A DNA stretch of 64,000 nt. It comes from Escallonia rubra. Its lineage: Eukaryota; Streptophyta; Magnoliopsida; Escalloniales; Escalloniaceae. The DNA lies in NCBI GenBank assembly GCA_033065855.1, contig JAVXUO010000986.1, forward strand, positions 124,001 to 188,000, given 5' to 3'. This document shows positions 1 to 64,000 of this stretch, in pieces; position 1 is the stretch's first letter; each line of letters opens with the position of its first letter. The notes below the pieces were generated by a model. That model had not been told where the DNA came from. It made no database searches and saw only the letters and a list, made by a program, of their open reading frames with translations. Position numbers and translations under genes: made by a program.

Positions 1-2535
1 AGACCCTTGAAAATGAAGGCCAATGGCTCTATTTATAGAGCTTAGAGTCGCATAATCTGATATGATTGGCTGTGCCACTCTGCAAGGCTGAGATAAGTCA
101 TAACATTAGATAAATTGCAGATTGACAAAATTCAATTAACCGGCGGGTTAGTCGAAAATCGGTTGATTTAGCCCATAATTTAAAATTAATGTTTTTCTAT
201 TTTTTAGACATTATCGGACCCTAATCTCGGTAATTTGTCTCTGATTTTGCAGATGGGATGTACCAGATTTGTAATTTATCACCTATATAATCATGGATTT
301 AATCTTTACACCAGAGGTAATTCACAGATTATTTTTCTAAATTATCTACACAAAATAAATGAAAAAATAAATATCTAGACAGCGGAATAGACTAACACAA
401 CTGGACAAGACTGTTGGTCTGGACTGGACCAATGGACTTGACAACTGGAGTGGACTAAATTAATTAATTAAGTCACATTAATTGGCCTAAACTCAATAAT
501 GTACTATAATTAATAATAAACTCCACTAATTATTTAATTAAAAATAACTACAAAAATGGGGTGTCCATAAAGCCTCTCAGTGAGGGAGCTTACGAGCGGA
601 CGAACATCACCGAAAAACAATACATTTTTGTAGGGTAACACGAAAAAGATCACAAGACTCTAAACAGACTCGAGGACCGTGATACAAATATGAGGTAGGA
701 CCTTAAGAGGGTTTATTACGCATCCTCGAAGGAGGAATCAAATTAACGTAGTTCGATAAAATACAGGGATATTGTTCAAAGTCGGGGCCAACAATAACAA
801 TGATTAGTCACCAAACAATATAATAAGAAAATTTTTGCCTATTGTTGGAGCCCTCAAGACAAGTTGAGAGGGTTGATAGACAAAACTCACATCTAGATGC
901 TGGAGCCCCCAAGAAAAGTAAAAAGGGTCATCTAGACATGAAAGAGAAATAAATAACGTTGTCCATTGTCGGAGCCTTCAAGATGTGTTGAAAGGGTCGA
1001 CGGACAGAATTCTATATCTAGAAGCTACAGCCCCTAAGATGAGTTGAAGGGGTAGTCTAGACATACAAAAAACAATCTTGTCTGTTTTCGGAGCCCTCGA
1101 GACGAGTTGGAAGGGTCACCAGACAAGATGAAGATAACTTTGGCTGTGGACGAAGCCTTGAAGACAAGTTGAAAGGGTCGACGGGCAAAGTAGAATCATT
1201 TACCTAGATACCAAAGCCCCCAAGACAAGTTGAAATGGTCATCTAGATATAAAAAGGAATAATTGTGCATGTTGTCGGAGCCCTCAAGACGAGTTAGAAT
1301 GGTCGATTGACAAGATGAGAAGGACTTCGGCTTTGGCTGGAGCTCCCAATACAAGTTGAAAGGGTCAACAGGAAATTGGAGGCTTGACTAAGAGCCGGAG
1401 CCAACAACACCTAACAGCGGCTGGTCGCTTAGTCGAAACGAGATTCATATTTAAGCGCTGGAGCCAACGGCACGTCAAAGTGGTTGGTCGCTTGGATACG
1501 AGAATATTAGAAGTATCACTCAAAGTTAGAACCAACAATGATGTAATGAAAGTTGGTCGTTAAGTGCCGAACACATCAATTTACTTGATATGAAGAAAAA
1601 TGTTGCTTCTAGAAACATGCGCGGGTCTTGTACTGGCCTTACATCGCACGTAAATCACTAACACGAGCAACAAATTCTGAAACTCAGATCGCAAAACAAT
1701 CCTGAGATAAGGCAATGAACATGCACATGTAGGCATGCAAGCACACAAATGTGCTAGGCAGAATGAGTTAAATGTCATACGAAATACATAGGAAAGCAAA
1801 GCACTTAACTTCAAATAATAACTATGCAAGCACACGAGGCATGCAAGCCTACATGTACATAAAAACATGGAAGTATGCACTTCAGACAAGGAATTATTTT
1901 TTCTTTTTGTGGTTCAAAAACCGGCCGGTTAGTCAGAGGACATGATAAATTTTAAAATTTGAAACTTTGAGTTGAAAACCGGCAGGTTATCAACACGTTT
2001 TTGAAAATTTTGAAATGAAAGCTGGCTAGTTAGCCGGCTGCTTTTGGATTTTTGAAATGCATTGACCAACTTAAATGACAAAACGAGTCGGTTAACCTGT
2101 CCAGTTTTGTGCGCGATTTTAATTTTTTTTCCAACACTCTAAACTCAATCGAACTTCAATCTCTCTCAAATTTCTTTCTCTAAAGAACTCCAATCACACC
2201 TCAAGCATATAAATTTCATCATCCTTCTTCAAAATTTCCCCAATTCTTTGTGTATGGCCAAATAAATTCGTACAAAGAGGGCAGGAATGCTACCCACAAA
2301 TCTCTTAATTCTGGCCAATAAATCGGCCGGATCATCACTCTTTGCAAACTCGAGATCAATGAGTTCATCTTAGCAAGCACTTTTTTGAGGAAGAGGTAAG
2401 TTTCCCACAAATTTCTTCGCCCTACACACACTATTTCACTTTTTTCAAACACACACCTGTCCATGAAAAGTAGGAACATGTGTAATTTTTCATGCAATTC
2501 ACGCACAAACTGGACGGTTCCTTAAGATTTATCCT
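1..2535 (-). mobile_element. Tat-lineage Ty3/gypsy LTR, partial, reverse orientation
   Basis: Read on the minus strand, this stretch matches the plus-strand segment about 52.4-55.3 kb in order. Shared landmarks are a conserved leader near 2500 (52460 in the other copy), an arrangement of AAGCGACCAAC-type tandem repeats, and an AT-rich tail near 470-600 that corresponds to 54190-54330. The other copy ends in a GGCGACTCC primer-binding-like site, which points to the Tat/Ogre group. The LTR runs off the left edge of the window, so its 3' end and PBS are not visible. The 5' boundary near 2535 is approximate. No intact coding sequence is present, and ORFs here are chance. Confidence 0.55.
838..1378. 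repeat. Degenerate tandem repeat, about 60-bp units in alternating types
   Basis: About nine units share the core GGAGCCCTCAAGACAAGTTG followed by an AAGGGTC box. Two variants alternate, one ending in a GTCGACGGACAA-like tail and one ending in TCATCTAGACAT, so the higher-order period is about 120 bp. A related but different block (GGAGCCAAC ... GTTGGTCGCTT) follows at about 1395-1570. Both blocks lie inside the Tat LTR, and the second type is expanded instead in the other LTR copy at 53.3-53.9 kb. Confidence 0.8.
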
Positions 2536-2541
2536 CGTTTC

Positions 2542-2880
2542 TTGATTTTGCAGCAACTCCCTACAAATTTGCGATACATAGGCTCTCCTAATCTAGTTAG
2601 AGAGTGGATAATAATCCCCAGACCCATTAAGGCTACAATAGCTATAACTGCTTTTGATCTTTTTCTTTACGGGTTGTACATCACGGCCCATAGCAAAAAG
2701 CACCTTCTATGTTGGCCCAGCTCTGGTGGGATTCTACCAACACTTTTCATATCGTTCAAGGAAGCAACGATTACCTCGTTTGAATTCACAAATATCACCG
2801 GTATTCGTGCTCAAGGGAAGCCTGTAACTTGTCCTATGATCTCGTCAAAGAACAGGACCTCGTGGTCCGACTGATCGACT
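2542..2880 (+). pseudogene. Fragment of antisense ORF of the Tat-like element
   Basis: This is an open stretch of about 110 codons on the strand opposite to the retroelement. Its reverse complement aligns with 52160-52400, where a longer antisense coding-like region (50.7-52.2 kb) lies next to the matching LTR. Antisense extra ORFs near the 3' LTR are a described trait of Tat-lineage elements, so I read this as the end of such an ORF. No catalytic motif is visible. It abuts CACTA copy A at about 2935, which probably truncates it. Confidence 0.4.
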
Positions 2881-3829
2881 ACGAATTGTCCTTCAAAAAG
2901 GGCGGTTTGATTTTGTTGGGTACCCTCCGTGCGTATGAGTTATGCAACTATTAAGCATTAGAGACTGACCAATGGTAGAAGAGAGGAGTCCAAAGCTCCA
3001 GAAGAGATACAAAGCAAAGGTACTCTCTGGAGCAAGCCATTGGCCCCCCTTACAAGTATGTGGTTGCTTCACTAATTAATCAATGTTCTCATGGATTTCA
3101 TGTATGCATTAGAGTTATGCATATAAAAAAAGTGAAGATTGGCTTTTACTTTGTAAAGTCCATTGACTGCGAGCTGGCTAATACTCGTGGTCGATAAAAT
3201 CTTGAGAATCATTTTGCTAATGACATGTTCTTGCAAATTAACGTTATGGTTCTACCTTTCCAATGTTTTGAGAAGATTGTTACATACTACCAATTCTAAA
3301 AGTATGCATGCGAAATAACCCTGAACTCCCGGTCAAAGGTACTTATTGCAGATGCATAAAAGCCCTAATCCCCTTTTAAAGGTACTTATTATGGAGTAAT
3401 GAGCCTTTGAATGTCCAGTTTGGACAATTTGGAAACGCACATTGTCTATAGAATAGTGTTGCAACTCATGGTTATGTATTTTATGCCTTGAAAATTTGGC
3501 AGACTCTTATGTGTATTTCTCCAGGTGCATCCTTAATATGGTGTCGTACATATATTTTTTTATTACAGAGAAGATTAGATGATAGAACACCTAATGTATG
3601 TCGTGTACTTGGAGAAATATAAGGATGTGCTACTAAATTTTTCATGGACATAGGACAAAGCATGATTTGTTAATTACTATTTTATTAACACGAGCCTTTC
3701 TGAATAGGATATGACCGATACCTATTAGAGAATGGATGGGACCTACACAAATTTTGCCACATGCACACATGTCACCACATACGACAATTCTCGTTTAATT
3801 TAAGTTGTTATGTAGTACTACCAGTGATC

Positions 3830-4065
3830 ATGTTGATCGTTCGAAGTTGGATGAAAAAGAGAACTGATAATGATTTTGATGATCCCGTTGATGAATTTCT
3901 CGAGTTTGCTTATGCTCATCCTACATTTGTTAACACTGAAAAGCTCAGACGTCCGTGTAGTAAGTCAATCCATTAGAGAAAAAGAATGGTGATAAAATAT
4001 CATATTCTCTAACATGATTATGTGAGTGGCTACGCAAGGTGGACTCAACATGGAGAAATAGTAGT
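3830..4065 (+). pseudogene. TNP2-like transposase N-terminal (transposase-associated) domain
   Basis: The reading contains RSWMKKR, then a PVDEFLEFAYAHP block, then KLRRPCSK. This matches the pattern of the transposase-associated domain at the start of plant CACTA TNP2 proteins (RSWM ... VDEFIxFA ... IRCPC.KC). A further block with Y.RWTQHGE follows in another frame, as in TNP2. The second cysteine pair is degraded and stop codons follow, so this is a relic. Copy C retains the same domain at 43640-43830; copy B has lost it. In a live element this protein would act in the nucleus on the CACTA ends. Confidence 0.65.
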
Positions 4066-4799
4066 ACTATGTGACTTGAAAATTTGACTTAAAGTTTTAT
4101 TATAAAACACATATTTTCCCATTATCTTGTACTTAATGACTTAATAAGGATGATATTAGCTTATTCGTTTCATAATTATAAAGAATTTATATGCTAACTT
4201 AATATTGTCATAAAGCTTCTACTTTTAGCTATGCATAAATTGAGTAGCAGTCGCGATCACGGTCGCATCTGCACCACTTACTGGGGCCAGCAGTCGAGGT
4301 AGTGATGTTATGCAAAGTACAAGCATCCAAGAGCTCTAGCCGGAGGCTTTATCAATAGCTTTCTCATCAGGTATTAGTATTATTAGCTTGCAGTTGCTTA
4401 TTAATTTTCACTTCAAATTTTGCATGATTTATACTTTATGTTATAGCTTCTCGTCGAGGTTGCCGACCCGCATGTGGCGTGATTTAAAATGGCTAGATGA
4501 ACAGAAAGCTATTGTTAGTCTAACCATCATATTAGTATTGTTAACATTTGCACTTGATCGGTAATACTTTATGAAGCATTATTATCGTGCACTTATTTCA
4601 TAACTACTAATTTTTTTTTGTCACCTCCTCCATCAAACATGCGGCATCCACTAAAGTTGGCATTATTCTCAAGGGCTGTTTTTTCTTACCCACATGTGTA
4701 CTGGAAGGAATGGATATCGAGAAGAGAGGCGCATTGTGGCAAGAGTTTCTGGTAGGATAATTTTAAATGTTAATGTTTCATAAAATGTATTCTATATAG

Positions 4800-4869
4800 T
4801 TGGTTAACTAATTATGTGGTTTTATAATGGCCTCAGGCCATTATAAAACCAACATAATTAGTTAACCAA
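4800..4869. repeat. Near-perfect 70-bp inverted repeat (fold-back)
   Basis: About 33 bases ending in TTTTATAATGGCC are followed almost at once by their own reverse complement, GGCCATTATAAAACC onward, with a loop of one or two bases. Copy B at the same place (about 28983-29060) has the left arm but continues into unrelated sequence, so the inversion is private to copy A. Confidence 0.85.
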
Positions 4870-5039
4870 TTGGCTATTTCGAGATAGGCCATCTTTACCC
4901 ACATAAGCAAAAATTATTGCCGGTGGCTTTAAATGCACGTGAACCAGCTAAGAACAAGTTGTGGAAGGTGCACAAGTGGAGGCTTAGAAACATTTTAGCC
5001 CTCATTGGATCGCATCTAGAGTTCAGGAAGAGATTGTTG

Positions 5040-5560
5040 ATAAGTGGATAGTTGATGAGAATTGGGATTTCAAAATTAAGAGCGGGATCAAAAACAGATC
5101 TAACGAAGATCATACTCATACGAGATGGTTTGTTACATATGATGTTATCATACATGAGACTGCGGCTGTGAGCCCCGATTTGGATTAGAATAAGGTGATT
5201 GCTCAGCCTTATTGAAAAACCCTTAAGAGAAGAAATAATAAAAATCAAGCAAATCCTACCGGAGAGTTTGTTTTAGAAGTTTCAAAGAATGTTCGTGTAG
5301 GTTATTCATAAAAGTTTGCCTTTGAATTTTTTATTGCTTATAAGTCGATCGTACATTAATACTTCATATTGTGTCTTAATTTTTGGTCAACATCAGGCTC
5401 CTCGAGTACGAATGAATAAGTAATGAAGTTGTGGTGTAATACACCTAGGGTCGTGAATAAGAAGAAATGGTGTATACGAGGCACCAACTTGCATGTACGT
5501 TTCGTGATGGGATCATTTGATATCCATTGTGCACATGCAGAGAACAAACCTGCAAAACGG
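5040..5560 (+). pseudogene. CACTA second-gene remnant (Transposase_24-like), copy A
   Basis: Decayed coding sequence corresponds to intact stretches in copies B (32487-32729) and C (42378-42713). Shared residues include an NR.N.DHTHTRW box, VIIHETA, KTNKRR-type basic segment, NPTGEF and VSKNV.VGY. The basic, histidine-containing pattern resembles the plant Transposase_24 domain of En/Spm elements, but only loosely. Several stops are present here. The reading would continue past 5560, but the solo LTR is inserted there, and it resumes at 8842. Confidence 0.5.
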
Positions 5561-5564
5561 GTTT

Positions 5565-8500
5565 TGTGACACCCCCAACCCTAGTGACGTCACCAAAGCC
5601 GGGTTGTCAGTCATGACTGCATTATAAACCCTGTTGATACAGAGCAATTCTAAAAACATCCTTGAATATACATAAGGTTTCACAAAAACCCAACCGTACA
5701 AAAAATTTCATTGTAATTCTCAACACGAGCACATCGGAAGTATTTACACAAAATGTCTAGTTCCCAAAATAAGCATCTCATCGTCTTACTTTTCTGTTCA
5801 CTCAATAAGCTCCTTCTCCTTCCCTTTCCTCGAAGTTTCCCCTACTTCGCCCTGACTGCCTGAAACATTTTAGTTAAGGAATGAGCGCAAATCGCCCAGT
5901 AAAGATAATACGAGGAACAACGCAGACAACGAAGTGAAAGCCTTGGGAGAATTGATAATCAATCTCAACGATATCAAGAATCCATAATTTCAAAGGATGA
6001 CACAACATCAATTCAATACATCAAGCAACATGTTTTCTTTCCTTTCAGTCAGACTGAGCGGCTTTAAGACCCAACAGAACAACATTATCACCACATTTAA
6101 TGAACTGGACTGACCGAACCAACTGACCGATTACAATGCACGTGAACACCAAATCACCAAGTTAAACATCAATAAAACACAAGCCATTAAAATCACAATA
6201 TTATCGTAAAGTCAAATGAAATGCAGACACCGACTGAACTGACTGGACTCGATCGACACGACTGACTCGAACCGCGCGCCCTACATCCTGTTGGCCGGTG
6301 AATATGTTTCACTGGCCCTCCTTTCACATAATGTCCCGTACTCCGGGATGTTCATCTCAGTCTCAAACAAATAAAAGAGACATCAAGCACAAGAAGGGAA
6401 CTCACGAAGAGTGTTCGTCCCCTAACCACGATATCGTCGAAGCACACACATTACAACAACTGGACGGACTAAGGGAACAGAGTCCACCTTATGTCCTCAA
6501 TCAACAACCTCTCAACAAGAAATTCCGGTCATACACGCGACCGGGGATCAACAAAGTAACTTGGAATTATTAATAACGCACACATAGTAGACTAAGGAAC
6601 AAGCTAGTCGAAAATCACAACAACATTTCAAGACATGAGAGGTACCGGCACAATAACCGTCGATACCTCATATTCACCAGAAAAACATTCATCATACTTC
6701 ACATCATCAATGAGGTGTATGCCACGAGGAGCAAATTCGTAGCATACAGAGAACCGTACTATCCTTAGCTGGCTGGCTTTTAGCCGACGAGCCCAACAAC
6801 TTCAAAGCGCCGCGAGCAGGGTCACCTGATCAAATAAGACCCTACTCATTAGTCACTGACCATCATAATTCAAAATTATTTTATTTTCATTTATCAGCTA
6901 TTACCGTGTTCTACAGCAGTCAGCTGCTTCGACCCGACTGCCAAGTCTTTACCCTAGCGTAACACCGCAATAGTGCTGATACCCTTCATTTAGGAATTTT
7001 AACCCGTTCCCCGCTCAATTAAGGCATTCGCAAAGTTCGGAGTTCGCTCGGTAAAATTACCAAAATACCCCCGTTTAGTGGCAAATTACCAAAATGCCTC
7101 CGGGGTCCACTATCGCTCCCATCACCTCAAATCAACTTCAAACAACCTTTCAGGTGTTTTACTACCCTTTCCGAACTAAAAAGTCCTTCGAAATACTTTA
7201 CCGGGAGAATTTCCAAAATACCCCTTTCTGGGTGGCAGTTTACCGAAATGCCCCCATGAGGGTTCCCGGCACCAAACAAATCTCAAAAGCACTTAAAATG
7301 TTATTTTTATCCTCCTGAAGTCATTCTCAAGCTAAAAAGTATTTTAAAAAATTTTCGCCCGAAAATCCTGGATCGAGCGCTTAAAAGTCCATTCGGCCAA
7401 AAATAGCGAACGACTTCGGAATGGCCCAAAATCTTGGGAAAAGAAAATTCTTAACATCCTAGGGTTCCCATAAAAGTTTCGCGCGAAATTGCGCTAGTTT
7501 GGTATTTTAAATTACACTGTAAAGTTTCACGGTTCCCCGTATCGGAAAAATCTGAAAATTTTCCCCGATGTAGATCTCCTAAATATATCTAGGGTCTATT
7601 TTTCACACTTTGGCTAAAACGGGCTCTAGATATTTATTAAAATTTATTGAAATAATGCTTAATTACATTTCCACCTTTAGCGACCATTCCACTTACTATT
7701 CATGATCAACACACACTAAATTAACGTTTTTCACACACACAGTCTTCTTCAACCTCACGCCCAAACTCACGCAGCCATGAATACCCCTCTCTTCACCCAC
7801 AGCTAGCCCATTCTTCCTCATTTTTCTACCTAATCTATATCAATTGTCACTAACACATTACAACCACCTAAACTTCATAACCTAACCCATCTAAAACACA
7901 CAGAATCACACACTTACACCCACCCGAACTGCACACACTTAAGAACACTCACCTGCTTTCGGCAACACCACCTAGCACCCTACAGCCCCAATTCTCTCAT
8001 TGGCCCATACCAACACCACTCATACACGACATACACACAATTACACGCACCACCCGAGCTCCAATGCGCACATATGTTACAAAACACAGGCACACAGCTG
8101 CAAAACACAAACAGAACACACACCAACTCACACGCACAGACCCACAGTCACATCCTCATCCCATACGATCCACTAACCCGTCCAAACTTCATCACCATCC
8201 ATCCTACACCCTGCGTACAAAGAATACACACACACAGTCATCCAATGCACACACAATAGCTACACATATTGCACAATTTTACTTCGCTCACCCACACCGA
8301 GCATTCAAAAACACACATACTGAAATGGGCAGAGAGATTACCCTTTGTAATTCTCACAATTTCTTCCCTTCTCCGTGATTTCCTTCTCCGTTTGCCCGAG
8401 CTCTGTTCTCTCTCCGGCTCTCTATTTCTATTTCTTCTTCTCTGTTTCTGCGGTGCTCTTCTCTGTTTTGTTTGTTTTTCCCTCTTCTTTGTTCACCCGA

Positions 8501-8841
8501 AATCTCCCCTATCCTCAATTCACTTAGTCACCACCCTAGCATGAGGTGGCAACCGGTAAGAAATTCTCCTTGAACACTTGGCACATGGGAAATGTTTTCA
8601 AATTTTATGAATTGACCCCCAATGGTTTTCATATTTCTAAAATAACCCCTAAATTTTATGTAATTAACTTTTTGCCCCTCTAAAATTAGGAAAATTTCAC
8701 TTTGACCCCAAAGCTACACTGACACCTCTTCCCACTTCCTGCCATTTAATTAACGCCAATAAGACGTTACTCAATAAAATATTTCCCGTTGATTAATCAG
8801 CTTAGTGTTAATTAATTTTTCGATACGTTCGGGGTATCACA
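5565..8841 (-). mobile_element. Solo LTR with 5-bp target duplication GGTTT
   Basis: The segment begins TGTGACACCC and ends GGGGTATCACA, giving TG...CA termini. It is flanked by GGTTT at 5560-5564 and 8842-8846. Copy B at about 32995 shows the uninterrupted target (AGGGTTTGACC), which proves the insertion. Read on the minus strand it starts TGTGATACCCC, as in Tekay-type chromovirus LTRs. Internal blocks such as ATTACCAAAATGCC at about 7085 are the reverse complement of blocks in the Tekay LTR at 16430-16590, so the two families are related but clearly diverged. No internal region remains. The open reading stretches around 8064-8544 are CA-rich chance ORFs. Confidence 0.9.
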
Positions 8842-9175
8842 GGTTTGACCGTGATATGAATGCCCGCCTTGTAGGAGCCTTGATAAGATGGATGTCTAGC
8901 ATCAAATACATGTATATTTAGATTTATTTGAGACATCAACGACCAGTTGCAAGTCGACGTATAGTTGGTTGAATGCCAATCTACAATTACTAAGGATAGT
9001 GTCATGTATGTTCTTTTCATGTAGAAAGGAAATGCTTCCTAACCGGATCTCAATGCGGCTCGCGTTAATGAAGTAGATGGTTAAGAAATGGATGACGACT
9101 AGCAGGATACCGCTTTGAACAATGACTAAATGTACCGAGCTCACACTTGTTTCTCCCGCTACTCACAGATTTTTC
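8842..9175 (+). pseudogene. Continuation of CACTA copy A coding remnant after the solo LTR
   Basis: Coding-like sequence resumes after the LTR and matches 33000-33260 in copy B and, reversed, 41740-42010 in copy C. In copy C it reads as a run with KEFDPDMI, LAGTLTKWMSSHQ, YLFETYQRPIGSRR and EEMDDD. I do not recognise this domain. It is conserved between three copies more than the flanking sequence, which suggests a former C-terminal part of a CACTA protein. Confidence 0.45.
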
Positions 9176-9499
9176 AGCCCCCTCCCCTCCCGGTCCCCTT
9201 TAATGAGTTTGTAGTTGTTTATTTTTGTTCCCTCAGGTGGAAAAATGTTGATGGTGTGTCAGTGCATAACTTGCATGGTCTAAATTATTATTTAAGAGAT
9301 GTGTGACATTGTTGTGCTTATTATAGGACGATTTGGGTTAAATGTTGACTGATTGATTGAAATTTGTGGTGTTGATTGAACTGCAAAAAACAATGAGATT
9401 TCTAAAAAAATAAAAACAACCTTTTTTTACTTTTAACGATGGATTTTTATTTACAGAACTGTCTTTCTTTTATTTTCTTTTCCTTTTTGCAAAATTTAT

Positions 9500-9750
9500 A
9501 AAATTAATGGTAACTACAGAAAATACCTTTACCTGCGGAATATTTCATCAGTAAGGTGGTAAGTTCTGTCGATAAAAGTCCATTAATTACCGACCGAACA
9601 CCCCAATTTGTAGGTAAACATTAAACAATGGGGTTATCAATGACAGAGTTTTACCGATGAACATTTGTTTGGTAAAAGTCTTTACCGGCGGATTATGGGT
9701 CTTAACCGACAGTTTTTTGGTTATCGGCAAAGACCCATTTTCTTGTAGTG
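9500..9750. repeat. CACTA subterminal repeats and 3' terminal inverted repeat, copy A
   Basis: Short direct and inverted copies of a TTTACCGRCGGA/TCGGTAAAA motif crowd this stretch and end in TTTTCTTGTAGTG at 9738-9750. Subterminal motif arrays of this kind bind the accessory protein (TnpA-like) in En/Spm elements. The same array occurs at 33690-33878 in copy B. Confidence 0.75.
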
Positions 9751-11863
9751 AAGAAAGAGCCCACAAAATGAGGATTGTAAGGAAAAATATTTCATATAAG
9801 CAATCGAGTAATATATGGAAATATGATTTTCTTGGTCAAAATAGTGTTGTGGATCATGTTAATACATAATTGGTGATAGCAAAATAATTGGCAGCTTTAG
9901 GTAACCTTATTTCCTGATAAAATGGAAGTCTCTACTATCTTGTCTAGTCTGCAAGATTCATGGGACCCTATTGTTATATCCATAAATGTGTCTGGCCAAT
10001 ACTTGATAATGAAAAATTTGCCTATGTTGCTAGGCGTAGAAGCTGAAATGAGAGTTAAAAAGAAAAAGAATGAATCTCATTTTGTTGCTCCTACTTCTAC
10101 TTTTAATATTGATTCCACGTCTTCTAATGTCCCTAATGTTTTTAAACCAAATTATTTTTCTAGTATCCCTAATGCTCTTAAACCTAGAGGTCAGAATTTC
10201 AAAACACGGGGAATAAAATTTTCAAAGAGGAAATGGTCATTTTAATAAGAAATAATCAGGTAATTGCTATACTTGTAGAAAACTCGGTCATCATAGGAAC
10301 AGCTGTCTCAGAGTAAAGGTGGAAAAAATAAGCAGTTTAAAAAGGGCCCTATAGACATTATTTGCGTGGTTTTTGAATCACTTCCGGCTAATTGTGATTC
10401 TTGGTCTTGGTGGGTCGATTTCGGTTCTTCTCGCCATATGACAAAGACAAGTGAGAATTTTGTAGAGAAGAAAGATGTGAAAGTCGGCGACCACCAGCTT
10501 TATATGGGCAATAACACGTACTGTGGTGCTTGGTGTTGGTATTGCGAAAATTTTGTTGCCTAACCGGTATTCTCTACGCGCCTAATTTAAGGCGCAATCT
10601 GCTCTCCGTGCCATGCATGGATGAAGAGGGTTTTGAGCTGCGTTTAAGTCTTCCAAAGTTTCGATTGGGAAGCATGGGCGTATTCTTGTATGGGGGGTTA
10701 AGGTTGATGGTCTTTATTGTTTGGACACTTTTCATGGTAAAGAAAATGTTGCTAGTTGTTGTGCTTACATTGATACTTGTTAAAATGTGGATGTTGATTC
10801 TGTTTTATCGCATATGAGATTTGGTCACTTAAATTACAATAAAATGAAAGGATGGCTCAACTAGGGTTAATACCTAGTCGAAAGTTACATTTAAAACCAT
10901 GTGAATCTTGTTTAAGGGTAAGATGGCTAGAAAGCCTTTTGGAAAAATGGATAGGTCCTGGGAACAGTTAGAATTAGTACACTCTGATGTTTGGGACACT
11001 TTAAATGTTAAAACTCATAGCAGAATGGAGTATTTTATTACGTTTACTGATGATTTCTCTAGATATGGGTATGTTCGTCTGCTTAAGCACAAATCTGATG
11101 CTTTAGAATTTTTAAGGAATACAAGAAGGAGGTTGAAAATCAATTAGGTAGAAAAATTAAGGCACTTAAGACTGATAGAGGTGGAGAATATATGACTGGT
11201 TTATATGATGAGTTTTGCAGAGACAATGGTATCGTACATTTTTTCACAATATCCGATGCACCACAGCAAAATGGAATGGTGGAGAGACGCAATATAACAC
11301 TTTTAGATACGGTTATTTCAATGCTAAGTCAAGCAAAACTCAACAATGATTTTTGGGATGAAGCCTTAGCTACAACCATCTATACATTAAATAGGATGCC
11401 AACCAAAATTATAGGCTTAACACCACATGAAGTTTGGTGGGGAAGGAAACCTACCCTATCGCACATGAAAATTTTGGGTAGCTCTGCTCATGTAATGAGA
11501 TTAGGACTCAACGTAAGAAAACTAAAATCCAAAATCATAAAATGCACCTTTATTGGTTATTATGAGCATTCAATTTGGTAAAAGTTTGTTGTTTTTCATC
11601 CAAATAGGTCCTAGGAATAATTGAAAGTAGGGATGCATTTTTCTTAGAAGATGATATTGAAAAGGGTAAACCAGAGAAAATGGTTAAACTTTTTGAATTA
11701 GAAAATGAGAAGGATATAGAGCAAGAAATGGAGAAGGTTTTTCAAAAGGAACAACCTTGCGATACTCTGTCTAGAATACAAACAGAAAGAAGGCCTCCTA
11801 GTTATTTCAAAGATTATTTTGCACTATTAAATGAGTATTCCCAATGATCCAGTAGATTTTGAT
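9751..11863 (+). pseudogene. Ty1/copia gag-protease-integrase remnant, copy 1
   Basis: Domains appear in order through many frameshifts. There is a gag tail (9870-10235), then a CCHC zinc knuckle starting CYTC near 10268. A protease-like WWVDFGSSRHM follows at about 10405 (a D.GS variant of the D[ST]G site). The GAG-pre-integrase region, with CESCLKGK, is near 10900. The integrase core is at 10935-11580, with HSDVW, a TDRGGEY box and QQNGMVERR, consistent with the D-D-35-E triad. Reverse transcriptase is absent. The left end is cut by the CACTA terminus. The right end is cut at 11863 by the Tekay insertion, at the same codon region (DFD) where copy 2 continues a little further. It is not functional. 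Confidence 0.85.
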
Positions 11864-12418
11864 TGTGATACCCTGAAAATACCAAAGATTAATCTAACAA
11901 TGAATTAGATTAATTAAAAGGGGTTACTTTTATTAAGTAGCATCATTTTGATGATAATTAAGCGTTAGAGAGGGTTTAAATGAGGGTTATGTGTTCTTGG
12001 GGTCAAAGTGTAATTTTCCAAAGTAGAGGGGTCAAAATGCAATCTTAGAAAACTTTAGGGGGGCCAAAGTGCAAATTTGAAAAGTTGGGATTTGGTGTCA
12101 CAAATCTGGGAGAAAAAGGCTCTAGGCATGCCACCTCCTAGTTTCTTTAAGGCTGACTAAGTGAAATAAATTATAAATTATTGTGGGGATAGCGATTAAC
12201 GAAAGAAAGTATAAAAAAATTGTGGGGTGGAAATGCAAATACGAGAAACTCGTGAATAGTGGCTGGAACAGTGAAGAAGAACCAGAAAATAGAGGAGAAA
12301 ATGGAAGAAAAAGAGAAGAAAAGAGAGGAAAAAGAAGAAGAAGGAGAAAAGAAAACCCTAAATCTAACAGGGTAATCCCACCATTACTTCAAATCATTAA
12401 CTGTGAAAGAAAATTATG

Positions 12419-12644
12419 AGTTTTTCCGCTAAGTTGCCCGCGCGATCTAGCCTTCCATATGGCCAGATGGGCGGGCCAGATTTTGTCGTCCGCTACGATC
12501 CAGATCTATTTTTTGCGCTTTTTTTTTGTCGTCCGCTAAATAATATAGCTGACGACAAAATCTGGCCCGCCCATCGGGCCAGATGTAAGGCCAGATTGCG
12601 CCGGCAACTTAGCGAAAGTTGCCCGCGCGTGAATTGGATCAGCT

Positions 12645-12707
<63 letters not shown>
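12419..12707. mobile_element. Truncated (TA)n-flanked MULE-like terminal fragment
   Basis: The fragment contains two inverted copies of a TTGCCCGCGCG block and the CCAGATTTTGTCGTC / GACGACAAAATCTGG arms around a GTCCGCTA box. It ends in GGATCAGCTCC next to about 28 TA units. The same terminus (GGAGCTGATCC next to TA repeats) occurs at 45.66 kb, 45.85 kb and both ends of 59541-62160. The matching Tekay 3' LTR (about 23410-23475) lacks it. The left terminus is missing, together with about 50 bp of LTR. Confidence 0.65.
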
Positions 12708-12855
12708 ATGGTGCAGATTATGATGAATTCGTGGGTAATTTGTGGGTATGAAAGCATAGAAGGGAAAAATGGAGAGATTTGGGAAAGATTTCAGTGTGCG
12801 TGTGTTTTTGTGTGAGTTTAGTGTGTGTTCTAAGTGTGTTTCAGATGGGATTTGA

Positions 12856-15750
12856 TGTCACGACCCGAACCCACGGGTGAGCCCATGAGCTAGGTCCGTG
12901 ACCGGCCGCAGGCCCATCCGAACATCCACCCAGAGCTCTGCCAGGCCTTACTACAACCTGTACACAAGAATTTATAACCAAGTAATTTAAATCTATCTCC
13001 TTAATAATATTTCTAAATCACGCTTATAAGTTCTCAATAAATCTCCAATGACATTCTTTATTTAACAACTAACATGGGTCATTTTAAATCCGGTGGAGAT
13101 CTAAGCTCCGAAAAATCTCAAATTACAACTTTAGTACTAGCACTCCACCAAATGATTTATTAAATAATCTAAGAGGACTACAACTCCTCTAGCAGTCGTC
13201 TACCAAAGCTACATCCTCGTGGCCCTCATCAGTGCCGATTCAATCTAGATAATCACCTGAAAACATTTATAAAAGAGTGAGCTTGGGGTCCAGTACATAC
13301 ACATACCACATTCCTAAAATAGGTTTTGGGATTCATAAAAGCATGCCATGGTTTCTCTTCGATTTAAAACTGGTAAACATTTTCACAGAAGATACTATAC
13401 ATATATACTTTATGAAAGCAATTCATCCAATAGTTTCAGAACATAGGCATGACATTAAGAAGGCTCATTAACAACTATCCCAGTTCAACATAACTTAGGT
13501 ATGTTGCGGTCAGCGTACATTCCCACGGACTAGGGCCCACAATCCCTACCCCTTCCTGGGATAAATATTATTGTGGACGCAAGGGCGAACCACGAGCAAC
13601 AGTACTGTGCATCAACGTATCGTCCCGTTGATCAGGACCCACAATCCAACTTTCCCCCATGGATATGGGGCACAACAACCAAGTTAAAAACACCGTCTCA
13701 TTTAACATAAGCCAACTTTAAACAACTATTCATAGAAACATTCCATGGCATTGTTGATGCATTTTCTCATCAACCAATTTACAGAAAACAGTAGCGTGTG
13801 AAAGGCTTTAAAACTTTTAAATGGAACAAATCATTTATACATATACATAGACGGAAAATAGGGTATACGGAGGAATATGGCAGGAGTACTTACCTCGCTG
13901 AATAACTGCTTTTGGTATTTGCTCAAAAGCTGGTCCTAGCTCTTATCTATCGAAACCTAAATAACAATTAACACAGATGTTATTCATTGCCGTTCGAGTA
14001 CACCTAAGCATTAAGTTTTTCTCAAGTAAGTGAATTACCAAACCGCCCTTTGACTTCAGTAAAATTCCTATCTACCCCTGACTTCAAACGTACCGTTAGA
14101 TATGCCGATATAACTAGAAAGACTATTTTAAATAGCTAGGTGAGATTTCGGACCATAATGGCCTCTCGGGGAATTTTCTGCTCGGAACCCTAAGTCGCTC
14201 CTTAAATTGAGCGCTAATGCTCCTGTTTTCAAAATATATCGAACAGCGCCAGAATGCCACAAAATTTTAGACACTTAAGCCACTCAGTGTGTTTAGACCA
14301 CTGTAAAATTTCCAGCTAAAAATAATTTTGTTTGCTATATCGAACAATTCAAAAGCCTATTTTCAAAATAAGGTCGTTTCAGACCTTTCGCATGCCTAGA
14401 CAAATCCCATAAATTTTTACATCGAATTCTTCAGAAAAATAATGGTAGTTTTAGTTTTTTACTTTGCCAAATATGCTTAGAAGTGGCTTAAAAAGTCTAG
14501 GGCAATGTACTAATCTATAATTCTGAAAACAACGTTTTTCAGCAAACCCTAGTTTTGTAGGTTGACCATTTTGAGGAACAAACATGATGAATCTTAAAAA
14601 ACGCAAAACTAAAAAGTTAAATTATACTTTCTAAGGTTTTCACAAATATAAAGCTCACAAGAATCCAATGATTGATGACTTCTCTATAGTAAATCGAAGT
14701 GGCTGATCAAAACAGCACAATTCTGTGCAGACCAGTTTTGGTCAATGATTATTTTAGAGTATAAATACTATGAATATCAGAAAAATATAAACTAAAAAGT
14801 TGAAGAGGACTTTCTGAGGTTTCCAGAAATATAAAGTTCACAAAAATCCCATGAGTAAATAATGTTCTATGATAAATCGAAGTAGCTGCCAGAAACCAAA
14901 AATTCTGGATTTCTACAGTAGATTGACTATAAGATCGATTTTCAATGTGCAAACGTGGGATTCTAAAAAAACGAAAAATGAAAGAGTTGAAGGCAAGACA
15001 ATAAAGTTTTCACACAGGTTAAAGGAGATATGACAAAATCCCTAACCCACTCTTAATCTGCTCTATAGCGGCCTTCTTCTCAAATACTACCGAAAGCTAT
15101 CAATTCCACACCAAATATACATATAAAACGTCCAAATTTGTGGCTAAACTAAAGAGAGAGTTTATGGATTCCATTACCTTGAATTTTCCCTTGCTTAGCC
15201 TTGTTCCTTCTCTCTCTCTCCCTCTCTGGACTTCGCGTAAAGGGGGTGGCAGATTTGCTAGGACGGCCGCCCTCTTAAAACTTCCTTTATATATGGTTGT
15301 CCTAGGTTAGAATAATTCTAAAGACCCCCCACACTTAGCTAGTGTTCTCATCTCACCCACATTCCTCTTAAAAGATCACAATAATCTTAGATTAAGGTTA
15401 AAATAAAAATTTCATCGACCAATGAAACATTCCGGGCATTACATTCTTCCAACCTCATTAATTTGCAACTTAGAAGCATTATACATTGTCACTAAAAGTC
15501 ACAATCAATACTGCCGGCAATAATCGTCGCTAGAGACCCCAATTTAAATTTAATTTTATAACTGACCCCGATTCACTAATCATCGCTAAAAGTCACTCTA
15601 AAAACAAATATCGTTGCTAAGTATAAAATCGTTGCTAATTGTTGTCGATAAAATCTTAGTTATGCACATCAACGCTAAATGTTACGTTCATAATTGTCAC
15701 TATATATAAACTAATCGGCTAGGCATAAAATCAAGGTTCGGTGTATTACA
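12856..15750 (-). mobile_element. Inserted retroelement LTR (solo), TSD TTTGA
   Basis: The segment starts TGTCACGACCC and ends GGTGTATTACA, with TTTGA on both sides (12851-12855 and 15751-15755). The empty site is visible in the 3' LTR at about 23632 (GATTTGATACGG). A second plausible LTR edge lies inside at 15441 (reverse complement TGTAATGCCCGG preceded by a purine-rich GGTTGGAAGAA). So the 15442-15750 part may be residual internal or nested DNA. The extra part carries TCGCTAAAAGTC motifs otherwise typical of CACTA subterminal DNA. No protein domains are visible. Confidence 0.8.
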
Positions 15751-17189
15751 TTTGATATGGAGATTTTGGTGGATTGATGAATTAAACTGTATGTTAACAT
15801 GTGTAAAAAGATGGAATTGGATGAAATTGAGTGGAATTCGGGGCAATTGTGGGTGAAAATTTGGATTTGGTATGGAGTATTGCATTTGGCAGTGAGAGGG
15901 AGAGGTTGAAGATGAAGACTGTGGGTTGAAGGTGAAATTGTGTGTGTTTTGATTTGAATAGTAACCGTAAGTGTCGCTAAAAGTGGAAATTAATTAATTA
16001 GTTTGAAATTCAAAATTTTAAAAATAGTTAGGCTCATATTTAGCCAAAGTTAAAAAAGAGACTCTAGTTATTTTTAAGAGACATGTACTATGGTAAAATT
16101 TCAAATTTTTTCGAGGTAAAAGGTTAACAAACGTGATTTTGAAATTTTACAGTAAAATTTAAAATAGTAAACTAGCGCGGTTTTGTGCAACTATTTTATG
16201 AGGACTCTAGGATTCTGATATGTTTCATTTTTTAAAATTTTGGGTCATTCTGAAGTCGATAGCTATTTTTGGCCAAACGAGCTTTTTTAAGCGCTCGGTC
16301 TAGATACCAGTTTGTGATTGTCGGGCAAAATTTTTTAAAATACTTTTTAACTCAAAAATAACTTCGACATGCATAAAATAGTATTTTAAAGTGTTTTTGA
16401 AAATTTTCTAGTGCGGGGAATCCCCAGGGGCATTTTGGTAATTTGCCGCCCAGGGGGTTATTTTGGTAATTTTTCTATAAAATTTTTCGAAGGACTTTTT
16501 CGTTCAGGAAGGGGGTGTAAGACATCTAAAAATTAGTTTTAAAGTGATTTTGGGGTGTTGGTAGTGTAGCGAACATCGGGGGGTATTTTGGTAATTTGCC
16601 ATGTTGGCGCTAAATGTTGGGCACGCGTGTTATTAAACGTCCTGAGTGGCAGGAAGTGAGGAATGGTGTTAATACGTAAAAAATGAGAGGGTTGTAATCG
16701 CCAATGCGTCGATAAGGCTAGGTTAAGGATCTGGTTATCAAATCAAATTAACTAGCTGTTGTAAGACGCTATGAACTGTTAAATGGGAAGGGGTAGAAGA
16801 AAGAATGCGTATATGTTGAATGATGTCTGACGAGTAGAGTATTATTTGACTAGGTGATTCCGTTCGTGGCGATCAAAGGTTGTAAGTTGCTTCTGTTATA
16901 AGCCAATGAGGCAAGGAAAATGGGAATCTGATATGCTAATTCATTATTTCAATTAGCAAGCCATGTTGATGACGTTCTTGTTAGACTCTTGTTGTTATGA
17001 TTTGACACCGATAGTTATTGTGATCGGTATTCATTTATCGAATTATGCTGTTGAGGACTTAAGGTAGACTAAATTCTCTTAGTCCGCCCCGTTGATGAAA
17101 TTTAGTGAGGATAATGCGTGTCCTAGCATGCTATGATTCGATTCGATTAGCATACCTAACGTTGGTGGTGATATTGCGTACGGGTTGTT

Positions 17190-17565
17190 GTGTTGTTGTT
17201 GTGAGATGTCTGCAATTATTGATAGCCGATATTTCTCCTGTTTGAGAACACCATTGAGGACTTGTGGTTAAACTTCTCCCGAGTTTGCCCTGTCATTGAT
17301 GATGATGTTGTAGAGATCGTTACCTTGTTGTTGTGAAATGTCGGCACTTATTGGTAATCGAAATTTCTCTTATGTAAGAACGTTGTTGAGGGGTTGTGGA
17401 AAACTTCTCCCGAGTCTGCCCTGTCGTTGATGATGATGTTGTAGAGATCGTTGCCTTGTTGTTGTGAAATGTCTGCACTTATTCGTAATCGACATTTCTC
17501 TTATGCATGAACGTTGTTGAGGGCTTGTGGAAAACTTCTCCCGAGTCCGCCCTGTTGATGATGTT
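17190..17565. repeat. Tandem repeat, about 131-bp period, three units
   Basis: The unit runs from GTTGTTGTGARATGTC through a CTTCTCCCGAGT block to TTGATGATGATGTTG, and starts at about 17196, 17328 and 17459. The Tekay 3' LTR is truncated just before the second unit, so the repeat number there is unknown. Confidence 0.8.
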
Positions 17566-18624
17566 ACGTTGAACTCTTGCTGTTATGTTTGAACACCGAT
17601 TGATCTTCTGACCTGGTATTCCTTGTTGAGTTGTGTAGTTGAGGACGTAAGGTGGAATAATTTTCTCTTAGTCTGCCTCGTTGATGAAGCCTTGTTGTTT
17701 TAGCTATAATGCGGTTAGGGACAAACACTTTTGTGAATTCCCTTCTTGATGACAGTGTCTCTTTTAATTTACTTGAGACTCAGATGAACACCCCATACAA
17801 TAGGGCATCAATAAGTTGGATACTAATGAAAGTGGAGTAACTGGTAGCCAGTGAAAGTAAAGTAACTGGTAGTCGATGAATAATAAAGTAGCTGACAAAA
17901 AGGATGAAGCGTGCTAGAGTCTGTCGGTCGAGTCAAGTCGATTCTGCATTTGCAATTAATTTTAATTGATGTTGTTGATTTTTTTTACTATGCATGTTTC
18001 CTATGATTAGCATTTTCGTTATTGTTTTCTTTTGCATTACACCTACATATTCAATGTCTGTCATGTCCTTGTTCAAGTTGAAATGATGATGTTCTGTTGA
18101 GCCTTGAAGCCGCTCAGTCTAATGAAAGAAAAATATCGTTTGATAAATTACTTTGATGCTAAAATTTATTTCAAACTCTTGATTCAAATTTATCTTTGAG
18201 ATTATTATTATTCCTTCGAGGCCTTCGAATTGCTTGTACACGATACTCATCGTGTTGTCTTTACTAGCCGATTTGCCCTCATTTCTTATGTTGTGTTGTG
18301 TAGGCTATAAGGTTGACCAAAAAGAACCCTCTAGGAAGGGAAAGGAAAAAAACTAGAAAAGTTGAGCAAGAGGATAAGCTGAAGTGAGGTGAGACAAGCT
18401 AGAAATGGTGAGATAAAGATTGAGTTGTGAGATAAGTTGATAGGAGTTACACGACTACAGTCGTGTATTACATTGTAAATGTATAGGTTGTTTTAGGACT
18501 TGAAAGTCTTCCGCTGCAATATGATGTATGCTTGTAATACAATTTTTGTAAGGACGTATTTTGGAGCGTCTATTAATGATGTATGAGTATGAGGATGTAG
18601 TTGCTCTATTTTCCCCATAGGGTT

Positions 18625-18636
18625 TGGTATCAGAGC
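18625..18636 (+). other. Primer-binding site of the Tekay element
   Basis: TGGTATCAGAGC is complementary to the 3' end of initiator methionine tRNA, the usual primer for Ty3/gypsy and Ty1/copia elements. It sits directly after the 5' LTR. Confidence 0.85.
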
Positions 18637-18639
18637 TTA

Positions 18640-21600
18640 GGCAAATGATTCTGTAGACTTTCGGAGTGTCTGGTCGAAGGCCTAAGTTGTCAATGAGAGG
18701 AGTAGAAGAAGAAGCTTGATGATTTGGATGAACTAGGAGGATGGTTAAGATATGTGGGCTGAGGTTGGCTAAGGCATATTTATTCAAGACCTTAACATTC
18801 TTGCTACCGCTGCAGGGAATGGAAGAAAGAACTGGTTGACCTAGTTTTAGAAGAGTGACTATGATGAGATTGCGATGCCAGATCCTGAAAAAGGACCCTG
18901 ATGAGAATGTAGATAAAATGGAATCAGAGTTGAAGGAACCGGATAAAGGTTCGGTAGGAATTGAAATAAAAGGATCGGTAGAGAAAGATGGTTGAGGTTT
19001 AGCACTTTTATTGTGTAAATTGTAAACGGAGACATGAGGAGCCGGGGCCGAGAATTAGTAGAATTTCGATGAGATTTTGAAAGAAAAAGCACTTCCAAGT
19101 GACGAGGAATCGACAAGTCAACTCGAGTCCCAAACTAGCGGTGTTAACTAAACGATCGAGAGACTGAAAGTTGAATGAGAGGACAAGAAGTAAGTATCGA
19201 ATTAGATATTAATGGAGACCATGAACGCCAGTATGCGGATTGCCCAAAAGGTATGGCAGATTGTTTATGACTGCCCTCCTCATAGGGCTTTATCTGAGGA
19301 TATGCAACAAGGGATTCTAAGTGAGAGTCAGTGAAGCCTGAAATTGTTGAAGGAGTGTTATGGCTTCTCGGAGTTTGATGGGTGTACAAGTAGAGGTGGA
19401 GTCCACTTTTGAAATCGGACCTAAAGTTGTTATTGAGAAGGAGAAAGGTGATGGGGAACTAGTATCATTTACATACTATTGTAGAAAAAAGTCATTTAAT
19501 GATGAAAACCATTAGTTGTTTGAGCGTGAAGGTTAATATTATGGTGTACAATTTTAATTATTGTGCTACTCCTTCCTCAGAAAGACGAGAGAGGGTTCCT
19601 AATTGAGAGGGACCCTCAGTAGAAGTGATTATGGTGAATGTCGAGGACGTAAGTGGAAGGAATAAGCAAAGAGTTGTATTAGGCCAAGAAGACCTTAAGA
19701 AAGAGTTAGTGAGACTTCTACAAAAAGATTGTGGGAGTTCCAACGGTACAACAGGTGGCTGCTGTTATGACAACTCTGGTAGGAGGAAGAAAAGGATGTA
19801 AATCTTAGAACATTTAGGATGTTTGCTCGAGGGGAATCTCATAGGAAGGAAATAGTCTAGTGTAGACAACCACGTGGAATTACGAGATGGAGAAGGTAGT
19901 TAAAGTAACAAAATGGAGGAAAATGTCAAAAATATGATTTTTGCTAGTCATATGTATAAGGGGAGTTACAAGTTCTTAAGAACGGGCAAAAACAAGTTGA
20001 AGAGAGTAGCTTATTTGGCATGCGTTACCCATAATAGGTGCATGTAACATATTGATGATAAATATATTTGCTTAAATTACAGAGTAAGTTGGAGACACGT
20101 TTCTCGTTCTAAGTGGAAGAATATAAAAATGAAAAAGTATATTAGAGAATTTGGGGAATTGGCATATTTTCCCTCATCAGATGATGATTAAAAAATTTGA
20201 AAAATGGCACAAAATGAGGAGAATTGGAAAATAATCCTTAAAAAGGGACAGGTAAGGAGGTTCTAATGGTGAATTGCTGCAGAAGTAGCAAAAAAACCGA
20301 GCGGTGGAGGCAGAGAATAAAGAGGTCTGCGAAGAAAGAAGTGAGCAAGGATGAAAAAGAAGTAGAATCCAAGATTGAAACTAGAAAAATGGAAAGAAGT
20401 GTAAGAAAAGAGTACACGATAAATAGTCCGGACAAAGTTCAGGACAAATAGGAGGAGATAGAAAATGTAGATGGTGAGGAATAAGGCATGCAGATACAGA
20501 CTATGTTAAGGCAATTGCAGAATGCCTTAAATATGTGAGTAAGCCACTGAGCTAATGTTTAGGATGAATCAAAAGAGGCTGTTTCAAATATTAACAGCCA
20601 TGTATTGAACGGAGGTGTTCTAAAGGTGGGTCATGGTCATTGAAATAAAAAGAAAAGAGGGGTTTATGAGACTATGTATCGGTTATCAGAAGCTGAATAA
20701 GGTGAAAGTCATGAATAATTAATTACTCATTAGCTGACCTAGATGATATGTTGATCAGTTGTGAGGTGCTAAGCGTTTTCTTTCTAAGACTGACCTTCGA
20801 ATGGGTCATCACCAGTTAAGGATAAAGAATGATAAAACTGTGAAGATTGTCTTTAGAAATAGAGACGGGCGTTATGAATTTTTATGATGCCATGTGGATT
20901 AATTAATGCCCCTATGGCATCTATGAATTTGATGAATCAAGTCTTTTGAGAGTACTTGATCATTGTGTCGTCGCCTTATTGATGACCTTATGAATGGTAC
21001 TAAAGGCAAAGAAGAGCTTGCACAATGAAAAGTTTGACAAATTTTAAGAAAGCCGAGTTGTATGTCAAATTCAATGAATGTGAATTTTGATTGGGAAATC
21101 TGGATGTATGTGGTTGATGCGAAAATAGGTTAGGAGATTCGGGAAAAGTTGAAAAGGTGACAAATGGGAAACATAATAAAAATCGGCGTTGAGATTAGTA
21201 GCTTCGTAAGCTCAGTCGGAGGCTACTAGGGAGTTATGAACAATCTCTCTAAGATGCCCTGTTGGAGAAAACTGACTGTGATGATTACTACGCCAAGTCA
21301 ATAATAATGTGAATAAATTGAAGTGCAAGTTCGAGTAAGGAGAAAAGGAAGTAACAATCTATCTCACATAAAAATACGACTGACGCTTCCTGATTGGATC
21401 AAGGAAGCTCAAGGATAAGATGAAAAGACGTACAAAAATTCAGCGAGGTTTCAAAAGAAATGAAAAGGGAATTTTGAGTGAGATGAGGACGGTAATTACG
21501 ATTATGAAGGTCGGATATATGTTCCGCCTAATGATGAATTGAGGGGAGGAATTATAAGGGTACTCATAGTTTGAGGTACCAATTCACTCAGGGGAGACAA

Positions 21601-22848
21601 AAATGTACTGTGAGTTCCGGCCAAATTTTGGGTTACCTAGCATGAAGGGGGATATATCAAAGTTTGTACCCCGATGTTTGACCTGCCAACAGGTAAAAGC
21701 GGATCATAAAAGATCATCGGATAGTGCAACCACTCTTTATAACTGAGTGGAAATTGGAACACATTATGATGAATTGTGGTGTTAATGGTACCACGAACAA
21801 CTAAGATATATACATCTATCTGGGTTGTAGTGGATAGGATGATTAATATGTCCCGATTTATTCTTATCTGGGAAGAATATTCTTCTGAACGACTTGCCCA
21901 AACTTATATTAAGCGAGTGGTTAGTTGTTATGGAGTTCAGTAACTACTGTGTCTGACAGAGACGCAAGGTCCATCTTTAGAATCTGGAAAAGTTTTCAAG
22001 AAGGAATGAAAATGAAGTTGACCATGAGTACATCATTTTACCTCATATGGGTGGCAAGTCAGGACGTACGATATAAATATTGGAAGAGTGTTGAAGGCCT
22101 GCATTATTTATTTTGGCAGAGCATGGGGTGAACAGTTACCTTAGTCGAATTCTCTTATCACAATGGTTATTAGTCGAGCCTAGAAATGGCTCTTTATGAA
22201 ATATTGTATGGCCGAAGATGTCGCACACCTATTTGTTGGATCATAGTTGGGGAATGAAGACTGTTTCGCATGAAATTGTGCAAAGAAATAGAAAACAAGG
22301 TGACCGTTATCCAAGAGAGAACGCTCGTTGCACAGAATTGGCAGAAAAGCTATGCTGACAAGAGGTGTATGATGTTGGAGTTTGAAGTAGATGACCTAGA
22401 AATTTATTATAAGTGTCACCGTGAAAAGGAATCATGTGACTCGGGAAGTAGGGAAGTTAAGTCTGAGATTCATCGAACTATTTAAAATCATGTCTAGGAT
22501 TGAGAAGATAGCATACAGGCTTGATCTATGTCCAGAATTGAGTTGATTGCATAACGTGTATCACGTATCAATGTTGAGAAAGTATGATCCCAATCCTATG
22601 CATGGGATCTAGTTGGAACATGTTAAAGTTCGAGATGATATCTCATACCACGAGACACCGATAAAGGTGGTTGATAAAGAGAAGCAAGTATTACGTTCTA
22701 AGGTAATACCGGTGGTCAAGGTTATTTGGAGAAATCACACGATAGATCAAGGAAGCCACGTAGGAACCCGAAGCGTTGATGCGGTACATATATCCGCATC
22801 TGTTTGCAGAATGAGGTTTGTTCCTATTTCGAGGACGAAATTTATTTA
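18640..22848 (+). pseudogene. Tekay chromovirus gag-pol remnant
   Basis: Gag and protease are too decayed to place. Reverse transcriptase is readable in pieces at about 20660-20960: RLCIGYQKLNKV, a TDLRMGHHQLRIK block and a MPCGLINAP block. Integrase is at about 21770-22230, ending in a segment with LVEFSYHNGY, MALYEILYGRRCRTPICW. A chromodomain-like KVIWRNHT lies near 22720, and the C-terminal FEDEI comes just before the polypurine tract. This order (RT, RNase H, integrase, chromodomain) is that of chromoviruses. Stops and frameshifts are frequent throughout, so it cannot encode a working polyprotein. Confidence 0.8.
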
Positions 22849-22858
22849 GGGGGGGGGG
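22845..22858 (+). other. Polypurine tract of the Tekay element
   Basis: A run of ten G residues directly precedes the TGTGATACCC start of the 3' LTR, as expected for the plus-strand priming site. Confidence 0.75.
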
Positions 22859-25130
22859 TGTGATACCCTGAAAATACCAAAGATTAATCTAACAATGAAT
22901 TATATTAACTAAAGGGGGTTACTTTTATTAAGTAGCGTCATTTTGATGATAATTAGGTGTTAAGGGGAGTTAAATGAGGGTTTATTTGGTCATGGGGTCA
23001 AAGTGTAATTCTTCCAAAGTAGAGGGGTTAAAATGCAATTTTGGGAAACTTTAGGGGCCAAAGTACAATTTCTGAAAAGTTGGGATTCGGTGTCACAAAT
23101 CTGGAAGAAAAAAGGCTCTAGGTTGCCACCTCCTAGTTGCTTTAAGGCTGAGTAGGTAAAATAAATTATAAAGTATTGTGGGGATAGAGATTAATGAAAG
23201 AAACTATAAAAGAAAATTGTGGGGTGGGAATGCAAATACTAGAAACTCGTGAATAGTGGCTGGAACAGTGACGTGAACAGTGAAGAAGAACCAGAAAACA
23301 GAGGAGAAGAAGAAGAAGAAGAAGAAGAAGAAGAAGCAAGAGAAAAGAAAACCCTAAATTTAACAGGGTAATCCCATTACTTCAAACCATTAATTGTGAA
23401 AGAAAATTATGGGTTTTTGGTTGAAAATTTGTGTAATACATGTATGTATATTTCGGTTATATATATATATGTTGTATGGCGGAGAATATGATGAATCAGT
23501 GGGTAATTTGTGGGTATGAAAGCTTAGAAGGGAAAAAGGGAGAGATTTGGGAAAGATTTCAGTGTTGTGCATGTGTTTTTGTGTGAGTTTACTGTGTTTT
23601 CTAAGTGTGTGTTCATGAGTGTGTCTCAGATGGGATTTGATACGGGGATTTGGGTGGATTAATGAATTAAACTATATGTTAAAATGTGTAAAAAGATGGA
23701 ATTGGATGAAATTGAGTGGAATTCGGGGTGGTTGTGGGCAAAAAATTGGATTTGGTATGGAGTATTGCATTTGGCAGTGAGAGGGAGAGGCTGAAGATGA
23801 AGACTATGTAGGCTATTTAATGGGTGAAATTGTGTGTGTTTTGATATGAATAATAACCGTAAGTGCTGCTTAAAGTGGAAATTAATTACTCAGTTTGAAA
23901 TTCGAATTTTTAAAAATATTTAGGTTTAGATTTAGCCAAAGTGCAAAAGATAGACCCCAGTTATTTTTAGGAGATCTATACGATGGAAAACTTTTGGATT
24001 TTTTCGAGGTAGGGAAAGGGGGTTAACAAATGCGGTGATTTTGAAACTTTACGGTAAAATTTAAAATAGCAAACTAATGCGGTTTCACACAAAAAGTTTA
24101 TGAGGAATCTAGGATGCTGAGATGTTTTATTTTTTAAAATTTTGTGTCATTCCAAAGTCGATAGCTATATTTGGCCGAACGGGCTTTTAAACGCTCGATT
24201 CGGGATTTTCGGACGAAATTTTTAAAAAATGCTTTTTAGCTCAAAAATGACTTCGATATGCGTAAAATAACGTTCTAAAGTATTTTTGAGATTTTTCTGG
24301 TGTCGGGAATCTCCGAGGGGCATTTTGGTAATTTGTTGCCCAGAGAGGAGTATCTTGGTAATTTTTCCTATAAAATTTTCCGAAGGACTTTTTGGTCCGC
24401 GAAGGAGTGTAAGAAATCTAAAAAGAAGTTTTAAAACGGTTTTGGGGTGTTGGTGGTGTAGCGGCCATTAAGGGGTATTTTGGTAATTTGCCATGTTGAC
24501 GCTAAATGTTAGGCACACGCATTATTAAGCGTCCGGAGTGGTGGGAAGTGAAGAATGGTGTTAATACGTCGAAAATGAGAGGGTTGTTATCATCATTGCG
24601 CCGATAAGGCTAGGTTAAGGATCCTGTTATAGGATTGGATTAACTAGCTGTTGCAAGACGCTATGAACGGTTAAATGGGAAGGGGTAGAATAAATAGTGC
24701 GTCTATGTTGAATGATGTATGACGAGCAGAGTATTATTTGACTAGGTGATGCCGCTCGTGGCGATCAGAGGTTGCGAGTTGCTTCGGCTAGGTAAGGACA
24801 ATGCGGTTCCGATATGCTAATTCATTGTTTCGATGATGATAACTTTTTTGTTAGACTCTTGTTGTTATAATTTAACACAGGTAGTCATTGTGACCGGTAT
24901 TCGTTTATTGAATTATGTTGTTGAGGACTTAAGGTAGAATAAATTCCCTTAGTCCGCTTCGTTGATGAAATTTAGTGAGGATAATACGTGTCCAAGTATG
25001 CTATGATTTGATTCGATTAGCAAATCTGACGTTGGTAGTGATATTGCGTAGAGGTTGTTGTGTTGTTGTTGTGAGATGTCGGCAATTATTGATAGCCGAT
25101 AATTCTCCTGTTTGAGAACACCATTGACAG
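22859..25130 (+). repeat. 3' LTR of the Tekay element, 3'-truncated
   Basis: The sequence aligns with the 5' LTR from its first base through the GAGAACACCATTGA block, then stops matching at about 25130. It is free of the two insertions seen in the 5' LTR, so it serves as the empty-site reference. A GAA-rich microsatellite lies at about 23300-23335 and a short TA run at 23459-23470. Confidence 0.8.
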
Positions 25131-26050
25131 TAAGTGAAAATCATCTTGGAATGGTTTATTAGTGCAATATTCAGAGATCATTGAGCACAAACAAGAAAAT
25201 ATAGATTGATTGCAATGAAGGGAAGCCCACAGCCATATGTAATCAAGCTACTACAGGGAAGTTTGAGCTAACTTTGGTAAAAGCTGGTCCTGTACAAAGA
25301 CTATCCTCAACTAAAATTTGTTTTAACTGATGACAGTTTAATTGTGTGTTCAAACTTCTATATACAATTGGATGTGTTTGCTTATGACCATCTGCTTAAA
25401 TTTGTTTACACTTACATGTTCTTCAAGTGTAAGAATTCCAAGGACTTATTTATTGATGAAGATTACAAGATCATCTCCACGGTATCCCTCCCTCTCCCTT
25501 TGCTCATTCCACCAAATTTTTGTGCATCTTCTTTATCCTTTTTATGCTCATATGGAATCAAATTGTCACTTACGAAATTGAATTTCACTGTCTGATGGCA
25601 TTTTGGTTTGCTTTTGAAAATGAAAAAATTCCTCTTTCTCAAACTGTTATGATTTCTAATACCAGATGGCATTTTAGAGGTAAAAGGAAAGACCTTTTCT
25701 TTTTATTTAGAAAAACGCATTTGAGTACTTCGCATGTCCGTAAGTGATTTTGCAACAATTTTTTCAGTTATGAAACAAAAAAAAAATCTCCATCCAAATA
25801 GTACTGTTTTAGCCTCTTGGAGCTATATGGAAAAGTATTGCAGTCTTTTGACTTAATATTACAGCAGGCGAGATAGTAACTGATGCTATATGTGTAGTCA
25901 GCTCATAGTTTACGATAGCAATTTCTTGACAAACAAATAGTGGAAAAGGTTATTTCTTTCCCATGGATTCATAAAATTTCTTGGACAGAATGCCAAACAC
26001 CTTGTGATACAAATGACGTATAAAATATGCTAATCACATGGTAACAATTG
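25131..26050. other. Non-repetitive 3' flank of CCX copy 1
   Basis: There is no recognisable transposon sequence. It lies downstream of the minus-strand CCX gene and probably includes its 3' UTR. A short coding-like stretch around 25215-25290 (KFELTLVKAG in one frame) is not identified. The segment is not shared with the CCX copy 2 flank. Confidence 0.4.
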
Positions 26051-27793
26051 CTAGTCAATTGTAAGTAGCTCTCCTGTAAAACTACCAATAGGATATGAAG
26101 CACTTGTCCACCAGCCAAGAGCCCTGGCAAGTTGTAGAAACACAAAGCACAAGTATATTGCAAGGAGGCCTCCTCCCAAAAGCCGATCAAGCTGCATGTT
26201 CTTCTTAGGCAGTATCACAAGGGCCCAAAGTAGTCCGCACATTAGAAATCCCATTGTTTCATAAAGACAAGGATCCGTAGGAATCACAAATGAAGATGGA
26301 TACACGGACCACGATGAGAACACAAGTGACAACCCCAAACCCACCAATGTATTGTATAGGGGCCCTGCGTAACAGCCCGAAATTGCGATCTGGGCCCCGT
26401 CTGGCCCGCCATTCGTTGCCAAAGCCACATTACTTACCAAATCTCCAATTGAATTGCCCCAAGCAAGTAGAGTAACCGCTAAAATTGAAGGACTTATTCC
26501 AACTATGATCCCAAGTGAACTCAACAAAGAAACCAATTCCTCAGCAGCAATATAAATCCAAGTGATGCTCATTGCAAACCCACCTGCTAGCCAAAGGACC
26601 AGGTACTTTTTCGGTGGGCTCAGGCTAGACTTGCTAGTGGCCAAAAAAGCACAACTACCAAGAACTATCCCAACGAACCCAGAAGTAATGTAAATTATCA
26701 AACTAGTCTTGGAGCCCATGTCCTCTCTTTGGGTGTTCCACAGAGTCGCTATTAAAACTGGAGCCAAGAATACTGAAGTAATTGCAAATGGCCTAGACCA
26801 TCTTTCTTCACTAATTGCTGGAATAGTAAGCCTTCTTGGTAAGTAAAGTGGCAACTCCAAAACCTTAAGAAGCAAACCAAGGTAATTACCATTACTACCG
26901 CTCCATTCTTCACACCCAAATTTCTCATCCGAAACACAGTTTTCCACATCAACACCCCCCAATAAGGGATCATCCATCTCAACAAACTCTTCTTTTGCTG
27001 AAGTTACTCTTTCTTTCTTACCGTAGAAGAAATGCATGATGGAAATCACACATACGTACACAAAATAAACCATGGTAAAACAAATAGAAACCCAAAAGTT
27101 TATCCTTCCAACAAGAATAATTAGCAGTAGTAAACCAAGAGAAAATAGAAAGAAAACTACATCTCGAACGAAGCTAGTCTTATCAACTACTATTTTCCTC
27201 GAAGCACCTGTCATGCATATAACTCCGACAACAATACTTGATATGAAAAAAGCTCCGCCCAAGATGGTGTTTAGGCCCACTTCACCATTACCGGATTGGG
27301 CAAACGAGACAATACTTTCGAAGACATCGTTGGCGCCATTTCCTAGCGGAAGAAGGATGGCTCCGGTGATGGTTGGAGGTAGGTTCATAACCCTTGACAA
27401 GTTTTCCAAGGCAGGACAAAAGTAATCCGATGCTGTGTTACCCAAGAGATATATTAATAGAAGAAACCACACGAGAAGTATGGTATATCCTAACACAGGG
27501 AATCTCCCACAGGTGCAGTAGAAGATTTCGAGAAAGTTTACGTAGGATTTTGGGTGGCAGGGGATATGTGACTTTATGTATGCGCACTTGGCTTTGTAGT
27601 CGGGGTAGTCTTGAAAGGCGGTGCAATCGTCGTCGTTTTGGTCATGGGTGTTGGGAGATTTTCTGAAGGGGGTGATGGAGGTGCTGGACTTCATGCGGGG
27701 GAGAAGATCGGTAATGAGATGGAGAGACATAAGTAAGATGAAGGAGGTGTTGAGGATGAGAGATAATACCTTTGTTGAGGCGAGACTTTTCAT
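26051..27793 (-). CDS. CCX: Cation/Ca2+ exchanger (CCX family), copy 1
   Basis: This is a 580-residue intronless membrane protein of the plant CCX branch of the Ca2+/cation antiporters. These exchange Ca2+, K+, Na+ or Mn2+ against another cation across the plasma or an internal membrane. The N terminus is a hydrophobic anchor or signal (residues 5-32). A cysteine-containing non-membrane segment follows (about 57-96), then two groups of transmembrane helices separated by a hydrophilic loop (about 258-305). The alpha-1 motif GNGANDVFES is at 151-160, preceded by a PP.ITGAILLPL helix. The alpha-2 motif AWGNSIGDLVSN is at 444-455. Length fits the family. I start at the ATG ending at 27793 because the in-frame codon at 27914-27916 is TTG, not ATG, and no upstream ATG exists in frame. 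The frame is open throughout, so the gene is probably functional. Confidence 0.95.
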   Translation of the reverse strand: MKSLASTKVLSLILNTSFILLMSLHLITDLLPRMKSSTSITPFRKSPNTHDQNDDDCTAFQDYPDYKAKCAYIKSHIPCHPKSYVNFLEIFYCTCGRFPVLGYTILLVWFLLLIYLLGNTASDYFCPALENLSRVMNLPPTITGAILLPLGNGANDVFESIVSFAQSGNGEVGLNTILGGAFFISSIVVGVICMTGASRKIVVDKTSFVRDVVFFLFSLGLLLLIILVGRINFWVSICFTMVYFVYVCVISIMHFFYGKKERVTSAKEEFVEMDDPLLGGVDVENCVSDEKFGCEEWSGSNGNYLGLLLKVLELPLYLPRRLTIPAISEERWSRPFAITSVFLAPVLIATLWNTQREDMGSKTSLIIYITSGFVGIVLGSCAFLATSKSSLSPPKKYLVLWLAGGFAMSITWIYIAAEELVSLLSSLGIIVGISPSILAVTLLAWGNSIGDLVSNVALATNGGPDGAQIAISGCYAGPLYNTLVGLGLSLVFSSWSVYPSSFVIPTDPCLYETMGFLMCGLLWALVILPKKNMQLDRLLGGGLLAIYLCFVFLQLARALGWWTSASYPIGSFTGELLTID

Positions 27794-28044
27794 TGTGGAA
27801 GATGGTGAGGATTGGAGAGGTATTACAGAGGTGATGGCTCTTGAGTCTTGAACAAAGTAGCGAAGTATTTCTGGGTCAACTGATTTATAGAGGACGAGGT
27901 GTGTGATAGGAAACAAGCAGTGGGTCTAGTGGGGGGTGCGGTGGGGCTTTGAAGTGAGCTTCCTTTTCTGTTTCTTCCTTTTCTTTTGTACGGGGGGAAG
28001 GTATCAATGGCAAGTGAGCTTCCTTTTGAATCCCTTACTAATTT
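27794..28044. promoter_or_regulatory. Upstream flank of CCX copy 1 (shared part ends near 27955)
   Basis: About 160 bp upstream of the ATG is shared with CCX copy 2, including an open frame lacking an ATG (probably 5' UTR) and a G-rich CAGTGGGTCTAGTGGGG segment. Homology ends near 27955. A short GTGAGCTTCCTTTT direct repeat follows (about 27954 and 28013), and CACTA copy B starts near 28045. Any CCX1 promoter elements must lie within transposon-derived DNA. No TATA box is assigned. Confidence 0.45.
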
Positions 28045-29771
28045 TTAGCTACGCAACTATTAAGTATTTGAGGCTAAAAATGATAGAAAAGAGGACTTCA
28101 AAGCTCCAGAAGAGATCCAGAGCAAAGGTACTCCCTGGAGTAAGCCCTTGGCCCCCTTAAAAGTATGCGGCTACTTTACTAATTAATCAGTGTTCTCATT
28201 GATTTCGTGTATGCATTAGAGTTATGCGTATAAAAATGTGAAGAATGACTTTTATTTTGTGAAACCCATTGATAGTGAATTGGCTAACACTCATGGTCGA
28301 TGCTTGAGAATCATTTTGGCAATGACATGTTCTTACAAATCAACCTTACGGTTCCATCTTTCCAACTTTTTGAGAAGATTGTTACATACTACCAATTCTA
28401 AAAGTATGCATGCATAATAACCCTGAACTCCCGAAGGTACTCATTAGGATGCATAAAAAACTCTAATCGCTCTTTAAATGTACAAAGTACATTTAAAGAT
28501 GTACAAAGTACTAGCATCCGACATCCCCCGGTGGAGGCTTTATCAGTAGCTTCCTCGTCAGCTTTAACTATTATTAGCTTGCACTTGCTTTTTAATTTCC
28601 ACTTCAAATTTTGCATTATTTATACTTTATTTATAGCTTATAGTCGAGGCTGTTACATGCGGCGTGATTTTAAATGCCTAGATGAACAAAAAGCTATTGT
28701 TAGTCCGACCATCATATGTTAGTATTGTTTACATTTGCACTTGATCGGTAATATATTTATGAAACATTATTATCGTGTACTTATTTCAGAACTATTAAAT
28801 TTTTTTTGGCTAACTCCTCCATCAATCATGATGCAGTAAAGTTGGCATTATTCTCAAGGGCCGTTTTCTCTTACCCACGCGTATACTGGAAGGAATAGGA
28901 TATCGAGAAGAGAGAGGTATTGTGGTAAGAGTTTCTGGTAGGATAAATTTAAATGTTAATGTTTCATAAAATACATTCTAAAATGTTGGTTGACTAATTA
29001 TGCTAGTTTTACAATGGCAAGAGGGCTCTGAGTTTTCATCGCTGGAGCAACAGGCGCAATACAGAGAGACGCCATCTTTGCCCACATAAGCCAAAATTAT
29101 CACGGATGGCTTTACGATGCACGTGAACAAGCTGAGAACAAGTTGTGGAAGGTGCACCAGTGTAGGCTTGGAAACATTTTAGCACTCATTGGATCGCATC
29201 TAGAGTGCGGGCGAAGATTGTTGACAGATGAATAGTTGATGATAATTGCACTACAAGAAAAATGCCCTGTAGCAGCGCTCTACAGCAGCGGCCGCAAAAA
29301 CCGCTTGTATATTGCCTCTATAGCAGTGGTCATTGTTGTACCGCCGCTACTTAGCCTACTTATGCCAGCGGTCATAAAATCTTCCTTTTATGACGAACAC
29401 AGTTGAAATTTTTATGCCAAAACAAGGCCCGCCAAAACTGAGCGCCAAATGAAACTCAACACAAGCAGCCACAAAGAGTTCCTGTTTGCTAATCTAACAA
29501 CCGCACTTTATTTTCTTCACCAATCGGCTCCATGGTTCTCTTTCTCCATCTCTCTGAAACACACACACCCCAGACCGACACACAAATTTTCCTCTGTTTC
29601 TCTCTCTCTCTCTCCCTTTTAAAATCGTTCTGTTAAAAAATCGTTAGATCTAGTTGAGAATTGGGGCATTTCGATTGGATTGAAAATTTCAGCCAAATCT
29701 AGTTGAAAATCTTTCTGATTTCCGCTTGTTGGGACTGATTACGGCGAGAATTGAGTGACCTGTGTGTGGAA

Positions 29772-30025
29772 TCGAAAGGATATGAATGAGGTGTTCTTCA
29801 GGATCAAGAGTAGCACTCAGTTGAAGAAGCTGATGAATGCCTACTGTGATCGCTATTAAGTGGAGATGGCCTCCATCGCCTTCTTGTTCGACGACCGCCG
29901 TCTCCGTGCAGAGCAGACTCCAGATGAGATGAGGTCCCCTTTCTTGCTCTCTTTCTCTATCACACAGTCACACACACACACACCGGTGAATGGTGATAGG
30001 CAAAATGGAAGACGGTGAAAATTAA
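29772..30025 (+). pseudogene. SUMO: Captured SUMO gene fragment inside the CACTA element
   Basis: The frame reads [22 protein letters not shown], then SIAFLF.DRRLRAEQTPDE. This is the core beta-grasp sequence of plant SUMO, the small ubiquitin-like modifier conjugated to lysines of nuclear proteins. After the TPDE codons there is an intron-like gap (about 29937-30003), then MEDGE, matching the start of the following SUMO exon. An intron therefore appears to have been carried along, which points to DNA-level capture rather than retroposition. A TAA follows YCDRY where the family has a glutamine-serine pair. The di-glycine end is absent, so no functional SUMO can be made. Upstream sequence (29640-29770) may be captured 5' gene DNA. 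Confidence 0.85.
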
Positions 30026-30959
30026 TATAGATAGAAAAATCCTGCTTATCTTGCCACATTTGTGAACTATATAACAAATTGACGAAATGAGGAGTGGGCT
30101 TCAATGTTCATTTGCTTGTTTGAGAACTCAGTATCTCCCATAGTCCATAGAACACAGGCCCAATTTGGCACAGTCAAGTGTTAATATGTTTCCCACAAAG
30201 TCACCATCGTTTCCACTTGAATTTCCGAGTGTACCCAGCTCTTGCTTTTATATATTTTCTTATAAAGCAACTCTTGCCAGTAGTAAAAAAGAAGATTCTA
30301 AGTTCTTGCATTCTACGTGTTTGTCTGAATGTCCAGGTGCTATACAGCTCCTTCCTTCACAATTATTCAAGATTATTACTTGCAATTACCTGATTTTGGA
30401 AAGATTTATTGTTTTTTGTACATCAACCTGTCATGACTGTGTATATATAAGAATGCTTTTGTCATGAAAATTAATGCGCATATACATATTTATGGAACTT
30501 TTTATGTTTTTGTAAGATGATGAACTGATTGATTTGGATGCTTTCATAAATATATCGGACAGAAGTAGGTACCTTTTTACTCACAGCAAAGCATCATAAG
30601 TACCAACTGTAAAGTATGAGAAAGCTTAAGATCTCCTATATATTCCGTTATCATTGATGTGCAATCAACACAAGTAGTTTCATGGAGCTTACTAGCTGTT
30701 GAAAATAGCACTTTTACTAGAGAATGAAGATTTGGCTCTAAACAAGTAATAGTAATCTGGGTGGAAGATGATTTTCCATGATATGATGGTTACTACTAGA
30801 TTAATGATAAGGAGATAGGCTTGAACTCCTTACTTTTGCACCAAGAAGTAGTTACCGATGCATTGTCACTAAAAGACTGAAAAGTATTGCTATTTCGTTA
30901 TTTTAGCAAGCTGTATGAATTTCGTCCACACTTCACCTATTCTTTTCTGATTCTGAACA

Positions 30960-31985
30960 TGGTTTTATGATTGTCGAGTATAGATTAACTGAGGAAGCCC
31001 CTGATGGAGATCTATGGGCACTAGACACGCATACGATGGGAATAATATCTCGTTTAGCCAAGTTGATGATTATTGGAGAATCATCGAAATCTTGCAAAAA
31101 AAGGTTCTCATAGTTTGTTTATTGATAAACAAACTTTGGTTTCATGCAATATAATTAACTTGTATTATGGGTTCAGGTCATGGACATTTGACAAAAAGAA
31201 CTGGAGACCCTCATGTAAGGCTCTGATACTATTGGAATATATCTTGTAACACATGGTCCTGAGAAAGTTACAGAAGAGTTTTACAGTGACAAAAATATAT
31301 GCAGATTTATCTTCATCTTGCCGTTTGGTTGAATAGCCGTCACAGTTCATAGTTATAATGTGCATATAAGATATTACTGCACTAACTTCACTACTAGTTG
31401 TTTTGCAGGAATTATGTGTAGACATTTTAAAGTACATCACTTCCTGCTTCTTGTTCTTCTTAGCCATTAAGTGCAAAGAGAGCAACGTAGTTGCAAAGAG
31501 AGCAACTTAGCCATTTAATTATTACAAAGGGATGTTGTGATCCTCTTTGCATTTGTTTAATTTTCTAAGTAAAGTAAGAGTTATATTTGGTTTCTACATT
31601 GTACGTTGCAAGGAGAAATTCAAAGTTTGGTTTCAGGTTTGGTGATCGATGGATAATTGGCTTTACGAGAATATAGCGAGTACGCAGGAGCAGGTTCTGA
31701 TCTCTAGAATAAAAACAGAGCTGTGGCACGGATTGGTAAGCATGTTTCGTCCCGTTATTCCATTAAATAGCCGCCACAGTTCATTTACATAGCTATTTAC
31801 ATTTTATTTCTACCCTCTTGAAGCTAATACATTATACATGTGCATGTTCCTTAGCCATTTTGAAGCTCAAGTTGGTTAGTATGCAATTAGCTTTGCAAGC
31901 CCTGTCTTGGAAGATATCATTTGCAGTGGATCTCTTACAGTATCTGAGCAAGGTTCATGGATTTGCTTTTGTTGAGAAATTTGTA
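30960..31985 (+). pseudogene. Other exon-like pieces captured in the CACTA element, source unknown
   Basis: Three short coding-like blocks lie between the SUMO fragment and the right subterminal repeats. One is at about 30985-31110 (LTEEAPDGDLWALDTH). A second is at about 31650-31736 (MDNWLYENIASTQEQ) and is followed by a GTAAG donor-like site. The third is at about 31880-31990 and ends at a TAG. Their spacing and AT-rich gaps resemble exons and introns of one gene. I do not recognise the protein. Coding status is inferred only from frame openness and splice-like junctions. Confidence 0.35.
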
Positions 31986-32486
31986 ATTTAGTTTAGGGAT
32001 CAGGATGATGTAAACTACTACTTTAGCGAATATAACAATTTTGTTTGTTGAGTAAGTTGGTTTCTAATAATTCATGAAAGTGATTATCATATTCCGAAAA
32101 TGGAAGGGGTCAAGTATCGATTGCTATTGTATATGACTTGCACTTTGTTTCTATTACTTTATGTATATCTTTTTCACATGTGATAAGAAACCGGAATTAA
32201 AATTATTTTTTTTTCTAGAAAATAAAAGCTACAGCAGCGGTCGGTCTAATGCTGCCATAGGCCTACAAAGCCGCTGCGATATGGGACATAAGTAACCGAT
32301 GGAGGAAAAGATATACAAGCGGTATGACCGCTGCTAAAACTCTATTGACCGTTGCCATATGTCTATGGCAGCGAGACCTACAGAAGCGGTATATGACCGC
32401 TGCCATAGCCTATAGCAGTGGTTATTTGGGCTACGGCAGCATTTTTTGGCCGCTGGCATATGCCATTTTTCTTGTAGTGTTGGGAT

Positions 32487-32729
32487 TTGAAAATTAAGAG
32501 TTTAAGCAGAAACAGATGCAACGAAGATCATACTCATACAAGATGGTCAGTTCCACACGATGTTATCATACATGAGACTGCGGTTGTGAGCCTAGATTTG
32601 GATCAGAATAAGGTGATTGCTCTGTCTTATTTTAAGACCAATAAGAGGAGAAGGAATAAAGACCAAAAAAATCCTACAGGAGAGTTTTGTTTAGAAGTTT
32701 CAAAGAATGTTCATGTAGGTTATTTATAA
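32487..32729 (+). pseudogene. CACTA second-gene remnant (Transposase_24-like), copy B
   Basis: This is the best-preserved plus-strand copy of the family block, 80 codons ending in a stop. It contains NRCNEDHTHTRW, VPHDVIIHETA, ALSYFKTNKRRR and NPTGEFCLEVSKNVHVGY. Its 5' part is separated by the inserted CACTA element (the upstream exon-like AENKLWKVHQCRLGN is at about 29127-29180). The pattern loosely fits the basic region of plant Transposase_24 proteins encoded by CACTA elements. A second unrecognised block follows at about 33000-33260. Confidence 0.5.
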
Positions 32730-33878
32730 AACCTCGCTTCGAATTTTGTACATGTTTATTTCTTATAAGTCGATTGTAGGCTGCATTTTCTGCAGTGTGC
32801 TCGTCTAAGCATGCTTTTGGTCAAGCATCAGGCTCATCGAGTACGAACGAAGAGCTAATGAAGTTATGGTGTATTACATCTAGGATCATGAATAAGAAGA
32901 AAAGTGTATACATGGCACCGACTTGCATGCACGTTCCGTGATGGGATCATTTAATATCTACTATGCACACACAGTGAACAAATCTACAGAAAGGGTTTGA
33001 CCCTGATATGATTGCCTGCCTTGCAGGAACATTGACAAAATGGATGTCTTAGCATAGAATACATGTATGTTCAGATTTATTTGAGACATATCAACGACCA
33101 ATTGGAAGTCGAAGTATAGTTGGTTGAACGTCAATCTACAATTACTAAGGATAGTGTCATGCATGTTCTTTTCATATAGGGAGGAAATGCTTCCCAACTG
33201 AATCTCAACGCGACTCTAATTAATGAAGCAGATGGTGAAGAAATGGATGACGACTAGCAGAATACCGCCTTGAACAATGACTAAATATACCAAGCTAAAG
33301 CATATGTTTCCCCCGCTACGCACAGATTTTTCAGCCCATTTCCCTCCTGGTCCCCTTTAATGACTTTGTAGTTGTTTATTTTTGTCCCCTCAGGTGGAAA
33401 AACGTTGATGGTTGTCAGTTCATAACTTGCATAGTCGATATTAGTATTTAGGAGGTTTGTGACATTGTTGTGTTTATTACGGGACGATTTGGGTTAAATG
33501 TTGACTTATTGATTGAAATTTGTGGTGTGGATTGGATTACAAAAAACAGTGCGATTTCTAGAAAATAAAAACTAACAACTACCGTTTTTTACTTTTACCT
33601 ATGGATTTTTATTGACGAAAGTGTCTTTCTTTTCTTTCTTTTTTTTTTTGCAAATTTTATAAAATTAATTGTAATTACAAAAAGTACCTTTACCCACCGA
33701 ATATTTCGTCGGTAAAGTTGTTAAGTTATGTCGGTAAAAGTCCATTAATTATTGACTAAACACCCCAATCCATCAGTAAACATTTGGCAATGGGATTATC
33801 AACGACGGACTTTTACTGACAAATTATGGGTCTCTACCGACGAATTTTTCTGTCATCAACAAAAACCCATTTTCTTGT

Positions 33879-35987
33879 AGAGCCCACAAAATTAGGCTTT
33901 AATGAAAAATAGATCATATAAGAAATCGATTAACCTAGGAAATATGATTTTCTTGGGCAAAATAATGGTATGGATCATGTCAATAAGTTATTGGTGATAG
34001 CAAAAGAATTGGCAGGATTACGTAAACTTATTCCTGATAATATGCAAGTATCTACTGTTTTGTTATATCTGTAAATATGTCTGGCTAGTATTTGACAATA
34101 AAAATTTTGCCTACGTTGGTAGGCTTAGAAGCTGAAAGGAGAGCTAAGAAGGAAAAAAAATGAATCTCATTTTGTTCCTCCTACTTCTACCTTTAATACT
34201 AGTTCCACGTCATCTAATGCCCTTGATGTTTTTAAACCAAATTTTTTTTCTAGTACCCCTAATGCTCTAAACCTAGAGCTCAGAATTTCAAAAACACGGG
34301 GAAGAAAATTTCAAAGTGGAAATGGTCATTTTAATAAGAAACAATCAGGTAATTGCTATACTTGTGGAAAACATTGTAACCATAGGAACAATTATCCTCA
34401 GAATAAAGATGGGAACATTAAGCAGTTCAGAAAGGGCCTTAGAGACATTGTTTGCTCGATTTCTCAATCAATCTGGCTGATTGTGATTCTCGGTCTTGGT
34501 GGGTGGGTTCCACTCCTTCTCTTCATGTGGCAAAGGTAAGCGAGAATTTTATAGAGATGAAAGATGTGAAAGCCGACAACCACAAGCTCTACATGGGCAA
34601 TAGCACGTATTGTGATGTGCTTGGTGTTGGTACTGTAAAAATTATGTTGCCTGGACTAAATCTTGACGGATGTTCCATACGCGTCTAATATGAGGCAAAT
34701 TCTGCTATCTGTACCACGCATGGATGAAAAGAGTTTTGAGCTGCATTTTAGGTATTACAAAGTTTTTATTGGGATGCATGGCGTATTATTGTATGGGGGG
34801 GTTAAGGTTGATGGCCTTTATCGTTTGAACACTTTTGATGGTTATGAAAATGTTGATAGTTGTTCTGCTTACGTTGATACTTGTTACAATGTGAATGTTG
34901 ATTCTGTTTTATGGCATATGAGATTGGGTCACTTAAATGACAATAAACGAAAGGATGGCTCAAATAGGGTTAATACCTAACCTGAAGTCAGATTTAAAAC
35001 CATGTGAATCTTATCTAAGTGGTAAGATAGTTAGAAAGCCTTTTGGAAAAATGGATAGGTCCAGAGAACTGTTAGAATTAGTACACTCTCATATTTATGG
35101 CCCTTTAAATGTTAAAACTCACAACGAAATGGAGTATTTTATTAAGTTTACTGATGATTTCTCTAGATATGGGTATGTTTATCTGCTTAAGCACAAATTT
35201 GATGCTTTAGAAATTTTTAAAGAATACAAGAAAGAGGTTGAAGATCAATTAGATAGAAAAATAAAGGAACTTAAGACTGATAGAGGTGGAGAATATATGG
35301 ATGGTTTATTTGATGGGTTTTGCATATACAATGGTATCGTACACTTTTTTACAATATCCTGTACACCACAGCAAAATAGTGTGGCGGAGAGACACAATAA
35401 AACACTTTTAGATATGGTACGGTCAATGCTAAGTCAAGCAAAACTCAACAATACTTCTTGGATTGAAGCCTTAACTAGATCCCTCTATACATTAAATAAG
35501 ATGCCAACCAAAATTGTAGGCTTAACACCACATGAAGTTTGGTGGGGAAGGAAACCAAGCTTATCCATGTGAAAAATTGGGTAGCTCTGCTCATGTAAAG
35601 ATTTTAGGACCCAACGCAAGAAAACTAGAATCCCAAACCATAAAATGCACCTTTGTTGGTTATTGTGACCATTCGATTGGGTATAAGTTTGTTGTTTTTT
35701 AGGATCCCTAGGAAATTTTGAAAGTAGGGATGCATTTTTCTTAGAATACAATATTGAAAAGGGCAAACCATAGAAAATGGTTAAACTTTTGAATTAGAAA
35801 GAGAAGGATACAGTGCAAGAAATGGAGAAGGTTAATCGAAAGGAACAACCTTACGATACTCTGTCTAGAATACAAAGAGAAAGAAGGCCTCCTAGTTATT
35901 TAAAAGATTATTTTGCACTATTAAATGAGGATATTCCCGATGATCTCGTAGATTTTGATGATGCAATGAGATCAAAGGATTCACCTT
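33879..35987 (+). pseudogene. Ty1/copia gag-protease-integrase remnant, copy 2
   Basis: It is collinear with copy 1 (9751-11863) and starts at the same point next to the same CACTA end. Gag has several frameshifts. The zinc knuckle near 34357 reads CYTCGKHCNHRNN, so the last cysteine is lost. The pre-integrase region (about 34900-35040) has CESYLSGK. The integrase is nearly open at 34937-35572, with TDRGGEYMDG and QQNSVAERH; the usual NG of the active region is NS here. The remnant extends to a DFDDAMRSKD block near 35960 before a truncated Sirevirus LTR replaces the rest. Not functional. Confidence 0.85.
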
Positions 35988-37196
35988 CTTAGAGAAACTA
36001 TGAAGAATACTTAAATAGCTTCAAACAACAAACCTCAAACACAATATCTCAAATAAGCAATCTAATAAATCTTAACACAAGTATAAAACAATAATGTAAA
36101 GAGAGAAGGGTTTAGAGATACTTGACGCTTGAGATTTAGATGGTTCGGCTCGAATTACCCTCAAGCCTACGTCCACCCTTTCAAGGAAGTCCCTTGAAAG
36201 GCCCTAGAATCTACTAGTATGATCTTTCTTACGGGTCAAGATCGAACCTCTTACAATCACTTGATGCTATACCCACATCAAGAACAAGCTTTGACAATCA
36301 CAGAGCTCCAAAGCTTGACAACCCCAAACTTTGATACAAGAAACTTTTGATAAAGAATTGCGTACAAAGATTCACTCTCAAGAAGTAGATGAGTACAAGT
36401 TTAAGCTCTAGAACAAGAGAGATGAGTGTATGATGACTTATGAAAGTGTATATCTCTCAAATGTAAGCTCATAATAAATGCTATCTTGAATTAGATGAGA
36501 AAACAATGAAAACCAAGATAGATTGAACAATTGCTTTGATCTTTGAGTATATGCAAGATAAGAGGACTTTGAATGCAATTGATGAATCAAAACTATGCCC
36601 AAAATGAGTTTATATAGTTGTGGGAATTAATATGACCGCTTGGAAGTTGGTAGGACATTTAATGCGCCAAACGGTAAATGCATTCGACTGTATTGCACCA
36701 TTGCAGTCAACTGTATTCTCAAAGTAGCAGTTGGAAATTAAAATTTTCCAATTGCAATCAACTGTAATCGGCTACTGGAAGTATTGCAGTCGACTGTAAC
36801 AACTCTCTGCCCAACTTGCAGTCAACTACATCCTAATTCAGCCGACTGTATTCCAGAATATGCAATTTTTCCTGTTTTCAAAGAATGAAAAAGTTTATGC
36901 ATGCAAGGGAAACATATGGGCAAATTCTAGGTCACAGTCATCGATACGATCAACTCTCTATGTCTAGTTACAAAGAAGGAATTAAAAGCATTGTAAAAGT
37001 CAATCGAAGTATTCCATCTTTGATGCGTTCCGTTGAGTTTCTTTGATCAATTTGCTCGTCTAATTGTATGTTTGCATGAGTATGTGATTGTACCTATTTC
37101 TTCATCAAGTCAATGCATGTTAGACAACATAATCATCAATGTTAGTTATCATCAAAATTAAATATAATCCTAGGTTAAATAACCGTAGGGGTAACA
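35988..37196 (-). repeat. Sirevirus 3' LTR, minus strand, end truncated
   Basis: The reverse complement matches the plus-strand LTR at 48581-49765 throughout and starts TGTTACCCC at 37196. About 80 bp of the LTR's 3' end is missing at 35988, where it abuts copia copy 2. It contains a cluster of palindromes of the type CAGTCGACTG at 36680-36860, many of them altered to CAGTCAACTG or CAATCAACTG. Confidence 0.9.
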
Positions 37197-37212
37197 ATCT
37201 CTCCCTTTTTTA
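37197..37212 (-). other. Polypurine tract of the Sirevirus
   Basis: On the minus strand the sequence reads ATCATAAAAAAGGGAGAGAT directly before the TGTTACCCC LTR start. This purine-rich form before the 3' LTR is typical of Sirevirus elements. Confidence 0.85.
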
Positions 37213-37399
37213 TGATGACAAACATTGATTCAAATAATATGAGATATATAAGATAGTATACGCAATGAGGCATGACAATCTCAATTTCAATCATTATAAA
37301 CCATAAAGGGGTCATAAGGCATTGAAGCATGACAATAAGCTCTCCCTATCTTAAGCAATATTGGCTCCCTCTATCTCAAGTAATATATGCTCATATCAA

Positions 37400-38964
37400 A
37401 TCCACACAAGTATGAACCAACAATTCCCCCTCCCCCCCCCCCCTTTTGACACCATTAAAAAGATCAAGGGTTGTGTGTGTGTGAAAGGGATCAACATATG
37501 TATCCATCCATGAATAATCAATATGGCCAACAAGGGCATTCAAACAAGAAAACGTAAGTACTTGAATAACCATCAAAAGGTGTACCAAGCACATGTAACA
37601 AAATAGCACATAAAAAAAGCGTAATAAGAATCAGATGTGCAGCAAGATAAGCGTGAATTAAAATGCTAATTGAAAATATCAATCCAAGTTCTAATGCAAT
37701 ACTACGAGTATCATCCATGACAAGTTGTTGAAATACATGACAGAGTCTAAAAGCATAAGCATAAAAACTAACTATGTCCAAACTCCTCAAGGACCCAATG
37801 GTGGAGGTGGAGGATGAAATATGTCCTCCTCAGGACACTGAATACCGCAATGATCCTCCATGCGAGAAAGGCGTCGACTGAGCTGGCTGAGAGAGAGATC
37901 CATCCGACTGAAATCGACATGCATCTGCTGCTGCATCATATATCCAATCGTGCAAGAATCGCCTCATATCCGGTAGCAGAAGGACCAGAAGAAGTGCCCG
38001 CCTCGTGAGTACTCGACATAACCAATAGAGGTGGATCACGATCAACCCCGTCACTGACAGCTCCATGAGCATCATCATCATCATCATCATCTCCATGTCA
38101 GGCTCACGTAAGAAACGACTACGATCATCTAAAAGGCCTTTCCTACGAAGGGTATAGCAGTCTAGTCGTTATGCCAAGTCCCCTCAATATACTCACCGTG
38201 AAGGTATGTCAAAGGCAGCAAAAATACGAGTGAGTAAAAGGCCATAAGGTATAGCTAAGGCAAGATGTGAGGCGCTCCTAATCATGTTCAACATGATGAA
38301 ACGAGAGAGGTTAGCAAAAAAAAGGTCAATAGCTGGACGTCTAAGTAAGAGACTAGTGAAAGACCGCCGGCTCTAGGAATGACGTTATGAGCTATGACAT
38401 GAGGGAACTGTCGAGAAAGGAGGAAGGTCACAAAGGTTGGCTTGTTCGCAGCCCTAACATGTCGTCGATGAAGTGTGTTTTGAAGCTACTCCTCGATAGT
38501 AAAAGGTCGGTCAAACCAATGTGATTGACCGGCTACAGGGATCATCTCTAGTGTAAATGAGAAACCACTATCGGGGAGGTCTAGAAGAGTGGCTAGACGT
38601 GACTGTGAGAATGAAATACGATGACCAAAGACATAAGAGGTGAGGGTACACGGCTCACTGGAAATGCTCCAAGTCAAATTCGCATAGAATAAACGGATTG
38701 CATCAGGATAATATAGAATGGTTTTCTATCAGTAAGACCGTCTAGAGGACAATTCTGAAGATGTCTAAGCACATCTATGCTAAAAAGAAACGGAGTATCC
38801 AATCGCAAACCTGGAGCCAAAGGAGAAGAGAGTTGTGTAGAAAAATGATCTAAGGCCTCTCGGTTCCGATAACGGTTGCGATCAAACTCTACCGCAATAG
38901 GCTCGGGCTCAGGTGCTGCTCGTGATCGAGACGTACTAGCACGTGCACGTTTCTCTCGTGCCAT
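37400..38964 (-). pseudogene. Sirevirus extra ORF (env-like / plant transposon protein domain), broken
   Basis: The reading starts at the ATG ending at 38964 with a basic, low-complexity N terminus (MAREKRARASTSRSRAAPE). It continues with a segment containing RYRNREALDHF. A frame change near 38675 leads into NLTWSISSEPCTLTSYVFGHRISF and related sequence. This resembles the third ORF found between pol and the 3' LTR of Sirevirus elements, annotated as env-like or as a putative plant transposon protein. Several frame changes and stops follow. A C-rich run at 37430-37443 lies in the trailing non-coding part before the polypurine tract. Confidence 0.65.
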
Positions 38965-39023
38965 TCTCGAATTAATCGAACAAAATTGGAAAGAGAAATA
39001 AAATTAGTAAGATGCATGTGAAA

Positions 39024-39029
<6 letters not shown>

Positions 39030-39097
<68 letters not shown>
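39030..39097. repeat. (TA)n microsatellite
   Basis: About 34 TA units. Unlike the other long TA runs in this window it has no GGGAGCTGATCC-type transposon terminus next to it. It lies just upstream of the Sirevirus extra ORF on the minus strand. Confidence 0.95.
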
Positions 39098-39099
<2 letters not shown>

Positions 39100-39101
<2 letters not shown>

Positions 39102-40015
39102 CAAAATTAGGGTTTATGAAAATTTTGAAATTCTATGTTTTCTATGAAATTGTTGAAATAAAACAGTTAAAGTATGCTAGGTAGATAATGTAACATGAAT
39201 TTAGGCTTAATACGCACAAAAGATGCATTAATTTTATATAATTTTGAAGAATATAAACCCTAATTCATGCAATTTGGAGAAAAATGAATTTTGGACAAAT
39301 TATCATTTTTGACAAAACGATCAAAAGCCTTTCTAGCAGCCTTCCCAGCTCTAAGAGGTGGCTCGCTAGGGTAAGACACATCTAGCACATATTTAACTTT
39401 GTCTGGAAATAAGATTTGTTACTAATCCTATGTTTCCAGGTTAAACAATTGTTCACATTATGCTTTTCAATTTTGCTATATTCAACACTAGTAGCCTTAG
39501 AAGCCACATGCAGTTTCACCAAATTAAGACAAGAATAAAATTCGGGTGCTTAAAAATTGACCAAAAATTCGCTCCAAAAACCTTTACCAATTTGAGTGGT
39601 TTTTTATCAACAGCTTCAATATAATTCCCAATCCGAAAATTGCAGGAATATATGAATCACCGAAAAAGGCTATACGGCCAAAATTGTGGAGTAGTGGAGA
39701 AAAAAATCTGGCTTGCCGAAATAGGTGCACGTGAAAAAAAGTTGGTGGGATAGGAGCTACGGCACGTGGAGTTTACCATAAATAGATGTGGGCTACTCTG
39801 CCATACTCATCTTCATGAATTGCTTTCTTATTCAAATAAACACTCCAACTCCAATTCAATACTCACTTGATGAGAAAATCAAAGTAACCGACTTGATGAC
39901 CAAATCTAAATAAGCTACTTGATGACAAAGTGATGACCAGGGGAACTCTATGGTGTATATGTGACACACCAACCAAAAAAATAAATATAATAAAGAAAAG
40001 ATCCAAAGTCAATTT
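39100..40015. other. Unassigned AT-rich stretch
   Basis: No gene is recognised. A short minus-strand coding-like stretch around 39310-39420 (PLRAGKAARKAFDRF in one frame) could be a copia-like gag or unrelated. The right part (39860-40015) lies just past the copia PBS on the minus strand and is probably leader of that element. Confidence 0.35.
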
Positions 40016-40028
40016 GGCTCCGATACCA
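40016..40028 (-). other. Primer-binding site next to the copia LTR
   Basis: On the minus strand the sequence reads TGGTATCGGAGCC, one change from the usual initiator-methionine tRNA complement. It sits two bases after the LTR end. Confidence 0.7.
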
Positions 40029-40029
40029 C

Positions 40030-40595
40030 TGAACGAATAACCTACTGACAAAAGCTCCTTGCATGTTGAGTTGGTGACAATGATTTGCAAAACTCCGGTT
40101 GCATGTTGAGTTGGTGACAATGATTTGCAAAACTCTGGCGGCAAGATATATATCTAATTATGAATGAGAAAGTATGACTGTACTTGAGGTGGATTTTCTC
40201 TAGGAACTTGATTTTCTGGGTATTCAGAAGTGATTGCACGATGTTTTGATGGTGGCTCTTTTATAGAGATAAATCTTATCTCTGATCTAACCGTTGAAGT
40301 TGGGAACATGTCTCCATATTTTTAGAGTCCACTATCTGATAATCACTTCAACATCAACTCCCCACAGTTAATAAAGGCTAAAACAACTCTGGAAGTTTTA
40401 TCCAGAACCAACCAACTAGTTAACTATGTCTTTTACTTCCCATCAGATCATTCTAATGAAGTTACCCACAAAACTAACTAGACATGATCAAAAATAAATT
40501 AGCATAGGGGAATTATTTTATCATGTGGCTTGAGGCTAATTTACCCTTCAGACCATGGCTTCAATTTATATGGCTTATAGCCACATAATCCAAGA
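40030..40595 (-). repeat. Ty1/copia LTR, 566 bp, minus strand
   Basis: On the minus strand it begins TCTTGGATTATG directly after a CAAGTGGGAGA polypurine-like tract; the canonical start would be TG, so one base appears changed. It ends CA just before the PBS. A 40-bp unit starting TTGCATGTTGAGTTGG is tandemly duplicated at 40059-40138. Confidence 0.75.
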
Positions 40596-40599
40596 TCTC

Positions 40600-41090
40600 C
40601 CACTTGGCTATAAGTTAATATACCAAAATATTCAATTTTCAAGACATAAACCCATAGAGGCAACATGACGTTTAGAATTCTCCCTTGCAATGGGTTTTGT
40701 TAACGAATCTGCAATCATCTCATTAATATACATACTCTTAAACACTACTTTATTTTTGTAAACTATATCGTTCATAAATGATGTTGTAATTTAATGGTTT
40801 TTAAGGCGGCCTTGTTGTCATTTTAAATCAGTATAGCTTCGTCTCCTATACAACTAAGATTTAAGTCTATGAGAAATCTTTTAATCCATACCGCTTCTGC
40901 GGCTACTGTACTACACACAACAAATTCAAATTCCATAGTATAGTTCGCAACATAGCCTTTCTTCTTAATTAACCATGATATAGCCATTACGATCTCCTGC
41001 AAAATCTCTAGCTTGCAAGTCATTAGATTGATAGGTTATAGCAAGATCAAGTGTGCCTAGAATTTGTCTTAGCACCTTTTTTCCGGCAAT
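40600..41090 (-). pseudogene. Ty1/copia RNase H C-terminal remnant
   Basis: On the minus strand the translation contains GYVANYTMEFEFVVCST, AEAVWIKRFLIDL and, in another frame, a DSLTKPIAREN block. These are the ST.EAE / W.K.FL / D.LTK landmarks at the end of copia RNase H. The DxxTK segment precedes the polypurine tract, as expected. Stops are present and the rest of pol is missing beyond 41090. Confidence 0.75.
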
Positions 41091-41099
41091 CTAATGTGC

Positions 41100-41656
41100 G
41101 ATACCCTAACGTGGATTGAGAGAATTGGGATTGATTTTGAGTTATATGTTTGGGTATTAAAAAAAAATTATACTTTTACCGATGGATTTTATTCCGTCTC
41201 TAAAAGTTAGTAGATTAAATCTTTTAGTGACGGAATATATTGTCGCTAAAGGTTTTAGTGACAGGACCTTTTGGCGACTGAATCCCCGTCACTAAATATC
41301 CATTAGTTTTTCCCACGGACTTTTAGCGACGGGGATATTCCGTCGCTAAAAGTCCATCGCTAAAACCTTTTGCGACTGCATACTCTATCGCTAAATATTT
41401 TCTGAAATTATTAATTTAAAAAAAATTAAACTAAAATACAAAAATTATCTTTAGCGACGAAAATTAATTTATCATCTCAATTCGCTAAATTTAGTCTTTT
41501 TGGCGATAGGTTTTCTAATTTCGTCGCCAAACTTTCGGTGACGGACAACAGACTTTTAGCGACAGGGCATCCGTTGCTAAAAGTATTTTACGACGAGATA
41601 TGGACTTTTAGCGACATAATTTTCCGTCGATAAAAGTCCAATTTCTTGTAGTAGAA
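41100..41656. mobile_element. CACTA terminal fragment with TTTAGCGACGG subterminal repeats
   Basis: The right edge reads TTTCTTGTAGTA (41643-41654), one base off the CACTA consensus. The 41160-41640 stretch holds many direct and inverted copies of TTTAGCGACGGAA-type motifs. It is a different CACTA family from copies A-C, judged by its subterminal motif. It was inserted into copy C, interrupting the segment that continues to 33330 in copy B. The left end is cut by the copia remnant. Confidence 0.65.
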
Positions 41657-41737
41657 AGGGGCTGAAAAATCTGTACATCGGGGGAAAACATATGTGTAAG
41701 CTTGGTATATTTAGTCATTGTTCAAAGCGGTATTCTG

Positions 41738-42034
41738 CTAGCTGTCGTCATCCATTTCTTCACCATGTGCTTCATTAACGGAAGCCGCATTGAGATCCGG
41801 TTGGGAAGTATTTCTCCCCTGTATGAAAAGAACATACATGACACAATCCTTTGTAATTGTTGATTGACATTCAACCAACATACGTCGACTTCCAATTGGT
41901 CGTTGATATGTCTCAAATAAATATGAACATACATGTAATTGATGCGAAGACATCCATTTTGTCAAGGTTCCTGCAAGGCGCAAAATCATATCAGGGTCAA
42001 ACTCTTTCGGCATGTTTGTTCTCTGTGTGTGCAC
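41738..42034 (-). pseudogene. Unrecognised CACTA protein segment, copy C
   Basis: An open stretch with KEFDPDMILRLAGTLTKWM, then ETYQRPIGSRR, a KDCVMYVLF block and an acidic HGEEMDDDS end. It matches 8842-9100 in copy A and 33000-33260 in copy B. The function is not recognised; I infer it is the C-terminal part of a CACTA-encoded protein because it lies between the Transposase_24-like block and the element's 3' end. Confidence 0.45.
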
Positions 42035-42377
42035 AAAGGATATTAAATGATCTCATCACGGAACGTGCATGCACGTTGGTGCCACGTATACACCCTTTCT
42101 TTTTATTCACAATCCTAAATGTATTACATCACAACTTCATTAGCTCTTTGTTCGTACTCGAGGAGCCTGATGCTTGACCAAAAGCATGCTTAGACAACCA
42201 CACAGTAGAAAATGCAGCCTATAAAACAATTAAGACACAATTTGAAGGATTGATGCATGAACGACTTGTGAAAAATAAACACATAAAATCCTATAAAACA
42301 ATTAAGACACAATGTGAAGGATTGATGAATGAACAACTTGTGAAAAATAAACACATAAAAACTTTAGAGGCAAACTT

Positions 42378-42713
42378 TTATAAATAACCTAAATGAACCT
42401 TCTTTGAAACTTCTAAACCAAACTCTCTTGTAGGATTTGTTTGATCTTTATTCTTTCTCCTCTTATTGGTCTTTAAATAAGACAGAGCAATCACCTCTTT
42501 CTTATCCATATCTGGGCTCACAGCTACAGTCTCATGTATGATAACATCGTGTGGAATTGACCATCTTGTATAAGTATGATCATCGTTGCATCTATTTTTT
42601 CTCATACTCTTACTTTTCAAATCCCAATTATCATCAACTATCCATCTATCAACAATCTCTGCCCTCACTCTTGATGTGATCCTATGAGGGCTAAAATGTT
42701 TCCAAGCCTTCAC
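42378..42713 (-). pseudogene. CACTA second-gene remnant (Transposase_24-like), copy C
   Basis: At 111 codons this is the longest open copy. It includes the part before the SUMO-element target site: ITSRVRAEIVDRWIVDDNWDL, then NRCNDDHTYTRW, HDVIIHETVA and KTNKRRKNKDQ. The continuity across DDNWDLKSK shows the undisturbed reading that the inserted element breaks in copy B. Resemblance to plant Transposase_24 is weak but fits the CACTA context. Confidence 0.5.
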
Positions 42714-43639
42714 TAGTGCACCTTCCGCAACTTGTTCTTAACATATTCACATGCATCGTAAAGCCACCTACGATAATTTTTGCTTATGTGGCCAAAGATG
42801 GCCTCTCTTCATATTGTCTGTTGCTCCAGCGATGAAAACTTAGAGCCCTCTTGCCATTGTAAAACTAGAATACATTTTACAAAACAGTTAAATTTATCCT
42901 ACCAAAAACTCCTGCCAGACATGCCTCTCTCTTCTTGATATCCGATTCCTTCCAATATACGTGTGGCTAAGAAAGAGTGACCCTTGAGAATACTGCCAAC
43001 TTTAGTGCTGCACGATTGATGGAGGAGTTGACCCAAAAAAAATAAATTAATAGTTTTGAAATAAGTACACGATAATAATATTTCATAAATATATACTGAT
43101 CAAGTGCAAATGTAAACAATACTAACTTGATGGTCGGACTAACAATAGCTTTTTGTTCATCTAGGCATTTAGAATCACGCGGCATGTGGGTCGACAGCCT
43201 CGACGGGAAGCTATAAATAAAGTTTAAATCATGCAAAATTTGAAGCGAAAATCAATAAGCATGTGCAAGCTAACAATAGTTAAAGCTGATGAGGAAGCTA
43301 TTGATAAAGCCTCTAGTTGGGGCTGCCGGATGCTAGTACTTTGTACATCATCACCACCTAGACTGCTGGCCCAAGCAAGCGGTGCAAATGCAGCTTAAAC
43401 TCGATTGTAATTGCGACTGCTACTCAATCTATGCATAATTGAAAGTAGAAGCTTTAAAACAATATTAAGTTAGCATATGAATTCTTTATAATTATGGACG
43501 AATAAGCTAATATCATCCTTATTAAGTCGTTAAGTACAAGATGACGGGAAAATATGTGTCTACTAATAGAAATTTAAGTCAATGTTTCTAGTCCCATAGT
43601 ACTACAATTTCTCCATGTTGAGTCCACCTTGTATAGCCA

Positions 43640-43830
43640 CTCAAAAAACCATGTTGGAGAAGATGATAGTTTACCACCATTCTTTTTCTCTAATGGAATG
43701 ACTCACCACAAGGACGTCCGAGCTTTTCAGTGTCAACAAAAAGTAGGATGAGCATAAGAAAACTCGAGAAATTCATCAATGTGATCTTCAAAATCATCAT
43801 TAGTTCCTTTTTTATCCAACTTCGATCGAC
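43640..43830 (-). pseudogene. TNP2-like transposase N-terminal domain remnant, copy C
   Basis: The reverse complement reads a decayed SW.KK, then DEFLEFSYAHPTF block, equivalent to 3845-3960 in copy A, followed by the RWTQHGE-like segment in degraded form. It confirms that the repeat family descends from a CACTA element with a TNP2 gene. Confidence 0.55.
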
Positions 43831-44720
43831 CAACATGATCACTGGTAGTACTACATAACAACTTAAATCAAATGACAGTTATCGTATATGGTGATATGTA
43901 AATGAATGCATGCATGTGGCAAAATTTGTGTATGCACCCTCCATTCTCTAATAGGTATGGGTCCTATCCCATTCAAAAAGGCTCGTATCAATAAAATAAT
44001 TAACAAATCATGCTTTGTCCAATGTCCATGACAAATTTGGCAGTACCTTCCCGTATTTCTCTAAGTACCCGACATAGATTAGGTGTTCTAACATCTAATA
44101 TTGTCTTCCATAAAAAATATATGTACAACACCATATTAAGGATGCATCTAGAGAAATACAGATGATAGTTTGCAAAATTTTCAAGGCATAAAACACATAA
44201 GCATGAGTTGCTACACTATTCTTTAGACAATGTGCATTTTCAAATTGTCCAAACTGGACATTCAAAGGCTCATTACTCCATAATAAGTACATTAAATGGG
44301 CGATTAGGACTTTTTATGCCTCATAATGAGTACATTTGACTGAGAGTTGAGGGTTATTATGCATGCATACTTTTAGAATTAGTAGTATGTAACAATCTTC
44401 TCAAAACGTTGGAAAGATGGAACCATAATGTTAATTTGTAAGAACATGTCATTACTAAAATGATTCTTAAGCATCGACCACGAGTATTAGCCAACTCGCA
44501 ATCAATGGACTTCACAAAGTAAAAGAGAATCTTCACATTTTTATATGCATAATAATGCATACATGAAATCCATGAGAACATTGATTAATTAGTAAAGTAA
44601 CCAGATACTTTTAAAGGGCCAGAGAGTTCCTTTGCTCTGGATCTCTTATGGAGCTTTGGGCTCCTCCGTTCTACCATTTTTAGCCTCAAATACTTAATAT
44701 TTGTGTAACTAAAAAATAAA

Positions 44721-45600
44721 AGATCCAAAATCGCATCCTTATTAATATTACTGAGATCTAATTCTACTTTCGTACAGATAGCCCTATCATTGGTCATCGT
44801 GTATGAAGCACGGGTGCGCTAAAATGGGTGATGCACCGACATTTTGTGCAGGTTAGTGCGGCTTGAGTGTGTGTCTGATAATTTAGGCATCACAATCAAG
44901 ATCTAGAGATCTTTATGTAATTGTTTGATTTGATAGTGTATTTAGTCCTATGTTAAATCCATTGAGCACTATCTGTTGTATCAATGTCAAACAATTAATC
45001 TTTTGAGTTATTTAGTTCCTTCATGCGATGGTGTAATATTTTTTAATTTTCTGTTATGCAAGAGTTTGGGGTTCATGGTCACGGTTAGCCCTGTTCTTGG
45101 ACCATTTTAAACAAGGTACATTAGTCGTACTTTTTATTTTCCTATTAATGTTGTAGCCTTTTGAATTTGTTGATGTTAGATGTTGATCTTGGCTTTGTAG
45201 GTTCTTACTTGAGTTTTATTTTTTGTGGATCTTTAATGCTATCAATTTGTGATAGTTTTTAGTGGATTTGATATTATGTCATCAAATGCATCTAAGTAGG
45301 TTATGTTGATCATTTGCATTTAGTTGGCCATTAGAGATCGCTGCATCTCAACCAATACAATCAATTCTTACAGGCATGAATTGCTTTCAGTGTTAAACTT
45401 GAAGAATTCATTAACTTAGAATTTTGCCCATCATTTTGAAGCTAGAGATGTAAAGTACACGCGCCACAATGTATAAGCTGTCTTAGATATTTTTCTCCGC
45501 ACCTTACTAATCTCACACAAACTAACAATTACGCATTTCTCTCTAAATCTCATGCAAATTAGTAACAAGTTAACTAACTAGGAAAAGTATCAAATAATAG
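44721..45600. other. AT-rich stretch without recognised features
   Basis: No coding pattern, LTR edge or transposon terminus is seen between CACTA copy C and the TA-flanked element. Confidence 0.4.
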
Positions 45601-45611
45601 CAAATAAGTGC

Positions 45612-45615
<4 letters not shown>

Positions 45616-45663
<48 letters not shown>

Positions 45664-45788
45664 AGCTGATCCGTTGACCGCGCAGGCAAAATGGGTTAAG
45701 TTGTCCGCACGATCTGGCCGTCCATCCTTTAAGGATGGATGGCCCAGATCTTTTTTTTTTGTAAAAAAGAAAACCGTCCGCTACATAA

Positions 45789-45853
<65 letters not shown>

Positions 45854-46170
45854 GAGCTGATCCGTTGACCGCGCGGGCAAATGGGTTAAGTTGTCCGCAC
45901 GATCTAGCCGTCCATCCTTTAAGGATGGATGGCCCAAATCTTTTTTTTTTATGTAAAAAAGAAAACCGTCCGCTATATAGTGTAGGAGACGGTTTTTTTT
46001 ACCAAAATGCCCCTTGGAACTCGTCCGCTACAGAGTGTAGCGAATGACTTTTTGACCCTGACAATTGTCAATCAAAAATTCATCCGCTACACAGTGTGGC
46101 GGATGACTTTTGGCTGACACATGTCACATCCTGTCCCCTACGATGTCTGCTAGACAGTGTGGAGGACGAC
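45616..46170 (+). mobile_element. (TA)n-flanked MULE-like left terminus, end duplicated in tandem
   Basis: Two TA runs (45616-45660 and 45797-45850) are each followed by GGAGCTGATCCGTTGACCGC, a CCGTCCATCCTTTAAGGATGG palindromic block, an AAATC-T(n) tract and GTCCGCTA boxes. The first copy stops at 45790. The second continues through four more TCCGCTACAYAGTGTRGCGGA-type palindromes to about 46160. The same terminus lies at both ends of the gene-capturing element at 59541-62160. It lies about 580 bp upstream of a FAR1/MULE transposase gene in the same orientation and may be that element's left end. Confidence 0.65.
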
Positions 46171-46391
46171 GTGACAGATATACCCAAAACTGCTCTAATT
46201 CTCAGCTCTTTTTGCATTTTCATCTCCTTGAGATCCACTTACTTCCATTTTCAGCTTCCTTCAAGTTCCAAGTTTCAAGTAACACTTGCTTCAAGGAAGC
46301 TAAGTTTGTGAATGGTGAAGTTTTCTTTATGGGTTGAATGATGAAGTTTTTTTTTTTTTTTTGATGAATATATAATTTTTTTTTTTTTTTT

Positions 46392-46690
46392 GGATTATGT
46401 TTGTTGTATTTATCAGTCTATTCATCAAAGTAATTTTAATTTGTGATGTTTAAGAAATTAATTTTTTAACTTCAAAAAAATTATTATAGTTAAATTCAAT
46501 TTTTTTAAGATTATGTTTGTTGTATTTTGGCATGCTAAATTTGTCTATTCATCTTAGTAATTTTAATTTGTTATGTTCAAGAAATTAATAATTCTTAAAT
46601 TGAAGATACTTTTGAGATTATGTTTGTTATATTTTTCATGCTAAATTAGTCTATTGATCAAGGTAATTTTGATTTGTTATGTTTAAGAAA
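46392..46690. repeat. Tandem repeat, about 110-bp period, three units
   Basis: Units begin GATTATGTTTGTTGTATTT at about 46392, 46510 and 46617 and include GTAATTTTAATTTGT and AAGAAATTAAT blocks. Poly-T tracts at 46347 and 46378 precede it. It lies between the MULE-like terminus and the transposase ATG, probably as 5' leader or intron. Confidence 0.7.
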
Positions 46691-46743
46691 CGCCATTTGA
46701 TAGTTAAGCGTAATCTATTTCTCCATAGGTTTTGTTTCACAAT

Positions 46744-48568
46744 GTTTGATTTCGTGTCAAGCTCCAACACCACAGTAGATGCTAGTGATCCGTATCTAGG
46801 GCGAACATTTCGAACATTGGAGGAAGCCGAAGAATGTTTTCGAGCGTAAGGTTGGTTTTGACATTAGAATAAAGACTACAAGAACAAGCAACATAACAAA
46901 AAAAATATGCTCTTCCTTATACGAGTGTCGTAGGAGCAGACACCCACTGCAAAATGAGACACACGTCAGTAATGATGATAATGATGACGAAATAGGATAT
47001 GCGCGGAGAAGACGGGGCTGCTTTGCGCGCACAAATTGCAAGGTCAAGATGTTCATAAGCCATATACCCAAGCAAGATCATTGGCTTATTACTAGCTTGG
47101 AATTGGCACACAATTACCCGTTAGTAACCCCTTCTAAGGTGAGTCAGATGCATCAACACAAGAAGATACCTAATCTTGCAAGGAGCCTGATTCTCATAAT
47201 GAGTAATGCGCGGATAGGACCTACCGACATTGTTAATGTTTTTGCTGAACAGGCTGAAAAAATTCAGAATCTAAATTTTAACACGACAAACGTTTGTAAC
47301 GCGGTCCGAACCCAAAGACGAGCCGCGTATGACCTCAATGATGCTCAATCCACAATGAGCCTATTGAAGTGGATGCAGATAGAGGACCCGCAGTTTACCT
47401 ACGATTATAAAATTGACGACGAGCATCGAATTACCATAATTTTTTGGGCCGACGGTCGTTCGATACTTGCTTATAAGCATTTTGGGGATGTTGTGACTTT
47501 CGACACCACATACCGTACCAACAAGTACTCGATGTCGTTTGCTCCTTTCACAGGCGTCAATCATCATTATCACTACATCCTGCTCGGGTTCGCTTTCTTA
47601 AGGGACCAGAGCGAGAGTTGTTTTGTATGGTTGTTTAGGGCATGGCTGGAAGCAATGAACTTCAAAGCACCTAAAGTTATCATCACCGATCAAGATTTGG
47701 CAATGAAGAAGGCTATTGCTACCGTCTTCCCAGATAATCGACACAACTTGTGCACTTGGCACATAAGCAACAAATACCCTGAACGCTGCATCACATGTAT
47801 GCAAAGTATTCAGACTTTAAACATGATTTTGACAAGTGGGTTAACAAGTCGTTAACGATTGTGGAATTTGAGGAGAGGTGGGAAAAGCTTGTTGAGGATT
47901 ACTCATTGTAAGACAACGATTGGCTCCAACACTTGTATGAGCTCAAAGAGCAATGGATTGGCGTTTACACGAGAAGGTGTTTTGCGGGCATGAAAATGAC
48001 GGGTCAGAGTGAATCTATGAATGCCACGTTCAATAGTTATGTAGGTACATCTACCAATTTGAAGAGCCCAAAAAGTGATTGCCTCGTTATTTCTTGAAAT
48101 AAAGGGCTGTAGACTTAACAAGGACGTACAAACAAAGGATAAGGTTTCTTGAGACCCCGCTGGAGGTGAACGGTGCAAAGTCTAAGGAGATGTTCATGCA
48201 ATACCAAGTAGAGCTGGAAAAATCGGGACGATATAGTATAAACAAGGTGGAAGAAAAGTCTACACGTGAGTACAAGGTTTATTGGCTGATGGACGACCTC
48301 GTCGCTGAGAAGCTGCGTAGAATGTATACAGTGAGCCCTGACACATTGACGGATTCGATGACATGTGTTTGCAAGAAGTTTGAGTTCCATGGTATCCTGT
48401 GTAGAAACATTCTGTGCTTTTTCATCCAGAAGAATATCAAGGCAATCCCCGATAAATACGTCATGCCGCGGTGGACGAAGGTTGCAAACAGGTTGCATGA
48501 TACCATTGCCTTTTCGGAGCATCCGTATACTGACTTTGAAGAATCAGAGATGTTTGAGGTATTATCAT
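46744..48568 (+). pseudogene. FAR1/MULE-type transposase gene, broken by frameshifts and stops
   Basis: The start is MFDFVSSSN at 46744. An N-terminal FAR1-type DNA-binding region follows (LGRTFRTLEEAEECF, then after a frameshift near 46851 VGFDIRIKTTRTS ... CFARTNCKVK). The long open part 47049-47855 holds the MULE transposase domain, with FWADGRSILAYKHFGDVVTFDTTYRTNKY, a second acidic block in KVIITDQDLAMKKAI, and a CTWHI motif. A frameshift near 47787, a TAA near 47909 and a further shift near 48060 break it. A SWIM-like zinc finger is at 48361-48420 (CVCKKFEFHGILCRN), with N where the family has H. It belongs to the Jittery/FAR1 branch of MULEs. The Sirevirus LTR cuts it off at 48581. Confidence 0.85.
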
Positions 48569-48580
48569 CTGGTGACAATG

Positions 48581-49848
48581 TGTTAACCCTACGGTTATTT
48601 AACCTATGATTATATTTAATTTTGATGATAACTAACATTGATGCTTATGTTGTCTAACATGCATTGAGTTGATGAAGAAATAAGTACAATCTCATACTCA
48701 TGCAAACGAACAATTAGACGAGCAAATCGATCAAAGACACTCAGGGGAACGCATCAAAGATGGAATACTTCGATTGAGTTTTACAATGATTTATATTCCT
48801 TTCTTTGTAACTAGACATAGAGAGTTGATCGTATCGATGACTTGACTTAGAATTTTCCCATACGTTTCCCTTACATGCATAAACTTTTTCATTCTTTGAA
48901 AATAGGGAAAATTGCATATTCTGGAATACAGTCGACTGCAAGTTGGGCAGAGAGTTTTTACAGTCGACTGAATTGGAATGCAGTCGACTGAAATAATTCC
49001 AGTAGCCTATTACAGTCGACTGCAATTGAAAATTTTGAATTTCCAACGGCTACTTTGAGAATACAGTCGACTGCGTTTACCGTTTGGCGCATTAAATGTC
49101 CTACCAACTTCTAAGAGGTCATATTAATTCCCACAACTATATAAACTCATTTTGGGCATAGTTTTGATTCATCAATTGCATTCAAAGCCCTCTTATCTTG
49201 CATATACTCAAATATCAAAGCAATTGTTCAATCTCTCTTGGTTTTCATTGTTTTCTCATCCAATCCAAGAGAGCATTTATTGTGAGCTTACATTTGAGAG
49301 ATATACACTTTTATAAGTCATCATACACTCATCTTTCTTGTTCTAGAGCTTAAACTTGTACTCATCTACTTCTTGAGAGTGAATCTTTGTACACAATTCT
49401 TCATCTAAATTTTCTTGTATCAACGCTTGGGGTTGTCAAGATTTGGAGCTTTGTGATTTTCAAAGCTTGTTCTTGATGTGGGTATAGCATCAAGGGATTG
49501 TAAGAGGTTCGATCTTAACCCGTAAGAAAGATCATACTAGTGGATTCTTGGGCCTTTCAGGGACTTCCTTGAAGGGGTGGACGTAGGCTTGAGGGTAATT
49601 CGAGCCAAACCATCTAAATCTCAAGCGTCAAGTATCTCTAAACCCTTTTCTCTTTACATTATTGTTTTATACTTGTGTTGAGATTGATTAGATTGCTTAT
49701 TTGAGATATTGTGTTTGAGGTTTGTTGATTGAAGCTATTTAACTGTTCTTCATAGTTTCTCTAAGTTTGTAGTGATTACTTGTTAATTTTTTTAAAGTAG
49801 TCTTAAAACCCTATTCACCCCCACTCTAGGGTTATCTTTTTAGTTTCA
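48581..49848 (+). repeat. Sirevirus 5' LTR, 1268 bp, complete
   Basis: Starts TGTTAACCCTACGG and ends in CA two bases before the PBS. It matches the minus-strand LTR at 35988-37196. A cluster of perfect CAGTCGACTG palindromes lies at 48929-49072 (five or six copies). The end, with CTATTCACCCCCACTCTAGG, is typical of Sirevirus LTRs. Confidence 0.92.
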
Positions 49849-49850
49849 AG

Positions 49851-49862
49851 TGGTGTCAGAGC
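49851..49862 (+). other. Primer-binding site of the Sirevirus
   Basis: TGGTGTCAGAGC is one base off the initiator-methionine tRNA complement and sits two bases after the LTR. Confidence 0.85.
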
Positions 49863-49908
49863 CTCAGTTCTTGATATATTGGGTAACGCCAAGAGAGTTA
49901 ATCGATCA

Positions 49909-50690
49909 TGGCTTACGTTGGGGGAATGGAGGGTAGTTCTACCACTAGGCCTCCATTGTTTAATAGGACCAATTAGTGTGTGTAGAAAGTTAAGATGAAA
50001 ATTTACTTAGAGTCTCGAGACTATGAGATGTGGGATATTGTAGAGAATGGCCATTCATTTCGACAAAGTTGGTTGACAAAGGTGAGGAGCCTAAATCAAA
50101 ATTGGAGTATAGTGATCATGATAAGAAGATGATTTGTATGAATGCTAAAGAAAAAAAATTATCTTATTTGTGCTTTAGATGCTAATGAGCTCAATAGATT
50201 CATTATGTGTAATTCCGCTAAGAGTATTTGGGATACTCTACAAGTTACGCATGAAAAAACTTCACTTCTTAGAGATTCCAAGATGAACTTGTTGTTTAGA
50301 GATTATGAGTTATTCCATATGCTTCCAAATGAATCCGTTACAGATATAAATACTCGTTTCACTAACATTGTGAACCCTTTTAAGCAATTGAGCAAGGAAT
50401 TCACTAATGGTGATCTCGTAAGAAAGGTGATTAGGTCATTACCAAGAGCTTGGGATGCAAAGATCACCGCCATCCAAGATTCGAAGAATCTTAATATCTT
50501 TCCTCTTGATGAATTGATGTGCTCACTAATGACGTACGAAATGCAACTCAAATCCTTTGATCAAGAGGACGTCAAGAAGAAGTCTACATCAATTACTATT
50601 AAAGCTTCATCTTCAAACCTTGTGTCAAGTGATGATGAAGAAGAATTTGATGAAAAGGATGTTGCAATGGTTGCAAAGAATCAGCCTGAA
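49909..50690 (+). pseudogene. Sirevirus gag (UBN2-type), truncated
   Basis: Begins MAYVGGMEGSS, soon hits a stop, then continues as KIYLESRDYEMWDIVENG and the long open part 50142-50690. Landmarks are ICALDANELNRF, KSIWDTLQVTHE, a KMNLLFRDYELF block, RSLPRAWDAKITAI and an acidic SSDDEEEFDEKDVAM end. This is the copia gag-polypeptide (UBN2) domain that packages element RNA. The zinc knuckle, protease and pol are missing: homology stops near 50690, where the Tat antisense ORF region begins. Confidence 0.85.
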
Positions 50691-50699
50691 GGGGACCCG

Positions 50700-52420
50700 A
50701 CACATTGCTCTCATCTTCTTCCAACCTCTTATCTGGGGTACTGGAGCTCCCCCGTAGAGGTCTAAACGATAGTCTCCATAAGCCCAGCGGAGCCCTATCC
50801 GGCATTCGATCCACCTATCAATGGTAGCATTGAGCGAGTTGGTGTAGGTGTTTCTGTCAGCTCTCCAGATGGCCCATGCAGTTCCATCAAGTCTCGTAGA
50901 GTAGATACCATGTCTTTTAGACTATAGATCATCCAGTAGGCATCCCTCGACATCTCGCTCGAAACCTACATAAGGAAAACCATAGTGTTAAGCCAAACCA
51001 AAATGATTAAAGTGCATGTGATAAAATTTGAAAGTCAAGTTCATCATCTTGACACGAGCTAGTTCCTTGAGCCTTAACATATCCTCGTCCTTCTTCAGCA
51101 GATCGATCGGCTACGTCTCGTGGCCGTTACCCCTCAAGTACCTCGACAGCATTCAAGAAGGGAACGAGATCCCCTCTGCCGCCTCATGCTCGTTTTTGCC
51201 CTCTCCCTTCCTGTCCCGAGCCGCTCAAGCCTTCTAGATCCTCTTCGCCCACTCCACAGTCCAATGAGGGGCTAAATCCTCACATGAATGCCTCATAGGT
51301 ACGAGGATCATTTGGACACCTGAAGGAGGACATCGCAATCCCCCGAGTGAAACTCTATCTCAGGCCCCGGTCCAGAGTCCCTGTCTGATTCATCTCCAAA
51401 GGAAGAGCAATAAGGATCCGAGGCTCGACATCAGAGTGGTGCTGAAAGAGCACTCTCTTCCCCATGTAGAAATTCTTACGGGAGTACCCCACCAGTAGAG
51501 CCTAACATCAGGGGAGCTCCAGCTCCTCCGGGTAAAACTCCTCTCCATGCCACTTGGACATGGACTTTTGAAAGAAGTACATATGTGAGTGTTGATCAAG
51601 TAAGCACCAAAAGAGAGGGAAATTTAATTCTAAATAAAAAACTAACTGTGCACTAAGCCAAGCCATTGAGGCTATCTCTGTAAACCCTCAATGTGGTCCC
51701 AACTTGATCGTCGTAAAAATTCTAACCTTACATCACTGCACGAGTCTCAATCGTCTACCCTTGCACCAATTGCGGTCAACGCGACCCCAAAACCTCAAAA
51801 GCCCAAATCTGTGACCAAGGATAGGTAGTGAGTGATATATCCATCAAATGCATAAGAGTAATCAGATAAAGCACAAGAGTTGAGACGTACCTCCTAACCA
51901 TCACGGTATCCCAAAATAGCGAACCTATCGAGTGGTATAGATGAGCCATAGCTAGAGTACCCCAATCGTATTCCCCAAAGTCCTCCAATGCTCTCAACCA
52001 CCAGAGCTACACTGAATCAAGCAGTTCTATATTGCATCGTACCCTCCATTACCAAGCAATATAGGATCGTTGTTTTGTAGGATGGCTCAAACCCAAGCAA
52101 CTGATTCACAAGGTCACGGTCCATGTCGACATCATAGGCCCATTGAGCAGGCCTCCCTCGAACGCAAGTACTCATAATATTCATAAAGTTGTACAGGGTA
52201 TGCATAGCCTCGCCGAACTATAAATGGAACATGTTGGTGGAATCCCACCAATTCTACGTCAAGGTCAACAAATGCTTTTTACTCTGGGCAAAAGCATGTA
52301 ACCTGTTTAAGAAGAGGTCGAATCGGGACTAGGATATCCTATTCTCCACCTAATCCAATACCTTTGCCACCATCCTCGTACCAAATTCGGGGAGCCCCTA
52401 CAAATAGATATTCGAGGGGA
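50700..52420 (-). pseudogene. Antisense ORF of Tat-like element, plant-mobile-domain-like
   Basis: On the minus strand, coding-like pieces include EDFGEYDWGTLAMAHLYHSI and TTYPWSQIWAFEV (51776-51997). These resemble the Y.WG.A.LA.LY ... LQ.WAWE pattern of the plant mobile domain (PMD). Upstream pieces (52017-52205) contain MDRDLVNQLLGF. The frame is broken many times. Its position, antisense and just before a Tat-type LTR, fits the extra antisense ORFs described in Tat-lineage elements. The matching end of the ORF is also seen at 2542-2880 in the other copy. The role of these ORFs is unknown. Confidence 0.5.
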
Positions 52421-52539
52421 GGGGCTGCACAAAATCAAGAGAAAAGGAAAACATTTCAAAGCCCATCCAGTTTATGCATGAAGTGCATGAAAAACAAAGA
52501 GGAAAAATTATTGTGGGCCCTAGTTTGCTTGGGAATGTT

Positions 52540-55348
52540 GAGTGTGTGAAAAAAAAGTGTGCAATAACGTGTATCACCTAAAGATAATCGGTGGAAAACA
52601 TACGTCGTCGGTGAAAAACTGGCCTAATCTGGGGCCTACGTTTGCGTTCCCTTCTTGTATGTTGAAGTTCCATCCTTATGGTCAAAACTAATGAAGGAGA
52701 AGAGGGGATTTCAAGAACTTATAAAAGGAAATTATAGTTGGAGAAGGATTAGAGAGAGAAATCCTTCTTGGGGTCAAATTTGATAGAGAATGTGAGTAGA
52801 TTATGATTGGAAGTATCGCGCCAAAATCTGAAAAGAGAACCGACCAGTTTTCTAGTTTAGATCTGTCAAACTCACTAACAAATCATCCAATTTTTGACAT
52901 TTTCATTTGTCGCAATCTAAACACTCTAACTGACTTGACGGTGTTCTACATGTTATTTTGGCCCTTCCAAATCTCTAATCAACCGGCCGATTTTAGGTAT
53001 CAAAAAAAAATATGAGAGAGAATTTTTCTTCTTGTGTGCTTTTGTGCTTAGTTTGAAATTCACTTGCATATTTGCATGCTTTCAATTAAATTTCAAAAAT
53101 GTCCCTTAATTTTGTGAATATTGTGTGCATATGTGCTTTCATGCTTATACTTTGAAATTCGTGAAAGTTTATGATTACCAAATCTATTGCCCAATTTAGT
53201 GATATAAAACAGTGTAAGGTCTAGTATCGTCTTGTATCCTTTATTGCCAGAAGCTACATTTTCTCTATACCAAATAGGGAATAAGTTGATAGAGTTCAAC
53301 ATTCAACGACCATCTGTCCTTAGACATCGTTGGCTCTAGATTTAAGTGATTTTACTACAATTTTTCCTTTTATATGTCTAAGCGACCAACCACTTCCATA
53401 AGTTGTTTGCTTTGACTCTTGGATATTCTAGCGTTCCTAAGTGACCAATTGCTTCCATGCATTGTTGCCTTCGGCTCTTAGGTTCTCCCTTTCATGTATC
53501 TAAGCGACCAACCACTTCCACGCGTTGTTGGCTCCAACTCTTGGATATATTCCAGTGTTCTTAAGCTACCTACCCTTTACACGCGTTGTTGGCTCTAGCT
53601 CTTGGACATATTCTAGTGTTCGTAAGCGACCAACCTCTTTCATGCGTTGTTGGCTCCAGCTTTTAGGTTCACCCTTTCATGTGTTAAATTGACCAACTGC
53701 TCCCACGCGTTCTTAGCTCCAGCTCTCGGATATATTCTAGTGTTCCAAAGCGACCAACCGCTTTCACGCGTTGTCGGCTCTGTCTCTTGGATATACTCCA
53801 GTGTTCCTAAAAGACCAACAGCTTCCACGAGTTGTTGGCTCCAGTTCTTAGGTGTGACATTTTTTTTCTTTTTAGTTTTCTTAGACGAACAATTGTTGTT
53901 ACAGTTGGTTCCGGCCCCAGACAAGGTTCGACTTCATTTTCTCTGATGACATTGTTCAATGACTAGTAGTTGTTATTGCTGGCTCCGGCTTCGACCAATA
54001 TCCGCACTTTATCCTAATTAGTTAGATTCCTCATCGGGGGATACGTAAGAAGCCCTATAAAGGTCTGACATCATATCTATGTATAATCCGCGAGCTCGTT
54101 TAAGGTCTCATGGTCTATTTCCTGTTTCTCTACAAAAAAATGTGTTGCTTTTCTCTGATGTTCGCCGCGAGCAAGCTCCCTCGCTGATGGGCTCTTTAGA
54201 TAACCCATTTTTGTAATCATTTGTAATAAAATAATTATTGGGCTTTATTAATTAGAGTTGTTACTAGGGTCAGGCCTGATAATATAGCTTAATTAATTTA
54301 ATATAGTCCATTACTAGTCCAGTCCAATTGTCCAGTCATGTTAGTAATTGGGTCCAGTCCAATCAGTAGGTTGGTCAAGTCCACATGTCAAGAGAGTGAT
54401 TTTACTTAGAAGATTTCATATTATTTGTGATTTATCATCGATGCAATTGATTTAAATGCAACAAGAAGATAATTTTTGAATCTTATACATCACATCTAAT
54501 AAATTAAAGATAATTACCGAATTAGGGTAACTTAATGTCTCGAAATTCAGAAAAAAAAAATTAATTTTAAATTATGAAATGAATCGGCCGCTTTTCAAAA
54601 AATTGACCGATTGGTTGACTTTTCTAAGTCTGCGATTTTTATCAAATATTTTGTCTTAGCATCAGATTACAGACACCTCTAAAGACTTTTTAAGTCTCTT
54701 GCATCATGGATTCTTCATAAAGTATTTCGAGTCTTCTAAGCAAGCAGACTGACAAGGTAGATTTTGTCGCTTTCTAAGCTAGTCTAATATAATGGTTCAG
54801 GATGTGTCTCCTTACCCGCAATCACATTTCATTTCCAATGTAATAATCATAAAAAAGAGTCTTTTCATTTCTTAGTTCGAGTCTAAGAGCAAAGTGTAGG
54901 TCGTCTACGGCCCGTAGGATCAGAGTTGAACTACGGTTATTTTGATTCTGCTTTACCAGGCCATATACGTAAGCCGTTCGACCCCTGATGTCAAGTTCAA
55001 ATCAATAATATAGAATCAAATTTACGGTTTATATTATTGCATGGTTATGTGTTAAAAAGCCCAAAAATTAATAGAAATAAAATAGAGACCAAAAGGTTAT
55101 GGCGGATCCTGACACCTTCCCGTCGTATAACTTAGTCCTGGAATCCATCTTTTTGTTTTCTAGAAATTAGTAGTCTTTTTGGATACTTTTAGAGTCATTT
55201 TTCATGTTTTATTATTTTCTTGTGTTTTAACTAAATAAAATGGCGACTTCCTAATTTAGACTCCTCGGTCTAGGATTTTTTCGAGGCGGTTCAAGACAAA
55301 CGTGTTAGACAACCACTGAATGCGATGGGGGGCCAAATTCAATAGCCA
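52540..55348 (+). mobile_element. Tat-lineage Ty3/gypsy LTR, plus strand, about 2.8 kb
   Basis: Matches 1-2535 reversed. The start is estimated at the TGTGTGAAAAAAAAGTG block near 52547. The end is at CA just before the GGCGACTCC site. A GAGGCGGTTCAAGACAAACG-like and CCACTGAATGCGATGGGGGG tail precedes the PBS, typical of this lineage's LTR end. It contains tandem repeats at 53340-53960. No coding sequence is present. Confidence 0.6.
53340..53960. repeat. Tandem repeat, about 60-bp period, nine to ten units
   Basis: The unit is AAGCGACCAAC followed by YGCTTCCACGCGTTGTTGGC, TCCAGCTCTTGGATATATTC and an AGTGTTCCT tail. It is the reverse complement of the GGAGCCAAC/GTTGGTCGCTT units at about 1395-1570, but expanded here, while the other copy expanded a different unit. 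Confidence 0.8.
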
Positions 55349-55351
55349 ACC

Positions 55352-55360
55352 GGCGACTCC
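55352..55360 (+). other. Tat-type primer-binding site (GGCGACTCC)
   Basis: This is the core of the tRNA-Arg-complementary PBS used by Tat/Ogre elements. It is followed by about 130 bp of leader-like sequence before homology is lost. Confidence 0.55.
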
Positions 55361-55489
55361 TTAGTTCCCACAAGATGCCTTGAGGGATCATCCAGAAGTG
55401 AATCGAACCAAAGTGGTAGCGAATTATAAGGGGAAGCAGCTAGCTGCGGTCAACTACTAGCAACAAATAGAGCTTGAAGATCGACTAAA

Positions 55490-56018
55490 TCGTCACTTCC
55501 TTGGAAGACATAATGAAATAAATACAATTGCATATACATACTTGATCGATAAATGATGCACATAGAAAAAAAGAAAGAAATAGCCCTACTCAACGATGGA
55601 TATAGTAGGGATAGTATTTTAGCGAATCAAAGGCTCAAGTAGCTATCTATTTCCAAGGTTTCAGTTGCATTCTACTCTTACAAGGCAAAATAGCCAACCC
55701 TTCCCTCTTTCTCTCATTGAAGAGGCTCTTTCCCTCGTCAAAGAGAAAAAGCAATGCGAGCGCCACTTCTTGACTTAGAGATAGGCAAGGGTCTATTTGC
55801 CGCCTTCTTTTTAACTGACTTCCTTCTTTCAAGTTCTCCCTAAGAATGGTCTACGGTTCTCATATAAGAAGAAGAGAAACTGAACTTGACTAAAGCGTAG
55901 GGAAAACTTTTGCAAGGGCAATCGACTATACCGGCTCGTGTGAAGACATACAGAGATAGTCTTAATAACTACATTTGATATTGTCACTGAATTAAAGAAA
56001 AGATTTCCCGGGTTCAAG
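55490..56018. other. Sequence of different character between Tat LTR and CCX copy 2
   Basis: This stretch is less AT-rich, with balanced purine-pyrimidine tracts such as GCAATGCGAGCGCCACTTC and CTAAGAATGGTCTACGG, and reads like plant mitochondrial intergenic DNA. It contains no recognised gene. It directly abuts the truncated 3' end of CCX copy 2 and is not present at CCX copy 1. Organelle origin is a guess. Confidence 0.3.
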
Positions 56019-56020
56019 GA

Positions 56021-57724
56021 TTATGAAACACTTGTCCACCAGCCAAGAGCCCTGGCAAGTTGTAGAAACACAAAGCAGAAGTATATTGCAAGGAGGCCTC
56101 CTCCCAAAAGCCGATTAAGCTGCATGTTCTTCTTAGGCAGTATCACAAGTGCCCAAAGTAGTCCGCCCATTAGAAATCCGATTGTTTCATAAAGACAAGG
56201 ATTCCTAGGAATCACAAATGAAGATGGATATACGGACCATGATGAGAAAACAACTGACAACCCCAAACCCACCAATGTATTGTACAGGGGCCCTGCGTAA
56301 CAGCCCGAAATTGCAATCTGGGCCCCGTCTGGCCCGCCATTCGTTGCCAAAGCCACATTACTCACCAAATCTCCAGTTGAATTACCCCAAGCAAGTAGAG
56401 TAACCGCTAAAATTGAAGGACTTATTCCAACTATGATCCCAAGTGAACTCAACAAAGAAACCAACTCCTCAGCAGCAATATAAATCCAAGTGATGCTCAT
56501 TACAAACCCAGCTGCTAGCCAAAGGACCAAGCATTTTTTCGGTGGGCTCAGGCTAAACTTGCTAGTGGCCAAAAAAGCACAACTGCCAAGAACTATCCCA
56601 ACGAACCCAGAAGTAATGTAAATTATCAAACTAGTCTTGGAGCCCATGTCCTCTCTTTGGGTGTTCCACAGAGTCGCTATTAAAATTGGAGCCAAGAATA
56701 CTGAAGTAATTGCAAATGGCCTAGACCATCTTTCTTCACTAACTGCTGGAATAGTAAGTCTTCTAGGCAAGTAAAGTGGCAACTCCAAAACTTTAAGAAG
56801 CAAACCAAGGTAATTACCATTACTACCGTTCCATTCTTCACACCCAAATTTCTCATCGGAAAAACAGTTTTCCACATCAACACCCCCCAATAAGGGATCA
56901 GTAATCTCAACAAACTCTTCTTTTGCTGAAGCTACTCTTTCTTTCTTACAGTAGAAGAAATGCGTGATGGAAATCACACATACGTACACAAAATAAACCA
57001 TGGTAAAACAAATAGCAACCCAAAAGTTTATCCTTCCAACAAGAATAATTAGCAGTAATGAACCAAGAGAAAATAGAAAGAAAACTACATCTCGAACGAA
57101 GCTAGTCTTATCAACTACTATTTTCCTCGAAGCACCTGTTATGCATATAACTCCGACAACAATACTTGATATGAAAAAAGCTCCGCCCAAGACAGTGTTT
57201 AGGCCCACTTCACCATTACCGGATTGGGCAAACGAGATAATACTTTCAAAGACATCGTTGGCGCCATTTCCTAGCGGAAGAAGGATGGCTCCGGTGATGG
57301 TTGGAGGGAGGTTCATAACCCTTGACAAGTTTTTCAAGGAATGACAAAAGTAGTCCGATGCTGTGTTACCTAAGAGATATATTAATAGAAGAAACCACAG
57401 GAGAAGTATGGTGTATCCTAACACAGGGAATCTCCCACAGGTGCAGTAGAAGATTTCGAGAAAGTTTATGTAGGCTTTTGGGTGGCAGGGGATATGTGAC
57501 TTTATGTATGCGCACTTGGCTTTGTAGTCGGGGTAATCGTGAAAGGCAGTGCAAGCGTCGTCGTTTTGATCATGGGTGTTGGGAGATTTTGTGAAGGGGG
57601 TGATGGAGGTGGTGCTGGACTTCATGCGGGGAAGAAGATTGGTAATGAGATGGAGAGACAGAAGGAAGATGAAGGAGGTGTTGAGGATGAGAGATAATAC
57701 CTTTGTTGAGGCGAGACTTTTCAT
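56021..57724 (-). CDS. CCX: Cation/Ca2+ exchanger (CCX family), copy 2, shortened C terminus
   Basis: A 567-residue intronless protein about 93% identical to copy 1 (roughly 40 substitutions by eye and one extra threonine near residue 39). The alpha-1 motif GNGANDVFES (152-161) is unchanged. The alpha-2 motif reads GNSTGDL (447-453) where copy 1 has GNSIGDL. The protein ends WWTSVS, 14 residues short of copy 1. Homology between the loci stops at the same point, so the new stop comes from the breakpoint junction. All membrane segments remain, so it may still work. I start at the ATG ending at 57724: the in-frame codon at 57848-57850 is TTG. The frame is fully open, which suggests a recent copy or selection. 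Confidence 0.92.
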   Translation of the reverse strand: MKSLASTKVLSLILNTSFIFLLSLHLITNLLPRMKSSTTSITPFTKSPNTHDQNDDACTAFHDYPDYKAKCAYIKSHIPCHPKAYINFLEIFYCTCGRFPVLGYTILLLWFLLLIYLLGNTASDYFCHSLKNLSRVMNLPPTITGAILLPLGNGANDVFESIISFAQSGNGEVGLNTVLGGAFFISSIVVGVICITGASRKIVVDKTSFVRDVVFFLFSLGSLLLIILVGRINFWVAICFTMVYFVYVCVISITHFFYCKKERVASAKEEFVEITDPLLGGVDVENCFSDEKFGCEEWNGSNGNYLGLLLKVLELPLYLPRRLTIPAVSEERWSRPFAITSVFLAPILIATLWNTQREDMGSKTSLIIYITSGFVGIVLGSCAFLATSKFSLSPPKKCLVLWLAAGFVMSITWIYIAAEELVSLLSSLGIIVGISPSILAVTLLAWGNSTGDLVSNVALATNGGPDGAQIAISGCYAGPLYNTLVGLGLSVVFSSWSVYPSSFVIPRNPCLYETIGFLMGGLLWALVILPKKNMQLNRLLGGGLLAIYFCFVFLQLARALGWWTSVS

Positions 57725-57883
57725 TGTGGAAGATGGAGAGGATTGGAGAGGTATTACAGAGGTGATTGCTATTGATTCTTGAACAAAGTAGTAGTGAAGT
57801 CTTTCTGGGTCAAGTGATTTGCAGAAGACGAGGTGTTTGATCAGAAACAAGCAATGGGTTTGGTGGGGGTGGGGCTTTGTAAG
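57725..57883. promoter_or_regulatory. Upstream flank of CCX copy 2 shared with copy 1
   Basis: About 160 bp of 5' flank, including the ATG-less open frame and the G-rich segment, is shared with copy 1. Homology ends at the GGGGCTTTG block near 57880, just before a hairpin. The duplicated segment therefore holds only the gene and a short 5' flank, so the two copies have different distal promoters. Confidence 0.5.
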
Positions 57884-57919
57884 TGTAAAATATCTAGAAT
57901 AGTTCTAAATATTTTACAC
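57884..57919. repeat. Hairpin at the CCX copy 2 duplication boundary
   Basis: GTGTAAAATATCTAGAA and TTCTAAATATTTTACAC form a 17-bp stem with one mismatch and a tiny loop. It sits where homology to copy 1 ends. A second copy of the G-rich CAGTGGGTCCAGTGGGGG segment follows at 57927. Confidence 0.8.
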
Positions 57920-58047
57920 TTTCAAAGCAGTGGGTCCAGTGGGGGGGGGGTGTTGACCGCAGCCCGAGATTGGGTGGATAGCCGCCCCGCTGTCCGCTTA
58001 TGTATTGTTGAGGGACGAGTGGAGGCTCGTAAGGCGGCTCCTCTTGA

Positions 58048-58103
58048 GAATTTTGAGTCGATACGATACCACATGTGGCTGCAACCACATATGGTATCTT
58101 ATT
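58048..58103. repeat. Inverted repeat, about 55 bp
   Basis: GATACCACATGTGG and CCACATATGGTATC, extended by GAGTCGATAC / TATTCGATTC arms, form an imperfect stem around a GCTGCAA loop. Association with a mobile element is not established. Confidence 0.7.
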
Positions 58104-58520
58104 CGATTCGTCGTGCATGTCGAATTTGGCTGGTGGGCTGCGCATTTCAACCCTACGGCTTGAGTTATCTGTTTTTTAATTTCCCACATTCTAGGCATGA
58201 ATAGATGATTTTAATTGAGCAGCGCTTTCATGGTGGATGGAGTGAGTTCAGGTTCCAGGATTGGTATTTGAGACAATAGCCTAAATGGGGCTTGAACTTT
58301 CACGGTGAGACCATGACCCTTACACTTTACAATGTTAGCCGCGTTAATTTTTTTGCCTGCTTCCACTAATTTACACGTTAGTCAGCCCCACAACTGGGCC
58401 ATTTGAGTTGTTTGCATCCCCCACCCACCCACCCACCCAACCTAACTAATTTACACATTAGTGAGATGGTATATGAGATGTAATAACTTGATATTTTGTG
58501 CAAATCGTTTATTATTGTAG

Positions 58521-59068
58521 ATCGCCCATGATAGAGTTGATGTTCGTCTCAATTTGCTTGTTGCTGGCCCTAATAGACTAGTTTCGTGTTATAAAGGGTA
58601 CATTATCAACGGGTTTAGGTTTAACTCAATGAAAGTTGACCTTAGTAAACAAACTCAAAACAGTGGAGTTTTAGTCAAAGGTGACTCTTAAAATAATAGT
58701 GAGCGTGATTTTTATGGGCAGTTAGAGGAGGTTGTTGAACTAGATTATTATGTCAGCGGTAATCGACTGGTAATGTTCAAGTGCAGATGGTTTGACATTA
58801 CATCTGATATTCGAGTTAGTCGACATGGGATTGTAGATGTTAATATGAGGTGATACCACTTCAGGAAGATAACTATCTTGTTGATGAGTCTCATTGCGAT
58901 TTAGGCCATGCTTGAGAAGAGGTCGATGCTGAAGCCCTCCGTGATGATGATGATGACGACGATTCCGAGGAAGAAGTTGATGACGAAGAAGAAGACGATG
59001 AAGATGAAGGGGACGAAGATGACGACAAGGAGGAAGACGTTCTGTTATCTATTAGTGATAGTGATTGA
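58521..59068 (+). pseudogene. CACTA TNP2 transposase C-terminal part (DUF4216 region)
   Basis: After an AG acceptor-like site at 58519-58520 the frame reads KGYIINGFRFNSM, TQNSGVLVKGD, a YGQLEEVVELDYYVSGNRLVMFKCRWFD block and VSRHGIVDVN. This is the DUF4216 pattern found at the C terminus of plant En/Spm TNP2 proteins. One in-frame TAA follows VKGDS and a frame change follows near 58850. The tail is strongly acidic (aspartate and glutamate runs) and ends at TGA 59066-59068. It is the downstream end of an autonomous-type CACTA gene, now decayed. The catalytic region would lie upstream but is not visible in the window. Confidence 0.75.
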
Positions 59069-60260
59069 TTATGTAAAGCAAAAATATTCTTATCAATGTA
59101 CTTTTACACTTGTGGTGTTTATTATTTAAATTGAATTGTCTATTATTGATGGTGGTTGACTATTTAAATTGAGTTGTCTTTTATACTCGGTCGTGCCACA
59201 TTGTTATCAATTTAACTTTTTCATTTAAGTTGTTTATTATTCAAGCGAACTACACGGTTATTAATTTACTTTTGCACTTAAGTTGTTTATTATTCAAGCG
59301 AACTAATTAAACTCAATTAACTTTTGCACTTAAGTCTTTTGTAGATATGCCAAGATCCAGTGCACCCCGAGGTCGTAGAGGCGGCCGTCGCGGAGCGGCT
59401 TCGACACAGTCAACCCCTTCCCCAGGATTAGTGACACGACTACTGATGAGCAGTTGATGTTGTCATCAATAGCTTCAGTACATGGTGAGACAATATTAGT
59501 TTCGTGTTGAATTGAAACATATTTGTTGCAATATTATATTATATATATATATATATATATGGGAACTGATTCGTTGAGAGCGCTAGCAAAATAGGAGAAG
59601 TTGCAAGCGCGATCAGGCTGTCCACGCGCGATCTGTGAACGGTCCAGATCTTTTTTTTTTTTACGTTTTTTAAAGTACGTCCGCTACATAATATAGCGGA
59701 CGATCTTTTGATAAAAATACCCTCCAGCTCCATCCGCTACATTATGTAACGGACGAGTAGGCAGTGTCTTCTGGATTTTTTTTTCTCTCTCTCTCTTTTC
59801 TTTCATTAAATTTCTGACAGATTCTCTCTCTCCTTTATCTTGCCGCTACATTATGTAGCGTACTAATTTTCTGGCTTTTTTCTCTTTCTCTCTCCTTTTC
59901 CTCATTTAATGTTCTGACATTCTCTCATTTCTCTCTCCTCTCTCTCATCATTTTTTTTCTCTTTCTCTTTCTCTCTCATTTCTCTAATTTACTTCGTGAC
60001 TCTCTCTCTTTCTCTCAGATATACAAAAACCAAGTTGTACTTTTTTCTCTTTCTCTTTCTCTCTCCTGCCTCAAAAGTAAAACCCATAACCAGAATATGG
60101 CTACATTTTAGATACATAGCTACTCTCATCATACATGTAGTACGGCTGACCCACAAGCTATCTTTGAAATACATCTGGGTATAACTTTTTTCTTGTTTCG
60201 ATCCTTCTCAACAGAGTAGTTAAAAAGAAGAAATGGGGTCAAGAAGTGGAAGGGCCCAGA

Positions 60261-60440
60261 CATGGAAATGCAAGACTATCAAGGAGGTAGCTTGAAAAAG
60301 GAGAGTTCATGGGAAGTTAAACATGGAAATGCAAGACTATTAAGGAGGCAGTTTGAAAAAGGAGAGTTCATGGGAAGTACAACTGGGTTTTTGTCAAAAG
60401 GAGAGTTCATGGGAAGTACAACTGGGTTTTTGTCTTCATT
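60261..60440. repeat. Overlapping direct duplications in module 1 of the gene-capturing element
   Basis: A unit starting ACATGGAAATGCAAGACTAT and ending GAGTTCATGGGAAGT occurs at about 60261 and 60322. A second unit starting AAAGGAGAGTTCATGGGAAG and ending GGGTTTTTGTC occurs at about 60357 and 60397. The source of this inner sequence (60060-60500) is not recognised; it may be another captured fragment. Confidence 0.75.
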
Positions 60441-61054
60441 CTTCTATATCTGCATAAATCCTTCCACCTTTCAATTTCCCTTCTTGATCAAGTTTTGCCA
60501 ACTAATTTTTGTATATCTAAGAGAGAGAGAGAGTCACGAAGTAAATTAGAGAAAGGAAAGAGAAAGAGAAAAAAATGATGAGAGAATGTCAGAACATTAA
60601 ATGAGGAAAAGGAGAGAGAAAGAGAAAAAAGCCAGAAAATTAGTCCGCTACATAATGTAGCGGCAAGATAAAGGAGAGAGAGAATCTGTTAGAAATTTAA
60701 TGAGAGAAAGGAGAGAGAAAGAGAAAAAAAAAAGCCAGAAGACACTGCTTACTCGTCCGCTACATAATGTAGCGGATAGAGCTAGAGGGTATTTCTATAT
60801 TATGTAGCGGACGTACTTTAAAAAACGTAAAAAAAAAAGATTTGGACCACTCAGATCTTTTTTTTAAGTCCGTCCGCTATAGTATGTAGCAGATTATTTT
60901 TTGACAAAAATACTTTCCAACTTAAAAACAGCCCATCCACTACATTATGTAGCGGATTAGTTTTCTAACATTTTTTTCTCTCTGTCCCCTTTCTCTCATT
61001 AATGCACTTTTTCCTTCTCTCTCTCTCTCTGTGTCCTTTCTCTTCTTTCTATAT

Positions 61055-61692
61055 AGGTACCAAATTCTCCTTGAATCTGCCCCAAACCCTTTCTGTATCA
61101 TCAAGAATCAGAATGCCACTTTATCTCCCTGGCACCCAATCAAGGTGCTTTAAAGCTTCCTGGTCACAATGCTCTCTTGAGAACATTCTAGTCGGATCGA
61201 AGTACACACCTTCAGGGTCAAGTAAATTAGCCATCTCCAGTGCATAAGGACGACAAGCCTTTGTGAATATGTAAAGCTCGAACATGCTGCTTGTTTCTTT
61301 CAGAAAGGCACGAACACCGGGCCCCAGAAAATTAGCACGCCGATGGACTCCGCTGCGTAGAGGTCGTTTGTCTCTGTTTGGCTCGCTAGGTTCTCCTCTT
61401 CAGTTCTCACAATGGAGTGAAGTAGCGTGTGATCCAAATCAAGAACCAAGATATTCTTTTTTAGGAGAAACAACATCTCCATGTAGTGATCTCGCCTTCG
61501 GGTAATTCGAATTTCAGTGTCATCGATGTGCCCCAGATCGCTCTGCGTACCGGAGGGATTTGCAACAGCTGAATTCTTATCATCCATGAATCGCTCACAT
61601 AGTGTACCCATTGTCAACTTCAATTCTGAAAGAAGAGGAAAGGAGGGGAGAGGAGGACGAGAGAGAAGAAAAAAGTGGTGAGAGAGAGACAC
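61055..61692 (-). pseudogene. CPL: Captured RNA polymerase II CTD phosphatase-like (FCP1 domain) gene fragment
   Basis: On the minus strand the frame reads LFLLKKNILVLDLDHTLLHS, the DxDxT catalytic motif of FCP1/SCP phosphatases. After a frameshift near 61325 it continues VRAFLKETSSMFELYIFTK, ACRPYALEMANLLDPEGVYF, then MFSREHCDQEALKHLDW and SGILILDDTERVWGRFKENL. This is the FCP1 homology core of plant C-terminal-domain phosphatase-like proteins (CPL3/CPL4 type), which remove phosphate from the Pol II tail. A TAA follows WVPGR where the family has glutamate. Exons appear joined without obvious introns. It lies between the purine/pyrimidine arms of module 2. It cannot encode a full phosphatase but could give antisense or small RNAs. 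Confidence 0.87.
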
Positions 61693-61819
61693 ACAACTCA
61701 GAAAGAAGAGAAAGGACAGAGAGAGAGAGAGGAAAAAAAGTCAGACCATTAATGAGAGAAATAGGAGAGAGAAAAAAATGTCAGAAAACTAATCCGCTAC
61801 ATAATGTAGCGGATGAGAG

Positions 61820-61855
<36 letters not shown>

Positions 61856-62110
61856 AAGTCAGAGTAATAATGAGAGAGAAGAGAGAGAAAGAGAAAAAAA
61901 ATGTCAAAAAATAGTCCGCTACATAATGTAGCGGATGGGCTGTTTTTAAGTTTGAGGGTATTTTTTATCAAAAAATCGTCCGCTACATAATATAGCGAAC
62001 GGCTTTAAAAAACGTAAAAAAAAGATCTGGGCCATCCACAGATCGCGCGTGGATGGCCAGATCGCGCTTGCAACTTCTCTTATTTTGTTAGCGCTCTCAA
62101 CGGACCAGCT

Positions 62111-62114
<4 letters not shown>

Positions 62115-62160
<46 letters not shown>
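62115..62160. repeat. (TA)n microsatellite at right end of the gene-capturing element
   Basis: About 23 TA units abut the element terminus; a shorter run (59541-59560) abuts the left end. TA runs next to this terminus recur at 12.65, 45.64 and 45.82 kb. Confidence 0.95.
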
Positions 62161-62162
<2 letters not shown>

Positions 62163-63659
62163 CATCTTCCTTTTTCATCATTTGTAGCGTCTAGTGCATC
62201 CGTACCTAGAGGTATCACACGCGGGATACCTCTTCCAGCTACCCCGGAGCAAAAGATTACTGCTCACGTCCTCAACAATTAGTATGTTTTTAATTTTCAA
62301 AGCTCAATTCTTAACATATTTTAGCGCACCTATCTAACTTAATACGTTGTTATATTGGGATTGACGTATCTCTCTCGTGATTTCTTATAATTAGCTTTTG
62401 TTGAGGATTGTGTTAGGACCAAAATCGGTCCTATTATCAAGGCCCACCTCCCACGGCCTTTTGCTACATGGAAGGCGTGGACGGAAGCAGACAAGGAACT
62501 TGTCTAGGGGAAATTCTTGATAAGGATTGTTTATTTTTAATTACTTTATTTAGTTTTAGAAGTACATTATTGCTGAATTTTTCTTGATAATCGTGTTTGA
62601 AATTGTGTTGAATTATGTTCAGGACTACTTCAAATTTGAGTCTGACATAGACCAAGAACTTGGGAGGTAGGCCTAGGAGTGGCATTGTTATGAAAACTAC
62701 AAGAAATGGATCCTCAGTGCAAGGAGGCAGGCGCTAGCTCGGGCAAGTACGACAGATATCTTTATGGCCAGGACCACAACCCCGAGTACTTCTCCGAAGT
62801 CATTTGGGGGCAGCTGGTGGACCATTGGTGTACAACAGACTAGGCAAAGCTGAGTGAGCGAGGCAACGATATGGCTCATATCGAGAAGAAGATGAAGCGT
62901 AGTGCTGGATCCCATCCATTTAATGTGCACCAGCTGAAGTTGAGAGAAGTCAACCCTGAAAAAAGGCCCCCTACGATGCTCCAAAGCTTTGAGCACACAC
63001 ACAAAAATAAAGATGGGCAGTGAGTTTCTGAGTGCGCGGAGCAGTTTGGGGTGAGCACATAACTTTTGTATTACTTTTGCATTCCTATTGTATCCATATT
63101 GGTTGCGGCCAGTTGCATTCCTCTAACATTTATGTTGTTTTCTTATACATACTTCATATAGAGAACAAGTTCAGGCCAACTTCCAGGTAGATGGTAGCCA
63201 AACAGTGGACGAGGTCTCTTTGTGGTAAGAAGCTACAGAGGGGTCCTAAGAAGGACCGTATGCTCGGCCTCCCTCGTCAATCCGCACGTTCGTTGCTAGG
63301 TAGAGCTCAGTCCTCAGGCGCGACCAGTTGTAACAGTCCTCAGGTTGAAGTGACGGATAAGGAGTGCTTCGAGAAATATTTTGATGAAAGAATCACGAAG
63401 ATGATCCAAAACGGTTTTATTATGCCCAGACCCAAACTTCAGGTAATACCAATTTTCTCAAATAGTTATGTATTTTTGTCATTCTATATGTGATCTTGAT
63501 TTGTGTATATTATGTTGAATCATTTGTATGGCTTCGTGCAGAGCGATATTGGTCGTAGTGCCGGTGATTCTCAGGGCGGTAAGGACATTGTTGGATCGAA
63601 CGTGCCTTTATCGAGGAATGAAGAAGATGATGACGAGGTTGGTCGGTCTGCCGGCTAGT

Positions 63660-64000
63660 GATAGGGGTTAGGGTATTATCTATTGACTTGTGTAGCTTTG
63701 AGTTCATATACTTGACTCGTTTTTCAAATGTGACCCCTGCGCGGGTCTGTACTAGCGATTCATTCTATCAGGACTCCAGTTATTGAGAACTTAGGTTTTA
63801 TTAGTTAAGTTTGAGCAGTTATTGTAATCTTGTATTTTAAGGAATTTGGATTGGTGTTGATCAGATGCTTTAAAGTATGTGGTAGGGAACATGATCTGAC
63901 AGGTTTGATGTGATCCGGTAGGTTAACGTTTCGAAAGTTCGGGGGGGGGGGGGGGGGGGGGGGGCTTCTAATTTTTGGGACTGTTACCGTTGGTATCAGA
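63660..64000. other. CACTA downstream region with G24 tract and PBS-like end
   Basis: No gene is seen. A run of 24 G residues lies at 63941-63964. The window ends in TGGTATCAGA (63991-64000), the start of an initiator-methionine PBS, so an LTR retroelement may begin here. No LTR start was identified. Confidence 0.4.

Follow-up and report, generated by a model that had tools for sequence, protein, structure and literature searches.

In a 64-kb stretch of the Escallonia rubra genome (64,000 nucleotides, referred to here as the window), two successive fold-back structures lie side by side between TA microsatellites, and one of them encloses a piece of a phosphatase gene. The locus raises the question of whether such a layout is native to one transposon, or whether two transposons became joined and now move as one. 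The element occupies 2,553 bp (positions 59561-62113), and its parts, together with a related MULE remnant in the same window, are as follows:

45852-48609, plus strand: related MULE remnant with FAR1 and MULE-transposase domains in a broken frame; its terminus lies beside (TA)n
59541-59560, no strand: (AT)10 tract, left border
59561-59760, plus strand: left terminal inverted repeat, the start of arm A
59641-60028, plus strand: left arm of module 1, pyrimidine-rich, with palindromic subterminal repeats
60029-60505, no strand: loop of module 1 (cargo 1), with 61-bp and 39-bp tandem repeats
60506-60848, minus strand: inner arm B of module 1, without about 80 outer bases of the terminal repeat
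60839-60857, no strand: fusion junction, GATTTGGACCACTCAGATC
60850-61046, plus strand: inner arm C of module 2, without about 82 outer bases of the terminal repeat
61046-61611, minus strand: cargo 2, part of a CPL4-like phosphatase gene, corresponding to residues 1-189 of a homologue of 260 residues
61641-62113, minus strand: outer arm D of module 2, holding the right terminal inverted repeat
62114-62161, no strand: (TA)24 tract, right border

Ends, arms and a related MULE remnant

The left end of the element reads GGGAACTGATTCGTTGAG from position 59561, and the right end, read inward from 62113, is GGGAGCTGGTCCGTTGAG. The original prediction gave the terminus as GGGARCTGATYCGTTGA, which is exact at the left end and has one mismatch at the right, and it described terminal inverted repeats of about 200 bp beside TA microsatellites. 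These were confirmed: the two repeats (the right one at approximately 61914-62113, within arm D) are 82% identical over 205 columns by blastn (E 2e-55), or 179/215 identical in a multiple alignment, and adjoin (AT)10 and (TA)24. Long terminal inverted repeats are expected of a MULE, and a microsatellite on both flanks is expected of the SaTar elements discussed below. A target-site duplication at the element itself is unreadable within the TA repeats. No second copy of the flanks was found within the 64-kb window, and an Rfam scan of the window gave nothing at the gathering score.

The two predicted fold-back modules are both evident, with pairing scores far above those of shuffled sequences. 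The arms of module 1, at 59641-60028 and 60848-60506, pair with a score of 492 (the best of 200 shuffles reached 42), and those of module 2, at 60860-61044 and 62012-61822, with a score of 201 (36 for the best shuffle). The RNA folding energies per nt are -0.515 (module 1) and -0.363 (module 2), while 12 random stretches from the first 58 kb of the window gave -0.197 to -0.260. Eleven near-copies of the palindrome GCTACATWATRTAGC are found across the arms, and 22 of the 27 rows of a two-strand scan for it fall within the element, the expectation for the window being 0.30 rows. The 477-bp loop of module 1 (cargo 1) has no Pfam match in two translated frames. Elsewhere in the window, a minisatellite with 61-bp and 185-bp periods is located at 53378-53853.

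The MULE remnant matches PF10551 (E 1.9e-30) and PF03101 (E 1.7e-8), and its terminus is 67-75% similar to the ends of the element, which are in this way related to a transposase-bearing MULE. Its right terminus was not found by blastn in the window, and a search behind it for LTRs of at least 100 bp yielded nothing but a 185-bp tandem pair. The remnant would represent a relative of the transposase source, and is not put forward here as the mover itself. In front of it (region 45615-48609) is a duplicate of about 130 bp of its left terminus, at 45661-45796. The motif CACGCGC, reported as an FHY3/FAR1 binding site (PMC6000157), has four occurrences in the window, both strands counted (59623, 62045, 12625 and 45458); 50 first-order resamplings gave a mean of 0.68 and a maximum of 3. 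Three of the four sites lie in termini of the element's transposon group, and the transposase-bearing relative lacks the motif at the corresponding place.

A broken phosphatase gene piece

An FCP1-domain (CPL-like) fragment carrying the motif DLDHT had been proposed as the cargo of module 2. This cargo is indeed of the CPL4/FCP1 type and has the DLDHT motif. It aligns in two frames, with 83/108 and 84/94 identical residues, to residues 1-189 of the 260-aa E. rubra protein P0003 (RJ640_010972). P0003 has a PF03031 domain (E 4.2e-30), and its gene lies elsewhere in the genome, on a contig of 1,899,794 bases. It is a candidate for the parent CPL gene, but may be a sibling of cargo 2 instead. A 130-aa ORF had no Pfam match at 0.001, and a sub-threshold one to PF03031 (E 0.0053).

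The coding sequence of cargo 2 is interrupted by a frameshift at about 61327-61335, a stop codon at 61121-61123 and a second stop at the end of the homology. The same frameshift, and the stop after VPGR/VPER, are present in all five complete copies of the element (see below), one of which (L011) has an additional frame change, and the cargo was thus dead before the fused unit spread. A protein of E. herrerae (P0002) ends at the same DWVPGR, with 49/53 residues identical there, and this hints that the dead piece is present in that species too.

The public gene model RJ640_020588 (P0071, E. rubra), named protein-serine/threonine phosphatase in UniRef, ends in an out-of-frame, transposon-borne piece: its last 92 residues are identical to 61399-61124, and a tblastn search of the window with its first 155 residues found nothing at E 1e-3. 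Another model, RJ640_020586 (P0123, E. rubra), is identical over 518/518 aligned residues to 27793-26240. Two cation/calcium exchanger genes (26051-27916 and 56021-57850), with about 93% protein identity, lie 30 kb apart on the same strand.

Copies, junction and subfamilies

A search of the E. rubra assembly (566,129,122 bases) with positions 59541-60500 gave at least 74 matches, spread over 34 contigs, from the 40 that were scored among 3,382 first-look candidates. This is a repetitive family of the kind that SaTar elements form. Loci were inspected on 20 of the 33 other contigs, including those where the match extended well into cargo 1. Complete two-module copies were found on C2866 (L009), C1450 (L010), C893 (L011) and C923 (L012), each with cargo 1, the junction, arm C, cargo 2 and both ends, and their cargo 2 sequences are 95.1-95.4% identical to that of the window. 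Since the flanks of L009 and L010 are 97-99% alike, the two were counted as one site; they appear to be the same locus on two contigs, perhaps uncollapsed alleles. The fused unit is complete at three insertion sites besides the window and shortened at a further one (L013, on C2187), which has module 1 and the junction, then 78 bases of the start of arm C before running directly into a right end. This shortened copy (L013:1573-2987) looks like an internal-deletion derivative, and a further terminus piece is found nearby.

The complete copies are 93.9-95.6% identical (2344/2474, 2344/2473, 2329/2437 and 2314/2462 to the window, and 2305/2434 to 2340/2448 among the remainder), and the double locus C2866/C1450 is 98.9% identical (2484/2512). 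Fused copies begin and end at termini beside TA-rich tracts, as in the window. When 1,040 bases on each side were compared (leaving out the 60 bases adjoining the element), no flank matches at E ≤ 1e-8 were seen between the sites beyond the C2866/C1450 pair and one shared repeat, a 129-bp sequence common to the flanks of L009/L010 and L013. A single junction, unrelated flanks and ends at microsatellites indicate that the fused unit moved whole. The original prediction had allowed that other copies might show no consistent ends, but the copies found have both consistent ends and the same junction.

At the junction in the window (60839-60857), arms B and C meet without their termini and without a TA tract between them, in agreement with the predicted joining of the inner arms at 60845-60855. 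The layout is the same in six of six sequences, with the consensus GATCTGGACCnCCCAGATC and small variants; the other copies read GATCTGGACC(n)CCCAGATC, with small changes. Past the breakpoint on the B side, the unfused element L014 (described below) continues as ...GATCGTCCACAGATCGCGCG and the outer left end as ...GACCGTTCACAGATCGCGCG, and past it on the C side the outer right end continues as GGATGGCCCAGATC. Because of the consensus of the other copies, the break is placed near repeat positions 80 and 83, with one unassigned base and an overlap of 0-1 bases. About 80 outer bases of B and about 82 of C would have been lost at the fusion, along with the TA tract. A 6-bp microhomology deletion at CAGATC (64 of 14,161 breakpoint pairs share at least 6 bases) was considered and dropped, as the consensus moves the breakpoint.

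Single-module copies, which the original prediction had suggested looking for, were found for module 1 and not for module 2 with its cargo. L014 (on C1077) is an unfused module 1 element with the cargo 1 loop and both full ends. It is flanked by an 11-bp direct repeat (ATATATTTTTT), and MULE target-site duplications are reported to be 8-11 bp long (PMC5907723), but the duplication is not firm, as the right end is frayed and the repeat is AT-rich. Cargo 2 was not found in L014-L028 at E 1e-4, nor was an unfused module 2 with the phosphatase piece, and none of the loci inspected had both parents intact with a TA tract between them.

The relationships of the arms were examined in a tree built from the arms of four fused copies and of L013 and L014, plus 19 ends at 13 other loci, with end positions set by hand. 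The A and B arms and both ends of L014 form one group (support 0.999). A second group (support 0.980) is made up of arms C and D together with ends of L020, L021, L023, L024 and L026, and within it arm C is on a long branch. Two-against-two sites in the window number nine for AB|CD and zero for the alternatives (82 columns, leaving out DNA used twice). A first count in the window alone, 11:1:1 in 103 columns, had included junction DNA read in both directions, and in those 103 columns the closeness of C-D (83) scarcely exceeds that of A-D (82). Counted per copy, the sites for AB|CD, AC|BD and AD|BC are 13:0:2, 12:1:1, 13:0:0 and 12:3:0. The joining of two elements of different subfamilies is largely supported, given that an unfused module 1 exists and that the arms of module 2 group with other, single fold-back elements.

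Stacking at TA tracts also occurs: in the C2866/C1450 copy the tract on the left is adjoined by the end of another element, as is the right TA tract of L024. Two relatives (L023:1224-2805 and L026:1442-2680) are flanked on one side or both by TG/TC or CA repeats and not by TA alone, and SaTar elements have been reported in non-TA satellites too (PMC5907723). A small fold-back relative of the same terminus group, at 12421-12646 in the window, adjoins (AT)29.

Probable origin of the fused unit and comparable systems

The element is a non-autonomous Mutator-like transposon of the microsatellite-targeting kind, derived from two subfamilies. It is very probable that two TA-targeting MULEs fused with loss of their facing ends, and that the joined unit then spread as one. 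The parents were most likely neighbours within a single TA tract, and would have been joined by a deletion of about 80 and about 82 bases of the facing ends plus the intervening tract, leaving a unit with one full end from each parent. With transposase presumably supplied in trans by a FAR1/Jittery-type MULE, a relative of which would have left the remnant at 45852, this unit transposed whole to four or more other sites, and the copy at one of these is now shortened. The cargo, which covers the first three quarters of a CPL4-like phosphatase gene, had been broken before the spread. The predicted fusion moving as one is upheld by four unrelated sites with complete copies (the window included), a fifth with a shortened copy, one junction, and arms in separate groups.

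The first step could have been different, with the joining produced when gap repair of a single element switched templates, an account that overlaps with the preferred reading in all that follows. Gap filling with template switching has been proposed for capture by TIR transposons (PMC8277862), but here switches would be needed at both borders, whereas arm D, with the right end, goes with arm C. The near-equal losses (80 and 82 bases) would instead suit removal of the centre of two facing inverted ends, and stacking at TA tracts is observed in the element's transposon group, so this route is considered unlikely.

A four-arm layout native to one family, with nothing fused, recalls a 292-bp MuTAnT element that shows four similar segments (PMC4486113), but it is very improbable in view of L014, in which module 1 stands alone with full ends, of the arms of both modules grouping apart, each with other elements, and of both inner arms lacking exactly the outermost bases. 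There is scarcely any likelihood that the copies arose by segmental duplication, or that the window copy is an assembly error. The C2866 and C1450 contigs do represent one locus twice, and the published E. rubra genome (566 Mb) is a nanopore draft of 3,233 contigs (PMC10759652). Against this, the other sites have no common flanks, the copies end at termini by TA-rich tracts, the same junction is present on six contigs, and the reported mean read length of 9.4 kb exceeds the length of the element (PMC10759652).

Fusion of two TA-targeting MULEs, followed by spread, can be set beside several described systems. The element resembles SaTar of guayule, rice, sorghum and citrus (PMC5907723): non-autonomous MULEs with long terminal repeats that lie in microsatellites and stack there. 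Fusions of neighbouring SaTar elements, in which a deletion removed the linking satellite together with element ends, are described, and the Escallonia fusion is likened to these; stacking and fusion are both observed in Escallonia, the fusion having probably arisen by deletion. Unlike SaTar, the fused pair in Escallonia is itself multi-copy, the comparison being one of descriptions and not of sequences (PMC5907723). The main text of that paper uses 'fusion' twice and 'fused' once, in the passages concerned never of a fused unit that moves, and the terms 'single unit', 'as a unit', 'composite' and 'gene fragment' do not occur in it. MuTAnT of Medicago truncatula shares the (TA)n target and the fold-back modules, and an autonomous partner with a Jittery-like transposase and 9-nt duplications outside the TA repeats are reported for it (PMC4486113). 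It differs in its terminus mask, GGGGTTTGCTAGAACA, which is not matched by the Escallonia termini (GGGAACTGATTCGTTG and GGGAGCTGGTCCGTTG), and in that 90% of its copies are 200-300 bp (PMC4486113). TAFT (maize) and Micron (rice) likewise have TA microsatellite targets, a likeness by description only (PMC4486113, PMC5907723). With a gene piece between MULE terminal repeats, multiplied along with them, the element also has the arrangement of a Pack-MULE; it differs from Pack-MULEs in having a fused double fold-back as the carrier and a piece that was already dead at the time of spread.

The original claim of a non-standard transposon form therefore holds only in part. TA-flanked fold-back MULEs (PMC4486113) and deletion-fused SaTar elements (PMC5907723) are already in print, whereas no precedent for the spread of a fused unit was noticed in the passages of these papers, and no spreading fused MULE was noticed among the listed titles on fused or multimeric MITEs and composite MULEs. 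The new part would be the multiplication of the fused pair with a dead gene piece along, of which no report was found in these sources, fusion as such having been described before.

A tentative extension is that stacking in microsatellites and loss of facing ends may be a general plant route to larger mobile, multi-cargo transposons across subfamilies, with the Escallonia unit as one documented case. A fused transposon pair would here be mobile in its own right, combining arms from two subfamilies with two cargos, and the step from a stacked array to a new transposon becomes testable within one genus.
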